Part shown: positions 1 through 56,926 of the stretch, piece after piece | How the letters are laid out: every line of letters begins with the position of its first letter | How positions within the stretch are numbered: the first letter of the stretch is position 1 | Notes under the pieces: model-generated | Databases searched by the model: none | Seen by the model: the letters and a program-made list of their open reading frames with translations, nothing else | Told to the model about the DNA's origin: nothing | Translations under genes and position numbers: made by a program | DNA from: Candidatus Agathobaculum intestinipullorum | GTDB lineage: Bacteria; Bacillota; Clostridia; Oscillospirales; Butyricicoccaceae | Length of the DNA: 56,926 nucleotides | Reading direction: 5' to 3' | Assembly: GCA_019117485.1 (NCBI GenBank) | Contig: DWZQ01000024.1 | Coordinates: 1-56,926 of the forward strand

Positions 1-1
1 G

Positions 2-1720
2 TACCGCGGCGAGTTCGAGGAGCGCATCAAGAAGGTCATCGAGGAGCTGACCGCGAACAAGGACACCATCCTGTTCGTCGATGAGATGCACATGCTGATG
101 GGCGCGGGTGCCGCCGAGGGCGCGGCCGACGCGGCCAACATCTTAAAGCCCGCGCTCAGCCGCGGCGAGGTGCAGGTCATCGGCGCGACCACGCTGGACG
201 AATACCGCAAGAACATCGAAAAGGACGCCGCGCTCGAGCGCCGCTTCCAGCCCGTGCAGATCGAGGAACCCAGCCCGGAGGACGCGGTCGAGATCCTCAA
301 GGGGCTGCGCGACCGTTACGAAGCGCACCACCGCATCAAAATTCCGGATGAGGCCATCGAGGCCGCAGTCAAGCTGTCCGTGCGCTATGTGACCGGTCGC
401 TTCCTGCCGGATAAAGCGATCGACGTGATCGACGAGGCATGCTCGCGCGTGCGCCTGTCCACGCTGACCGCGCCGCCCGACCTCAAGCAGATGGAGGACG
501 AAATCGCCGCCATCGCAGCGCGTAAGGAGGAAGCCGTCAAGGGGCAGGACTACGAAAATGCCGCCAAACTGCGCGACGAGGAGAAGTCCAAGCGCGACGC
601 GCTCGAAGCGCGCAAGAAGAAGTGGGCTGACCAGCAGACCACAGCGCATGACGCGGTTACGCCGGACGATATTGCAGCCGTCATCGCGGGCTGGACGGGC
701 ATCCCGGTCGCCCAGATGACCGAGGACGAGGGACAGCGCCTGCTGCACCTCGAGGACACGCTGCACCAGCGCGTGATCGGCCAGAACGCCGCAGTGACCG
801 CGGTTTCCAAGGCGATTCGCCGCGGCCGTGTCGGCCTGCGCGACCCCAAGCGCCCGATCGGTTCGTTCCTGTTCCTCGGCCCGACCGGCGTAGGCAAGAC
901 CGAGCTTTCCAAGGCACTGGCCGAAGCCATGTTCGGTGACGAGAGCGCCATGATCCGCATTGACATGTCGGAATACATGGAAAAGCACGCGGTTTCCCGC
1001 ATGATCGGTTCGCCTCCGGGCTATGTCGGCTACGACGAGGGCGGCCAGCTGTCCGAAAAGGTGCGCCGCCACCCGTATTCGGTCGTGCTGTTCGACGAGA
1101 TCGAAAAGGCACACCCGGATGTGTTCAACATCCTGCTGCAAATCCTTGAGGATGGCGTGCTGACTGACGGGCAGGGCCGCCATGTGGATTTCCGCAACAC
1201 CATCATCATCATGACCTCCAACATCGGCGCACAGAAGATTACCGGCAATGGCCGCAAATCGCTCGGCTTTGCCGACGGCGAGGCAGCAACCCCGGAGCGC
1301 ACCTTCGAGCAGATTAAGGAGGACGTACTGGCCGAGCTGAAAAACGCCGTGCGCCCGGAATTCCTCAACCGTATTGACGACATCATCGTCTTTGACCGCC
1401 TGAGCGAGGACGAGATCGCGCAGATTGCGGACGGCATGCTGCGGCAGGTGGCTGCGCGCATGCAGGATCTGGGCATCACGATGGACTGGACGGACGAAGC
1501 CAAGCGCCACCTTGCGAAGGCAGGCTTCGACCCGGTCTACGGTGCGCGCCCGCTGCGCCGCGCGGTAACGGGCGAGGTCGAAGATCTGGTGGCCGAGCAA
1601 TCGCTCGCGGGCGAGATCAAGGCCGGCGACCATGTTACGCTCGATGCGGACGGCGACAAGCTGACGCTGCGCCCGGCGGCGCAGGCAGCCGAAACCGCCG
1701 CACCCGACACCGCAGAATAA
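2..1720 (+). CDS. clpC: ClpC-type AAA+ unfoldase, 5'-truncated by the window edge
   Basis: ATP-driven unfoldase that feeds proteins to ClpP in the cytoplasm. The visible 572 residues begin inside the first AAA+ module ([12 protein letters not shown], then Walker B LFVDEMH at about residues 23-29). A middle region follows with a UVR motif ([19 protein letters not shown], about 170-190), the hallmark of ClpC against ClpA/ClpB. The second AAA+ module has Walker A GPTGVGKT (about 293-300) and Walker [12 protein letters not shown]. The C-terminus ends in an Ala/Glu-rich tail. The reading frame is open from base 2, so the N-terminal Clp repeats lie outside the window. A perfect terminator follows 27 nt after the stop. 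Confidence 0.95.
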
Positions 1721-1747
1721 CATTCAACCACATACTTCCCATGATAA

Positions 1748-1778
1748 ACGCCCCCGGTGAATACACCGGGGGCGTTTT
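1748..1778 (+). terminator. Intrinsic terminator after clpC
   Basis: A 12-bp perfect stem (1748-1759 with 1764-1775) with loop AATA is followed by TTTT. It separates clpC from the convergent alcohol dehydrogenase gene. Confidence 0.9.
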
Positions 1779-1827
1779 GGGTTGTTTGGAAAAGATGTAT
1801 CAGAAAACCGGACAGGGCGCAGGCCAA

Positions 1828-2985
1828 TCACTTATAGCTTTCCGCCAAAATGCCGACGATATCCTCGCGCGACAGCGGCCGCGGGTCAACGCGGAACAGC
1901 GCACCCATTGTGCCCATCGCGTTGTCGGCGTATTTGCCGAAATCGCCCTGCTGCACGCCGTAGCCCGACAAGCGCAGATCATGTACGTTGCAGCGCTTTT
2001 GCAGGCTGGTGAGGGCCGCAATGAAATCCTCCGGCTTTGCCGCGTCCTGCTTGCCGAGCGCACGCGCGATTGCAACCAACCTGTCGCCCGCAGACTCGAA
2101 AAAGCGGCTCCAATACGCCTTGGAAATCATAATCAACCCCGCGCCGTGCGGCAGCGCCGGGTGGAAAGCGCTCAGCGCATGTTCGATGGCGTGCTCGCCC
2201 GTGCAGCTGGACAGCGTTTCGACAAAACCGGCCAGCGTGTTCGCCAGCGCGACATCGGCGCGCGCCTGCCGGTTGCCGCCGTCGTGTACGGCGGTCGCGA
2301 GCGAGCGGCCAATCAGCTCGATGGCCTTCAGGGAGAATATCTCACTGATGGGCGTGGCGCAGGTGGCCAAGTACCCCTCAGCCGCGTGGAAGAACGCATC
2401 AAAGCCCTGATAAGCGGTCAGGTGGGGCGGCACGGTCATCATAAAGTCCGGGTCGACGACTGAGATGGTTGGGAAGCACTTTTCGCCGCCCCCGCCGATC
2501 TTTTCCTCGCCGTTGGTGATGACAGTGAACGGGTCAGCCTCGGTGCCCGTGCCCGCCGTTGTCGGGATGGCAACGATCGGCAGGCCGTCGTTTACTATGC
2601 GCTTGCCGCCGCCCGTGCCGCCGTGGACGTAATCCCACCAGTCGCCGTCGTTGGTTGCCATGATCGCGACTGCCTTGGCGGTGTCGATCGACGAGCCTCC
2701 GCCCAGACCGACAACAAACGCAATGCCCTCCGCACGGCACAGCGCGGCGCATTCGCGCACGCCTTCAATGGTCGGGTTGGGCTGCACCTTGTTGAAAACG
2801 ATGGTTTCATGCCCAGCCTCGGCCAGCGCATCCTGCACCTTGGCGACGTAACCTAAGCGGGTGGTCGAGGTGCCGCCCGTGACGATCAGGCCGCGCCCTT
2901 CCGGCAGGCGGGCGCGCGCGAGCTTCTGCACCGCGCCGGGGCCGAAAAAGATCCGGGTGGGCAGGTAAAATCCGAAGTTATCCAT
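1828..2985 (-). CDS. Iron-containing alcohol dehydrogenase
   Basis: NAD(P)-dependent, Fe-dependent group III alcohol dehydrogenase, probably in fermentative aldehyde/alcohol exchange or butanol-type chemistry (substrate inferred only). The 385-residue length is typical. The N-terminus MDNFGFYLPTRIFFGPGA is the family signature, GLGGGSSIDTAKA is the nucleotide-binding loop, and the metal-binding segment GEHAIEHALSAFHPALPHG carries the conserved histidines. The start at 2985 is chosen because AGGAGGGGACTAT precedes it; a longer frame reaching 3048 has no ribosome site. It stands alone. A hairpin followed by six T residues sits directly upstream of its ribosome-binding site, suggesting leader control. 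Confidence 0.92.
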   Translation of the reverse strand: MDNFGFYLPTRIFFGPGAVQKLARARLPEGRGLIVTGGTSTTRLGYVAKVQDALAEAGHETIVFNKVQPNPTIEGVRECAALCRAEGIAFVVGLGGGSSIDTAKAVAIMATNDGDWWDYVHGGTGGGKRIVNDGLPIVAIPTTAGTGTEADPFTVITNGEEKIGGGGEKCFPTISVVDPDFMMTVPPHLTAYQGFDAFFHAAEGYLATCATPISEIFSLKAIELIGRSLATAVHDGGNRQARADVALANTLAGFVETLSSCTGEHAIEHALSAFHPALPHGAGLIMISKAYWSRFFESAGDRLVAIARALGKQDAAKPEDFIAALTSLQKRCNVHDLRLSGYGVQQGDFGKYADNAMGTMGALFRVDPRPLSREDIVGILAESYK

Positions 2986-3002
2986 ATAGTCCCCTCCTTT
3001 TG

Positions 3003-3027
3003 AAAAAAGGGGGTCGAACCGACCCCC
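3003..3027 (-). terminator. Terminator-type hairpin in the adh leader (candidate attenuator)
   Basis: Read on the reverse strand, an 8-bp stem (3009-3016 with 3020-3027) is followed by six T residues and, a few bases later, by the adh ribosome-binding site. An upstream GCGTTTT/AAAACGC pairing (about 3037-3076) could compete with it. It is either an attenuator for adh or the end of an unseen upstream transcript. Confidence 0.6.
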
Positions 3028-3082
3028 GAAAGACAGCGTTTTCCCCATCGTGTGCGCCGGGTGTAAAACGCACCCAACAATA

Positions 3083-3110
3083 TTATTGTATCAAATTCCA
3101 TATGGCTTGA
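3083..3110 (-). promoter_or_regulatory. Candidate adh promoter
   Basis: On the reverse strand TTTCAA and TACAAT are 16 bp apart. The palindrome ACAATATTATTGT (about 3078-3090) overlaps the -10 region and could be an operator. Weak evidence only. Confidence 0.35.
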
Positions 3111-3182
3111 AAAGATGGGAAAACGCCGAAAGAAGGCTATTTCTTTCATGCAATTTACCCATCAAAAATCGTAAAATAACAC

Positions 3183-3211
3183 TTGACCTTGTGCAATATT
3201 GATGATATTAT
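3183..3211 (+). promoter_or_regulatory. Promoter of the large non-coding RNA
   Basis: TTGACC and TATTAT are separated by 17 bp, a near-consensus sigma-A promoter. Transcription should start near 3218. No forward coding frame follows for more than 900 nt, so the product should be an RNA. Confidence 0.8.
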
Positions 3212-3217
3212 AGGTTC

Positions 3218-4092
3218 ACAGAAAAGATAAGGGCAAACACCAAAGAACGTAAGGCAAGGGCCTTGCAAAACGGCGAAAACCCATTCTGATCTGTCAGGGA
3301 TTGGCGAAAGGCCAAATCAAACCGTCGAAAGGGGTGAGTCCAATGGTAATAGAAGAAGCATCCTACTGGTTCGCGGGACTCGCCGCGGCGCTGTAACCGA
3401 AACGATTAAGGTGATAGCTATAAAAAAGAGCGAGTTCCAAAGCAAGATCACGAACCGCCTGAAAAGCGCGATCGGCTTCTGAGAGAAGTAAGGAACGGCA
3501 CCTTTGAGGAAGCTATCCTCGCGAATAACCATCCGTAGATCATACTGACGATGCAAGCGGATCGAGGCAGCAGGAAAGTAAGGTTCGGACATGAAAGAAC
3601 CATGAAACGATGCGTCGGCGAATGAAACTGCATCCGTAACGATACCTGCCAAACAAAGCCAAAAATAGTGCGCATCCAATGGCCGATGGGCATACTGATG
3701 AGTATGATGCCGCAAAAGCGGATCAGAGCACAAGACAGAGATGATATCAAAACTTGCTGAAAGTGATCCGGGCCATGCAGGATAGAATCGAACGACCACC
3801 CGCCGAGCAAGAGACGCATCACAACTTCATATAGAGTTCCCGAATGTAAGAAAGGTAACCATTGCATATGGATAGTACCACAAGAACCGCAGTCGGGCGA
3901 CTCCCGTGAACGTAGGATGAAGGAAATTCCCATAAAGGGAAAACATTGATACGCCGGTAAAGGCTAAAAAAACAGGCTAAAACAGCACCGGCATGAACAT
4001 CCGGATGGTTTTGGTTCCCCCGGAAAAATCAAAGGAAAGGTGGAATTGCATATTTTACAAGACGAAGAAAGCAATCCTTGTCGGGATTTTTT
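3218..4092 (+). ncRNA. Putative large structured non-coding RNA (about 0.8-0.9 kb)
   Basis: This stretch has lower GC than its flanks, no forward frame of note, and A-rich linkers joining many short helices. Helices I can pair include 3254-3258/3262-3266, 3299-3305/3311-3318, 3333-3341/3376-3384 (9 bp with one G-U), 3476-3480/3484-3488, 3506-3510/3516-3520, 3566-3570/3646-3650, 3582-3586/3597-3601, 3609-3613/3630-3634, 3691-3696/3701-3706, 3719-3724/3765-3770, 3894-3897/3903-3906, 3927-3931/3937-3941 and 3953-3958/3987-3992. A 9-bp long-range match joins 3527-3535 to 4002-4010. The 3' end is uncertain: a weak hairpin with six T residues lies at 4073-4092, and a strong terminator at 4485-4512. 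Size and style resemble the ornate bacterial RNAs (ROOL, GOLLD, OLE), but I cannot assign a class by eye. Confidence 0.7.
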
Positions 4093-4484
4093 CCTCCAAA
4101 CTCCCTGATTCTTCCAAGGAAAACTGATTCGTGCATGTAAAAATGAAATTTCACAAGCCCTTTGTTATCACAAACGGAATTGGCTTTCCAAAGGAAATTG
4201 GCAAACCCATCATTTTGGATTTCCATAAATTTGGGCAGTCAAGTCACTTTGGCACATACCGTTTGGCAATCCGGAAAAGAGAACCAGTGTAAACAATCGG
4301 ATAGCTTCACAAACCTGTACGTTGGAACAGGGCAAAAAGAAAATCCGTACCCCTTTACAAATGGCAATAGCTATGACGTAAAATATCATATGGATGATCT
4401 AAGTGCATCTGGAAACGGACAGGAATCTACAATACGGCGGATACAATCTGCCGGGAAAAGAGCCTATATGGAATTTTGGAAGTA
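4093..4484. other. AT-rich stretch without a supported gene
   Basis: About 390 nt of roughly 41 % GC lie between the RNA and the terminator at 4485. Frames exist on the forward strand (ATG at 4143 giving 49 codons; TTG at 4162 giving 107 codons), but neither has a ribosome site or a recognisable motif. It may be the 3' part of the RNA transcript or decayed sequence. Confidence 0.4.
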
Positions 4485-4512
4485 AAAGGCCTCGTCGGGT
4501 GACGGGGCCTTT
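4485..4512. terminator. Bidirectional terminator
   Basis: A 12-bp stem (4485-4496 with 4501-4512, loop GGGT) has T-rich sequence on either side. It can end tepA on the reverse strand and the long forward transcript starting near 3218. Confidence 0.8.
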
Positions 4513-4538
4513 GTTGTTGTCCCAGACGGACGTGGCCG

Positions 4539-5237
4539 TCAGCCTTGCCCTGCCGCCTGCTGCCGCCGTTCGGCAATCATCTCATAAAGCGCCTCAAGCG
4601 CGTCAGACAGTGTGCCCACCGCATCGATCAGGCCGAGGTCGACCGCCTGCCGCCCCGAGATCACCGTGCCGACGTCGGCGGTCAGCTGGCCGGTCTCGCG
4701 CATCAGCTGTTGCAGCCGCTCCGCTGTAATCCGCGAGTGACCAGTGATAAAGTCCACAATGCGTTCCTGAATGCGCGCGAGGTACTCAAATGCCTGCGGC
4801 ACGGCGATGATCGTGCCGTTCATGCGCACCGGATGGATGGTCATAGCCGCCGAGGCCGCGATAAAACTCTTTTTGGCCGCGACGGCAAGCGGCACGCCGA
4901 TCGAATGGCCGCCCCCCAGCACGAGCGAAACGGTCGGCTTGGTCATCCCCGCAATCAGCTCGGCGATGGCAAGGCCGGCTTCCACATCGCCGCCGACCGT
5001 GTTGAGCAGCACAAGCATGCCGTCGATCTCTTCGGCCTGCTCGACCGCGGCGATCTGCGGGATCAGGTGTTCATACTTGGTGGTTTTATTCTGTTCCGGC
5101 AGCTCCATATGCCCCTCGATCTGGCCGACGATCGTGATGCAATGCACGGTGCCGCGCGTGCTTTTGGCCGTAATCGAGCCGGTTTCTGCGATGCTGCTCT
5201 CCTCCGGCGCGGGAATCATTGGCATTTCCTCGGACAT
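4539..5237 (-). CDS. tepA: TepA-like ClpP-family serine protease homologue
   Basis: 232-residue ClpP/crotonase-fold protein of the TepA (translocation-enhancing, YmfB) group, proposed in Bacillus to clear signal peptides or assist secretion. The oxyanion stretch [12 protein letters not shown] (about 77-88), the nucleophile segment [12 protein letters not shown] (Ser about 112) and [10 protein letters not shown] (His about 135) are all present, so it is probably catalytic. The start at 5237 has an AGGAGGGACTGCC ribosome site; an upstream extension to 5351 lacks one. It is divergent from the cyclophilin gene, sharing a 344-bp region full of DnaA-box-like repeats. Confidence 0.88.
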
Positions 5238-5369
5238 GGCAGTCCCTCCTGTGCAAAAATATCCGTTTTCAGTTTGCCGCATCCACAGGCTGTTTATCCG
5301 TCCACTATGCTTTCCACAGGGGATATTACAAAGCGTAAGCCGTTTTCCCACGGCATGCGGGCATTTTGC

Positions 5370-5463
5370 GGGGTCAATTACTGAAAGTTATCCACTTTGT
5401 ACACAAGGTTATCCACACATATCCTGTGGAAAGACCTGTGTACAAAGTGGATTATTTGACCCC
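5370..5463. repeat. Long nested inverted repeat with DnaA-box-like sequences
   Basis: Outer arms of 8 bp (5370-5377 with 5456-5463), perfect 16-bp middle arms (5390-5405 with 5437-5452) and inner 6-bp arms (5412-5417 with 5425-5430) make one dyad. A perfect DnaA box TTATCCACA lies at 5409-5417, and TTATCCACT at 5388-5396. More TCCACA motifs occur at about 5279-5320. There is no T-tract, so it is not a terminator. It lies in a divergent promoter region. Confidence 0.85.
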
Positions 5464-5508
5464 ATGCCGGTTTGCCGCACCGTCCGGCAGGCATTGCAAA
5501 AACAGTGC

Positions 5509-5537
5509 TTGCCGTATCATGGGAAATTTGTTACAAT
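5509..5537 (+). promoter_or_regulatory. Promoter of the cyclophilin gene
   Basis: TTGCCG, 17 bp, TACAAT. The start of transcription is expected near 5544, about 38 nt before the ATG. Confidence 0.75.
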
Positions 5538-5581
5538 ACACTTAGATACGTTTGCAAAATGCAATGATGGAGTGAAGAATC

Positions 5582-6100
5582 ATGAGCAACCCGATCGTTA
5601 CGATTGAAATGGAGCAGGGCGGCATCATCCGCGCCGAGCTTTATCCCGAGGTCGCGCCCAATACGGTGCGCAATTTCATTTCGCTGATCCAAAAAGGCTT
5701 TTATAATGGAACGATTTTCCACCGCGTTATCCCCGGATTTATGATTCAGGGCGGCGACCCGGAGGGCACCGGCATGGGCGGCCCGGGCTATGAAATTCGC
5801 GGCGAATTTACGTCCAACGGCTTCCAGAACGACCTGAACCACACCCGCGGCGTGCTTTCGATGGCGCGCACGATGGTGCCCGATTCCGCGGGCAGCCAGT
5901 TCTTCATCATGACCGAGGACTCGCCCCACCTCGACGGTGAATATGCCTCGTTCGGCATGGTCATTGAAGGCATGGACGTGGTCGACGGCATTGTCAACAC
6001 CCCGCGCGACTGGCACGACCGTCCCCGTGAGGAACAGAAAATGAAAACCGTCACCGTCGATACGATGGGCGTGGAGTACGAGCAGCCGGAAACCCTGTAA
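5582..6100 (+). CDS. Cyclophilin-type peptidyl-prolyl cis-trans isomerase
   Basis: 172-residue cytoplasmic PPIase catalysing proline isomerisation during protein folding; no signal peptide. Signature residues are FHRVIPGFMIQGGDPEGTG (about 42-60, with catalytic Arg and Gln), VLSMARTMVPDSAGSQFFI (about 90-109) and the LDGEYASFGMVIEGMDVV segment. The length matches compact bacterial single-domain cyclophilins. ATG at 5582 follows ATGGAGTGAAG. The next gene starts 21 nt downstream and is probably co-transcribed. Confidence 0.95.
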   Translation: MSNPIVTIEMEQGGIIRAELYPEVAPNTVRNFISLIQKGFYNGTIFHRVIPGFMIQGGDPEGTGMGGPGYEIRGEFTSNGFQNDLNHTRGVLSMARTMVPDSAGSQFFIMTEDSPHLDGEYASFGMVIEGMDVVDGIVNTPRDWHDRPREEQKMKTVTVDTMGVEYEQPETL

Positions 6101-6121
6101 TCAGAAAGTGGGGAAGCAGGA

Positions 6122-6859
6122 TTGTATTATACCAATAAGGAGATCTTTGTCCTGTCCTCGGTCGGCTGTATGGACACCGAACGCGACGGGCTGGAATCCA
6201 TCCTCGCCGGCAATGAGGAGGGCGCAAAGGGCTGTTGTCTGTCGGTCGATATGACGGCGGACGGCATCGCCGTGCTCTCATCGGACGGATACTGCGTCGC
6301 GCCGGACGGCACACAAATGAACATTTCGGATTTCAGTTACAACGAGTTGCATCAGATAGCGCCGCAGCTAATCCCGGCCGGACAGGCCATTGAGCTTGCG
6401 CGCACCTGCCAGGCCAAGATCGCCATTACGGTACATAACCAGACCCTGCTGCCGCAGCTGCGCATGACGCTACGCCATGCCAACTATCTGGATGAGACCA
6501 TTTTTGTCGGTCTTGGGCTGGTCGAGGCCGCGCGCATTGCTGTGGCCAATCCGGATCTGCACATCATGGGTGAGTTGCCCGCGCTGCCCGACAACATCGA
6601 CGCGCTGGTGCGCGCCGCGCAGACGACCGGCCTGTTTGGCATCCGCGCCGCAGCCGGGGACTTGACGCCGCGATTGATCGGCGCTTGCAAGCAGGCGGGG
6701 TTGTTCACCATGAGCTTGCCGACGAACAATGAACGCACGCTGGCCGGGTTGATTCACAGCGGGGTGAACTTCATTGAAACCGCGCGCCCGGATATCACAG
6801 CCATGCTGCTGCCTGCGGGCGAATCTGAACCGCACCATATCCCGATGATGCGATACTAA
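6122..6859 (+). CDS. Degenerate glycerophosphodiester phosphodiesterase-like protein
   Basis: 245 residues. The block GLESILAGNEEGAKGCCLSVD followed by MTADGIAVLSSDG (about 23-56) matches the N-terminal block of GDPD TIM-barrel enzymes (the ELDVQ..DG....HD pattern). The catalytic HRG motif is replaced by SSVGCMD, and the Glu and His partners are missing. Later FVGLGLVEAARIAVANPDL and FGIRAAAGDLTP could be barrel strands. I infer a GDPD-fold protein that is probably not a canonical phosphodiesterase. The start is TTG at 6122 after GGGGAAGCAGG; ATG at 6170 is an alternative. It follows the cyclophilin gene by 21 nt. Function unknown. Confidence 0.65.
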   Translation: MYYTNKEIFVLSSVGCMDTERDGLESILAGNEEGAKGCCLSVDMTADGIAVLSSDGYCVAPDGTQMNISDFSYNELHQIAPQLIPAGQAIELARTCQAKIAITVHNQTLLPQLRMTLRHANYLDETIFVGLGLVEAARIAVANPDLHIMGELPALPDNIDALVRAAQTTGLFGIRAAAGDLTPRLIGACKQAGLFTMSLPTNNERTLAGLIHSGVNFIETARPDITAMLLPAGESEPHHIPMMRY

Positions 6860-6975
6860 CGCAACTTCGATCGAACCGTACAGGTTCGATCGAGAGGGAC
6901 GCACCGCAGCTGCGCCGCGGATGCGTTCAAAGCGAGAAAAGTTCCGCCAATCGAAACTTTTCTCTGCACTGGTAT

Positions 6976-7002
6976 AAAAAGCCCGGCAAATCCGGGCTTT
7001 TT
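6976..7002 (+). terminator. Intrinsic terminator 1 inside the repeat
   Basis: AAAAAGCCCGG, loop CAAAT, CCGGGCTTTTT. Probably ends the cyclophilin/GDPD-like transcript; it can work in both directions. Confidence 0.85.
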
Positions 7003-7005
7003 ATG

Positions 7006-7033
7006 AAAAGAACCGCTTTTCAGCGGTTCTTTT
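7006..7033 (+). terminator. Intrinsic terminator 2 inside the repeat
   Basis: A 12-bp stem AAAAGAACCGCT/AGCGGTTCTTTT with a TTTC loop, three bases after terminator 1. Confidence 0.8.
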
Positions 7034-7085
7034 CTATTTTATGCGCGCCTGACGGCGCGGGGGAGGGGACAGTGGCGTTTTGGGG

Positions 7086-7114
7086 TTTGCGGCAGGAAGA
7101 AAACGTGTTATAAT
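7086..7114 (+). promoter_or_regulatory. Promoter of the ABC-F gene
   Basis: TTTGCG, 17 bp, TATAAT. Predicted start near 7121. Confidence 0.7.
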
Positions 7115-7151
7115 ATTTCTGATTACCAATTGATCGAAAGGAGCCGCGAAC

Positions 7152-9076
<1,925 letters not shown>

Positions 9077-9080
<4 letters not shown>

Positions 9081-9859
9081 CCGAACGCAAATTCTGGCTG
9101 GCGCTCGCCGCGTTGTTCACCGTGGGCGGCATCATCCAACTGCCGTGGGCGCCGTCACGCTTTGGCGCGGCGTTTTTCCTCGCCCTCGCCGCCGGCTGCG
9201 CGGGGATGTGGCTGGTGCTGCGCCTGCGTGACCAACACCTCGCCTGCCGTGTGCTGGCAGTCGTCGGACGCGTACTGTTCGCGCTGTTCGTCATATCGTT
9301 CGCTTTGATTCAGATTTTTGTCATTCAGGCGGGCATGCGGACGGACAATGCCGACACGCATGCGGACTACTATCTCGTGCTCGGCGCACTCGTCAACCCG
9401 GATGGGCAGCCGTCCGCCGCGCTGGCCGCGCGGTGCGATACCGCAGCGGAACTACTGGCAGCCAACCCGGACAGTAAGGCGGTTCTGTGCGGGGGGCAGG
9501 GCGGCAACGAGCCGTGCACCGAAGCGGATTCGATGTATGCCTATCTGACCGAACAAAAAGGGGTTGACCCCGCGCGCCTGCTGCGTGAGGATCAGTCAAC
9601 CAACACGATTCAAAACCTCACCAACGCGCGTGTGCTGATTGAAACGGCGGAAGGGCGCACCCATGGGGATTACACTGCGGCGGTGGTCACCAGCGACTAC
9701 CACCTCGCGCGCGCCAAAATGCTGCTGCAACGCGCGGGCTATGAGGAAGGGCTGGGCGTACCCGCGCCTACCCCGTATCCGGGACAGTGGGTGGCGGTGC
9801 GCTGCCGCGAATACTGCTCGATCCTCGGGCTGATGCTGACCGGCCGGTGGACGGTCTAA
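9077..9859 (+). CDS. YdcF/DUF218 membrane protein
   Basis: 260 residues. Three N-terminal membrane segments (about 5-20, 30-50, 62-85) are followed by a DUF218 domain: [10 protein letters not shown], a GGQG loop, the segment [22 protein letters not shown], and [18 protein letters not shown]. Relatives include SanA, ElyC and YdcF, envelope-linked proteins of unclear chemistry. The start at 9077 overlaps the ABC-F stop (ATGA), so the two are translationally coupled. prfA follows after 16 nt. Confidence 0.88.
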
Positions 9860-9875
9860 GGGGAAGGAGAAACGC

Positions 9876-10940
9876 ATGTTTGAAAAAGTAAAGGGGCTGT
9901 GCCAGCGCATGGACGAGCTGGAAGCCCGTCTGTCCGAGCCGGGGCTGTATGACGACCCCGACCGCGCGGCAAAGCTGCTCAAGGAGCGGAACGAACTCGA
10001 GCCGATCGTCACGGCCTACCGCGCCTACGAGCAGGCGCAACAGACTATCGCGGACGCGACCGAGCTGCTCTCCGACCCGGACATGAAAGAGCTGGCGCAG
10101 CAGGAGCTGCATGAGGCCAAGGCCGAAGCGGCGCGGCTCGAGGATGAACTGAAAATCCTGCTGCTGCCCAAAGACCCGAACGACGGCAAAAATATTTTCG
10201 TGGAAATCCGCGGCGGCGCAGGCGGTGAGGAAAGCGCGCTGTTTGCGGCCGACCTGTACCGCATGTATACGATGTATGCCGATAAGCGCGGCTGGCAGAC
10301 CGAAGTAATGAGTGCGTCCGAGACCGAGCTGGGTGGCTATAAAGAAATCGTGTTCCGCGTGGCGGGCGAGCAAGTGTATTCGCGGCTCAAGTTCGAGAGC
10401 GGCGTACACCGTGTGCAGCGCGTGCCTGCGACCGAGAGCCAAGGCCGCGTCCACACCTCGACCACCACGGTCGCGGTGCTGCCCGAAGCGGAGGAAGTGG
10501 ATTTCTACCTCGACCCGAACGACCTGCGGATTGATACGTTCCGTTCATCGGGCGCGGGCGGCCAGCATATCAATAAAACATCCTCAGCTATCCGCATCAC
10601 GCATATCCCGACCGGCACGGTCGTCGAATGTCAGGACGAGCGAAGCCAGCACAAGAACAAGGACAAAGCGCTGCGCGTGCTGCGCAGCCGCCTGTATGAA
10701 GCCGAGGTCGAAAAGCAGCAGGCCGCCATCGCAGCCGACCGCAAAAGTCAGGTTGGCACCGGCGACCGCTCCGAACGCATCCGCACCTACAACTTCCCGG
10801 AAAACCGTGTGTCCGACCACCGCATCAAGCTGACGCTCTACAAGCTCGACCAGTTCTTAAACGGCGACATGGACGAGGTACTCGACGCGCTGATTGCAGC
10901 GGACACCGCCGAAAAGCTGAAGGCGCAGGGCGAAGCATAA
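9876..10940 (+). CDS. prfA: Peptide chain release factor 1
   Basis: 354-residue class I release factor that reads UAA and UAG and triggers peptidyl-tRNA hydrolysis. The PAT anticodon motif is in [14 protein letters not shown] (about 183) and the catalytic GGQ in [14 protein letters not shown] (about 228). Length is normal. Start ATG follows GGGGAAGGAGAAACGC. It heads a run of housekeeping genes (small membrane protein, tsaC, coaE), an arrangement like prfA-ywlC in Bacillus; prmC, often next to prfA, is absent. prfB, the partner factor, is at 47317. Confidence 0.97.
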
Positions 10941-10962
10941 CCCCTCGAAAGGAGATTCCCCC

Positions 10963-11175
10963 ATGAACGAACTGATGAACCTTGCGCAGTCGATGCCGTG
11001 GATGGCGATTGGTATCGCATTGGTTGCGATCAATTTGATTCTGTTTGCGCTCAAAATCACCAAGCGGCTGATCGCGCTGGCGATTGGCGCCGCATTGGTC
11101 GCCATCGGCATCTACACCGGCGTAATCGACGCACCTGTGGCACTGACGGCGCTAACACCTATCTTTTTTGTATAA
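10963..11175 (+). CDS. Small hydrophobic membrane protein
   Basis: 70 residues with two predicted membrane helices (about 12-30 and 35-60) and no recognisable motif. ATG at 10963 follows AAAGGAGATTCCCCC at good spacing. It sits 22 nt after prfA and 27 nt before tsaC, in a position where some Firmicutes carry unrelated small genes. Function unknown. Confidence 0.75.
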   Translation: MNELMNLAQSMPWMAIGIALVAINLILFALKITKRLIALAIGAALVAIGIYTGVIDAPVALTALTPIFFV

Positions 11176-11202
11176 TACATCCCACTTGGAAGTGAAACAG
11201 AC

Positions 11203-12231
11203 ATGAAAACAATCGTGCTATCCCCACAGCAAGATAAAAACGCGGTACAGGCCGCTGCTGACCTGATTTTGCATGGCGAAGTGGTCGGTATGCCCACAGA
11301 AACGGTCTATGGTCTGGCTGCCAACGCCTTGAATGGGGAAGCAGTGGCGAAAATCTTCCGTGCGAAGGGTCGCCCGCAGGATAACCCGCTGATCGTACAC
11401 ATCGCGGACTTTGACCAAATCTACGACCTGTGTCCGGCGGTGCCGCCGCAGGCAAAGCTGCTGGCCGAAGCGTTCTGGCCGGGGCCGCTGACCATGATCG
11501 TGCCCAAAGGGGACTGCATCCCGGTTGAGGTCTCGTGCGGGCTGGATACGGTTGGCATCCGCCTGCCGTCGCACCCGCTGGCGCGCGACCTGATCCGCGC
11601 GGCAGGCGTGCCGCTGGCCGCGCCATCGGCCAACACATCCGGCCGCCCGTCCACCACAACGGCGGAGCATGTGCTGCGCGACATGGACGGCAAAATCGCC
11701 GCCATTTTGGACGGCGGGCCGTGCGGCGTGGGCGTGGAGTCCACGGTCGTCACGCTCGCGCTCGACAAGCCGAGGCTGCTGCGTCCGGGCGGCATCACGC
11801 TCGAGCAGCTCGAAACCGTGCTGGGTGAAGTCGAGGTCGACCGCGCGCTTTACGAGAAGATCGGCGACGAGGTCAAGGTGTCCGCGCCCGGCATGAAATA
11901 CCGCCATTACGCACCCAAGGCGCCGGTGACGGTCGTACGTGGCGACCCACAACGCACAGCAGAATATATCGCAGCGCATATCGACGGCCCCACCGGTGTG
12001 CTTTGTTTCGACGAATATAAGAATAACTTCCCCACCTGCACGGTCGAGTGCTTTGGTTCGCAGAACGACCTCGCCGCGCAGGCGCGCGAGGTGTTCGACC
12101 GGCTGCGCGCGTTCGACGATACGGACGTGCAGCAGATCTGGGCGCAATGCCCGTCGGATGAGGGACTGGGGCTGGCGGTCGCCAACCGTATCAAAAAAGC
12201 CGCAGGGTTTCATGTGATCGAGCTTACCTGA
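11203..12231 (+). CDS. tsaC: L-threonylcarbamoyladenylate synthase (Sua5/YwlC type)
   Basis: Makes threonylcarbamoyl-AMP from threonine, bicarbonate and ATP for the t6A modification of ANN-reading tRNAs. At 342 residues it is the long Sua5/YwlC form: a YrdC domain (about 12-200; GMPTETVYGLAANAL, KGRPQDNPLIVHI, PSANTSGRPSTT) plus a C-terminal Sua5 domain beginning near the SAPGMKYRHYAPKAPV linker (about 225-245). Start ATG 11203 follows GGAAGTG. It lies between a small membrane protein and coaE, all on the same strand. Confidence 0.95.
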   Translation: MKTIVLSPQQDKNAVQAAADLILHGEVVGMPTETVYGLAANALNGEAVAKIFRAKGRPQDNPLIVHIADFDQIYDLCPAVPPQAKLLAEAFWPGPLTMIVPKGDCIPVEVSCGLDTVGIRLPSHPLARDLIRAAGVPLAAPSANTSGRPSTTTAEHVLRDMDGKIAAILDGGPCGVGVESTVVTLALDKPRLLRPGGITLEQLETVLGEVEVDRALYEKIGDEVKVSAPGMKYRHYAPKAPVTVVRGDPQRTAEYIAAHIDGPTGVLCFDEYKNNFPTCTVECFGSQNDLAAQAREVFDRLRAFDDTDVQQIWAQCPSDEGLGLAVANRIKKAAGFHVIELT

Positions 12232-12260
12232 CCGCATAACTCACAGGAGAAGGTGGAAAA

Positions 12261-12857
12261 ATGAAAATCATCGGACTAACCGGCGGCAGCGGCACGGGCA
12301 AAGGCACGTTTGCCGCGCTGCTGCGCGAAAAAGGCGCGGGCTGGGTGGACTCAGACGCGGTCTACCGCCGCCTGTGTGCGGAAAACCGCGAAATGCTGCA
12401 CCAGCTGGACACAGCGTTCGGCGGTGTGCTGGACGAAACCGGCGCACTCGACCGGAAAAAGCTTGCGTCCATCGTGTTTGCCGACCCGGACAAGCTCCAA
12501 AAGCTGAATGCAATCACGCTGCCCTATATCCGCGCAGCGTCCTTGGACGAAATGCGCGCGCAGGGGGACTGCCCGTTTGTGCTGTACGACGCGCCGACCC
12601 TGTTCGAGGTCGGGGCGGACGACCTGTGTGAGTGCGTCATCGGCGTGCTGGCCGACCCCGATGTGCGCATAGCGCGCATCATGGCGCGCGACGGGCTGGA
12701 TGAGCAAGCCGCCCGCGCCCGCATCCATGCACAGCCGGACGCGGACTTCTACCGCGCGCAGTGCAGCTATATTGTGGAAAACAACGGCGGCCTTGATCTG
12801 CTGCGGCATCAGGCTGACGCAATTTTTACTTGTTTACAAAAGGAGACACAGTTATGA
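12261..12857 (+). CDS. coaE: Dephospho-CoA kinase
   Basis: Last step of CoA synthesis: ATP-dependent 3'-phosphorylation of dephospho-CoA. 198 residues, usual size. P-loop GLTGGSGTGKGT (about 5-16), DSDAVYRRL, and the CoA-binding segment YDAPTLFEVG are recognisable. The lid region is shorter and more divergent than in E. coli. Start ATG follows AGGAGAAGGTGGAAAA. Its stop overlaps the aminopeptidase start (ATGA). Confidence 0.9.
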   Translation: MKIIGLTGGSGTGKGTFAALLREKGAGWVDSDAVYRRLCAENREMLHQLDTAFGGVLDETGALDRKKLASIVFADPDKLQKLNAITLPYIRAASLDEMRAQGDCPFVLYDAPTLFEVGADDLCECVIGVLADPDVRIARIMARDGLDEQAARARIHAQPDADFYRAQCSYIVENNGGLDLLRHQADAIFTCLQKETQL

Positions 12858-14248
12858 CTTCCGAACAGCTGTTTTATGACAAAAAGCCCGGCTTTGACCG
12901 TCTAACCGGCAGCGACAAGCGCGGCATGCAGGAATACGCCGAGGGCTACAAGGCCTTTCTGGACGAAGCCAAGACCGAGCGCGACGCGGTAAAGGAGATC
13001 GTCCGCATGGCCGAAGAAAAGGGCTTCCGCGCGTGGAAACGCGACGATATCCTCAAGACGGGCGACAAAATCTATCAGGTCAACCGCGGCAAGGGCGTTA
13101 TGCTGGCCGTCATCGGCAAAAAGGACATTGCCGAGGGCGTGCGCCTGACCGCCGCCCACCTCGACGCGCCGCGCGTCGATATCCGCACCGTGCCGCTCTA
13201 CGAGGAAGGCGGCATGGCGTTCTTCAAAACGCACTACTACGGTGGCATCAAGAAATACCAATGGACGGCGATTCCGCTCGAACTGCGCGGCGTGGTCTGC
13301 GTATGCCATAACGGGCAGATGAAAACGGTGGAGGTGCGCGTCGGCAACAAGCCGGACGACCCCAAGTTTGTCATCACCGACCTGCTGCCCCACCTTGCGA
13401 CCGAACAGATGACCAAAAAGGCGACTGAGGTCATCAAGGGCGAGGGGCTGAACATCCTGGTCGGCTCGGCGCCGAGCGAAACGGTCGACGAAAAGTGCAG
13501 CGAAAAGATCAAGCTGGCCGTGATGGAGCACCTGAACCGGGAATATGGCATGGTAGAGGCTGATTTCCTGTCGGCCGAGCTGTGCTGCGTGCCCGCGTTC
13601 AACGCCTGCGACATCGGTTTTGACCGCTCGATGGTCGGCGCATACGGCCACGACGACCGCGTCTGCTCCTATCCTGCGGCGACCGCGCTGCTCGACCTCA
13701 AGGTCACGCCCGCGCACACCTGCGTCTGCCTGCTGGTCGATAAGGAAGAGATCGGCTCGGAGGGCGTGACCGGCATGCAGTCGCGCGCGTTTGACACCTT
13801 CATGGCCGATTTGTGTCGCGCGCAGGGCGCATTGCAGGACGAGTGTTATGAAAACTCGGTCTGCCTGTCAGCCGACGTGTGCAACGCGTTCGATCCCAAC
13901 TTCCCCGACGTTTCCGAAAAGCGCAACGACGCCAAGCTCAACTGCGGCTTTGCACTAGTCAAGTACACCGGCTCGCGCGGCAAGTCCGGCACGTCGGACG
14001 CAACCGCCGAGCTGATGGCGCGTATCCGCTGCATTTTCGACAAGGCGGAGATCGTCTGGCAGACCGGCCAGCTGGGCAAGGTCGATCAGGGCGGCGGCGG
14101 CACGGTTGCGATGTATCTGGCCAACCGCAATATCGACACGGTCGACGCGGGCGTGCCCGTGCTGTCCATGCATGCGCCGTTCGAAGTCATTTCCAAGCTC
14201 GACCTGTATATGGCTTACAAGGGCTTCGGCGCATTCTATAAGGATTGA
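12854..14248 (+). CDS. M18 family zinc aminopeptidase
   Basis: 464-residue cytoplasmic metallo-aminopeptidase of the aminopeptidase I (M18) family. Dinuclear zinc site elements: TAAHLDAPRVDIRT (His, Asp; about 97-110), VDKEEIGSEGVTG (Glu pair; about 296-308), YGHDDRVCSY (about 263-272), and a His near the C-terminus in LSMHAPFEVISK. ATG 12854 lies after AGGAGACACAGTT inside the coaE stop. An asparaginase follows 38 nt later. It probably works in peptide turnover, releasing N-terminal residues. Confidence 0.93.
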   Translation: MTSEQLFYDKKPGFDRLTGSDKRGMQEYAEGYKAFLDEAKTERDAVKEIVRMAEEKGFRAWKRDDILKTGDKIYQVNRGKGVMLAVIGKKDIAEGVRLTAAHLDAPRVDIRTVPLYEEGGMAFFKTHYYGGIKKYQWTAIPLELRGVVCVCHNGQMKTVEVRVGNKPDDPKFVITDLLPHLATEQMTKKATEVIKGEGLNILVGSAPSETVDEKCSEKIKLAVMEHLNREYGMVEADFLSAELCCVPAFNACDIGFDRSMVGAYGHDDRVCSYPAATALLDLKVTPAHTCVCLLVDKEEIGSEGVTGMQSRAFDTFMADLCRAQGALQDECYENSVCLSADVCNAFDPNFPDVSEKRNDAKLNCGFALVKYTGSRGKSGTSDATAELMARIRCIFDKAEIVWQTGQLGKVDQGGGGTVAMYLANRNIDTVDAGVPVLSMHAPFEVISKLDLYMAYKGFGAFYKD

Positions 14249-14286
14249 TGCATGATACGGTGCGTGCGCGCAAGGAGGTACGGCTC

Positions 14287-15192
14287 ATGAAAAAACTGCT
14301 GCTGCTCGCCACCGGCGGCACGATCGCCTGCCGTGAGACGGAAAATGGCCTGTCTCCCGCGCTGGGCGGCGCGGCGCTGTTGGACTTTGTGCCGCAGCTG
14401 CGCGATTTGTGCGAAATCGACGTGCGCGACCTGATGCAGCTTGACTCGACCGACCTGACCGCCGCCGACCGGCTGGCCATCGCGCAGGCGGTTCGACAGG
14501 CGGCCGGACGCTATGACGGTTTTGTCATCGCGCACGGCACGGATACCTTATCCTACACCGCGGCACTACTGCATTACCTGCTGGCGGATATTCCAAAGCC
14601 GGTCGTGCTGACCGGCTCGATGCTGCCCATGGGTGCCTCCGGCTCGGATGCGCCGCGCAATCTGCTCGACGCATGCCGCGTTGCGGCCGATGGGCGTGCG
14701 GGCGTTTGCGCCGTACTGTACGGCCGGATCATCGCGGGCGACCGCGTGTGCAAGTTCGACTCGCACGCGATGGACGCTTTCGTCTCTGCGGGCGCGCCGC
14801 CGCTTGGGTCGGTCGGCACGGACGGCAAGGTGCGCTGGGATGTGCCTGCGGCGCCGCCGGAATCCACCGCGCCGGATGCGGTCGACCCGCATGTGCTGCT
14901 CGTCAAGCTGACGCCCGACCTCGACCCGACCTTTTTTACCGCGCTGTGCGGCTACCCCAAGGTAATCCTTGAGACGTTCGGCGCAGGCGGTCTGCCCGCC
15001 CGACTCGAAGACGCGGTGCGCAGCCTCATGGAAAGCGGTACACGCCTGTATGTGACCAGCCAGTGCCCGGCAGGCAGCGTTGATCTGCACCGCTATGCGG
15101 TAGGCCGCCGCGCGGAAGCGCTGGGGGCGGTTTCTCTCGGTAGCCGAACAACCGAAGCGGCGCTGGCAGCCGTCATGTGCGGGCTGGTATGA
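14287..15192 (+). CDS. ansA: Type I L-asparaginase
   Basis: Hydrolyses asparagine to aspartate and ammonia. 301 residues, no signal peptide, so cytoplasmic. The two catalytic motifs are LLATGGTIAC (Thr 12) and AHGTDTLSYT (about 82-91). The segment LTGSMLPMGASGSDAPRNL is also typical. Start 14287 (MKKLLLL) follows AAGGAGGTACGGCTC; a longer frame from 14245 has no better site. The gene closes the prfA-to-ansA same-strand run and is followed by a long hairpin. Confidence 0.93.
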   Translation: MKKLLLLATGGTIACRETENGLSPALGGAALLDFVPQLRDLCEIDVRDLMQLDSTDLTAADRLAIAQAVRQAAGRYDGFVIAHGTDTLSYTAALLHYLLADIPKPVVLTGSMLPMGASGSDAPRNLLDACRVAADGRAGVCAVLYGRIIAGDRVCKFDSHAMDAFVSAGAPPLGSVGTDGKVRWDVPAAPPESTAPDAVDPHVLLVKLTPDLDPTFFTALCGYPKVILETFGAGGLPARLEDAVRSLMESGTRLYVTSQCPAGSVDLHRYAVGRRAEALGAVSLGSRTTEAALAAVMCGLV

Positions 15193-15213
15193 GCGATGCG
15201 ACAGGGTTTTATG

Positions 15214-15254
15214 AAAGGGCTTGCTGCCTGTGTGACACAGGTAGCAAGCCCTTT
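15214..15254 (+). terminator. Long terminator hairpin after ansA
   Basis: AAAGGGCTTGCT pairs with AGCAAGCCCTTT, with CCTGTG/CACAGG stacked inside. The stem is strong but the T-tract is short. Confidence 0.7.
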
Positions 15255-15481
15255 GTCATGTCCTGCCGTTATTCCCGCCATCCGCAAAAGTCCACACGCA
15301 GACAAAACATATGCACCGCAACGCAGAAAATAAAAATTTTTTCAAGAGGAAAACATACAAGACTGTGCATATATTTCTGTAAATACACCGGAAAGTATGT
15401 AATAGCCACCAAAAAAGTATTCTTTTCTTTGCCCTACTTTTTTTGTGTTAGAATTGCGTTAAAGGAATTGCCGGAATTGTC

Positions 15482-15511
15482 TTGAATTGGAAGATTGCCA
15501 CATGTTATAAT
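15482..15511 (+). promoter_or_regulatory. Promoter of the c-di-GMP genes
   Basis: TTGAAT, 18 bp, TATAAT in an AT-rich stretch (15255-15540 holds no gene). Transcription from about 15518 rules out the upstream in-frame start at 15520 and supports ATG 15568. Confidence 0.75.
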
Positions 15512-15567
15512 GTTGTATATTGACTCTGGTTGTGCAACACGACGAACCGCTAAGGAGAAGGCAGCCT

Positions 15568-18500
15568 ATGCGCAGAATCTGGGAATTTTTCGAGAATATG
15601 GATGAAATGGTGTATTCCTCTAATATTGACACCTACGAACTGGTGTACATGAACCGGTGTTTGCGCGAGCAGCTGGGCTACCACAGCCACGAGGAATATG
15701 CCGGCGGCATGTGCTACAAAATTTTGCAGGGTAAGGACAGCCCCTGCCTGTTTTGCACCAACCGTAGGCTGCGCGCCGGGGAGTTTGTTTCGTGGGTACA
15801 TAAAAACCCCGTACTCAACCGGCGGATGCTGCTCAAGGATACGTTGATACACGAGGATGGGCAGAATTACCGGCTGGAGATTGCTATCAATGCCGACACA
15901 GAAGGCGCTGCAAAGGATCAGTACTATTATGCCCGTAGCGAAACCGTGCTCAACGAATGCCTGCAACATATTTTCTCTACAACGGATTTGGAAGAATCCC
16001 TGCGCCGGATGTTATCCTACATTGGTAAAACATTTGATTGCGACCGGTCATACATTTTTGAGCTGGCAGACGAGGATACGGTGGATAACACCTATGAATG
16101 GTGCGCATCCGATGTGGAACCGCAAATTGATGCACTGCAAGATGTGCCGACATCCACCATTGAGTGGTGGATGTCCATTTTTGTCGAGGATGGCGTGACC
16201 GTTATCCGAGATCTTGAAGAGATCCGCACAACACACCCTGATTCGTATGCCATCTTGAAGCCGCAGGATATCCATTGTCTGGCTGCCGGGCCAATTCAGG
16301 TCGACGGGTGCGTGATCGGTTTTATCGGCGTGGATAATCCGGACGAACAGATGATGCCGATCATTGAATCTTTCTTAAACGTCATTGGCTATTTCGCCGC
16401 TACGCTGCTGCGCCGCCGCGATATGCTGCGGCATCTGAGCAACCTGAGCTACCGCGATCAGCTGACCGGCGCTTACAACCGCCATGCACTGACCGACTTG
16501 TTCGGCGAGCTGACGGTGGACTCGATCGGCGTGATCTATTGCGATGTAACCGGCCTGAAGCGCATCAACGATGAGTATGGGCACGAGGCGGGCGACCGCA
16601 TGCTTCAGCACTGCTGCGATCTGCTGCGGGGCTCCGTGGAGACCGCTCTGGTTTACCGCACGGGTGGGGATGAATTTGTCACACTCTGCCTGAACTGCGC
16701 AGAAGCGCCCTTCCTGCAAACCTTGCAGCGGCTGCGCGATCAGATCACTTCCGATGAATACCATATGGCGGTAGGTTACGCATGGTCGGATAAGTGTCCG
16801 GTCAACTTGGAGAGCCTGATGAAAGAAGCCGACCAACGCATGTACGAGGATAAGCGCGCCTACTATCAGCAAAACAGCGGCCGCCCAGGGGTAGAGCGCC
16901 GCACGGCCAGCTACTATGCATCCGGCACATGGATGCCCACTGAGCCAGAAGGCGAAAAGACGGCATTCCAAACCTTTCTGGATAGTTCCTTCTGTGATGC
17001 GGAAGCGCTGTTCCAATCGGTATCGCAAGATAACCGCTCGAGCTATTTCTACTTTGGCGACCTGCAAAGCGACCTGTTCTATATTTCGGACAATATGCGG
17101 GATGATTTCGGCTTTTCCGATAATCTGGTGCCAGGTCTGCTTACCAAATGGGCCGACTGCATCAGTACGCCGGAATACCGGAAGCTGTATTGGGACGATA
17201 TTAACAGCATGCTGTCGGAAAAACGCACAATCCACGACCTGCGCTATCGGGTGCGTGATGTAAACGGCAACAACCAGTGGATTCGATGCTATGGTATCCT
17301 CAAATGGAACGCAGACAAGAGCGAGCCGCGCTTTTTCTCCGGACGCGTCACGCATCAGGATGCATGTTTTGTCGTCGACCCGGTTACCGGCTTCCTGCGT
17401 GAACAGGGGGCATTCCAACAGCTGGAAGATTTGCGCAAAAACGGCAGCAAAGGCCTCGTAATCGGTTTCAGCCTCAACGGCATCACGGAGGTCAACAATA
17501 CGCGCGGCCGGACATACGGCGACCGCCTGCTCCGGCGTATGGCCAACGCATTGGTGGAAAACCTGTCGAGCCAGATGTCCTTTTACCGTCTTGAAGGCAT
17601 GCGCTTGATGGCCGTTGTGCGGCAACCGCACTTTTCCGGTGAAATCAAGCCGTTTGTAAACCGAATCCTTCAACTAGCCCAAAACTGCTATGCAGACATG
17701 GAGATTATCGTGCAAAACGTCTGCTCGTTTGCTGCGATCGAATATCCAAACGGCGATATGACATCCGAAGATCTTGTCAATAACCTGATTTCCTTGGTTC
17801 GTGTTGCGCGGCAGGAACAACAATTGGCCTATGTGGATCTGTCCTTCCGTAATATGCAGCGCGTCCGGCGTATGTCCAACATGGCGCTCAGCCTGAGCGA
17901 GGACGTGATGCATGGCATGGAGCATTTCCGCATCGTCATCCAGCCTGTGGTGCGCGCCAGCGAAGGCAGGGCAATCGGCGGCGAGGTACTGCTGCGCTGG
18001 CAGTTTGAAGGGCATGACGTATCGCCCGCGCAGTTTATCCCGCTGCTGGAAAAGGATAGGCTGATCCAGCAGGTTGGCCGCTGGGTCTTTGAACAGGCGG
18101 TATGCGCCTGCGCCCATCTGCGCAAGCAAAACCCACGGTTTTATCTGACGTTTAACGTCAGCCTGCACCAGCTTTCCGACCCGCTGTTTTTGCCCTTTAT
18201 GAAGGAAACATTGCAAAAATACCAGTTGGACGGCAGTGGGCTGGTAGCCGAACTGACCGAAAGCGCGATCGACGAGCAGCCGGAAGAGCTGACCCTTTTT
18301 GTGCAGGAATGCCAGAAGCTGGGGCTTTCCATCGCGCTGGACGATTTCGGCAGCGGCTATTCCTCGCTGCGTATGCTGCTGCAATACCCCATGAGCATCA
18401 TCAAACTCGACCAGTCGCTTGTGCATGAGGTGACGGAGTCCGAGGCAAAAATGAATTTTATCCGCAGTATTGTGTTCGCTTGCCATCAGTTCGGCAAAAC

Positions 18501-18714
18501 CGTCTGCATGGAAGGCGTCGAACATGCTTCACAGAATGAGATTATCCTCAATACAGGATGCGACCTGATCCAAGGCTATTTCTACTACCGACCGATGGAA
18601 TTGCGGGACTTATACCATCTGGTAGACCGGGATGGGGAGCCGGTGCAATGCCAGAATGGGATGACGGAGGCAAACCCGGCTCATAGCCATAGGGAAAAGG
18701 AGGACGAGGCATGA
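15568..18714 (+). CDS. Multidomain PAS-GAF-GGDEF-EAL signalling protein
   Basis: 1048 residues, no membrane segment, so a cytoplasmic c-di-GMP enzyme. In order: PAS-like (1-120), GAF-like (about 125-285), GGDEF with intact GGDEF at 366-370 after LSYRDQLTGAYNR, a second PAS-like region (about 480-590), a second GGDEF-like domain where LEGMR replaces the active motif (about 600-740), and EAL (about 785-1030). The EAL domain reads EVL for EAL but keeps FNVS, ELTES, DDFGSGYSS (about 924), the IKLD lysine and EGVE, so phosphodiesterase activity is likely. No RxxD inhibitory site is visible. ATG 15568 follows AAGGAGAAGGCAGCCT. It overlaps the next gene by ATGA. Confidence 0.92.
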   Translation: MRRIWEFFENMDEMVYSSNIDTYELVYMNRCLREQLGYHSHEEYAGGMCYKILQGKDSPCLFCTNRRLRAGEFVSWVHKNPVLNRRMLLKDTLIHEDGQNYRLEIAINADTEGAAKDQYYYARSETVLNECLQHIFSTTDLEESLRRMLSYIGKTFDCDRSYIFELADEDTVDNTYEWCASDVEPQIDALQDVPTSTIEWWMSIFVEDGVTVIRDLEEIRTTHPDSYAILKPQDIHCLAAGPIQVDGCVIGFIGVDNPDEQMMPIIESFLNVIGYFAATLLRRRDMLRHLSNLSYRDQLTGAYNRHALTDLFGELTVDSIGVIYCDVTGLKRINDEYGHEAGDRMLQHCCDLLRGSVETALVYRTGGDEFVTLCLNCAEAPFLQTLQRLRDQITSDEYHMAVGYAWSDKCPVNLESLMKEADQRMYEDKRAYYQQNSGRPGVERRTASYYASGTWMPTEPEGEKTAFQTFLDSSFCDAEALFQSVSQDNRSSYFYFGDLQSDLFYISDNMRDDFGFSDNLVPGLLTKWADCISTPEYRKLYWDDINSMLSEKRTIHDLRYRVRDVNGNNQWIRCYGILKWNADKSEPRFFSGRVTHQDACFVVDPVTGFLREQGAFQQLEDLRKNGSKGLVIGFSLNGITEVNNTRGRTYGDRLLRRMANALVENLSSQMSFYRLEGMRLMAVVRQPHFSGEIKPFVNRILQLAQNCYADMEIIVQNVCSFAAIEYPNGDMTSEDLVNNLISLVRVARQEQQLAYVDLSFRNMQRVRRMSNMALSLSEDVMHGMEHFRIVIQPVVRASEGRAIGGEVLLRWQFEGHDVSPAQFIPLLEKDRLIQQVGRWVFEQAVCACAHLRKQNPRFYLTFNVSLHQLSDPLFLPFMKETLQKYQLDGSGLVAELTESAIDEQPEELTLFVQECQKLGLSIALDDFGSGYSSLRMLLQYPMSIIKLDQSLVHEVTESEAKMNFIRSIVFACHQFGKTVCMEGVEHASQNEIILNTGCDLIQGYFYYRPMELRDLYHLVDRDGEPVQCQNGMTEANPAHSHREKEDEA

Positions 18715-20081
18715 ATTCTGGAACAGGGGACATCAACAGATGGAAGGATGCTCCGGTTTATGCCGCAATCAATGATTTTTTTCATTACTACCTGACCCAA
18801 CGCGATGCTGAGGCAACCCTTGCGATGTTACCTGATGATTTTTACAGCGTCGGTACAGGGGAGGGCACGGTAGCCGTAGGAAAAACTGCCTTTGCAGAAA
18901 TGCTCAAAACTGAACTGGAGCAGCTGCCTGACCCGATCGGCTATACCATTGCTGATTTTCACCAAAAACCACAGGGAAACAACTGCTGGCATATTGTATG
19001 CAGCGTCGAAATGATCGTTGATCTGCCGGATGGCGCACAGGTGCGCTACCATACCCGCGTAACAGCTGGGTTACACCGAACCGGCACGCACTTCTGGCTG
19101 GATACAATCCACATTTCAGAAGCGAGCAAGTATCAGGAGGAGGGTGAGTTTTTCCCGCTGCAATATGTTTCGCGCGGCGTGGAACAACTGAGCCGTCAGA
19201 ACCGTCAGGAGTTGCTCCAACTGTTCGAACAGGCCATGCCGGGCGGCATTATCGGCGGCTACCGGGAAGCCGGCTTCCCACTTTATTTGGCCAATGACCG
19301 GCTGCTCGAAATGATGGGCTATCAAAGCCTTGAGGAGTACGAGGCTGATATCCAAGGTATGGTGCTCAACAGCATCCATCCCGAGGACCGCGCGCTCGTC
19401 GCGGAGGAGGTCAAATCAACCATTGCGCGCGATGAACAGTACGAGCTGGACTTCCGTCTGAAAAAGCAAGACAACAGCGACCTATGGGTACACAGCATCG
19501 GCCGCAAGACCGTCACAGCCGAGGGGCGTGAGGTTATCATAAGCGTGTTGTACGATATATCCCAACAGGTCGATACGCAGGCCAGCCTCGCATTGGAGGC
19601 CGTCAGCGACCCGCTGACCGGGGTGTACAACCGAAAAGGGGCGCAGGCCCAAATTTCCAAGGCCATCCAGCACACTTGCTGTTACTTATTCTTCATGCTT
19701 GATCTGGACAATTTCAAACGCATCAATGATCTATATGGCCATCAGCAGGGCGACGAAGCCCTTTGCTTTGTAGCCGAGCAGCTGACCAGTCGCTTCCGCT
19801 CGACCGATATTATATGCCGGTTGGGCGGCGACGAATTTGCCGTATTTGTGTCAGACTGTAAAGACCTACTGGCCATCCAGCACAAATTGCTGCAAATGAG
19901 CGACACCTATTGTCAAATGATGCAAAAGCGTTGGCCAGAAGCCGGTTCATCGCTATCAGCTGGTGGCGTGTTCGGTCGCAAGCCGCGCACGTTCAACGAG
20001 CTGTACAAGATCGCAGACGAGGTGCTTTATGAAATCAAAAAAAGCCGTAAAGGGCATTTGAAGCTGCGCGTGCTCGACTGA
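18711..20081 (+). CDS. SnoaL-like/PAS/GGDEF diguanylate cyclase
   Basis: 456 residues. The N-terminal 145 or so look like a SnoaL/NTF2-like sensor domain (DFFHYYLTQRDAEATLAML start). A PAS fold follows (about 165-290; LANDRLLEMMGYQSLEEYE). The GGDEF domain starts at SDPLTGVYNRKGA and has an intact GGDEF in RLGGDEFAVF (about 373-377), so it should make c-di-GMP. It is soluble. The start overlaps the preceding stop (ATGA), with GGAGGACGAGGC as ribosome site; the two proteins are translationally coupled and may form an opposing pair. A strong terminator follows. Confidence 0.9.
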   Translation: MNSGTGDINRWKDAPVYAAINDFFHYYLTQRDAEATLAMLPDDFYSVGTGEGTVAVGKTAFAEMLKTELEQLPDPIGYTIADFHQKPQGNNCWHIVCSVEMIVDLPDGAQVRYHTRVTAGLHRTGTHFWLDTIHISEASKYQEEGEFFPLQYVSRGVEQLSRQNRQELLQLFEQAMPGGIIGGYREAGFPLYLANDRLLEMMGYQSLEEYEADIQGMVLNSIHPEDRALVAEEVKSTIARDEQYELDFRLKKQDNSDLWVHSIGRKTVTAEGREVIISVLYDISQQVDTQASLALEAVSDPLTGVYNRKGAQAQISKAIQHTCCYLFFMLDLDNFKRINDLYGHQQGDEALCFVAEQLTSRFRSTDIICRLGGDEFAVFVSDCKDLLAIQHKLLQMSDTYCQMMQKRWPEAGSSLSAGGVFGRKPRTFNELYKIADEVLYEIKKSRKGHLKLRVLD

Positions 20082-20124
20082 GCCGCGGCATCCTGTCTGT
20101 CTATATTCGTGTATGGGAATAGTG

Positions 20125-20165
20125 AAAGGGGAGGCGCTTCCGCATGGAAGCGCCTCCCCCTTTTT
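20125..20165. terminator. Bidirectional terminator between convergent genes
   Basis: A 14-bp stem (20128-20141 with 20146-20159, loop GCAT) with A and T tracts on its flanks. Serves the diguanylate cyclase (+) and the nucleotidyltransferase (-). Confidence 0.9.
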
Positions 20166-20172
20166 ACCCATA

Positions 20173-20742
20173 TTACGCCTGTAAATCCTGCGCAGTATCC
20201 ACATCACACAGTTCGCGCTCCTGCGCAGCCTGCACGCACGCGCAATCCGCGCCGCACAGAAGCTCCCTGCCGCCTTCGTCGCCCTGCAAGGCGCGCAGGT
20301 CGGGCACAAGCGCCGCTGCAAACAAACATGGATTGCCGCGCCGCTCGCCAAAACATGCACGGGCGATACGCACGCCGGGCGCAGCTGCATCCAGCAGACG
20401 CGTAACGGTTTCCGCTGTCAAATACGGCTGGTCGGCCGCGACAAACACGACAAAATCACGCGGCATCACCCGCACGGCATCCAGCCCCGCCCGGATGGTA
20501 TAAGATAACCCCTGTGCGCTGTCCGGGCTATCGACCGCGCGCACGCCGAGCGCCTTTGCCCCCTCGCGCACGGCTGCATAGCGCGACACGACGGTCAGCG
20601 TGCAGTCGTCACGCCCCGAGACGAGCGCGGTCAGCATGTCCAGCCCGTGCTGGTACAGCGGCTTGCCATCCAGTTCATACAGCAGCTTGTTAACCCTGAA
20701 ACGCCGGCTGCTGCCCGACGCAAGATAGAGAATATGTTTCAT
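20173..20742 (-). CDS. MobA/MocA-like nucleotidyltransferase
   Basis: 189 residues of the MobA-like NTP transferase family. The N-terminal loop LASGSSRRFRVNKLLYELDG fits the LAGGxSxRMG..K pattern with Phe for Met, and FVVFVAADQPYL carries the Mg-binding Asp. It is the last gene of the molybdenum hydroxylase operon and its start overlaps the large-subunit stop (ATGA). Context suggests it makes the molybdopterin dinucleotide (cytosine, as in MocA) for that enzyme. The extension upstream to 20823 is a shadow without a ribosome site. Confidence 0.85.
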   Translation of the reverse strand: MKHILYLASGSSRRFRVNKLLYELDGKPLYQHGLDMLTALVSGRDDCTLTVVSRYAAVREGAKALGVRAVDSPDSAQGLSYTIRAGLDAVRVMPRDFVVFVAADQPYLTAETVTRLLDAAAPGVRIARACFGERRGNPCLFAAALVPDLRALQGDEGGRELLCGADCACVQAAQERELCDVDTAQDLQA

Positions 20743-23039
20743 ACCTGCCCCTTCTGCATGCCCCACAGCACCTTTTCCGGCGTGATTGGCAGCTCGCGGT
20801 GCCATACGCCGGTCGCATGCCAAACCGCGTGCGCGATGGCCGGCGCCGGGGTGTTGATGACGATCTCACCGATGGATTTAGCCCCGAACGGGCCGGTCGG
20901 CTCATAGCTGGACTCAAACTCGACCCGCAGCTTGCCCATGTCAAGCCGCGTCGGGATTTTGTACTGCATGAAGGAATTTTCCACCAGCGCGCCCTTTTCG
21001 GTATACTGGATATTCTCGAATAGCGCCATGCCGATGCCCTGCACGAGGCCGCCCTCGGTCTGCACGCGGGCAAGGCTGGGGTTGACCGGCGTGCCGCAGT
21101 CGACGACTGCAACGTAATCCAACAAATCGACCTGCCCGGTCTCCTTGTCCAATTCGATTTCGACCATGCCGACCATGAACGGCGGCGGCGACACCGGCGA
21201 GGTGTGTGACGCGGTCGCCTGCACGGCAACGCCGTTGCCGCACATCGACTTGGTTGCAATGTCAAAGAGCGAAACTTCGCCCGTGCCGTCCAGCTTTTTA
21301 ACCGACTTTCCGGCAAATTCCACCTCGGAAACGTCGCAATCCAGCATACCGGCTGCAATGGTGCAGATATTTTCCTTGAGCTGTTCGCAAGCCTTTTCGA
21401 CCGCCTTGCCGGTGACATAGGTCGTCGAGGACGCGTAGGAACCGGAGTCGTAGGGCGAAGCATCCGAATCCGCACCGAACACCGCGATATCGTCCACCGG
21501 GCAGTCCAGACACTCGGCTGCCATCTGCGCAAGGATGGTGTCGCAGCCCGTACCCATGTCAGCCGCGCCGATTGACAGGTTATAGAAGCCCTCGTCGCTC
21601 AGCTTGATGGTCGCCGAGCCAACGTCCACGCCCGAAATGCCCGAGCCTTGCATAGCCATCGCAACGCCTGCCGTGCGCACCTTGCCGTTCCCCATGTCAC
21701 GCACGGGATATTTTTCGTCCCATCCGAACAGCTCCTTGCAGCGCGCCATGCAGCGGTCGAGCGCGCAGGCGCTCGCCGGTTCGTTATAATAGGCGTGCAT
21801 GATCTGTCCCTCGCGCACCATGTTCTGTTCACGGATGGCGACCGGGTCGATGCCAAGGCGGTCTGCCAGTTCGGTGACCGCGCACTCGACCGCGAAAATG
21901 CCCTGTGTCGCGCCGTAGCCGCGGTACGCGCCCGAGGACTGGTAGTTGGTATACACCACATCGTAAGCGAAGCGGTGCGCCTCAAGGTTGCCGGTGTACA
22001 GCGGGATGGACTTATGGCCGGACAGGCCAACCGTCGTCGGCCCGTGCTCACCGAACGCGCCGGTGTTGGACAGCGTATATACATCCATCGCGCGGATGGT
22101 ACCGTCGCGGTTTGCGCCGACGCGCACCGTGACCTCCATCTCGTGCCGCGGCGAAGCCGCGATCTGGCTTTCCTCGCGGGTGTAGATCATTTTAGCGGCT
22201 CTGCCGGTTTTCCATGTGACCAGCGCCGGATATACCTCGGCTACGACGGTCTGCTTTGCGCCGAAGCCGCCGCCGATGCGCGGCTTTTCGACATGGATCT
22301 TGCTTTTGGGGATATCCAAGGCGTTGGCGAGAATGCGGCGCACATGGAACACGATCTGCGTTGAGGAAATGATGTGCAGACGGCCATAGTGGTCGATCTC
22401 GGTGTAGGTGCGGAAGGTCTCCATCATCGCCTGATTGACCGCGGGCACGCGGTAGGTGTGCGCAACGACCTCGTCGCAGTCCGCCAGCACCGCGTCCACG
22501 TCGCCGTGGCTGCCGCACTCGCTCGCGCACAGGTTGCGCTTATTATCCGCCCCGACCGGGCAGAGCGACCGCCAGTTCTCCTCAGGGTGTACCAGAATCG
22601 GGTTATCCTTAGCCGTGTGGAAGTCCAAAACCGGCTCGAGCACCTGATATTTTACTTTGATGAGCTTTAACGCCTTGTCGACCGCTTTTTCGGTCTCGCC
22701 CGCGACAATGGCAACCGCGTCGCCGACAAAGCGCACGCGCTGGTCGAGAATCAGCCGGTCATAGGGCGACGGCTCGGGGAAGGTCTGCCCGGCCATTGTA
22801 AAGCGCTTCTGCGGCACGTCCTTCCAAGTGTAAACCGCGACAATACCCGGCACCTTGCACGCAATATCGGTGTTGATCTCCTCAATCAGCGCGTGGGCGT
22901 GCGGGGAGCGCAGCACCTTGACGATCAGGCAGTCATGCGGGGTCACGTCGTCGACATAGGCGGGCTTGCCCAGCAAGAGCTGCATCGCGTCCTTTTTGCG
23001 GACGGGCTGGTTTATCACCCGGAACTTGTTTTCGGCCAT
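20739..23039 (-). CDS. Molybdenum hydroxylase, molybdopterin-binding large subunit (xanthine dehydrogenase family)
   Basis: 766 residues. Family features: the N-terminal domain ending YTWKDVPQK, the molybdopterin loops RIGGGFGAKQTVV and GAYRGYGATQGIFAVE, the AMQGSGISG segment, and the C-terminal KSIGEIVINTPAPAIAHAV with the catalytic Glu. Substrate cannot be read; xanthine or another purine is plausible given xpt and an NCS2 permease 3-5 kb away, but nicotinate or aldehyde types are possible. ATG 23039 follows AAAGGGGGATGCGTG and overlaps the iron-sulfur subunit stop by one base. Acts with the two genes upstream as a heterotrimer. Confidence 0.92.
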   Translation of the reverse strand: MAENKFRVINQPVRKKDAMQLLLGKPAYVDDVTPHDCLIVKVLRSPHAHALIEEINTDIACKVPGIVAVYTWKDVPQKRFTMAGQTFPEPSPYDRLILDQRVRFVGDAVAIVAGETEKAVDKALKLIKVKYQVLEPVLDFHTAKDNPILVHPEENWRSLCPVGADNKRNLCASECGSHGDVDAVLADCDEVVAHTYRVPAVNQAMMETFRTYTEIDHYGRLHIISSTQIVFHVRRILANALDIPKSKIHVEKPRIGGGFGAKQTVVAEVYPALVTWKTGRAAKMIYTREESQIAASPRHEMEVTVRVGANRDGTIRAMDVYTLSNTGAFGEHGPTTVGLSGHKSIPLYTGNLEAHRFAYDVVYTNYQSSGAYRGYGATQGIFAVECAVTELADRLGIDPVAIREQNMVREGQIMHAYYNEPASACALDRCMARCKELFGWDEKYPVRDMGNGKVRTAGVAMAMQGSGISGVDVGSATIKLSDEGFYNLSIGAADMGTGCDTILAQMAAECLDCPVDDIAVFGADSDASPYDSGSYASSTTYVTGKAVEKACEQLKENICTIAAGMLDCDVSEVEFAGKSVKKLDGTGEVSLFDIATKSMCGNGVAVQATASHTSPVSPPPFMVGMVEIELDKETGQVDLLDYVAVVDCGTPVNPSLARVQTEGGLVQGIGMALFENIQYTEKGALVENSFMQYKIPTRLDMGKLRVEFESSYEPTGPFGAKSIGEIVINTPAPAIAHAVWHATGVWHRELPITPEKVLWGMQKGQV

Positions 23040-23500
23040 CACGCATCCCCCTTTCGACTGTCCAGATAGGCGCGGATGCCGCGCAGCTGCCCCTCATAGC
23101 CCGAGCAGCGGCACAGGTTGCCCGCGAGGTAGGCGCGGATCTCATCGTCGGTCGGGTCGGGGTTTTCGCGCAGCAGCGCCACGGTGTTCATCACAAAACC
23201 GGGGTTGCAAAAACCGCACTGTTCCGCACCTTGGTCGGCGATGAAGCCGACAAAATCGGCGGCTTCTTCCTGCAAGCCTTCGAGCGTCTGGATATGGTGC
23301 CCCGCCGCGCGGGCGGCGAGCACACTGCACGACAGCACGGGCGTGCCGTCCATGAGCACGGTGCACAGGCCGCAGTTGGCGGTCTCGCAGCCGCGCTTGA
23401 CCGAATAGCAGCCGTGGTCGCGCACAAAGTCGATCAGCAGCGTGTCCGCGTCGATGGGCGCCGACACCGGCTTGCCGTTAAGCGTCAGTTTGATCTCCAT
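23039..23500 (-). CDS. Molybdenum hydroxylase, [2Fe-2S] subunit
   Basis: 153 residues carrying two iron-sulfur clusters that pass electrons from molybdenum to FAD. The plant-type cluster uses Cys 38, 43, 46 and 58 (GCETANCGLC, then VLSC). The second uses CGFCNPGF and the CRC motif in GNLCRCSGYEGQ. Length and order are standard for XdhC/CoxS-like subunits. It starts four bases after the FAD subunit ends, and its stop overlaps the large subunit start. Confidence 0.95.
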   Translation of the reverse strand: MEIKLTLNGKPVSAPIDADTLLIDFVRDHGCYSVKRGCETANCGLCTVLMDGTPVLSCSVLAARAAGHHIQTLEGLQEEAADFVGFIADQGAEQCGFCNPGFVMNTVALLRENPDPTDDEIRAYLAGNLCRCSGYEGQLRGIRAYLDSRKGDA

Positions 23501-23503
23501 GCC

Positions 23504-24307
23504 TTACCCCTCCTTTGCCAGTGCGAGCGCCGCGCGGCGCACCAGCACCTTGCAGATTTCGCGCCGGTAGTCCGCGCTCGCGCGCGTATTGCTGCCAAAC
23601 ACCGCGCGGGATGCGATATCTTCGGCAAAAGCGCGCGCGCTATCCTCTGTGATGCCCTGCCTCAGGATGCCCTTATCGTCCGTGAAAACGGCAGCGGGCA
23701 TCGGCCGCGCGCCGATGACGCAGGTATAGTTCCCGTCCCGTCCGGCCAGCGCAGCCGTGAGCACGGGGAAGTCGGTGGAAATATTGCGCTGCGACAGGTA
23801 CACAACACGTCCCGCCGCCTTGGGCACGATCACTTCGGTGAGGATGTCGCGCGTCGTGCGCGGCAGCTGGGCGAAATCTGCAAGCGGCATTTCGCCCGCA
23901 TGGTGCAGTACGACCCGCGCATCGAGCGCCAGAAACAGCGTCAGCACATCGGAAAAACCGAACCGCCCCCACAGGCTGCCGCCGAGCGTTGCACAATTGC
24001 GGAACTGCACGCCGACGATGTGCTTGACCGTCTGCTCCATCGCGCCGTCCGTGAGCGCGGCCAGCCCCTCATGCATTTCGAGCGCGCGCAGCGGCACCAT
24101 CGCGCCGATGCGGTACTCGGTTTCGGTCTCTGCGATGCTGTCCAGCCCCAAATCGCACAGGTCGATCGCCGTGCCGGCAGGCCGTTTCTGTATTTTGAGC
24201 CACAGCATGCCGCCTATCACGACATTATTTTTCTTCTGGCAAAGTGTGTATGCTTCGTCCAGGCTCTGCGCCCGCACATATTGATTGATCGAAAGCACCT
24301 TTCCCAT
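23504..24307 (-). CDS. Molybdenum hydroxylase, FAD-binding subunit
   Basis: 267 residues of the CoxM/XdhB-like FAD-binding family, which hands electrons to NAD or another acceptor. Recognisable parts are NNVVIGGMLWLKIQK (FAD loop), IGAMVPLRALEMH and the second FAD contact QFRNCATLGGSLWGRFGFSD. It is about 20 residues shorter than many relatives. The start at 24307 (MGKVLSINQYV) has AAGGA eight bases upstream; a GTG four codons later is an alternative. First gene of the operon; upstream 24308-24475 holds only the divergent control region. Confidence 0.88.
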   Translation of the reverse strand: MGKVLSINQYVRAQSLDEAYTLCQKKNNVVIGGMLWLKIQKRPAGTAIDLCDLGLDSIAETETEYRIGAMVPLRALEMHEGLAALTDGAMEQTVKHIVGVQFRNCATLGGSLWGRFGFSDVLTLFLALDARVVLHHAGEMPLADFAQLPRTTRDILTEVIVPKAAGRVVYLSQRNISTDFPVLTAALAGRDGNYTCVIGARPMPAAVFTDDKGILRQGITEDSARAFAEDIASRAVFGSNTRASADYRREICKVLVRRAALALAKEG

Positions 24308-24475
24308 CCTTCCGTCCTTGTTTTCCAATGTCCGGCCGTGGCTTTGGGCCACGCCTGCCCGTTTTGCCCACGCCGTTGTTTCCGCTCTCTTTGCAGTCAT
24401 TATATCATAGAAAGCGGTTTTTCCAAAGCAGTTTCCGCTATTTTTCCACAGAATCCGCTTTTCCATTTCCTCCGC

Positions 24476-24504
24476 TTGACTTCAGTCCGAAACCGTACTA
24501 TACT
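24476..24504 (+). promoter_or_regulatory. Promoter of marR-mate
   Basis: TTGACT, 17 bp, TATACT, close to consensus. Confidence 0.8.
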
Positions 24505-24522
24505 ATAATCCGAATTCGGACT
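24484..24522. promoter_or_regulatory. Candidate MarR operator
   Basis: The palindrome TCCGAATTCGGA (24509-24520) lies just after the -10 box, and the half-site AGTCCGAA recurs at 24484-24491 between -35 and -10. The position suits autorepression by the MarR protein encoded next. Confidence 0.7.
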
Positions 24523-24539
24523 ATTGGAGGGAAGTGTTT

Positions 24540-24980
24540 ATGGAACTGCGCGCCAAAATGGAGCAGCTCAACACCTGCATCTGCAAAATGACCGAGTTAT
24601 ACCGCACTTGGGCCAAGCGGCATGGCATGAGCTACAACACCATGATGACGCTTTATGCACTGGGGCAGTCGCGCAAATGCACGCAAAAACAAATTGCGGA
24701 CGAGTGGCTGATTCCCAAACAAACGGTGAACACGGTTATCAAGGAATTGGAGCGGCTGGGCCACATCAGCTTTGAGCCGCTGCCCGGCAGCAAGCAGAAG
24801 ATCGTCTGCCTGACGGAATCCGGCCGTGCCTACGCCGACAGCTGCCTGCACGAGCTGTATGAGATGGAATCGCGTGCGCTGCGCTCGCTCGGGCAGCCGC
24901 TGACCGATATTTTTATCGAGTGCAACCTTGCCTTTGCGGAACGGTTGGAGGAGGAGGTGCGCGGTCATGCAGGAGAATAA
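24540..24980 (+). CDS. MarR family transcriptional regulator
   Basis: 146-residue winged-helix regulator. The DNA-binding part reads RKCTQKQIADEWLIPKQTVN for the helix-turn-helix, then a wing with GSKQKIVCLTESG. The ATG at 24540 is nine bases after GGAGG; a GTG two codons earlier is too close. It overlaps the MATE gene by 14 nt, and a palindrome sits on its promoter, so it probably represses itself and the transporter and is released by a ligand the pump exports. Confidence 0.92.
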   Translation: MELRAKMEQLNTCICKMTELYRTWAKRHGMSYNTMMTLYALGQSRKCTQKQIADEWLIPKQTVNTVIKELERLGHISFEPLPGSKQKIVCLTESGRAYADSCLHELYEMESRALRSLGQPLTDIFIECNLAFAERLEEEVRGHAGE

Positions 24981-26313
24981 CGCACTGGCGCGGCAGTTTA
25001 CCCTGTCTTCCCTGATGCGCTTTGCGCTGCCCAATATCATTATGATGGTTTTCCTCTCTATGTATACCATCGTGGACGGGATGTTTATCTCGCGTTATGT
25101 CGGCACGCTTGCGTTGAGTGCGGTCAACATGACATTCCCGCTCAACTGTCTGGAGATGGCGCTGGGTATCATGCTCGCTTCGGGCGGCAGCGCGGTCATC
25201 GCGCGGCAGCTGGGCGAGGGCGACGAGGCGACCGCGCGGCACAACTTCTCTTTTCTACTTGTGGTGTCGGTTGGCATCAGTCTGGTGTTCCTGCTGGCGG
25301 GCGTTTTCACGCTCGACCCCATTATCCATGCGCTCGGCGCGAGCGAAGCGCAGTTTGCATTGTGCCGCACCTATGCGCGCATCCTGCTGTTGTTTGCGCC
25401 CGCCTTTTTCCTGCAAACCGCATTCCAGACGCTGTTTATCACAGCGGGACGGCCCGGACTTGGCCTTGTGGCAACCGTGGGCGGCGGTCTGACCAACATC
25501 GTACTCGACTATGTGTTCATCGCGCGTCTGCACTGGGGCATCGCAGGCGCGGCAATCGCCACCGGACTGTGCTACCTCGTGCCCGCCGTGGTGGGGCTGG
25601 TCTTTTTCTCCCTGAACCGGCGCGGCACGCTGTTTTTCGTGCGCCCGCGCACAGACTGGCGCATGCTGCTGTTCGCCTGCGCCAACGGCTCATCCGAAAT
25701 GGTTACCAACATCGCAAACGCCATCACGACCTATCTGTTCAACCTGATTTTCCTGCACTACTGGGGCGAGGATGGCGTGGCGTCCATCACGATCGTGCTG
25801 TACTTTCAATTTGTGTTTACCGCGGTGTTTTTTGGCTTTTCCATGGGGGTCGCGCCCGTGTTCAGCTTCAAATATGGCGCGCAGGATGCGCCGCAGCTGC
25901 GGCAGTTGTTCCGCTACTGCATCGGCTTTGTCATCCTGTGCTCGGTGTGCTGCACCGGACTTTCGCTTGCGGTCATCCGGCCATGCCTTGCGCTGTTCAC
26001 CGATGCCGGCAGCCATGTGTTCGCCATTACGATTGAGGGCTTCCCGCTCTACGCGATCTCCTTCCTGTTCATGGGCGTGAGCATTTTCGCCTCCTCGCTG
26101 TTCACCGCCTTTTCCGATGGCCGCGTGTCCGCGATCATCTCCTTCGCCCGCACGCTGGTATTTCTGGTCGGTATGCTGCTGCTCCTGCCCCTGCTGCTGG
26201 GGGAAACCGGCGTGTGGCTGGCCGTGCCTGTGGCTGAGATACTCGGCATTGCGGTTTCCATCTATTATCTTGTCCGGCTGCGCGGCGTATACCGCTATGG
26301 CGCGCTAAACTGA
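24967..26313 (+). CDS. MATE family multidrug efflux transporter
   Basis: 448 residues with 12 predicted membrane helices in two similar halves. Typical parts are the first helix LPNIIMMVFLSMYTIVDGMF, LASGGSAVIARQLGEGDE after helix 2, and LFITAGRPGLGLVATVGGGL in the middle of the first half. Probably Na+ or H+ driven drug or metabolite efflux from the cytoplasmic membrane. ATG 24967 (GAGGAGGTGCGCGGTC upstream) lies inside the end of marR. Substrate unknown. Confidence 0.92.
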   Translation: MQENNALARQFTLSSLMRFALPNIIMMVFLSMYTIVDGMFISRYVGTLALSAVNMTFPLNCLEMALGIMLASGGSAVIARQLGEGDEATARHNFSFLLVVSVGISLVFLLAGVFTLDPIIHALGASEAQFALCRTYARILLLFAPAFFLQTAFQTLFITAGRPGLGLVATVGGGLTNIVLDYVFIARLHWGIAGAAIATGLCYLVPAVVGLVFFSLNRRGTLFFVRPRTDWRMLLFACANGSSEMVTNIANAITTYLFNLIFLHYWGEDGVASITIVLYFQFVFTAVFFGFSMGVAPVFSFKYGAQDAPQLRQLFRYCIGFVILCSVCCTGLSLAVIRPCLALFTDAGSHVFAITIEGFPLYAISFLFMGVSIFASSLFTAFSDGRVSAIISFARTLVFLVGMLLLLPLLLGETGVWLAVPVAEILGIAVSIYYLVRLRGVYRYGALN

Positions 26314-26318
26314 CAACA

Positions 26319-26351
26319 AAAAGCTCCCCTGCATCACGCAGAGGAGCTTTT
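26319..26351. terminator. Bidirectional terminator
   Basis: AAAAGCTCC/GGAGCTTTT with CTGC/GCAG inside. Lies between the convergent MATE and permease genes. Confidence 0.88.
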
Positions 26352-26363
26352 GTTATACCGTTT

Positions 26364-27797
26364 TCAGTTTTCCACTGCCTTTTCCTTGGGCAGCAGCACG
26401 TTCAGGATGATTGCAACGAATGCTGCGGGCACGATACCCGAGCCGCCGAATACCAGCTGCACCGCCTGCGGCAGACCGGCCAGTACGGTCGCATTTGCGC
26501 CGAGGCCGTAGCCGAGGCCGAGCGCCACGGACACGATGGTCATGCTGCGCGCCGTCAGCGGCTCACGGGTAATCAGCTGGATGCCGCTCATCACGATCGA
26601 CGAGAACATGATGACCGCCGCGCCGCCGAGCACGCTCTGCGGCATGATCGACACGATTGCCGCGAGCTTGGGGAACAGGCCGCACAGGATGAGGAACACT
26701 GCGCCGCACGCGAGCGCAAAGCGGTTGACGACCTTGGTCATCGTGACAAGGCCGACGTTCTGGCTGAACGAGGTGTTGGGCAGCACGCCGAAGACCGCCG
26801 CAAACGACGAGCCGAGGCCGTCGCAGATGATGCCGCCGGACAGCTCCTTATCGGTCGCCTCGCGGCCCATGCCGCCTTCCATGACACCCGAAATATCGCC
26901 CACGGTCTCGACCGCGGTGACGATGAACATAATCATAACAGGCGCAATCGCACGCATGTCAAACACGGGCTTGACCGGCAGGATTTCCGGGATGGCAAAC
27001 CAGCTTGCCTGCGCCACCTTGTCCCAGTTGAGTACCCATGCCTTGGTGTACTCCACGCCATCCGCACCCACGCCCGTCGGCGACAGGAACAGCGGCAGCA
27101 CCGCGCACAGGATGTAACCAAATACAATGCCGAGCAGGATGCAGGAATAGCTCAAAACGCCCTTGGTGCAGTGCTTGAAAATCAAGATCACGATCAGCAC
27201 GGTCAACGCAATCAGCAGGTTTTCGACCGAGCCGTAGTCCTGCGCGCCCGAACCGCCGCCAAACGAGGCAACGCCCACGCTGATCAGCGACAGGCCGATG
27301 GACAGCACGACCGTGCCGGTGACGACCGCCGGGAAAAACCGGCGCAATGGCTTGAGGAAAAAGCCCAAAACGCCCTCAAACAGGCCGCCGATGATCGACG
27401 CGCCCATGATCGCGCCATAGGCGAGAATACCGCCGCCCATGACATTGGCCACGCTCTGGAACACGCCGATAAAGCCCGAACTGGTGCCCATGATGATCGG
27501 CACCTTGCCGCCGACCGGGCCGATGGCGAAAAGCTGGATGAGCGTTACCACGCCCGCAATCAGCATCGCGTTCTGAAGCAGCGATACCTGAATGGCCGCG
27601 AACTGGTCGGCGTCGCTCATCGCGGCGCACGCGCTTGTGATAATCAGGATAGGCGTTAGGTTGCCCACGAACATCGCCAGCACATGTTGCAGCCCGAGCG
27701 GAATCGCCTGCGCGAGCGGCAGCTTGGCATGGAAATCATACGGCCCGAAAAATTCCTTTTCCTTGGCCGCACCCGAAGCCTTTGTTTCTTTCTTCAT
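26364..27797 (-). CDS. NCS2 family xanthine/uracil permease
   Basis: 477 residues, about 14 membrane helices, nucleobase:cation symporter-2 family. Typical segments are PLGLQHVLAMFVGNLTPILI near the N-terminus, PIIMGTSSGFIG and the family motif region GVLPNTSFSQNVGLVTMTKV. Xanthine is the likely substrate because xpt lies 58 nt upstream in the same direction, as in Bacillus xpt-pbuX. Start 27797 (MKKETK) has AGGGGAGGACAAA. Purine riboswitch control was looked for upstream of xpt and not found. Confidence 0.92.
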   Translation of the reverse strand: MKKETKASGAAKEKEFFGPYDFHAKLPLAQAIPLGLQHVLAMFVGNLTPILIITSACAAMSDADQFAAIQVSLLQNAMLIAGVVTLIQLFAIGPVGGKVPIIMGTSSGFIGVFQSVANVMGGGILAYGAIMGASIIGGLFEGVLGFFLKPLRRFFPAVVTGTVVLSIGLSLISVGVASFGGGSGAQDYGSVENLLIALTVLIVILIFKHCTKGVLSYSCILLGIVFGYILCAVLPLFLSPTGVGADGVEYTKAWVLNWDKVAQASWFAIPEILPVKPVFDMRAIAPVMIMFIVTAVETVGDISGVMEGGMGREATDKELSGGIICDGLGSSFAAVFGVLPNTSFSQNVGLVTMTKVVNRFALACGAVFLILCGLFPKLAAIVSIMPQSVLGGAAVIMFSSIVMSGIQLITREPLTARSMTIVSVALGLGYGLGANATVLAGLPQAVQLVFGGSGIVPAAFVAIILNVLLPKEKAVEN

Positions 27798-27855
27798 TTT
27801 GTCCTCCCCTGTATTTTGTGTTGCGAATAAAAACGGGAATGGGGCCGTGCGGCCC

Positions 27856-28434
27856 TCACTCCCGGAAACGCACCGTCTGGGTTGCGGCGTCCATGCCGTC
27901 GACGATCGCCAGCGACTCCACCCGCAAGCCCTGCTCACGCAGCAGCTTGCCGCCGCACTGGAAGCCCTTTTCAATCACGATACCGATGCCCGCAATCTTG
28001 GCGTGCGCCGCCTGCACAATCTGGCACAGGCCCATGGCCGCGCAGCCGTTTGCGAGGAAATCGTCGATAATCAGCACGCTTTCTCCCGGCTGCAAAAACC
28101 GGCTGGCGACAATGACCTCATACCGGCGCTTATGGGTAAACGATTCGACCGGCGCGGACAGCATCGTGCCGTCGAGGTTGATCGACTGCGCCTTTTTGGC
28201 GAACACGACCGGCACGCCGAAATACTGCGCCGCAATTGCCGCAATGCCGATGCCCGATGCTTCGATCGTCAGGATCTTGTCCACCTGCACATCCTCAAAA
28301 CGCCGCTTGAACTCCTTGCCGATTGCGTTGAACAGTTCAATGTCCATTTGATGGTTGAGGAAATTATCCACCTTGAGGACGTTGCCCTCTTTGATCACGC
28401 CGTCTTTGCGGATTCTCTCTTTCAATAATTCCAT
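27856..28434 (-). CDS. xpt: Xanthine phosphoribosyltransferase
   Basis: Converts xanthine and PRPP to XMP for purine salvage. 192 residues. The N-terminus [13 protein letters not shown] and [12 protein letters not shown] match Xpt, and the PRPP loop is [15 protein letters not shown]. Two upstream ATGs at 28443 and 28452 are possible; alignment to the family favours 28434. Followed by the permease in one operon. Reverse-strand sequence upstream (28435-28603) has no visible guanine aptamer. Confidence 0.93.
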
Positions 28435-28603
28435 GCTCGCCATTCTTCCCATTCTTCCTTATCCGTTTCATCCCAAACTATCTTGTATAAAAGGATAACA
28501 TTTTTCCGGCGCGCTGTATACCCTTTTTTCACGCCCTTTTTACAAAAAATGCGCCTGCCGGCAAAGTCCGTCAGAGGGCGGTCGGTTTCCGCAGCGATGC
28601 ACT

Positions 28604-29257
28604 TCAAGGGCGGTTGCGGATATTTTCGCGGTAAACCGCCTCAAACAGACGCATCATCAGCCCGGTATGCCCCTTTCCGCCGCGCCGCAGGTATTTCCAG
28701 CAGGACAGCGCAGTCAGCAACCCGCCAACCGTGCAGACGATGATATCGCCCATTGTATCGCCCACGCCGGTCACCGCGACCTGCTGTGGGTCGGCACCCG
28801 AAAAGGACACAAGGTATTCCCAGATCTCCCACAGCACGGCGCTCATCATGGCAAACATCCATGTGTACAGCGCGGCGTTGAACGCATCCGCCGGGTCGAG
28901 CGCATGGCCGGGCTTTTTGGCGAAGTACACGGCTGTGCCGAGCACGGCGAACAGAAAGCCGGACAGAAAATGCAATATCTTATCCCAATACGGAATCAGG
29001 TCATACGCGCCGAACAGGCTGGCAAACGGCACCGCCGCGAATACAAACCAGTCGAACACCAACTCGGCCAGCAAAACCGACCGCAACCGGCACACGCGCC
29101 ACAGCACAGGCGGCACGACCGGCAGGGCAAACGCCGCGACCGCAAGCAGCGCGTTATACGCCCCCGGCTCATGCAGCAGCCGGTAAGCCGCCGCGCCCAA
29201 TGTAAACAGGTAGTAAAAAACCAGCGTGCCGGTGCGCACGCGGCGCAGCTGTCCCAT
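28604..29257 (-). CDS. YjdF/DUF2238-like membrane protein
   Basis: 217 residues with about six membrane helices. The segment YWDKILHFLSGFLFAVLGTA with its Asp and His, and later AVLWEIWEYLVSF, resemble the YjdF/DUF2238 inner membrane family; no biochemical role is established. Start 29257 follows AAGGAGGGCAAT. It lies 10 nt after rnhA on the same strand and is probably co-transcribed with it. Confidence 0.8.
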   Translation of the reverse strand: MGQLRRVRTGTLVFYYLFTLGAAAYRLLHEPGAYNALLAVAAFALPVVPPVLWRVCRLRSVLLAELVFDWFVFAAVPFASLFGAYDLIPYWDKILHFLSGFLFAVLGTAVYFAKKPGHALDPADAFNAALYTWMFAMMSAVLWEIWEYLVSFSGADPQQVAVTGVGDTMGDIIVCTVGGLLTALSCWKYLRRGGKGHTGLMMRLFEAVYRENIRNRP

Positions 29258-29267
29258 ATTGCCCTCC

Positions 29268-29705
29268 TTATTTATACTGCTGGTACGCCGCGACCGCAAG
29301 CTCGTCGCAGCGGTTGTTGAACGGGTTGTCCGCATGGCCTTTGACCCAGTGGAACTTCACCTGATGCTTGTCCAGCAAATCGAGCAGCCGTCCCCATAAT
29401 TCCGGGTTTTTGGCCGGTTTTTTATCGCTTTTGACCCAGCCCTTGGCGCGCCAGCTTTTGGCCCAGCCCTTGGTGATGCCGTCGACGACATACTTGCTGT
29501 CCGAATACAGGTCGACCATGCACGGCTCGGTCAGCCGTTCCAGCGCAGTGATCACGCCCAGCAGCTCCATGCGGTTGTTGGTGGTCGACGGCTCGCCGCC
29601 GGACAGTTCCTTTTCGTGCGCGCCATACTGCAAAATTGCGCCCCAGCCGCCCGGCCCTGGGTTGCCCGAGCATGCGCCGTCCGTGTAAATCGTTACCTTT
29701 TTCAT
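29268..29705 (-). CDS. rnhA: Ribonuclease HI
   Basis: Cuts RNA in RNA-DNA hybrids (Okazaki primers, R-loops). 145 residues, E. coli-type. The four acidic catalytic residues are visible: [17 protein letters not shown] (Asp 9), [10 protein letters not shown] (Glu), [13 protein letters not shown] (Asp) and NNRCDELA (Asp), and HWVKGHADN holds the flexible His. The basic handle region ([20 protein letters not shown]) is present. Start 29705 follows GGAGGGCAA; an upstream extension to 29825 lacks a ribosome site and overlaps the divergent mntP promoter. Confidence 0.96.
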
Positions 29706-29806
29706 TTGCCCTCCTGCCTGCGCCGGTAAAACCTGTCGGCGCGGTTTTGCTGATACCCTATTATAGCACGTTTTTTCGTCGAGAAAAGCCCCACTGTGCG
29801 GCGATA

Positions 29807-29835
29807 TTGACTTTGCGCCATGCATATGGTATCAT
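29807..29835 (+). promoter_or_regulatory. Promoter of mntP
   Basis: TTGACT, 17 bp, TATCAT; start expected near 29842, right at the riboswitch 5' end. Confidence 0.8.
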
Positions 29836-29842
29836 AAGCGGT

Positions 29843-29973
29843 AATAAGGGAGTAGTCGGCGCGGGCCTGTTCCAGCCTGCGCGGCAGGGCCAACATACTG
29901 GGGAGCGGATTCCTCTGGTTCTGCATGAAATGACGAGACTTATCTGTTTTACGGCGGATAGGTCTCTTTTTTT
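29843..29973 (+). promoter_or_regulatory. yybP-ykoY (Mn2+) riboswitch with terminator
   Basis: The two conserved internal-loop strands are AAGGGAGTAGTC (29847 on) and ACTGGGGAGCGGATTC (29907 on), the signature of the Mn2+-sensing yybP-ykoY class. The expression platform is a 10-bp stem (29935-29944 with 29957-29966, one G-U) followed by seven T residues. It precedes a manganese exporter gene. Mn2+ binding should prevent termination and raise mntP expression. Confidence 0.9.
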
Positions 29974-30013
29974 GTGCCTGTCCGGCGCTGCCAACGACAA
30001 GGAGGACAAGAAA

Positions 30014-30577
30014 ATGGGTATTCTGGAGCTGTTTATCATCGGCGTTGGGCTGTCGATGGACGCGTTTGCGGTTTCGATCTGCAAGGGGCTGTCGGTGCGC
30101 ACGCTGCGCCCGCGCCACGCGCTGATCACCGGTGCGTATTTCGGCGGGTTTCAGGCGCTGATGCCGCTTTTGGGCTTTGTGCTGGGTGTGCGTTTTCAGT
30201 CGCTGATCACCAGCGTCGACCACTGGATCGCGTTCGTGCTGCTCGCGCTGATCGGCGGCAATATGGTGCGCGAATCGCGCGAAACCGACGGGGAGAACCT
30301 GAGCGACTCGTTCTCGTTTACCACCATGCTGCCGCTGGCGGTCGCAACCAGCATCGACGCGCTGGCCATCGGCGTGACCTTTGCGTTTTTGCAGGTGGAC
30401 ATCATCCCCGCCGTCTGCCTGATCGGCGTGACGACCTTTGTGCTGTCCTGCGTGGGCGTCAAGGTGGGCAACGTATTCGGCGCGAAGTACAAGGCGCGCG
30501 CCGAACTGTTCGGCGGTGTGGTGCTCATGCTGATGGGGCTGAAAATCCTGCTTGAGCACCTCGGCATACTGGGATAA
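30014..30577 (+). CDS. mntP: Manganese efflux pump MntP
   Basis: 187 residues, six membrane helices. The family signatures are [15 protein letters not shown] (about 12-26) and the repeat [17 protein letters not shown], each with a membrane Asp. Exports Mn2+ from the cytoplasm. ATG 30014 follows AAGGAGGACAAGAAA. The Mn2+ riboswitch directly upstream gives feedback control, the same arrangement as in E. coli and many Firmicutes. Confidence 0.96.
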
Positions 30578-30682
30578 AGCTACCCCACATATTACGGTTA
30601 TGTTACACTTTCGGGCAAAACGCCACTGGATATGGTATGATAGGCTGAATTTTGTATCATCTCTCACAGGAGGACCCGAAAG

Positions 30683-31273
30683 ATGACATTCAAGCAAGTG
30701 CTTTCGTATTTCCTGACCGGCGCGGCCGTGCTGTCCGTAACGACCACGGCGCTGGCCGCAGACGTCCCCGCAGACGTACGTGCGTCGGTCTGGTACCACC
30801 CGGCGGTGGAATATGTGCTCGAAAACGGTTTGATGGACACGGCAAGTCAAGGCGCATTCGCGCCGGACGACCCAGTCACCCGGCGGCAGGCAGCCGACGC
30901 GATCTGCCGCGGCGCCAAACGGCGGGGGCAGGGACAGGCCCTGCCGGTAACCGACGCGGCGCAGGCGGTCCGTTTGCTGCCCGGCGCGGCCGACGGTGCG
31001 GTCACGCGCGAGGAACTGGCTGTTCTGCTTGCATGGTATGACCGGCTGCTGCGCAGCGGCGAAACCGCGCCCGTCGGCAGGTGGGACGACGCCGATAAAG
31101 AACTGCGGTCGTTCACCGACTACGACGCGGTGAGCGCATGGGCGCGGGACAGCATCACCCTTTGTCTGGCGGACGACCTGTTGCATGGCAACGTGGACGG
31201 CTCATTCGGCCCGCAGGAACCTGTCACCCGTGCGGAACTGGCGCAGGTCCTGTACAATGTTGCACATAGATAA
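30683..31273 (+). CDS. Secreted S-layer homology (SLH) domain protein
   Basis: 196 residues. A signal peptide (about 1-26, ending TTTALAA) precedes three SLH-like blocks: about 36-80 (WYHPAVEYVLENGLMDTASQ, then DDPVTRRQAADAI), a short degenerate middle one, and about 145-196 (FTDYDAVSAWARDSITLCLA, then PQEPVTRAELAQVLYNV). SLH blocks bind secondary wall polymers, so the protein probably sits on the cell wall; no other domain is present. ATG 30683 follows CAGGAGGACCCGAAAG. A very strong terminator follows. Confidence 0.9.
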   Translation: MTFKQVLSYFLTGAAVLSVTTTALAADVPADVRASVWYHPAVEYVLENGLMDTASQGAFAPDDPVTRRQAADAICRGAKRRGQGQALPVTDAAQAVRLLPGAADGAVTREELAVLLAWYDRLLRSGETAPVGRWDDADKELRSFTDYDAVSAWARDSITLCLADDLLHGNVDGSFGPQEPVTRAELAQVLYNVAHR

Positions 31274-31275
31274 GC

Positions 31276-31322
31276 AAAACCGGCCGGGGTGTCTCACAGC
31301 GACACCCCGGCCGGTTTTTTTG
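31276..31322. terminator. Strong bidirectional terminator
   Basis: An 18-bp perfect stem (31276-31293 with 31301-31318) followed by TTTT, between convergent genes. Confidence 0.93.
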
Positions 31323-31333
31323 CTGTTTTCTAT

Positions 31334-32410
31334 TTACAAAATCGAAAATTCGACGTCCTCAAGCGAAAACCCATCCTCAAGAATCATCGGCGCGCGCAGA
31401 TTGTTATCCGCGAGCGTGTCGGGCAGGTGGGCAAGGCTCAGATGCAGCTCGCTGCCGCCGCCCTCACGCGGCGAGAGCAGCAGGCTGCCGCCGTGCAGCT
31501 GCGCGATATGCTGGACAAGCGGCAGGCCGAAGCCCGGCGTCACGCCCTGCCGGACCAGCGCCATATAATCTTCCAGCGGGCTGAGCCGCTGCCAGCCATG
31601 CAGCAACGCGTCGAACAGCGCCGGGTCAAGCCCCGGCCCACGGTCGGCTACCGTGATGGTATAGAACGCGCCGTCGTCCGTCAACGTGACCGATATTTCA
31701 CCGGACGCGTGTGTCGCGCGCAGCGCATTGGTCAGCAGGTTATATAGCGCGGTGCGCACCAGATTCGGCTCGACGAGCGCTTCACACAGCGCCGGCGCCT
31801 GCACCGACACCGTGGCGTTCCCGGACGGCAGGCGGCGCACCGCCTCATCCGCCGCGCCGCGGCACAGTTCGGTCAGATCGCAATAGCGCAGCCGCAGCTG
31901 TTCGGTCAGCGGCGGGTCGTGCAGGAAATCCGAGTGGGTCAGCAGACGGTGCAGGCGCAGGCAATCCCGGCGCAGCTGCGCGGCAAGCGCCGGGTCGTCG
32001 ACCTGCGCGGCCCCGGCCATCAACGCACCCAGATATTGTGTGCTCCGCGCATGCAGCACGCGCAGCGTGCCGTCGTAGGCGGCGCGGTCATCGCGCACAA
32101 AGGCCAGCAGCGCACCCTCGCGGTGCGGAATCAGCTCGAGACGGTACCAGACACCGTCTAACTCCTCGCAGACCGTGCGCGACGTGCGTTCACTGATGCA
32201 GGCGCGCAGCGCCGCGGCCGCCTGCGCGCTGAGCAGCTGGTCGATGCGCTCAAGCGGATGCAGGCCGGTCAGCCGCGCGGCGGCTTCATTGCCGTTTTCG
32301 ATATGCAGCGTGGAAGAAACCTGCACAACCGCCGCGTCGCGCAGGCCGGTGCGGGCAAGCAGCTCGCGCAGGGCGTCCCCGTCGAGCTGGGAAAAAAAGC
32401 GGTCCGACAT
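31334..32410 (-). CDS. Histidine-kinase-like protein with PAS-like and HATPase domains
   Basis: 358 residues, soluble. The N-terminal 120 look like a PAS domain. A helical stretch (about 125-175; LRVLHARSTQYLGALMAGAA) replaces HisKA. The HATPase_c domain has the N box NLLTNALRAT, G1 DRGPGLD and G2 PGFGLPLVQHIAQLHGG. The usual H-E/D phospho-acceptor motif is not evident: His in LHARS is a poor match. No response regulator is adjacent. Start 32410 follows GGAGGATAAAG. It may be an orphan kinase, or a regulator using ATP binding only. Confidence 0.78.
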   Translation of the reverse strand: MSDRFFSQLDGDALRELLARTGLRDAAVVQVSSTLHIENGNEAAARLTGLHPLERIDQLLSAQAAAALRACISERTSRTVCEELDGVWYRLELIPHREGALLAFVRDDRAAYDGTLRVLHARSTQYLGALMAGAAQVDDPALAAQLRRDCLRLHRLLTHSDFLHDPPLTEQLRLRYCDLTELCRGAADEAVRRLPSGNATVSVQAPALCEALVEPNLVRTALYNLLTNALRATHASGEISVTLTDDGAFYTITVADRGPGLDPALFDALLHGWQRLSPLEDYMALVRQGVTPGFGLPLVQHIAQLHGGSLLLSPREGGGSELHLSLAHLPDTLADNNLRAPMILEDGFSLEDVEFSIL

Positions 32411-32585
32411 CTTTATCCTCCGAATTGGATGTTGATTTCTCTTTTCGCGGCAAGCAGGCCGCAATGCGGCTGGAATACTATATTTTGTGGGATATGCTTA
32501 TTATACCACCACCCTCCAAGGCATTGCAAAGAAATATGTACAAAAAACCAAAGTGCTATGACAAAAAATTCACAAAATTTACACC

Positions 32586-32615
32586 TTGCGGTCAGCGCCC
32601 TGTATAGTGTATAAT
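32586..32615 (+). promoter_or_regulatory. Promoter of gapA
   Basis: TTGCGG, 18 bp, TATAAT, about 50 nt before the ATG. Confidence 0.75.
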
Positions 32616-32664
32616 AAAACCATCGACAGAGACTCATGAAAAAATTTTTAGGAGGACACTGTAA

Positions 32665-33693
<1,029 letters not shown>

Positions 33694-33714
33694 GTTGTCC
33701 CCAAACTGAAAACG

Positions 33715-33748
33715 AAAGCACCCTTTCCATCGGAAAGGGTGCTTTTTT
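33715..33748 (+). terminator. Terminator after gapA
   Basis: A 12-bp stem AGCACCCTTTCC/GGAAAGGGTGCT followed by six T residues. Confidence 0.92.
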
Positions 33749-33788
33749 GTTTTCCAAAAAAAATTCTGCACCGAAAACCATATAGGCG

Positions 33789-33840
33789 CGGCCGGGCTGG
33801 CCGCATACCTGCTGACGCAGGTGCTGTGACCGCCCGGCCG
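33789..33840 (-). terminator. Nested hairpin downstream of pfkA
   Basis: CGGCCGGG/CCCGGCCG arms (33789-33796 with 33833-33840) enclose ACCTGC/GCAGGT. There is little T-tract, so it may be a 3'-end structure rather than a classic terminator. Confidence 0.45.
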
Positions 33841-33855
33841 ATTTGACCCCTTATT

Positions 33856-34932
33856 TTAGTCGCCCATCGACAGGCCGAGGGCGCGCGCCGCGCGCACGAC
33901 TTCGCCGTCGGGCGGCACGGTTTTGAGTTTGCCCGCTACATCCTTGAGCGGTACCGGCACGATGCAGTCGTTCTGCACCGCGACCATATAGCCATACTTC
34001 TTCTCGCGGATCAGCTGCGCCGCAGCAACGCCAAGGCGGCTGGTCAGCAGACGGTCGGCAGGGCAGGGCGCGCCGCCGCGCTGGTAATGGCCCGGAATGG
34101 TGACGCGGATCTCCTGTCCGGTCAGCTCCTTCAGCTCGTCCGCAATGCGGTAGGAGATGGACGGATAGGGCATGTTTTCGCGCGCGGCCTTGAATTCCTT
34201 CTTGCTCATCTTGGCCTCTTCCTGACTGATCGCGCCTTCCGCGACCGCAAGGATGGAAAACCGCTTGCCGTTCTGCTCGCGCTTCTGGATGGCTTTGGCG
34301 ATGGCCTTGGCCGAGTACGGGATTTCGGGGATGACAATGATGTCCGCGCCGGACGCAATGCCCGCGTACAGCGTCAGCCAACCGGCCTTGTGCCCCATCA
34401 CCTCAACGATAAACACGCGCGAATGGGAGAATGCGGTCGAGTGGATGGAGTCGATGACCGTTGCGGCAATGTCGATCGCGGACTGGAAGCCGAAGGTCAC
34501 TTCCGTGCCCCACAGATCATTGTCGATCGTCTTGGGCAGGGTCACGACGTTGACGCCGTTTTCGCTCAAGAGGTTCGCGGTCTTGTGCGTGCCGTTGCCG
34601 CCGAGGATGACAAGGCAGTCAAAGCCTTCCTCATTGACCGTTTTGAGCATCTTCTCGAGCTTGGTTTCCTCGCTGTCCTCAGCCGCCTTTTTCATCTCTT
34701 TGAACGGCTGGCGCGAAGTGCCGAGGATGGTGCCGCCCAGCGTCAGGATATCCGAAAAATCCTTGGGGCTCATCACATGGTAATCGCCCTCGATCAGGCC
34801 ACGGTAGCCGTCCCGGATGCCGTAGATGGTCACCTTGCTGCCCAGTTCGTTATACAACGTTTTGGCTACGCCGCGCAGTGCGGAGTTCAGGCCCTGGCAG
34901 TCGCCGCCGCTCGTCAGCATACCGATTTTCAT
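33856..34932 (-). CDS. pfkA: 6-phosphofructokinase
   Basis: 358 residues. Phosphorylates fructose 6-phosphate in glycolysis. N-terminal MLTSGGDCQGLN, catalytic PKTIDND, effector/substrate segment VEVMGHKAGWLTLYAG, and IPGHYQRGGAPCPADR are all present. The nucleotide loop reads ILGGNGTHKT: Gly at the second selectivity position as in ATP enzymes, but Asn where Asp is usual, and Lys in PKTIDND as in PPi-type and group III enzymes. The phosphoryl donor is therefore uncertain; I lean to ATP. Start 34932 has AGGAGGTCGAGATA. Single gene, divergent from pflB. Confidence 0.9.
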   Translation of the reverse strand: MKIGMLTSGGDCQGLNSALRGVAKTLYNELGSKVTIYGIRDGYRGLIEGDYHVMSPKDFSDILTLGGTILGTSRQPFKEMKKAAEDSEETKLEKMLKTVNEEGFDCLVILGGNGTHKTANLLSENGVNVVTLPKTIDNDLWGTEVTFGFQSAIDIAATVIDSIHSTAFSHSRVFIVEVMGHKAGWLTLYAGIASGADIIVIPEIPYSAKAIAKAIQKREQNGKRFSILAVAEGAISQEEAKMSKKEFKAARENMPYPSISYRIADELKELTGQEIRVTIPGHYQRGGAPCPADRLLTSRLGVAAAQLIREKKYGYMVAVQNDCIVPVPLKDVAGKLKTVPPDGEVVRAARALGLSMGD

Positions 34933-35095
34933 TATCTCGACCTCCTTGATCTTGATTTACCCTTATCATACCTCTTTTTTCCTGCCTTGTGAAGTAGTTT
35001 TCCATGGATTTTACGCAACGGGCAAAAATACCTGTTTTGCACATTCTTTTCAGGGGCGTGCGCAGGAAATGTCAAAACTTTGTGTGTTTCAGCAC

Positions 35096-35124
35096 TTGCA
35101 TGCAGCGCACAGGTATGGTATTCT
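35096..35124 (+). promoter_or_regulatory. Promoter of pflB
   Basis: TTGCAT, 17 bp, TATTCT. Start near 35131, ten bases before the ZTP aptamer. Confidence 0.75.
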
Positions 35125-35139
35125 TAAAACATCAAAAGA

Positions 35140-35260
35140 ATAACGATCCCCTGCGACTGACGGGACAAGGTGGAACGCAAACCACCGGGGAACAGGGGAT
35201 TTTACCAAAATGCCGTCCGTCTGGGCAGTGTCGCAGGAATACGCGATGCTGCCCTTTTTT
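35140..35260 (+). promoter_or_regulatory. ZTP (pfl motif) riboswitch with terminator
   Basis: Conserved blocks in order: CGACTGACGGGACAAGGTGG, AACCACCGGGGA, and CCGTCCGTCTGGGCAG. The P1 helix pairs 35145-35153 with 35193-35201. The last block also forms the 5' arm of a terminator (GGGCAG 35223-35228 with CTGCCC 35249-35254) followed by six T residues. ZTP/ZMP, alarmones of low one-carbon folate, should favour antitermination and so increase formate production by pflB. Confidence 0.92.
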
Positions 35261-35317
35261 GATAGGCGGACGTATCCTTGCGGCATGGGATACATCAATG
35301 AGAAAAGGGGAATACCT

Positions 35318-37546
35318 ATGAACGCATGGAAAGGCTTTACAGGCGGCGTATGGCAGGATGAGATCAACGTCCGCGACTTTATCCAGAAAAACTACAAGCC
35401 CTATGAGGGCGACGGGACGTTCCTCGCGCCCGCAACCGCCCGCACCAAGGCCATGCGCGAAAAATTTGACGCGCTGCTGGCCGAGGAGCGCGAAAAGGGC
35501 GGCGTGCGCAACGTCGACACCGAGACGGTTATCACAATCACAGCGTTCGGCGCGGGCTACCTTGACAAGGAAAACGAGGTGATCGTCGGCCTGCAAACCG
35601 ACGAACCGCTCAAGCGCGCGTGCAACCCGTTCGGCGGCATGCGCATGGTGCGCGAAGCCTGCAAGGCCTACGGCTATGAGGTTTCCCCCAAGATCGAACA
35701 GCAATTCAAGTACCACAAGACGCATAACGACGGGGTATTCTCGGCCTACACCAAGGATGTGCGCGAAGCGCGTCACGTTGGCCTGCTGACCGGCCTGCCG
35801 GACGCCTACGGCCGTGGCCGTATCATTGGCGACTACCGCCGCGTCGCGCTCTACGGTATCGACCGCCTGATTGCGGAAAAACAGCGTGACAAGGACGCGC
35901 TGGGCGATGTGCCGACGACCGAGCAGGAGATCCGCACGGCAGAGGAGCTTTCCGACCAGATCCTCGCGCTGCGCGATATGCTCAAAATGGCCGCGGATTA
36001 CGGCTTTGATATTTCCCGCCCGGCGGAGAACGCCAAAGAAGCCGTGCAGTGGCTGTACTTCGGCTACCTTGCAGGCATCCGTGAGCAGAACGGCGCGGCG
36101 ATGAGCCTTGGCCGCACCTCCACCTTCCTTGACATCTATTTCGAGCGCGACCTTGCCGCGGGCTTACTGACCGAATCCGAAGCGCAGGAGATCATGGACG
36201 ATTTCGTGCTGCACCTGCGCATGGCGCGCCATCTGCGCACGCCGGAATATAACGAACTGTTCGGCGGCGACCCGATGTGGATTACGGAAGCGGTCGGCGG
36301 TATGGGCGAGGATGGCCGTCCGCTGGTGACGAAAAACAGCTTCCGCATGCTGCACACGCTATATAACTTAAACCCCGCGGCCGAGCCGAACCTGACCGTG
36401 CTGTGGAGCGAAAACCTGCCGGAAAACTGGAAGCGTTTCATCGCCAAGGTATCGATCGACACGGATGCCCTCCAGTACGAGAACGACGACGTGATGCGCG
36501 CGCACTTCGGGGACGATTACGCCATCGCCTGCTGTGTTTCCGCCATGCGGGTTGGCAAGGATATGCAGTTCTTCGGTGCGCGCGCCAACATCGCAAAGCT
36601 GATGCTCATGGCGATCAACGGCGGCCGCGACGAGAACAAATTCGAGCAGGTCGGCCCGGAAATGCCGGTCATGCAGGGCGACACGCTCGATTACGACGAG
36701 GTCTGCCGCCGCATGGACTTCTATCGTCCGTGGCTGGCCAAGACCTATGTTTCCGCGATGAACACCATCCACTATATGCACGACAAATACGCCTACGAGA
36801 AGAGCCAGATGGCCCTGCACGACACCGACGTGCGCCGCCTGATGGCGTTCGGCATCGCGGGCATGAGTTGCATGGCGGACTCGCTCTCCGCGATCAAGTA
36901 CGCCAAGGTGCACCCCATCCGCAACCCGGAGAACGGCATCATTGTTGATTTCGAAATCGAGGGCGACTTCCCGAAGTTCGGCAATGACGACGACCGTGTG
37001 GACAGCATCGCCTGCGAGCAGGTGGAGAAGTTCTATCAGGCGCTGACCCAGTTCCCGCTCTACCGCGGCGCAATCCATACCCTGTCTATCCTGACGATCA
37101 CCTCGAACGTTATGTACGGCAAAAAGACCGGCAACACGCCGGACGGACGTCGGCACGGTGAACCGCTCGCACCGGGTGCCAACCCGATGTCGGGACGTGA
37201 CAAGTCGGGCGCGCTGGCCTCGCTCAACTCGGTCGCCAAGCTCAGCTATGACTACTGCCGCGACGGCATTTCGAACACCTTCTCAATCACACCGGGCGCG
37301 CTCGGCAAGAGCGACGAGGAACGCGTCGACAACCTTGTCGCCATTATGGGCGGCTACTTTGCACAGAACGCGCACCACCTGAATGTCAATGTGATGAACC
37401 GCGAAACGCTGCTTGCCGCCTACGAGCACCCCGAACAGTACCCCAACCTGACCATCCGTGTATCGGGCTACGCGGTCAATTTCTATAAGCTCAGCCGTGA
37501 GCAGCAGCGCGAGGTTATTTCGCGCACGTTCCACGAGGCGATTTAA
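35318..37546 (+). CDS. pflB: Formate C-acetyltransferase (pyruvate formate-lyase)
   Basis: 742 residues. Cleaves pyruvate plus CoA to acetyl-CoA and formate by a glycyl radical mechanism, the main anaerobic route from pyruvate and a source of one-carbon units. The active-site Cys pair is in [11 protein letters not shown] (about 404-405). The glycyl radical site near the C-terminus is RVSGYAVNF (Gly about 715). Length and order match the family. Start 35318 (MNAWKGF) after AAAAGGGGAATACCT; the upstream in-frame extension from 35210 is riboswitch sequence. pflA, encoding the activase, follows after 611 nt. Confidence 0.97.
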
Positions 37547-37569
37547 GCCGTATCTGTGGTTGTGCAGCA

Positions 37570-37669
37570 GCAGGGGAGTTCGCCGCCTGCGCGGGCGGCG
37601 GGAGACGTGCGGCTGCGCGCCGCAGGCGCACAAGAGGGGACGCTTCGCCCCCTCTTGTGAATCACCCCC
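37570..37669 (+). repeat. Inverted-repeat arm A in the pflB-pflA spacer
   Basis: About 100 bp that recurs in reverse complement at 38018-38096. Shared parts are GCAGGGG, CGCCTGCGCGG, the hairpin CAAGAGGGG/CCCCTCTTG (37631-37639 with 37649-37657) and the end TTGTGAATCACCCC. Confidence 0.75.
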
Positions 37670-37698
37670 GCCAAGTGACGTGACCGGCTGCCCGCGAC

Positions 37699-37743
37699 CG
37701 CATCCAAATTTTCTCCACATGCTGTGGAAAAATTTGCGATGCG
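37699..37743. repeat. Long hairpin in the spacer
   Basis: CGCATC pairs with GATGCG, then AAATTTT and CCACA pair with TGTGG and AAATTT around a TGC loop: about 20 pairs with one or two bulges. Confidence 0.75.
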
Positions 37744-38017
37744 ACAACGTCGCGTCTGTTGCCTTTTGCGCCGGGGCTGGGAGGCGGGGGCGCCCGGCTG
37801 TAACCGTGTGCAGGCTGTCCGGTTTCGCGCAACGATTTTTCCGGATGCCTTTGCGCTGCTGCACCCTCCCCAGATAGGATGCACCAGCCTGTCTGGGGGT
37901 AAGAGGCAAAACCGTCTGCGCGGAACTCCCTCCGCTTCGGCCCCTCGTATTTCTTTCGGTCTCTATGGGAAATAGGGGCGCAAAGCGCCCCGTGCGCCGT
38001 CTGATGAGCGAGGGAAA

Positions 38018-38096
38018 GGGGATGATTGACAAGAGGGGGAAAACCGCAGGTTGTCCCCCTCTTGTCCGCCCGCCGCGCAGGCGACGTTCCCCCTGC
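38018..38096 (-). repeat. Inverted-repeat arm B in the pflB-pflA spacer
   Basis: Reverse-complement relative of 37570-37669 lacking its central GC-rich insert. It carries the 12-bp hairpin GACAAGAGGGGG/CCCCCTCTTGTC (38028-38039 with 38055-38066). Confidence 0.75.
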
Positions 38097-38157
38097 TTGG
38101 GAAAGCACATCCCTCGCGGTGGAAACCGCAGCATTTGTATGAAAGGTTGTGACAAAA

Positions 38158-38859
38158 ATGACCGGACGTGTCCACTCCATTCAGTCCCTCGGCGCGGTCG
38201 ACGGGCCGGGCGTGCGCTGCGTCGTTTTCCTGCAAGGCTGCCCCCTGCGTTGCATCTACTGTCACAACCCGGACACTTGGGACGCGGCGGGCGGCGAAGA
38301 AACCGACGTAGACGATCTGGTGCGCCGCGTGCTGCGCTTCCAGCCCTACTGGAAAAACGGCGGCGGCGTCACCGTTTCGGGCGGCGAACCGCTGCTGCAA
38401 GCCGCATTTGTCGAGGAATTTTTCCGCAAGCTGCATGAACACGGTGTGCATACCGCGCTGGACACCTCGGGTACCGGCTGCACTGCCGCTGCCGCCGAGC
38501 GCGTACTACAACATACCGATCTGGTGCTGTGCGACCTGAAATTCCTCACTGCGGGCGACTACCGCCGCTACTGCCGTGCCGAACTGTCACAGGTCGAGCG
38601 TTTTTTGCAGCTCACCGCGATGAAGGGCGTGCCGCTCTGGGTGCGGCATGTCGTCGTGCCCGGCCTGACCGACGGCATCGAGCACCTGCGTCTGGTCAAG
38701 GCGCACGCCGAGCGTTATACGAACCTGCAAAAGATCGAATTTTTACCTTTCCACAAGCTGTGTATTGAAAAATATGACCGCATGGGAATTGACTTCCCCT
38801 TGCGTGATACGCCCGCGATGAACGAGGCGTGGCTCAAACAGCTGCTGGAAAGGCTGTAA
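38158..38859 (+). CDS. pflA: Pyruvate formate-lyase activating enzyme
   Basis: 233-residue radical-SAM enzyme that installs the glycyl radical on PflB. The [4Fe-4S] ligands are Cys 28, 32 and 35 (GCPLRCIYCHNP). VTVSGGEPLLQ is the SAM-binding GGE motif and DTSGT a further conserved block. The start is ATG 38158; GTG 38149 is too close to AAAGG. Same strand as pflB, long spacer between. Confidence 0.95.
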   Translation: MTGRVHSIQSLGAVDGPGVRCVVFLQGCPLRCIYCHNPDTWDAAGGEETDVDDLVRRVLRFQPYWKNGGGVTVSGGEPLLQAAFVEEFFRKLHEHGVHTALDTSGTGCTAAAAERVLQHTDLVLCDLKFLTAGDYRRYCRAELSQVERFLQLTAMKGVPLWVRHVVVPGLTDGIEHLRLVKAHAERYTNLQKIEFLPFHKLCIEKYDRMGIDFPLRDTPAMNEAWLKQLLERL

Positions 38860-38868
38860 AGGCAAAGC

Positions 38869-38897
38869 AAAAGGACGTGCCAATGCACGTCCTTTTG
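38869..38897. terminator. Bidirectional terminator between pflA and ppa
   Basis: AAAAGGACGTGC/GCACGTCCTTTT, loop CAAT. Shared by convergent genes. Confidence 0.9.
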
Positions 38898-38912
38898 TTC
38901 TTTCCGGTAGCC

Positions 38913-39470
38913 TTAGCCCTTTCCCTTATCCGGCCGCATGCCGCAGAAATGCACCTCATAGCGCCGCATGCAATCCGCGACCGCCGCAACCGCCTGCGCA
39001 CGGTCGAGTGTATCCGAGGTCGTAGTCTGCTTATGCTCAAGCCCTTTATAGACCTCAAAAAAATGCGTGATTTCATCGCCGTAATGCGGCGGCAGCTGAC
39101 TGATATCAGTGTAGAAATTCCATGTTGGGTCCTCGCACGGGATAGCGATAACCTTGTCGTCGATCTCGTCCTCGTCCATCATGCGCATTACGCCGATCGG
39201 ATAGCAGTCAACCTCAACCAGCGGGTCAAGCGCCTCGGAACACAGCACCAGCACGTCCAGCGGGTCGCCGTCGTCTGCATAAGTACGTGGGATAAAACCG
39301 TAGTTGGCGGGGTAATGCGTCGATGTATACAGGATACGGTCAAGCCGCAGCAAGCCGGTGTGCTTATCGAGTTCATACTTCTTTTTGCTGCCTGCCGGTA
39401 TCTCGATCACTGCGGTAAAGCGCTCCGGAGTGATGCAGCGCGGGTCAATGTCGTGCCAGATGTTCCTCAT
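38913..39470 (-). CDS. ppa: Inorganic pyrophosphatase, family I
   Basis: 185 residues. Hydrolyses PPi to phosphate. The metal-binding signature is DDGDPLDVLVL, preceded by YPANYGFIPRTY and followed by DEDEIDDKVIAIP and THFFEVYKGLE, all standard for soluble family I enzymes. Start 39470 (MRNIWHDI) after AAGGAGCGTATGGC; the frame upstream to 39530 is non-coding. It is divergent from polyphosphate kinase across about 210 bp. Confidence 0.95.
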   Translation of the reverse strand: MRNIWHDIDPRCITPERFTAVIEIPAGSKKKYELDKHTGLLRLDRILYTSTHYPANYGFIPRTYADDGDPLDVLVLCSEALDPLVEVDCYPIGVMRMMDEDEIDDKVIAIPCEDPTWNFYTDISQLPPHYGDEITHFFEVYKGLEHKQTTTSDTLDRAQAVAAVADCMRRYEVHFCGMRPDKGKG

Positions 39471-39586
39471 GCCATACGCTCCTTCTTCTAATCTTATGCC
39501 CAGTATAACAGACCGCGCATAGTGGCGCAAGACCGTGGCGTGTGCAAAAATTTCACTGGCTTTACATGCTTTTTACAAAAAACGCA

Positions 39587-39614
39587 TTGTCCCGGCCCAA
39601 AATTGCAGTATAAT
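39587..39614 (+). promoter_or_regulatory. Promoter of ppk
   Basis: TTGTCC, 16 bp, TATAAT. Confidence 0.65.
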
Positions 39615-39679
39615 AATAGTATACTGACCGCGCCTACGGCCATTTGACAAAAGCCGGGGCAAACAGGGGGATAACCGGT

Positions 39680-41809
39680 ATGACACAGGCAATCTGGGAA
39701 CAGGGTTATACACAAAACCGCGAGCTGTCGTGGCTGCAATTCAACGCGCGCGTGCTGGCTGAGGCAGAGGACGAAAATGTGCCGCTTTTGGAGCGCGGCA
39801 AGTTCCTGTCGATCTTCACCAGCAATCTGGACGAATTTTTCATGATCCGCGTAGGCAGCCTGTGCGACATGGCGGCGGTGGATAAAGACCACGTCGATAA
39901 CAAGTCCGGGCTGACGGCTAAAGAACAGCTACGGCGTATTTACGCTGCGGTTGCCCCGCTGTATGAGCGGCGCGACGCCGCCTACGCAGACGTGCGCGCC
40001 CGTCTGCTTAACGAAGGGCTGCAACGGCTGTCCATCGGCGAGCTGGAGTCAGACGAGCAGAAATACATCAAGCAATATTTTAAAAATGTGGTCGCACCCG
40101 TGCTCAGCCCGCAGATCGTGGATGCGCACCACCCATTCCCGCATCTCGAGGGCAAGGTGCTGCACATCGCCGCGCTGCTCGGCCACAAGAAGAACGAGCG
40201 CCTCGGCCTGCTGCCTGTGCCCGCCTCGCTGCCCGCGCTGGTATTCCTGCCGGGGGACGCGGTGCGCTATGTGCCGATTGAGGAAATCCTGCTGGAATAC
40301 GTCGGCCATGTGTTCGAAATGTACGACGTGTTGGAAAAAACCGTGTTCTGCGTCACGCGCAACGCGGATATCAACCCGGACGACGAGACTTTCGGCGCAG
40401 AAGAGGGCGACTTCCGCACCAAGATGGAAAAACTGCTGCGCCGCCGCCGCCGCATGGCGGTCGTGCGTGTCGAACTGAACCGCCCGATCAGCGACCATTT
40501 CACCGAGTATTTCCGCAAGCGTTTCGACGTATCCGACGCGCAGATCTTTCTGTCGCGGCAGGCGCCGCTCAAGATGGGGTATGTGTTCTCACTCGGCGAA
40601 AAGCTGCCGGAAAAGCAGCGCGCGGCGCTGTCCGACCCGCCGTTCACACCCCAGCAGCCCGCCATGCTGCCCGCAGGGCAGAGCCTGCTCAAAACCGCGC
40701 TCAAGCGCGATGTCCTGCTTTCCTACCCGTATGAGTCGATGGAGCCGTTTTTGCAGATGATCCGCGAGGCGGCCAGCGACCCGCATGTGCTGTCTATCCG
40801 CATCACCATTTATCGCCTTGCGCGCAAGGCCAAGCTGGTCGAATACCTGTGCGCCGCCGCTGAAAACGGCAAGGACGTAACCGCGCTCATCGAGCTGCGC
40901 GCCCGCTTCGACGAACAGAACAACATCGACTGGTCGGAGCGCATGGAGGAAGCCGGTTGCAAAATCATTTACGGCTTCGAGGATTATAAGGTACACTCCA
41001 AAATCTGCCTGATCACCCGGCAGGAGCGCGGCGTCGTGCGCCACATCACGCAGGTCGGCACGGGCAACTATAACGAAAAGACCGCCACGCAGTACACCGA
41101 TGTGTCGCTCATCACCTCGGACGAGTCGATCGGCGCGGACGCGGGCGCGTTCTTCAACAACATGGCGATGGCCAACCTCGAAGGGCGGTACGACCGCCTG
41201 CTGGTCGCGCCGAACAGCCTGAAAAACAACATCCTCGCACGCATGGACGAACAGATCGCCCGCGGTACCGAGGGTTACATGCTGCTTAAGTTCAACTCGC
41301 TGACCGATATCGACATCATCAAAAAGCTGCGTGACGCGTCCTGCGCGGGCGTGCGCATCGAGATGATCGTGCGCGGCATCTGCTGCCTGCTGCCCGGCAT
41401 CGAGGGGCACACCGAAAACATCACGGTCACAAGCATCGTCGGCCGTTTCCTTGAGCACTCGCGCATCTTCGTGTTTGGCCGCGGCGCCGAGCAGAAGGTC
41501 TACATTTCCTCGGCCGACATGATGACACGCAACACCGAGCGCCGTGTCGAGATCGCCTGCCCGATCGACAGCCCCGAGGTACGCGCCCGGCTGATGGATA
41601 TCCTTTATGCGATGCAGCACGATACCGTTAAGGCACGCGTGTTGCAGCCGGACGGCACTTACTGCAAAAAACCGCCTGTATCCGACCCGATCTGCGCACA
41701 GGATCTGCTGATGCAGCAGGCGGTCAATCAGGCGCGCACGCAGGCCGAACATCCCGCACCGCCCGAGCCGGGCTGGCGCAAGCTGATCGGACGGTTTTTG
41801 CACAGATAA
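39680..41809 (+). CDS. ppk: Polyphosphate kinase 1
   Basis: 709 residues, typical for PPK1. Transfers the ATP gamma-phosphate to polyphosphate. N domain NRELSWLQFNARVLAEA, then IFTSNLDEFFMIRVG. The PLD-like catalytic domains carry the autophosphorylated His in YKVHSKICLITR (about 438), the STDIGTGNYNE-like block QVGTGNYNEKTA, and the second His in EHSRIFVFGRG. Start ATG 39680 after CAGGGGGATAACCGGT. No ppx is adjacent; the divergent pyrophosphatase shares the phosphate theme. Confidence 0.96.
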   Translation: MTQAIWEQGYTQNRELSWLQFNARVLAEAEDENVPLLERGKFLSIFTSNLDEFFMIRVGSLCDMAAVDKDHVDNKSGLTAKEQLRRIYAAVAPLYERRDAAYADVRARLLNEGLQRLSIGELESDEQKYIKQYFKNVVAPVLSPQIVDAHHPFPHLEGKVLHIAALLGHKKNERLGLLPVPASLPALVFLPGDAVRYVPIEEILLEYVGHVFEMYDVLEKTVFCVTRNADINPDDETFGAEEGDFRTKMEKLLRRRRRMAVVRVELNRPISDHFTEYFRKRFDVSDAQIFLSRQAPLKMGYVFSLGEKLPEKQRAALSDPPFTPQQPAMLPAGQSLLKTALKRDVLLSYPYESMEPFLQMIREAASDPHVLSIRITIYRLARKAKLVEYLCAAAENGKDVTALIELRARFDEQNNIDWSERMEEAGCKIIYGFEDYKVHSKICLITRQERGVVRHITQVGTGNYNEKTATQYTDVSLITSDESIGADAGAFFNNMAMANLEGRYDRLLVAPNSLKNNILARMDEQIARGTEGYMLLKFNSLTDIDIIKKLRDASCAGVRIEMIVRGICCLLPGIEGHTENITVTSIVGRFLEHSRIFVFGRGAEQKVYISSADMMTRNTERRVEIACPIDSPEVRARLMDILYAMQHDTVKARVLQPDGTYCKKPPVSDPICAQDLLMQQAVNQARTQAEHPAPPEPGWRKLIGRFLHR

Positions 41810-41842
41810 TCTGCGAACGACCGAAAACGTGGTTCCAATTGC

Positions 41843-41872
41843 AAGAATGGCGGCTTGCCGCCATTCTTTTTT
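41843..41872 (+). terminator. Terminator after ppk
   Basis: An 11-bp stem (41843-41853 with 41858-41868, loop CTTG) and six T residues. Confidence 0.9.
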
Positions 41873-41948
41873 GTCTTAAAACTTTCTGCGCGGCAGATTG
41901 TAACCTACGATACCACATTCCTCCGCCATTCTTTTTTTGTGCGGGGGA

Positions 41949-41977
41949 TTGTACTATTTTGGCAGGTATGCTATACT
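41949..41977 (+). promoter_or_regulatory. Promoter of the DUF1294-CDF operon
   Basis: TTGTAC, 17 bp, TATACT. Start near 41984 supports the GTG start at 42061 for the first gene. Confidence 0.75.
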
Positions 41978-42060
41978 TTGGGGATACCGTCGGCATCCGT
42001 CCGGCAGCGCGGCTTGGCATGGACGGACGGCAAATTTTCTGGCAGGGGGGCATACCGGAC

Positions 42061-42345
42061 GTGCTAAACGTATTATACTACTTTGCCGCGGTCAGCGTGA
42101 TCGGCGCGGCCGTGTGCATCTATGACAAACAGGCCGCCCGGCGGGACTGGCGGCGCGTGCCTGAGCGCACGCTGTTTTTCTGGGCGCTGGTCGGCGGCGG
42201 GCCGGGCGTCTACCTGACCATGCTGCTCATCCGCCACAAAACACTGCACCGCAGCTTCATGTGGGGCATCCCGGCGATTATGATATTGCAAATTGCAATA
42301 TTAGTCGGTATTTATAACATATTGTATTCGAGGGGATTGTTATGA
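42061..42345 (+). CDS. DUF1294 small membrane protein
   Basis: 94 residues, three membrane helices. The DUF1294 pattern is clear: YDKQAARRDWRRVPERTLFF, then ALVGGGPGVYLTMLLIRHKT. Function of the family is unknown. GTG 42061 is chosen for the GGGGGG ribosome site and because the promoter start lies at about 41984; ATG 42019 is an alternative. Its stop overlaps the CDF transporter start (ATGA), so they are coupled. Confidence 0.82.
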   Translation: MLNVLYYFAAVSVIGAAVCIYDKQAARRDWRRVPERTLFFWALVGGGPGVYLTMLLIRHKTLHRSFMWGIPAIMILQIAILVGIYNILYSRGLL

Positions 42346-43508
42346 CCAAAGCCTTGATCCGGCTTTTCATCCGCGACGCGGACAAAACAAAGGATGCGCG
42401 TGTGCGCGAACAATACGGTGTGCTGTCCGGTGCGGTTGGGCTGGCGTGCAACGTGTTCCTGTTCCTGCTCAAGCTGACCATCGGCTTTCTGACCGGCTCG
42501 ATCTCGATCGCGGCGGACGCATTCAACAACCTGTCCGACGGGCTTTCCTGCCTGATTTCCATTGTCGGCTTCAAGGTGGCGGGCAAGGCGCCCGACGCCA
42601 AGCACCCGTTCGGCTATGGCCGCACCGAGTACATCGCCGGGCTGATCGTCGCGTTTATCATTGTGCTGGTTGGCTTCGAATTCCTCAAAACCTCGGCAGA
42701 CCGCATCATCCATCCCGAGCCGGTTGCATTTTCCGGCGTGCTGCTGGCCATCCTTGCGGTGTCCATGCTGGTTAAGCTGTGGATGGGCGCATTCAACTCC
42801 TCCATCGGGCGGCGCATTGAGTCGCCCGTGCTGCTCGCCGCCGGTCAGGACAGCCGCAACGACGTGATTACGACGCTGGTCGTCGTGCTGGGCATGATCG
42901 CGGGCCGTTTCACCACGCTGCCGGTGGACGGCTATGTCGGCGTACTGGTTGCGCTGTTTATCCTGTGGGCGGGCGTCGGCATTGTGCGCGATACGGTGGC
43001 CCCTTTGCTGGGCGAAGCTGCCGACCCGGAGGTTGCGCAGAACATTGCCGAGATCGTGCGCGAAAGCGAGTACATCGTCGGCGTGCACGACCTGATTGTG
43101 CATAACTACGGCGCAGGGCGTTCGCTGGCCTCACTCCACGCCGAGGTGCCGAGCGACTCTGACTTTGTAGCCGTGCATGAGGTAATTGACGAGGCGGAAA
43201 AGCGCGTTTGGCAGCGCACCGGCGTGTATCTGGTCATCCATATGGACCCGATCGACGTCAACAATGAGCATGTGACCGCATTGCGCGCACAGGTGGACGG
43301 CGTGCTGCGCGACATTGACGAGGGTCTGTCCATGCATGATTTCCGTGTGGTCGACGGCGCGCGTCAGATCAACCTGATTTTCGACGTGGTTGTGCCGTAC
43401 AGCTACGGCGAAAGTGCCAAGCGCGAGCTGCTGATGCAGATTTATGACCGGCTCAAGGCGATCGACACGCGGTATAACCCGGTCGTAACGCTCGACCATC
43501 AGATGTAA
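42342..43508 (+). CDS. Cation diffusion facilitator family transporter
   Basis: 388 residues, six membrane helices (about 25-220) plus a cytoplasmic C-terminal domain and an extra C-terminal extension ending near residue 388. Metal-site motifs are AADAFNNLSDG in helix 2 and AGQDSRNDVITT in helix 5; DxxxD in helix 5 suits manganese or iron rather than the HxxxD of zinc types, which agrees with the Mn riboswitches elsewhere in the window (inference). Exports divalent metal by proton exchange. Overlaps the DUF1294 gene. Confidence 0.92.
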   Translation: MTKALIRLFIRDADKTKDARVREQYGVLSGAVGLACNVFLFLLKLTIGFLTGSISIAADAFNNLSDGLSCLISIVGFKVAGKAPDAKHPFGYGRTEYIAGLIVAFIIVLVGFEFLKTSADRIIHPEPVAFSGVLLAILAVSMLVKLWMGAFNSSIGRRIESPVLLAAGQDSRNDVITTLVVVLGMIAGRFTTLPVDGYVGVLVALFILWAGVGIVRDTVAPLLGEAADPEVAQNIAEIVRESEYIVGVHDLIVHNYGAGRSLASLHAEVPSDSDFVAVHEVIDEAEKRVWQRTGVYLVIHMDPIDVNNEHVTALRAQVDGVLRDIDEGLSMHDFRVVDGARQINLIFDVVVPYSYGESAKRELLMQIYDRLKAIDTRYNPVVTLDHQM

Positions 43509-43531
43509 GCGCCCTGCGCCGCATAAACCGA

Positions 43532-43569
43532 AGCCCTTCGGCGCAAACTGCTGCCGGAGGGCTGTTTTT
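43532..43569 (+). terminator. Hairpin with T-tract overlapping the next ribosome-binding site
   Basis: AGCCCTTCGGC (43532-43542) pairs with GCCGGAGGGCT (43553-43563), followed by GTTTTTA. The 3' arm contains GGAGG, the only ribosome site of the next gene, and the T-tract touches its ATG. It can act as a terminator of the CDF operon or mask the start of the next gene. Confidence 0.7.
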
Positions 43570-43929
43570 ATGAAAGAAAACGCAAAATTTGCTGTGACCG
43601 GCGCGCTTGCAGGCGCGGCCAACGGCTTTTTCGGTGCAGGCGGCGGGCTGTTCCTTGTTCCGCTGCTGTGCGGTTGGTGCAATGTGGACGAGCGCCGCGC
43701 ATTTGCAACCTCGGTTGCGGTCATCCTGCCGCTGAGCGCACTTTCCGCTGTGGTTTACTGGATACACGGGGGGTTGGATTTGGCGACGGCGTGGCCATAC
43801 CTGCCCGGTGGGGCGCTCGGCGGCTGGATTGCGGGACGCGTGCTCAGCCGGGTCAAAACGGTTTGGCTGCGGCGTATATTCGGATTGCTGCTGGTGTATG
43901 GCGGCGTGCGCGCCGTCCTGCTGCTGTGA
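43570..43929 (+). CDS. TSUP (TauE/SafE) transporter, N-terminal half as a separate protein
   Basis: 119 residues, four membrane helices. NGFFGAGGGLFLVPLLCGW is the TSUP family signature; AFATSVAVILPLSALSAVVYW follows. Normal TSUP proteins (about 250 residues) have two such halves fused; here the second half is the next gene, joined by a GTGA overlap. Probably the two chains assemble into one sulfite/organosulfonate or anion exporter. ATG 43570, GGAGG eight bases upstream inside a hairpin. Confidence 0.88.
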   Translation: MKENAKFAVTGALAGAANGFFGAGGGLFLVPLLCGWCNVDERRAFATSVAVILPLSALSAVVYWIHGGLDLATAWPYLPGGALGGWIAGRVLSRVKTVWLRRIFGLLLVYGGVRAVLLL

Positions 43930-44294
43930 GCGCGCTGCTGGCCGTTGCGGTCGGACTGGCTACCGGTATCTTGTCCGGCTGCGGCGTGGGCGGCGGTTCC
44001 CTGCTCATGCTCTACCTGACGCTATGCGCAGGCATTGGACAATATCAGGCGGCAGGCATCAACCTGCTGTATTTCCTCTCCTGCGCGCCCGCCGCGCTGG
44101 CCGGCCATGCCAAAAGCGGCCTGATCGAGTGGAGCGCAGTGCGTTGGTGCGTGCTGGCCGGTCTGCCTGCATCCGTTCTGACTGCGCTGTTTGCCGCGCA
44201 GATCGACACAGGCTGGCTGCGCCGCGCGTTTGGTGTGTTCCTGCTGTTTGTTGGGATTAAGGAACTGCTGGCGGGGTGGCAGAAAAGGCGGTAG
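43926..44294 (+). CDS. TSUP transporter, C-terminal half as a separate protein
   Basis: 122 residues, four membrane helices. ATGILSGCGVGGGSLLMLYL repeats the TSUP signature, followed by QAAGINLLYFLSCAPAALAG. GTG 43926 overlaps the stop of the first half (GTGA). No frameshift is needed: the reading frames differ and each half has its own start, so this is a natural two-gene form. Partner of the preceding gene. Confidence 0.86.
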   Translation: MSALLAVAVGLATGILSGCGVGGGSLLMLYLTLCAGIGQYQAAGINLLYFLSCAPAALAGHAKSGLIEWSAVRWCVLAGLPASVLTALFAAQIDTGWLRRAFGVFLLFVGIKELLAGWQKRR

Positions 44295-44342
44295 TGCTTC
44301 CTCTTAAATGGAAATATTTCTCTGATGTTACAGTTATGTTAC

Positions 44343-44376
44343 ATTATTCGTAATAATACCAAAATGGTAGTATAAT
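44343..44376 (+). promoter_or_regulatory. Rubrerythrin promoter with palindrome
   Basis: TTCGTA, 18 bp, TATAAT. The palindrome ATTATTCGTAATAAT (44343-44357) covers the -35 box and resembles PerR/Fur-type boxes only loosely; an oxidative-stress repressor is a reasonable guess. Confidence 0.55.
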
Positions 44377-44439
44377 AACTTCATAAAAATGATATAGATT
44401 ATTATTAGGTAATATATATCAGCATTAGGAGGAATTACC

Positions 44440-44997
44440 ATGAGTTTGAAAGGAACCCGTACCGAACAGAACCTGTTGGCTGCATTCAGCGGTGAGTCGA
44501 TGGCCCGCAACAAATACCTATTCTTCGCAGAAAAGGCGCGCACGGAGGGCAACCTTGACGTCGCCAACCTGTTTACCGATCTGGCGCAGAACGAAGGCGC
44601 GCACGGCCGCCTGCTGTACGAAAAGGTAGTCGGCATTGGCTCGAGCGCGGAAAACCTGCAAACCGCAATCAAGGGCGAATACGGCGAATGGAGCAGCATG
44701 TACCCGGACTTCGCCAAGATCGCCCGCGAGGAAGGCTTTGAGGACGTTGCAACGCTGTTTGAAAACATCGCCAAGATCGAGAAAGACCACGAAATGCGCT
44801 TTTTTGCTGCGCTGGCCGCACTCAACAACAAGGGCACATCCGCACCGATCGAGCAGCCCGAGCAGAAGCGCATGGTCAAGGCGCAGGGATATCGCTGCAC
44901 GTTCTGCGGCGCGATTTACGACAAGCGCCCGGATGTATGCGATGTATGCGGCGCGATCGGCTCGTTTGAGGAAACCATCTATCAGAAGGAAGTATAA
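44440..44997 (+). CDS. Rubrerythrin
   Basis: 185 residues. NADH-linked peroxide reductase protecting anaerobes. The N-terminal four-helix ferritin-like domain supplies di-iron ligands (AAFSGESMARNKY, LAQNEGAHGR, KIEKDHEMRFF), and the C-terminal rubredoxin-like domain has CTFCGAIYDKRPDVCDVCG. Start follows AGGAGGAATTACC. Single-gene unit with its own promoter and a palindromic operator candidate. Confidence 0.96.
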   Translation: MSLKGTRTEQNLLAAFSGESMARNKYLFFAEKARTEGNLDVANLFTDLAQNEGAHGRLLYEKVVGIGSSAENLQTAIKGEYGEWSSMYPDFAKIAREEGFEDVATLFENIAKIEKDHEMRFFAALAALNNKGTSAPIEQPEQKRMVKAQGYRCTFCGAIYDKRPDVCDVCGAIGSFEETIYQKEV

Positions 44998-45051
44998 CGC
45001 AGCCGCCGCATAAGTGCGGTTTACAAAACGGAAACAACTGGGAACTGAACC

Positions 45052-45120
45052 AAAGCCCTCCCGTCTAACAGGATATCCAAACCAGAAAGGGGTGTCCTGT
45101 GATGAAACGAGGAGGGCTTT
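45052..45120 (+). promoter_or_regulatory. Leader hairpin enclosing the start of the DUF4349 gene
   Basis: AAAGCCCTCC (45052-45061) pairs with GGAGGGCTTT (45111-45120, inside the coding region), and ACAGGA (45068-45073) with TCCTGT (45095-45100). The ribosome site AAAGGGG lies in the loop. It may tune translation. Confidence 0.55.
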
Positions 45121-46055
45121 GTATTTGTCTGGCGCTGCTGTTGCTGCTGCTGACCGCGTGCGGCGCTTCGGGCGGTACGATGGGCGACAGTACCAGTGCA
45201 GCAAACGGCGCGGCACAGCCGACCGAGGAGGCAGTCGCAATGGATACGGCGGAATCCGATGTGGCGGCGGATTTTTCAGCAGTACGCGAAAACGCCAAAC
45301 TCATCCTGTCCGCCGACCTGGCACTGGAAACACAGGAGTACGACACCGCCTGCGCGGCGATCGAGCGCATGACGGCTGAAGCGGGCGGCTACATCGAGTC
45401 CAGCGGCAGCTATGGCGAAAAGGGCAGCCGCACGGCGAACTACACGCTGCGCGTGCCGCAGGAACAATTTGAGACGATGTTTACCCAGCTCGGCGAGTCC
45501 TGCCATGTTGTTTCGTCTAACCGCTGGAGCGAAGATGTGACCATGGCGTATACCGATATCGAGACCCGTCTGGCGACGCTGCGCACCAAGCATGAACGCC
45601 TGCTTGCGCTGCTCGATCAGGCCGGGAAGATGGAGGATATCATCGAACTGGAGAACGCGCTGGCCGATTGTGAATACGAGATCGACACGCTGACGGGCGA
45701 GATGCGCCATTATGACGATCTGGTCGGCTTTTCGAGCCTGCATGTCACGCTAAACGAGGTGCAGACGCTGACCGCTGTCTCCGAGGGCACCGGCTTTGGC
45801 GCACAGGTCAGCCGCGCCGCACAGAGCGGTCTGGATGGGCTGACGGCTACGGTGCGCGGCATCATCCTGCTGGTGGTGACACTGTGGCCTGTGTTCCTGC
45901 TGATGGCCGCCGCAGGCTGCGTGCTGGCTGTCGTAGTTACGCACCGCAAAAAGAAGGAACAGGCACAGCGGCAGCAACCACCCGTGCCGCCAGCAGTCAC
46001 GACAGAGACGGACGAAGCGCATGACCCGCAATCCACCAACTCCCCAGACAAGTGA
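45102..46055 (+). CDS. DUF4349 lipoprotein
   Basis: 317 residues. A lipoprotein signal (about 1-21, lipobox LLTAC) anchors it outside the membrane. A low-complexity linker leads to the DUF4349 domain (about 65-235; LILSADLALETQEYDTACAA, then YTLRVPQEQFETMFTQLGE) with a coiled-coil (about 160-205), and a membrane helix (about 255-280) precedes a charged tail. Function unknown, envelope related. The start is ATG 45102 or GTG 45099, both served by AAAGGGG. Confidence 0.88.
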   Translation: MKRGGLCICLALLLLLLTACGASGGTMGDSTSAANGAAQPTEEAVAMDTAESDVAADFSAVRENAKLILSADLALETQEYDTACAAIERMTAEAGGYIESSGSYGEKGSRTANYTLRVPQEQFETMFTQLGESCHVVSSNRWSEDVTMAYTDIETRLATLRTKHERLLALLDQAGKMEDIIELENALADCEYEIDTLTGEMRHYDDLVGFSSLHVTLNEVQTLTAVSEGTGFGAQVSRAAQSGLDGLTATVRGIILLVVTLWPVFLLMAAAGCVLAVVVTHRKKKEQAQRQQPPVPPAVTTETDEAHDPQSTNSPDK

Positions 46056-46094
46056 ATAAAAAAGGACGCAGCGATACGCTGCGTCCTTTTTGTT

Positions 46095-47024
46095 TTACCG
46101 GATAATGAGATAAGCCGTATAGGCGACATAGCACAACGCCATCACCGCGCCGGGCGCACGGCCCAGCTTGCCGCGCATCGCGGGCAGGTAAAAGATCACG
46201 CTCGCTGCAATCAGCACAATGCAGTCGATCACCGAGACCGCCTGTACCGGGATGGGGGTAATCGAAGCCGAAACACCCAAAATCAGCAGGATGTTGAACA
46301 GGTTAGAGCCGATGACATTGCCCATCGCGATCTCATTCTGCCCCTTGTGCGCGGCCACCAGCGAAGTGACCAGTTCGGGCAGGCTAGTGCCGATGGCAAC
46401 GATCGTCAGGCCGATGAGCGTTTCCGAAAGTCCGAACATGCGCGCGATGCCGGTCGCGCCGTTTACTGCCAGCTGTCCGCCGATGATAATGCACGCAAGA
46501 CCAAGCACGATATTCACACCGATCAGCAGCGGGGACATGGGGATTTCCTCCTCCTCGCTATCCGCTGCACCGCGCCCCTGCATGGCCGCGCGGATCTGCA
46601 CCACCAACACGACAATAAAGACCGCCAGCAGGATCAGACCCTCTACGCGCGAGATCGTCAGGTCGGGCGCAAGGAACAGAAGCAGCAACACAGCCGCGAA
46701 CACCGACAGCGGCCAGTCACGCCGCAGCAGCGTACGGTCCATGATGAGCGGGCACAGCACGGCCGACAATCCCGCTACCACCAGCAGATTGAACACATTG
46801 GAGCCGAGCACATTGCCGACCGCAATCTCATTGGCACCCTGCAAGGCCGCCGTCAGGCTGACGGCGAGCTCAGGCGCAGACGTGCCGAAGGCAACAATGG
46901 TCAGGCCGACGAGCAAAGGCGATACGCCCAGCCGCCGCGCAAAGGCGGATGCACCGGCGACAAACTTATCCGCACCCCACACGAGCAGCGCGAAGCCGGC
47001 CACGAGCATAACAAATGACAGCAT
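46095..47024 (-). CDS. Calcium/sodium antiporter (CaCA, YrbG type)
   Basis: 309 residues, about ten membrane helices in two inverted halves. The alpha repeats are FGTSAPELAVSLTAAL and IGTSLPELVTSLVAAHKGQN, each followed by GNVLGSNVFNLL or GNVIGSNLFNILLILG. An acidic loop (SEEEEIP) lies between. Exchanges Ca2+ (or possibly Mn2+, given the riboswitch) for Na+ or H+. Start 47024 after CAGGGGGTTATTCATT; 47048 lacks a site. A yybP-ykoY riboswitch precedes it. Confidence 0.93.
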   Translation of the reverse strand: MLSFVMLVAGFALLVWGADKFVAGASAFARRLGVSPLLVGLTIVAFGTSAPELAVSLTAALQGANEIAVGNVLGSNVFNLLVVAGLSAVLCPLIMDRTLLRRDWPLSVFAAVLLLLFLAPDLTISRVEGLILLAVFIVVLVVQIRAAMQGRGAADSEEEEIPMSPLLIGVNIVLGLACIIIGGQLAVNGATGIARMFGLSETLIGLTIVAIGTSLPELVTSLVAAHKGQNEIAMGNVIGSNLFNILLILGVSASITPIPVQAVSVIDCIVLIAASVIFYLPAMRGKLGRAPGAVMALCYVAYTAYLIIR

Positions 47025-47067
47025 AATGAATAACCCCCTGTTTTTCATAGGATAGCATATCCGGGCG

Positions 47068-47205
47068 CAAAAAAAGAGACTTTTATTGCGCCTGACGCAA
47101 TAAAAGTCTCGCTGCTTCCGGTGGGCCGGGCCTGCTGGGCAGGCCGGGATTGACGACGCCAACCACGCCCCACAGGGCGTGAGCTACTCCCTCTTATTGC
47201 GTCTA
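47068..47205 (-). promoter_or_regulatory. yybP-ykoY (Mn2+) riboswitch with terminator
   Basis: On the reverse strand: AGAGGGAGTAGCTCACGCC, a GC-rich arm, then CCGGAAGCAGCGAGAC. The terminator is a 15-bp perfect stem (47076-47090 with 47096-47110) followed by seven T residues. GACGCAATAA at the aptamer 5' end (47194-47203) is the exact complement of TTATTGCGTC (47094-47103) in the terminator, so P1 and the terminator exclude each other. Confidence 0.9.
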
Positions 47206-47234
47206 CTATATCGGACGGACAAAGGGTTTGTCAA
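47205..47234 (-). promoter_or_regulatory. Promoter of the antiporter riboswitch
   Basis: Reverse strand TTGACA, 18 bp, TATAGT, ending where the aptamer begins. Confidence 0.8.
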
Positions 47235-47252
47235 GACAAACTTAGAAAAATC

Positions 47253-47281
47253 TTTACATTTCTGCGCAGAAACGGTATACT
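47253..47281 (+). promoter_or_regulatory. Promoter of prfB
   Basis: TTTACA, 17 bp, TATACT. About 29 nt from expected start of transcription to the ATG. Confidence 0.8.
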
Positions 47282-47316
47282 ATATAGTACTGAAAAATTC
47301 GTGAAGGAGCATTTTC

Positions 47317-48438
47317 ATGCTGCAGTTCGAGGAATACAAGGTCAAACTGAACAACTTAAAACCCCAGCTCGAGGAGCTGTACGAGTCGCTCGGACTTGAG
47401 CGCGCAAAGCGCGAAGTGGAAGAGCTTGAGATCAAGTCGTCCCAGCCCGGCTTTTGGGATAATCCGGAGGAAAGCCAGAAGATCGTCTCGCGCATGGGCG
47501 CGCTGAAAGGCAAAATCGAAGCATATAACCGCCTGAGCAGCCTGTGCGACGACCTGCTGACCATCTGCGAGATGGCGATTGAGGAAAACGACGAATCCAT
47601 GCTCGAGGAGCTGGAAAACGGCTATAAGGAGCTGGAAGAGGGCGTGGCCGAGCAGAAGCTGTCCACCCTGCTTACCGGCGAGTACGACCGCAACAACGCG
47701 CTGGTGTCCTTCCATGCGGGCGCGGGCGGCACCGAGGCACAGGATTGGTGCGAAATGCTGTACCGCATGTACACCCGCTGGGCCGAGCGCCACGGCTTCA
47801 CCTACAAGATCATGGACTATCAGGACGGCGAAGAAGCCGGCCTGAAGAGCGCGGATATCATCATTGAGGGCGAGAACGCCTACGGCTTCCTCAAGGGCGA
47901 GTCGGGCGTACACCGTCTGGTGCGCATTTCGCCGTTTGATGCATCCGGCCGCCGCCACACCTCGTTCTCCGCGGTCGAGGTCATCCCGGATATCCCGGAC
48001 GACTCGGCGGATTTTGAAATCAAGCCGGACGACTACGAGATGCAGGTGTTCCGGTCGAGCGGTGCGGGCGGTCAGCACATCAACAAGACCTCGTCCGCCG
48101 TGCGCTTAATCCACAAGGCGACCGGTATCGTGGTCTCCTGTCAGACCGAGCGCAGCCAGTTCCAGAACAAGGACAACTGCTTGCGTATGCTGCGGTCGAA
48201 ACTGGTCGAGATCAAGGAACGCGAGCATCTTGAAAAGATCTCGGACATCAAGGGCGACCAGAAGAAGATCGAATGGGGCAGCCAGATCCGCTCCTACGTC
48301 TTTATGCCCTACACGCTGGCCAAGGACACGCGCACCGGCTTTGAAAACGCCAACATTGGCGCGGTTATGGACGGCGATCTCGACGGCTTTATCAACGCCT
48401 ACCTGTCTGGCCTTGCCACCGGCACACTCAAGAAATAA
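47317..48438 (+). CDS. prfB: Peptide chain release factor 2
   Basis: 373-residue class I release factor reading UAA and UGA. SPF anticodon motif in HRLVRISPFDASGRR (about 205-207) and GGQ in [14 protein letters not shown] (about 251-253). The gene is one uninterrupted frame from ATG 47317: the usual programmed +1 frameshift with an in-frame UGA near codon 25 is absent, so the classic RF2 autoregulation is lost. Start after GTGAAGGAGCATTTTC. Single-gene unit ended by a terminator. Confidence 0.96.
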   Translation: MLQFEEYKVKLNNLKPQLEELYESLGLERAKREVEELEIKSSQPGFWDNPEESQKIVSRMGALKGKIEAYNRLSSLCDDLLTICEMAIEENDESMLEELENGYKELEEGVAEQKLSTLLTGEYDRNNALVSFHAGAGGTEAQDWCEMLYRMYTRWAERHGFTYKIMDYQDGEEAGLKSADIIIEGENAYGFLKGESGVHRLVRISPFDASGRRHTSFSAVEVIPDIPDDSADFEIKPDDYEMQVFRSSGAGGQHINKTSSAVRLIHKATGIVVSCQTERSQFQNKDNCLRMLRSKLVEIKEREHLEKISDIKGDQKKIEWGSQIRSYVFMPYTLAKDTRTGFENANIGAVMDGDLDGFINAYLSGLATGTLKK

Positions 48439-48454
48439 ACGCACTTTAAACAGA

Positions 48455-48497
48455 AAAAACCCCCTGCTTTCCATGCTGGAAGCAGGGGGTTTTTTTG
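48455..48497. terminator. Bidirectional terminator after prfB
   Basis: AAAAACCCCCTGCTTTCC/GGAAGCAGGGGG with flanking A and T runs, between convergent prfB and carB. Confidence 0.92.
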
Positions 48498-48519
48498 TAT
48501 CTGTACGGTGCAAATGAAA

Positions 48520-51500
48520 TCAAATCGTATTGATATCCACCATTTCACAGTTTTCGATTTTCACATCACCCTCGAGGCAGCGCAGCAACGCCGAGGCGGT
48601 GTCGATCGAGGTCAGACACGGGATTGCGCGCTCGACCGCGGTGCGGCGGATGTGTACCGAGCCAAGCTCGGGGTGGCGTCCCTTGACCGAGGTTGCGACA
48701 ACATAGTCTACCTTGCCCGACTCAATCAGGTCAATGATGTTCGGTGCGGGGTCGTCTACATTGCGGATTGCGTTGGTTGCGACCATGTGGCGGTTGAGAA
48801 CGTTCGCCGTGCCGCTCGTTGCGTAGATATCAAAACCGAGCGCTTCAAACCGCTCGCCGATGCGGATGGCTTCCTGCTTGTCCGAGTCGCGCACAGAGAT
48901 CAGTACCGCGCCCTTCTTCTTCATCTGGAAGCCCGCGCCGATCAGGCCCTTGAGCAGCGCTTCACGGAACGAAGTGGACACGCCGAGCACCTCACCGGTC
49001 GACTTCATTTCCGGCCCAAGCTGGGTATCGAGGTCGCGCAGCTTCTGGAACGAGAACACCGGCACCTTGACGGCGTAGTGGTCGCTCTCCGGATGCAGGC
49101 CGGTACCGCAGCCCATGTCGCGCAGCTTTTCACCGAACATGCAGCGGGTTGCCAGATCGACCATCGGCACGCCTGTCACCTTGGAGATATACGGTACGGT
49201 ACGGGACGAACGCGGGTTGACCTCAATGACGTAAACCTGATCGTTATACAGCACGAACTGGATGTTGACCAGACCCAAAACCGCAAGGTTCTTAGCAAGC
49301 GCCTCGGTGTAGCGGATAATGGTTTCCTTGTGCTTAGGCTCAATGTTGATCGACGGATAAATCGAAATCGAGTCGCCCGAGTGGACGCCCGCACGCTCAA
49401 AGTGCTCCATGATGCCCGGGATGAGGATATCGTCGCCGTCGCAGATGGCGTCGACCTCGATCTCGCGTCCCATCATATATTTATCGACCAACACCGGGTT
49501 TTCGACCTTGTTGCGGGTGATGACCTTCATAAACTCGCGCACATCCTCTTCCTTGTGCGCAATTTCCATACCCTGGCCGCCCAGAACATAAGACGGGCGG
49601 ACGAGCACCGGATAGCCCAGCTGGTCGGCCGCAGCGACGGCCTCCTCCTCGGTCATCACCGTATGGCCCGCCGGGCGCGGAATACCGCACTTTTCAAGGA
49701 TGACGTCGAACTTCTCGCGGTCCTCCGCCGCGTCGATGCTCCACGCGGGCGTGCCCAAAATCGGGATGCCCAGCTTCTCAATGTGCGCGGCAAGGTTGAT
49801 GGCAGTCTGGCCGCCAAACTGCACGATGGCAAAGTCCGGCTTTTCGGCCTCGACCACACCGGTCACGTCCTCGGGGGTCAGCGGCTCGAAATACAGACGG
49901 TCAGCCGTGTCGAAGTCGGTTGATACGGTTTCCGGGTTGTTATTGATGATGACGGTCTCGCAGCCGAGCTTTTGCAGCGCCCAAACCGCGTGTACCGAGC
50001 AGTAGTCGAACTCGATGCCTTGACCGATACGAATCGGGCCGGAGCCGAGCACGAGCACCTTCTTTTTGCCGGATGCAGGCTTGACCTCGGTCTCCTCGTC
50101 GTAGGTCGAATAGTAATACGGGGTTTCGGCCTCGAACTCGGCAGCGCAGGTGTCTACCATCTTGTAAACCGGCAGACGCTTGACAGCGGAAATATCCTTG
50201 CCGGACAGCTGGGTGATCGTTTTATCAAGGAAGCCCATCTTTTTCGCGCGGATATACAGGTCGCTGTCGATCACGTCAGCGGTGGCGAGCGCCTTCTCCA
50301 TGTCGATAATGTTCTGGAACTTGTGCAGGAAGAAGGTGTCCATCGTGGTGATCTCGTGAATCTCCTCGATGGTCATAATGCCGCGGCGCAGCGCCTCGCA
50401 GATGTGGAACAGACGCTGGTCATCTACGCGGGCGACGCCCTTCTTGATTTCGGCATCCGACTGCTGCTGGACGCGCGGGGCGATCATGCTGTCCAACTTG
50501 ATCTCGCAGCCGCGGACAGCCTTCATCAGCGCGCCCTCAAAGCTGTTGTCAATCGCCATGACTTCGCCGGTCGCCTTCATCTGGGTGCCGAGCGTGTTGT
50601 CAGCGTAAACGAACTTATCAAACGGCCAGCGCGGGAACTTGACGACGCAGTAGTCGATCGTCGGCTCAAAGCAGGCCTTGGTCTTTTTGGTAACGGCGTT
50701 GGTGATCTCGTCGAGGCCGTAGCCGATTGCAATCTTGGCGGTCACCTTGGCAATCGGGTAGCCGGTCGCCTTGGAAGCGAGCGCGGACGAACGCGATACG
50801 CGGGGGTTAACCTCGATAACGGCATACTCGAACGAAGTCGGGTGCAGCGCAAACTGCACGTTGCAACCGCCCTCGATGCCAAGCTCGGTGATGATATTGA
50901 GCGCCGAGGTGCGCAGCATCTGGTATTCCTTGTCGCACAGCGTCTGGCTCGGCGCAACAACAACCGAGTCGCCGGTGTGTACGCCAACCGGGTCGACGTT
51001 TTCCATGTTACAGATCGTAATCGCGTTGCCCTTGGCGTCGCGCATGACCTCGTACTCGATTTCCTTCCAGCCGGTGATACACTTCTCGACCAGAATTTCA
51101 TCCACACGAGAGTGCATAATGCCGGACGCGGCGATCTCACGCAGCTGCTCCCACGTGTAGGCGATGCCGCCGCCTGTGCCGCCGAGCGTGTACGCCGGAC
51201 GGATGATGACCGGCAGGCCGATTTCCCGGGTAAACTCGACCGCGTCCTCCACCGTGTGGACGACCTTGGATGCGATGCATGGCTCGCCGATCTTTTCCAT
51301 CGTGTCCTTGAACATCTGGCGGTCCTCGGCCTTGGCAATGGTCTCGGGCTTCGCGCCGAGGAGCTTGACACCCATCTGGTCAAGAAAGCCGCTCTCGCAC
51401 AGCTCCATGGCGAGGTTCAGGCCAGTCTGGCCGCCGAGGTTGGGCAGCAGGCTGTCCGGGCGCTCCTTCTTGATGATCTCCTGCACCGCTTCGACGGTCA

Positions 51501-51705
51501 GCGGCTCGATATAGACCTTATCGGCCATGGCCTTATCGGTCATGATGGTCGCGGGGTTGGAGTTTACGAGCACGACCTCCAGACCTTCCTCGCGCAGCGC
51601 GCGGCAGGCCTGCGTGCCCGCGTAGTCAAACTCGGCCGCCTGGCCGATGACGATCGGACCGGAGCCCAGCACCATAACCTTATGAATATCCTTGCGCAGC
51701 GGCAT
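48520..51705 (-). CDS. carB: Carbamoyl-phosphate synthase, large subunit
   Basis: 1061 residues. Makes carbamoyl phosphate from bicarbonate, ammonia (from CarA) and two ATP, for pyrimidine and arginine synthesis. Two homologous ATP-grasp halves: the first starts VMVLGSGPIVIGQAAEFDYA, the second VLVLGSGPIRIGQGIEFDY (about 555-575). A C-terminal MGS-like allosteric domain (about 930-1061; LISVRDSDKQEAIRIGERF) allows UMP/ornithine control. Length is typical. The start overlaps the carA stop (TAATG). Large open frames on the opposite strand are shadows of its strong GC3 bias. Confidence 0.98.
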   Translation of the reverse strand: MPLRKDIHKVMVLGSGPIVIGQAAEFDYAGTQACRALREEGLEVVLVNSNPATIMTDKAMADKVYIEPLTVEAVQEIIKKERPDSLLPNLGGQTGLNLAMELCESGFLDQMGVKLLGAKPETIAKAEDRQMFKDTMEKIGEPCIASKVVHTVEDAVEFTREIGLPVIIRPAYTLGGTGGGIAYTWEQLREIAASGIMHSRVDEILVEKCITGWKEIEYEVMRDAKGNAITICNMENVDPVGVHTGDSVVVAPSQTLCDKEYQMLRTSALNIITELGIEGGCNVQFALHPTSFEYAVIEVNPRVSRSSALASKATGYPIAKVTAKIAIGYGLDEITNAVTKKTKACFEPTIDYCVVKFPRWPFDKFVYADNTLGTQMKATGEVMAIDNSFEGALMKAVRGCEIKLDSMIAPRVQQQSDAEIKKGVARVDDQRLFHICEALRRGIMTIEEIHEITTMDTFFLHKFQNIIDMEKALATADVIDSDLYIRAKKMGFLDKTITQLSGKDISAVKRLPVYKMVDTCAAEFEAETPYYYSTYDEETEVKPASGKKKVLVLGSGPIRIGQGIEFDYCSVHAVWALQKLGCETVIINNNPETVSTDFDTADRLYFEPLTPEDVTGVVEAEKPDFAIVQFGGQTAINLAAHIEKLGIPILGTPAWSIDAAEDREKFDVILEKCGIPRPAGHTVMTEEEAVAAADQLGYPVLVRPSYVLGGQGMEIAHKEEDVREFMKVITRNKVENPVLVDKYMMGREIEVDAICDGDDILIPGIMEHFERAGVHSGDSISIYPSINIEPKHKETIIRYTEALAKNLAVLGLVNIQFVLYNDQVYVIEVNPRSSRTVPYISKVTGVPMVDLATRCMFGEKLRDMGCGTGLHPESDHYAVKVPVFSFQKLRDLDTQLGPEMKSTGEVLGVSTSFREALLKGLIGAGFQMKKKGAVLISVRDSDKQEAIRIGERFEALGFDIYATSGTANVLNRHMVATNAIRNVDDPAPNIIDLIESGKVDYVVATSVKGRHPELGSVHIRRTAVERAIPCLTSIDTASALLRCLEGDVKIENCEMVDINTI

Positions 51706-52799
51706 TACTGGGCACCTCCCTTGGATTTTGCAATGTTGTCCATAAATTTATCGAACAGGTACGACGTGTCCATCGGGCCGGGGCAGACCTCGGGATGGTA
51801 CTGCACGGTGAATACCGGACGGCCGATGTGTTCAACACCCTCGACAGTGCCGTCGTTCAGATTGACATAACGCACGCGGGCGATCTTGGGGTCCACCGAG
51901 TCGCCCACGACCGCATAGCCGTGGTTCTGGCTGGTGATATAGGTGCGGTCGGTGTCGATATCCTTGACCGGATGGTTGACGCCACGGTGGCCGTATTTGA
52001 GCTTGGTGGTCTTAGCGCCGATGGCAAGGCTCAAAAGCTGGTGGCCGAGGCAAATACCGAAGATCGGAATATTGCTTTCGAGCAGCTTTTTCAGGATCTC
52101 CACAACCTCGACGTTCTCCGCCGGGTCGCCGGGGCCGTTGGACAGCATCACACCGTCGAACTTACCGATCACGTCCTCCGCCGGGGTCAGCGCCGGGATG
52201 GTGACGACCTCGCAGCCGCGGCGCTGCAGCTCGCGCTCAATGTTGTACTTCACACCGTAGTCATAGAGCGCAATGCGGTATTTCTGCTCGCCCTCGGGCG
52301 GGTAAACGCGGCTCTCCTCGCAGGTAACAGTCTTCACCGCGTCCGTAACAGCATAGGCGTGCATCGCCTCGATCGCCGCTTCGTCCGGTTCAAAGCCCTC
52401 GGTGTAGATCACGCCGTTCATCACGCCCGCGTTTCTCAGCTTGCGGGTGAGCGCACGGGTGTCGATACCCGCAAGGCCGATGACCTTCTGTTCCTTCAGG
52501 TACTCGTCAAGCGTCAGACGGCAGCGCCAGTTGGACGGGTACTCTGCAATCTCACGCATGATAAAGCCCGAAACCCAGCTTTTGCGGGACTCGTAATCCT
52601 CAAAATTGATGCCATAGTTGCCGATCAGCGGATAGGTCATGGTAACGATCTGCCCGTAGTAGGACGGGTCGGTCAATACCTCCTGATAGCCGGCCATGCC
52701 CGTGTTAAACACGACCTCGCCGGTGCTCTGCCCTTCGTAGCCGACGGCGTAACCCTCAAAACGGGTGCCGTCCGCGAGCAGTAAATACGCTTTTTTCAT
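51705..52799 (-). CDS. carA: Carbamoyl-phosphate synthase, small (glutaminase) subunit
   Basis: 364 residues. Class I glutamine amidotransferase giving ammonia to CarB. N-terminal CarA domain ADGTRFEGYAVG to GLAGIDTRALTR, then the GATase domain with nucleophile Cys in FGICLGHQLLSLAIG and His/Glu in VQYHPEVCPGP. Start 52799 (MKKAYLLL) with GGAGATACAAGA; a longer frame to 52862 runs into the repeat element. Followed by carB. Confidence 0.97.
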   Translation of the reverse strand: MKKAYLLLADGTRFEGYAVGYEGQSTGEVVFNTGMAGYQEVLTDPSYYGQIVTMTYPLIGNYGINFEDYESRKSWVSGFIMREIAEYPSNWRCRLTLDEYLKEQKVIGLAGIDTRALTRKLRNAGVMNGVIYTEGFEPDEAAIEAMHAYAVTDAVKTVTCEESRVYPPEGEQKYRIALYDYGVKYNIERELQRRGCEVVTIPALTPAEDVIGKFDGVMLSNGPGDPAENVEVVEILKKLLESNIPIFGICLGHQLLSLAIGAKTTKLKYGHRGVNHPVKDIDTDRTYITSQNHGYAVVGDSVDPKIARVRYVNLNDGTVEGVEHIGRPVFTVQYHPEVCPGPMDTSYLFDKFMDNIAKSKGGAQ

Positions 52800-52823
52800 T
52801 CTTGTATCTCCACGCTCCTTATT

Positions 52824-53015
52824 ACTTCGATCGGAACCACGCTTCCGATCGAGGGGACGCACCGCGCCGCAGCGCGGATGCGTCCATATCTTCGCAAAAT
52901 TCCGACATGCGAAACTTTGCTACGTCCTTGTATCAAAACCGTGATACACGCTCCCGGTTTTGATGAAAATGGCGGCTTGCCGCCATTTTCTATTTGATAC
53001 GCGCCTAATGGCGCG
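52824..53015 (+). repeat. Intergenic repeat element, copy 2
   Basis: 192 bp with the same order of parts as 6864-7059: ACTTCGATCGGAACC dyad, GGGACGCACCGC..GCGGATGCGT, CGAAACTTT, a terminator hairpin (GAAAATGGCGG/CCGCCATTTTC, 52965-52975 with 52980-52990), then TTTTCTATTTGAT and CGCGCCTAATGGCGCG. It fills the gap between pyrF and carA. Confidence 0.8.
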
Positions 53016-53052
53016 AATTATCCTGCTGGGGGTATTGGATACCCCCTATAAG

Positions 53053-53970
53053 TCACTTGATCGCCGCAACAATCTCATCACGCATGCGGATGGCTTCCGC
53101 GCGCGCGGCTTCCTTATAATCCTCGCCGCCCCGGCCGGTTTTCTTCCACGCGCACATGATGCCGCGCGAGGAATTGACGATTGCACCGAGACCGTCGTCG
53201 TTGAAGGCGTTAGCGATATCCTTTGCCGTTGCGCCCTGCGCGCCGTAGCCCGGCACGAGGAAGTAGGACTTCGGTAGCAGTTCGCGCACGATTTTCTGCT
53301 CCTCCGGATAGGTGGCGCCGACGACTGCGCCGATCTGGTTGTAGCCGCAGGCGGTGTCCAGACCGTCGCCCCACTTTGCGACCATCTCAGCCATGCGCGC
53401 GTAAAGCGGCTTGCCTTCCATGTCGCGGTTTTGCAGCTCGCCCGAGGACGGGTTGGAGGTTTTCACCAGCACGAACAGGCTCTTGTCGCGCGTGCGGCAC
53501 TCCTTCAAAAACGGCTCGATGCCGTCCGTACCGAGATAGCCGTTTACAGTCGCGCTGTCGCAGCCGTAGGGCGCTATTTCGATGTCGCCCACGCGGGTTT
53601 TGCCCAGATAGGCTTCGGCATAGGCCGTTGCGGTCGCACCGATGTCGTTGCGCTTGATATCGCAGATGACATACATACCCTTGGCATGCGCATAGTCGAT
53701 GGTCTCCTTGAGCGCCATCGCGCCGTAGGAGCCGAGCAGTTCGTAATATGCCGCCTGCGGCTTGACCGCGGGCACAATGTCGCACAGTGCGTCGATCAGG
53801 CCGCAGTTAAAGGCGACCATGCTCTCGGCCGCAGCGCGCAGCGTTTCGCCGTGCAGCATCATATTGCGGCCGGAAATATGCTGCGGGATGTACTCGAGCC
53901 GTGCGTCCAGACCCGCGACGGTCGGGTTGCCTTTTTCCTTGATCTTCTCTACCAGTGTTTGAATCGACAT
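53053..53970 (-). CDS. pyrF: Orotidine 5'-phosphate decarboxylase
   Basis: Last step to UMP. At 305 residues it is the longer type 2 form found in actinobacteria and some Clostridia. Active-site signature CDIKRNDIGATA with the Asp-Lys-Asp triad, VKPQAAYYELLGS, and phosphate-binding LVPGYGAQGATAKDI near the C-terminus. ATG 53970 after AAGGGAGAACTTCT. Between pyrR (36 nt upstream) and carA (254 nt downstream, across the repeat). Confidence 0.95.
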   Translation of the reverse strand: MSIQTLVEKIKEKGNPTVAGLDARLEYIPQHISGRNMMLHGETLRAAAESMVAFNCGLIDALCDIVPAVKPQAAYYELLGSYGAMALKETIDYAHAKGMYVICDIKRNDIGATATAYAEAYLGKTRVGDIEIAPYGCDSATVNGYLGTDGIEPFLKECRTRDKSLFVLVKTSNPSSGELQNRDMEGKPLYARMAEMVAKWGDGLDTACGYNQIGAVVGATYPEEQKIVRELLPKSYFLVPGYGAQGATAKDIANAFNDDGLGAIVNSSRGIMCAWKKTGRGGEDYKEAARAEAIRMRDEIVAAIK

Positions 53971-54006
53971 AGAAGTTCTCCCTTTCTCCGCTTTGTGCGG
54001 TTCAGC

Positions 54007-54543
<537 letters not shown>

Positions 54544-54571
54544 CCTGCCACCTCCCATCGGAAAAATTTGC

Positions 54572-54606
54572 AAAAAAACAGCCTTCTGCGCCAAAAGCAG
54601 AAAGCC
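54572..54606 (-). terminator. Leader terminator of the pyr operon (attenuator)
   Basis: Reverse-strand stem of about ten pairs (54597-54606 with 54580-54589, including G-U) followed by seven T residues, lying between the promoter and pyrR. It suits PyrR-mediated attenuation; a PyrR binding loop was not located with confidence. Confidence 0.75.
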
Positions 54607-54711
54607 GTACCGCAAATTACACCTGTCCCCATTTCCCGGTTGACGGCGTATGCACTGTTTTCTGCCTTGGACGGCTCACGGGCCGCGGCTTAAAGGCGGA
54701 TTGTTTTGTTT

Positions 54712-54740
54712 ATTATATCGTATAGCACGCGATTTGTAAA
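54712..54740 (-). promoter_or_regulatory. Promoter of the pyr operon
   Basis: Reverse strand TTTACA, 17 bp, TATAAT, giving a leader of about 165 nt before pyrR. Confidence 0.8.
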
Positions 54741-54786
54741 CAGCCGATACCACAAAACAATTCTGTTTTTTTCGGGGGCAATACCG

Positions 54787-54792
54787 TATAAT
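54787..54792 (+). promoter_or_regulatory. Possible -10 box of the small membrane protein gene
   Basis: TATAAT with no convincing -35 partner. The 54800-54950 leader holds a CCATGT/ACATGG hairpin (about 54884-54898) and no gene. Confidence 0.3.
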
Positions 54793-54955
54793 GACAGCTT
54801 CGGCGCATTACGGCAATTTTGCTCCCGTATTTGGATGAAGCATGTGAGGCTGACCATAATTTGTTCTGCCTGCCCCGTGCAAGTCCATGTCCTACATGGG
54901 CATACTATGTGCGGCGGCATCCACACACTATTTTTTGAAAGGCGGCGGACAGAAT

Positions 54956-55138
54956 ATGCGGATTACCCCATTTGTTTCCGGCATTGCGACCGGTGCGGTC
55001 GCGGGCGCAGTCGTGTCGATGATGGCGGCAGGCGCGATGATGAACCCCTCGGTGCGGCGCAGCGTGCAGCATGCGGCCAACAAGACCGAGCACGCCATGC
55101 ACAAGGCGGCAGACGGCGTCGGCCATATGCTGGGATAA
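54956..55138 (+). CDS. Small YtxH-like membrane protein
   Basis: 60 residues. One Gly/Ala-rich membrane helix (about 7-31; GIATGAVAGAVVSMMAAGAM) followed by a short amphipathic, charged tail (ANKTEHAMHKAADGVGHML). This resembles YtxH-type single-helix proteins, with no known function. The ribosome site GAAAGG is rather far (13 nt) from the ATG. Followed by a hairpin. Confidence 0.68.
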   Translation: MRITPFVSGIATGAVAGAVVSMMAAGAMMNPSVRRSVQHAANKTEHAMHKAADGVGHMLG

Positions 55139-55150
55139 GCAGACGGCGTG

Positions 55151-55182
55151 TAAGGGGAGGGACTTGCATGTCCTTCCCCTTA
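55151..55182. terminator. Hairpin between convergent genes
   Basis: TAAGGGGAGGGAC/GTCCTTCCCCTTA with one G-U, loop TTGCAT. A second small dyad TCCACA/TGTGGA lies at 55188-55202 nearer ruvX. Confidence 0.7.
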
Positions 55183-55216
55183 CATATTCCACAGGCTGTG
55201 GATATTTTGCATCCGG

Positions 55217-55639
55217 TTATCCCATTTCATGCCGCCGGCGGTCGAGATAGCCCTGCAAGATCAGGCTCGCGGCGACTGCGTCGACCGTCTGCCGGTGCTT
55301 TTTCATCTTCTTGCCCGACTGGTGCAGGATGTCATGCGCTGCAACCGTCGTGCGCCGCTCGTCCCATAGTATGACTGGCAGGCCGGTGCGTTCCCGCAGC
55401 GTTTCGGCCAGTTTTTCACACTTTTCCGCGCGCGGCCCCGCCGTGCCGTCCATATTTTTCGGCCAACCGAGCACGATCTCCTCGATTTTGTTCTGTCCGA
55501 TAAAATCTACCAGTTTATCCACCAGCTTGTCGTAATTCCACTCGTGAATGACGCTCGGCGAACCGGCCAGAAAGCCAGACGGGTCGGAAACCGAAAGCCC
55601 GGTGCGGACGTCCCCATAATCAATCCCCAAAATAAGCAT
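55217..55639 (-). CDS. ruvX: YqgF/RuvX family pre-16S rRNA nuclease / Holliday junction resolvase-like protein
   Basis: 140 residues, RNase H fold. GIDYGDVRTGLSVSD carries the first catalytic Asp at the N-terminus, EEIVLGWPKNMDG the Glu region, DERRTTVAAHDIL the middle and TVDAVAASLILQGYLD the last Asp. The family processes the 16S rRNA 5' end in E. coli. ATG 55639 has AGGAGTAGGC upstream. Its promoter region is shared with the divergent rpmG operon. Confidence 0.94.
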   Translation of the reverse strand: MLILGIDYGDVRTGLSVSDPSGFLAGSPSVIHEWNYDKLVDKLVDFIGQNKIEEIVLGWPKNMDGTAGPRAEKCEKLAETLRERTGLPVILWDERRTTVAAHDILHQSGKKMKKHRQTVDAVAASLILQGYLDRRRHEMG

Positions 55640-55754
55640 ATGCCTACTCCTATATCTTGTGTAATCAGAAAAGATTATTCCACATAATTGTGCGGTATTG
55701 CCTTAAGTATAGCACAAAAATGCAAAAAAACCAGCACATTTTTCTGAAAAACAC

Positions 55755-55783
55755 TTGACCCTCGAATATTCCCATGATATACT
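55755..55783 (+). promoter_or_regulatory. Promoter of rpmG-secE-nusG
   Basis: TTGACC, 17 bp, TATACT; start expected near 55790, inside a small hairpin. Confidence 0.82.
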
Positions 55784-55785
55784 TT

Positions 55786-55811
55786 AAGAACCTATGCAGG
55801 TTCTTTTTTTT
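55786..55811 (+). terminator. Hairpin with T8 tract at the transcription start
   Basis: AAGAACCT, loop ATGC, AGGTTCTT, then more T residues. It begins at or just before the predicted start, so the nascent RNA would hold a 5-bp stem plus a T tract only about 20 nt long. Confidence 0.6.
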
Positions 55812-55933
55812 GGCCTATTTTCCGTGTGTCTCGGAAATTGGGCCCGGAACACTGGCAAAGGGAGGCAAATTGTCCCGCGCCCGGCCAAAGGGGCAGGGGA
55901 AGGGACGGAATTTAAAAGGAGGTGCCGTTATTT

Positions 55934-56083
55934 ATGCGCGTAAAAATTACGCTGGCCTGCACCGAGTGCAAGCAAAGAAACTATGACACGAACAAGAACA
56001 AGAAGAACAACCCGGACCGTCTGGAAATGAACAAGTACTGCCGTTTCTGCCGGAAGCACACGCTGCACCGCGAGACGAAGTAA
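55934..56083 (+). CDS. rpmG: Ribosomal protein bL33
   Basis: 49 residues, read directly: [19 protein letters not shown] at the N-terminus and [16 protein letters not shown] at the end. Four Cys in two CxxC pairs make it the zinc-binding (C+) form. A large-subunit ribosomal protein near the E site. ATG 55934 after AAAAGGAGGTGCCGTTT. First gene before secE and nusG, the usual Firmicutes order. Confidence 0.97.
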
Positions 56084-56101
56084 GAGAAAGGAAGTTGCTT
56101 C

Positions 56102-56332
56102 ATGGCTGAAGAAACCAAGGCGAAAAAGCCCGGCTTCTTTGCGCGTATCGGCAAGTGGTTCCGCGAGCTGAAGAGCGAGTGCCGCAAGATCGTGTGGCCG
56201 ACCCGCCAGCAGACGGTGAACAATACGCTGGTCGTGATCGCATGCGTGATCATGGTTGGCATCTTCATCTGGGTGCTTGATATCGTATTCGGTTTCGGTG
56301 TCCAGACGCTGCTCAACGCTTTCGCCGCCTAA
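56102..56332 (+). CDS. secE: Preprotein translocase subunit SecE
   Basis: 76 residues. A Lys-rich N-terminus, the amphipathic helix FFRELKSE-type segment WFRELKSECRKIVWPTRQQT (about 19-38) and one membrane helix (about 43-65). Stabilises SecY in the membrane channel. Single-helix form typical of Firmicutes. ATG after GAAAGGAAGTTGCTTC; 18 nt after rpmG, 13 nt before nusG. Confidence 0.96.
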   Translation: MAEETKAKKPGFFARIGKWFRELKSECRKIVWPTRQQTVNNTLVVIACVIMVGIFIWVLDIVFGFGVQTLLNAFAA

Positions 56333-56345
56333 AAGGAGGCACTGA

Positions 56346-56882
56346 ATGTCAGACGCTGCAAAATGGTATGTGGTACACACATACTCCGGCTACGAAAACA
56401 AAGTAGCCTCTTCGATCGAGAAAGCGGTCGAAAACCGCAAGCTGCATGACCTGATCCAAGCCGTCAACATCCCGACCGAAACGGTCACGGAAGTCAAGGA
56501 CGGTAAAAGCCGCGAGGTCGAGCGCAAGCTCTTCCCGGGCTATGTGCTCGTCAAGATGGTCATGACCGACGAAACCTGGTATCTGGTTCGCAATACCCGC
56601 GGCTGCACCGGTTTTGTTGGACAGGACAAGTCTGGCGGCTCCCGCCCGATCCCGCTGACCGACGACGAGATCGCCGCGATGGGCGTGGAAAAGCGCGAGA
56701 TCGAAGTCAACTACGCCGCAGGCGACAGCGTGCGCGTGATTGACGGCGCGCTGGCCGGCTTCATCGGCGTGGTATCGTCCGTCGAGCCGGACAAGAACAA
56801 GGTAAACGTCACGGTTTCCATGTTCGGCCGCGAGACCCCGGTCGAGCTCGAGCTCGATCAGGTCGAAACGCTCGACGAATAA
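56346..56882 (+). CDS. nusG: Transcription termination/antitermination factor NusG
   Basis: 178 residues. NGN domain (about 1-110; WYVVHTYSGYENKVASSIEK, then LFPGYVLVKMVMTDETWYLV) and a C-terminal KOW domain (about 125-178; GDSVRVIDGALAGFIGVVSS). Binds RNA polymerase at the clamp and modulates pausing. ATG after AAAGGAGGCACTGA. rplK would be expected just beyond the window. Confidence 0.97.
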   Translation: MSDAAKWYVVHTYSGYENKVASSIEKAVENRKLHDLIQAVNIPTETVTEVKDGKSREVERKLFPGYVLVKMVMTDETWYLVRNTRGCTGFVGQDKSGGSRPIPLTDDEIAAMGVEKREIEVNYAAGDSVRVIDGALAGFIGVVSSVEPDKNKVNVTVSMFGRETPVELELDQVETLDE

Positions 56883-56889
56883 TAAAATC

Positions 56890-56908
56890 TTCCGGCATTC
56901 GGCCGGAA
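56890..56908 (+). other. Small hairpin after nusG at the window edge
   Basis: TTCCGGC/GCCGGAA with a short loop and no T tract. Probably part of the nusG-rplK spacer. Confidence 0.4.
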
Positions 56909-56926
56909 ATGCGCGCACAAGGCGCG

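Follow-up and report, generated by a model that had tools for sequence, protein, structure and literature searches.

In dual-function RNAs of the type of RNAIII, SgrS/SgrT and SR1, a short open reading frame (ORF) is combined with a regulatory body, and in leader-peptide attenuators the translation of a short ORF alters the pairing of the RNA. VcdRP has been described as a dual-function RNA (PMC8672173), and the raiA motif, or ModT RNA, as a conserved structured trans-acting RNA in Bacillota (PMC11706538). Among the large structured RNAs, OLE has a length of about 600 nt (PMC9723947), an example of ROOL measures 659 nt and GOLLDs exceed 800 nt (PMC12286853). Additionally, 3161 candidate structured RNAs have been listed from human microbiomes (PMC8040213), and a fragment of the RNA described here may be among them.

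The present locus lies in a window (the whole stretch of DNA analyzed, 56,926 nt, forward strand of contig DWZQ01000024.1, assembly GCA_019117485.1) from Candidatus Agathobaculum intestinipullorum. It appears to encode a large structured RNA that stands alone and is inherited vertically, and whose class is absent from Rfam and from the open-licence papers among the matches listed. The reading that we favor, tentatively and at slightly less than even confidence, is that of a large dual-function RNA of a new class, which probably acts in trans and whose micro-ORF is influenced by the fold of the RNA itself. The RNA resembles OLE, ROOL and GOLLD in its size range, many helices, conserved loops and poorly understood function, but has no match to their covariance models. 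ROOL and GOLLD belong to phages or tRNA islands, whereas the present RNA is core chromosomal and vertical; furthermore, a built-in Shine-Dalgarno (SD) sequence and micro-ORF like those found here are not mentioned for OLE, ROOL or GOLLD in the available text of PMC9723947 and PMC12286853. Like RNAIII, SgrS/SgrT, SR1 and VcdRP, it unites in one transcript a short ORF with a conserved, structured and putatively regulatory body; a conserved ORF with an apparent SD of its own, one of the marks of a dual-function RNA, was found, and by analogy the RNA may work, in broad terms, like those of the RNAIII type. However, the Agathobaculum form is much longer, and the ORF, of only 16-20 codons, contains the segment with which the SD pairs; the sequence relation was compared through Rfam alone. 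Like raiA/ModT it is conserved, structured and found in Bacillota, and presumably it also acts in trans, but the raiA model had no match in the window. Leader-peptide attenuators likewise have a short ORF, whose translation would alter RNA pairing in the present case too; the present RNA differs from them in having no gene in the same direction before its terminator.

The putative RNA gene and its chromosomal setting

An RNA gene that stands alone, with its own promoter and terminator, seems to occupy the region 3183-4512 (+). In the comparison of homologues, the promoter, the predicted fold, the terminator, a putative 5' translation start (SD GGUGAGUCC, AUG) and an anti-SD segment in the ORF were conserved. 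The features of the locus are as follows.

3183-3211 (+): sigma-A-type promoter TTGACC-17-TATTAT with an extended -10 (TG before the -10), kept in the aligned same-genus homologues
3217-4515 (+): whole RNA gene, about 1.3 kb in the window species, its start at about 3217 placed from the promoter
3231-3241 (+): GGGCAAACACC of the 5' leader, which can pair with the SD region at 3333-3341; identical in 20/23 aligned loci
3249-3266 (+): 5' hairpin with compensatory changes; pairs 3250/3265 and 3253/3262 significant
3330-3341 (+): Shine-Dalgarno region AGGGGTGAGTCC, SD-like in 21/21 loci
3343-3396 (+): micro-ORF 1, 17 codons, MVIEEASYWFAGLAAAL*; 17 codons in 20/21 same-genus loci
3360-3389 with 3892-3918 (+): 5' and 3' arms of a long-range helix predicted by RNAalifold in the window's genus
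3376-3384 (+): anti-SD segment GGACTCGCC inside micro-ORF 1, pairing with the SD or with the 3' arm, mutually exclusive
3451-3587 (+): helical domain, 3451-3478 with 3555-3587, in the RNAalifold alignment fold
3505-3521 (+): hairpin with loop AGCUA in most loci (AGUUA or AGUUU in 3/23); pair 3505/3521 significant
3672-3710 (+): three-way junction of an outer stem and two GAUG-loop hairpins, with compensatory changes over 36 loci
3682-3691 (+): junction hairpin 1, GCC[GAUG]GGC, from the 36-locus comparison
3692-3705 (+): junction hairpin 2, AUACU[GAUG]AGUAU, from the same comparison
3719-3770 (+): covarying hairpin; pair 3733/3754 significant
3926-4440 (+): variable 3' domain, full-length only in the closest relative (L004)
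4468-4485 (+): micro-ORF 2, MEFWK*, ending at the terminator base; in 16/16 loci with the 3' element
4485-4512 (+): intrinsic terminator of 12 pairs, conserved with the 3' element

A preliminary description of this DNA had proposed the promoter TTGACC-17-TATTAT, a GC content below that of the flanks with A-rich strands, and an isolated site between two reverse-strand genes. All three were borne out: the promoter is conserved across the genus, the gap has a GC of 0.40-0.50 compared with about 0.60-0.65 in the flanking genes and an A-rich skew, and its neighbors are, on the reverse strand, a Fe-ADH gene (1828-3048) and a gene like that of a Clp protease, which ends at 4539. Three neighbors received Pfam names (Fe-ADH, Clp protease, cyclophilin), all of them different from the partner protein of OLE. 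The end of the RNA had been set at 4092, which was wrong, as the conserved 3' element and the terminator at 4485-4512 lie beyond it. The predicted fold of 3218-4092 had -244 kcal/mol (z -3.2), a value reached by 0/20 shuffles. The 3' element GGAAGTAAAAGGCC and the terminator were located by pattern in 16/21 same-genus loci, where the distance from promoter to terminator was 832-1304 nt; in the Butyricicoccus form it was 325-349 nt (4/5 loci measurable). Between the divergent promoters, at about 3085-3180, an element like GAAAAGAGGGNAAA...GAAA, possibly a regulator site, seems by eye to be retained also in genera with another divergent gene. The sole Rfam match of the window at gathering level was a ZMP/ZTP riboswitch at 35143-35233 (+), with 60.8 bits.

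For the comparison with relatives, g1 denotes Agathobaculum, g5 Butyricicoccus, and g9, g10, g12 and g37 further genera of the same family, Butyricicoccaceae, of the order Oscillospirales; L numbers denote loci, G numbers genomes and f numbers families of the order, f23 being a second family with the element. When the DNA was compared with 60 relatives, the region was found in 23/24 other genomes of the genus; G024 is without it, and G014 gave only 44 nt at a contig end. In the alignment of 23 loci (window included), high conservation extended over the promoter, the 5' leader and some 700 nt, followed by a variable part and then by the conserved 3' element. Covariance model R1 (3653-3782) matched 43/87 genomes and 8/15 genera at E <=0.01, some of them falsely, and model R2, made from short forms, matched 53/87 genomes. 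R2 was built on the MAFFT alignment A4 (7 sequences, L073 being the sole g9 member) because MAFFT had misaligned the g9 anti-SD in alignment A3. After reading the loci of part of the positive genomes, the RNA was counted in 6/15 genera of the family: 23/25 Agathobaculum genomes by R1 (own genome included), 6/6 Butyricicoccus genomes by R2, 7/7 in g9, 2/2 in g12, 2/2 in g37, and 10/12 in g10 by R2, or 11/12 with G033, found by pattern search. The R1 matches L068, L069, L070, L075 and L077, which lack the SD element, were set aside as chance, L071 and L072 being left out of that judgement. Among the R2 matches outside the family, 9 loci were opened; they looked like the beginnings or interiors of ordinary genes, apart from L147, through which family f23 was recognized. 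An exact 24-base pattern occurred in 44 stretches of named genomes, many of them Agathobaculum or Butyricicoccus and a few 'Eubacteriales' or 'Clostridiaceae', and its remaining matches, judged on the pattern alone, were scattered over unrelated phyla. The RNA seems to be single copy per genome, with the exception of G012, in which two copies on contigs C3 and C21 were observed, from either a duplicate or a mixed assembly.

The divergent neighbor was Fe-ADH in the window, in the other g1 and g5 loci (by eye) and in g12 (L192); asparaginase came next after ADH in g12 and, by eye, in A. massiliense (L108), and was itself the divergent neighbor in g9 (L089), g37 (by eye) and genome G073 of g10 (L190). 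At the g10 locus L191, the upstream gene was a D-Ala-D-Ala ligase instead. The ADH/asparaginase neighborhood shared across genera therefore points to one ancestral chromosomal locus. A search of phage and plasmid records with the region gave no match, and one exact 24-mer of the region was absent from viral contigs, so the non-phage location proposed earlier holds as far as these collections were searched.

Rfam models at the gathering threshold over the whole window gave nothing in the RNA region, and at E up to 10 (3050-4520) only five weak matches, all to other families, were obtained, the best with E 0.72. The models of OLE, ROOL and GOLLD (which we take to be RF01071, RF03087 and RF01998) and that of HEARO had no match in the gathering search of the window, in the relaxed search of 3050-4520 or in 12 loci including the family members L028-L030, L056, L058, L060 and L061. 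The raiA model (RF03072) matched neither the window nor 12 related genomes, and the control genomes for these 12 were also without a match. None of the candidates first named (ROOL, GOLLD, OLE, HEARO and raiA) was thus found by covariance model. A replacement of tmRNA (RF00023) or of 6S RNA (RF00013) was also rejected: 7/7 family genomes have a separate tmRNA and a separate 6S RNA, and neither model matched at the locus. No paper on this RNA was found in open-licence full text among the matches listed. The idea of a large structured RNA of no known class was sustained by the lack of an Rfam match, by covarying homologues and by its own promoter and terminator.

Fold and covariation

The RNAalifold prediction and the covariation analysis were carried out with 21 same-genus sequences, leaving out L005 (partial) and L014 (a near copy of L012). 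The fold comprised 178 pairs, among them the long-range helix 3360-3389/3892-3918. Under a tree-based substitution null, 6/178 pairs passed at E <0.05 within the structure (3250/3265, 3253/3262, 3505/3521, 3658/3773, 3675/3707 and 3733/3754), and the slid-structure controls gave 0, 0, 0, 1, 0 and 0 significant pairs. In a stricter whole-alignment test 0 pairs passed, and only 7/60 of the top-scoring covarying pairs fell in the structure. The power of the covariation analysis was low because the genus is conserved, both columns varying in 85 pairs, and GGGCAAACACC lay outside the test because it is too conserved.

A cross-genus set of 36 loci from g1, g5, g9, g12 and g37 (L074 left out) was used for the junction. 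Standard pairs were observed in 31-36/36 loci per pair of the junction hairpins, and the loops read GAUG in 35/36 and 36/36. In junction hairpin 2, previously delimited as 3691-3706, every pair was standard in 35-36/36 loci, with changes on both sides at 3/5 pairs. Pairs 1-4 of the outer stem were standard in 34-36/36, with up to four pair types, and the stem was poor in L076 (2 pairs); the arms of this stem and of the anti-SD were picked by best pairing and therefore their counts lean towards pairing. In alignment A4, the SD hairpin and both junction hairpins were 99% paired, compared with 28.6-47.6% when slid, and both sides had changed in 3/15 pairs. The compensatory changes support the three-way junction over the 36 loci, and the other helices more weakly. 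Covariation among homologues, which had been named at the outset as decisive for the RNA, was therefore present both as these compensatory changes and as the six significant pairs. Of the other helices first proposed, 3719-3770 covaried at 3733/3754, and 3953-3992 was kept, by eye, in the closest relative L004 but not elsewhere, the stretch past about 3925 being variable.

The hairpin 3505-3521 reads GAGGA-AGCUA-UCCUC; the palindromic AGCU in its loop could form a self-kissing loop, and the loop is also complementary to GAUAGCU near 3412-3419.

The proposed translation start and its pairing

The preliminary description saw no forward reading frame of note. This was wrong, since the SD and ATG at 3330-3345 open a conserved 17-codon ORF, and such a phrase can conceal a conserved micro-ORF. 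Its start was the only conserved start with an SD in 21/21 aligned homologues (21 same-genus loci, without L005 and L014), the runner-up reaching 8. Among the 26/38 loci caught by the first pattern, the ORF had 17 codons in 19, 18 in 4, 16 in 2 and 20 in 1, and its stop codon varied (TAA, TGA or TAG). Between lineages, the similarity of the peptide was 7.45 in frame 0 versus 3.96 in frame +1 and 2.41 in frame +2, and 100 shuffles of the residue order gave 4.95 (sd 0.24); these values come from 28/29 chosen loci (L176 gave none, as its start reads TTTGG, and for L177 another copy of the element was taken) prefiltered to 15-21 codons, and are therefore no test of length. The variability by codon position within the genus was only 7/6/9, and the coding evidence for micro-ORF 1 is therefore moderate. 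Of the description of the locus as non-coding, the structured RNA stood, but the absence of coding is doubtful because the SD-bearing 17-codon ORF is retained throughout, and lineages resemble each other more in its frame than in the other two. A conserved protein frame, named earlier as an argument against the RNA, was found in part, being a micro-ORF of only 54 of about 1300 nt.

The sequence GAAAGGGGTGAGTCCAATGG at 3327-3346 resembles a translation start, and a version with one change precedes a 173-codon ORF elsewhere in the genome of the window. This ORF (L003 1517-2038; G000 contig C36 13096-13109) is HD-like by eye and has a near-identical 20-nt initiation region; look-alikes that share this initiation region were observed in other Agathobaculum genomes (L205, L208 and L213). 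L003 and the recurring 20-nt matches (query 147-167) were considered as a second copy of the RNA, and this was rejected, L003 being the 173-codon ORF.

At the other end of the RNA, micro-ORF 2 had the same layout in 16/16 loci: a GA-rich stretch, a short spacer and a frame of ATG, four codons and TAA that ends at the terminator. Its peptide was MEIWK* in 11/16, the others being MEFWK*, MDIWK*, MKIWK* and MEIWM*, and codon exchanges GAA/GAG and ATC/ATT were observed.

The anti-SD in the 3' half of micro-ORF 1 can pair with the GGUGAGUCC-type SD by 8 or 9 of 9 pairs in 36/36 family loci, as had been proposed for the helix 3333-3341/3376-3384. It falls in codons 10-13, in a reading frame that differs among loci, and the g10 loci L175 and L184 read the identical nucleotides CAGCAGGACTCGCAGCAGACTGG in two frames. 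Shuffles matched the anti-SD equally well in 0.55-2.2% of cases in six Agathobaculum loci versus 10-37% in nine other loci. Since the pairing is kept in differing frames, the 3' half of the ORF seems to be constrained at the RNA level, and the start as a peptide or initiation signal.

These observations bear on a serious, though rather unlikely, alternative, namely a large RNA similar in kind to OLE, ROOL and GOLLD and without any coding function, whose SD-AUG would be a structural motif only resembling a translation start. It would account for an anti-SD pairing kept while the frame changes (0, 1 and 2 in different genera), for the double reading of CAGCAGGACTCGCAGCAGACTGG in g10, for the several element copies in g10 with ORFs as short as 3 codons, and for the resemblance of CC-RAUG-GG to the CCGAUGGG hairpin. 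However, an ORF of 16-20 codons remains over many lineages with varying stop codons, the peptide starts are alike across lineages with frame 0 above the other frames, and a nearly identical start string precedes the 173-codon ORF of L003 in the same genome.

In the dual-function reading, micro-ORF 1 would be translated and the Agathobaculum form could mask its SD early with the anti-SD. After synthesis of the 3' part, the long-range helix would capture the anti-SD, so that access to the start would change during RNA synthesis, and a ribosome on the micro-ORF would keep the anti-SD segment open, making translation and RNA fold interdependent. In partition-function predictions of growing window transcripts, the SD/anti-SD pairing was 0.55-0.98 for ends at 3400-3800 and fell to 0.37 at 3880; when the transcript included the 3' arm, the anti-SD paired with this arm (0.88) and the SD pairing was lost. 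The captured state was predicted in 22/22 same-genus RNAs (L005 left out), and the masked state reached >=0.5 in 9/22 transcripts cut at the equivalent of 3560 (0.55 in the window), a local hairpin competing with it. In the full window transcript, the SD was predicted to be 64% paired with other segments (unpaired 0.36) and the AUG to be unpaired at 0.27. Since the full transcript keeps the SD largely paired with other segments and the masked state appears in 9/22, the SD/anti-SD switch is proposed as a hypothesis. The structured body would act in trans, probably as a regulatory RNA or scaffold, because its neighbors vary from genus to genus and it is followed by a terminator, with no cis target.

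Spread of the start element and meaning of the RNA

The pattern GGTGAGTCCNATGG was detected in 54/394 genomes of the order (69 matches, compared with 5 for the reversed pattern). In family f23, 10/11 loci with GGTGAGTCCNATGG opened an ORF of 16-20 codons, such as MDTESIQFQSAVCRACTSEQ and MDSEQFHSAVSRLLGCRC, a count that includes the same-genus pairs L196/L197, L203/L204 and L200/L253; L202 did not fit and L199 was unlike the others. The intergenic region is long around several of the f23 loci and contains a sequence resembling a promoter or a hairpin resembling a terminator. In the other families of the order, only 2/28 loci had a 16-20-codon ORF behind GGTGAGTCCNATGG. In a sample of the class, 25/391 genomes matched GGTGAGTCCNATGG, with 18 matches outside the order and 8 for the reversed pattern over the whole sample; 3/18 of those outside the order opened a 16-20-codon ORF. 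In the other families, GGTGAGTCCNATGG mostly opens ORFs of other lengths. A GGTGAGTCCNATGG start that opens an ORF of 16-20 codons within a long intergenic stretch appears to recur in f23, where the comparison covered the start element.

Within g10, exact copies of GTGAGTCCNATGG numbered 2, 2 and 3 within one locus in G067, G068 and G069, respectively, and further degenerate copies were seen by eye, up to five in one RNA, with ORFs down to 3 codons. Several SD-ATGG copies lie in one intergenic region at L188 4130-4600, L189 3450-3700 and L194 4934-5160, and very short ORFs behind such copies read, by eye, MGR*, MGTGELL* and MGVCIW*. Elsewhere, a holin-like small ORF MVTEYLLFLTLIFFILVTIKK was observed behind a different SD at about 1500-1600 of L141 (f42), and paired 39-codon ORFs (MGCLENE...) behind an GGTGAGTCCAATGG element in L241 and L242 (f24).

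An order-wide RNA class that conserves ribosome recruitment and not a peptide is an unlikely reading. Its SD-AUG elements and tiny ORFs would load ribosomes, and either translation would set the fold or the RNA would sense or hold ribosomes; it draws on the degenerate g10 copies, up to five, and on the MEIWK* ORF at the Agathobaculum terminator. We consider quite improbable a small mRNA with the peptide MVxE..QF as its product and the structured RNA as a long stabilizing or regulatory untranslated region. The peptide similarity in the N-terminal half and the SD in 21/21 loci would suit such an mRNA, but the C-terminal half tracks RNA pairing and not amino acids, 832-1304 nt are very long for 17 codons, and most of the conserved sequence lies outside the ORF. 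It is very improbable that the RNA is a leader, or an element like a riboswitch, that acts in cis on a neighboring gene: the divergent intergenic region is indeed conserved as a unit, but the RNA reads away from ADH or asparaginase and ends in a terminator, and in the loci read the downstream genes differ and have either orientation. A decayed protein gene or an antisense gene on either strand, suggested by a pair of reverse-strand frames in the window (160 and 161 aa), can practically be dismissed: these are open with their frame intact in only 5/23 and 1/22 aligned loci (window included), so that reverse-strand coding was rejected, and covariation and the conserved promoter also speak against it.

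There are few classes of very large structured RNA in bacteria, most of unknown role. The present RNA, which we favor as a dual-function RNA, is encoded chromosomally by gut bacteria that have been cultured, Agathobaculum and Butyricicoccus, genera that produce butyrate, and its natural forms include short ones of 325-349 nt and long ones of up to 1.3 kb. With cultured hosts, an apparent single copy, short and long forms and a built-in start, the function of a large RNA, for the most part an intractable problem, would therefore be directly testable in these organisms.
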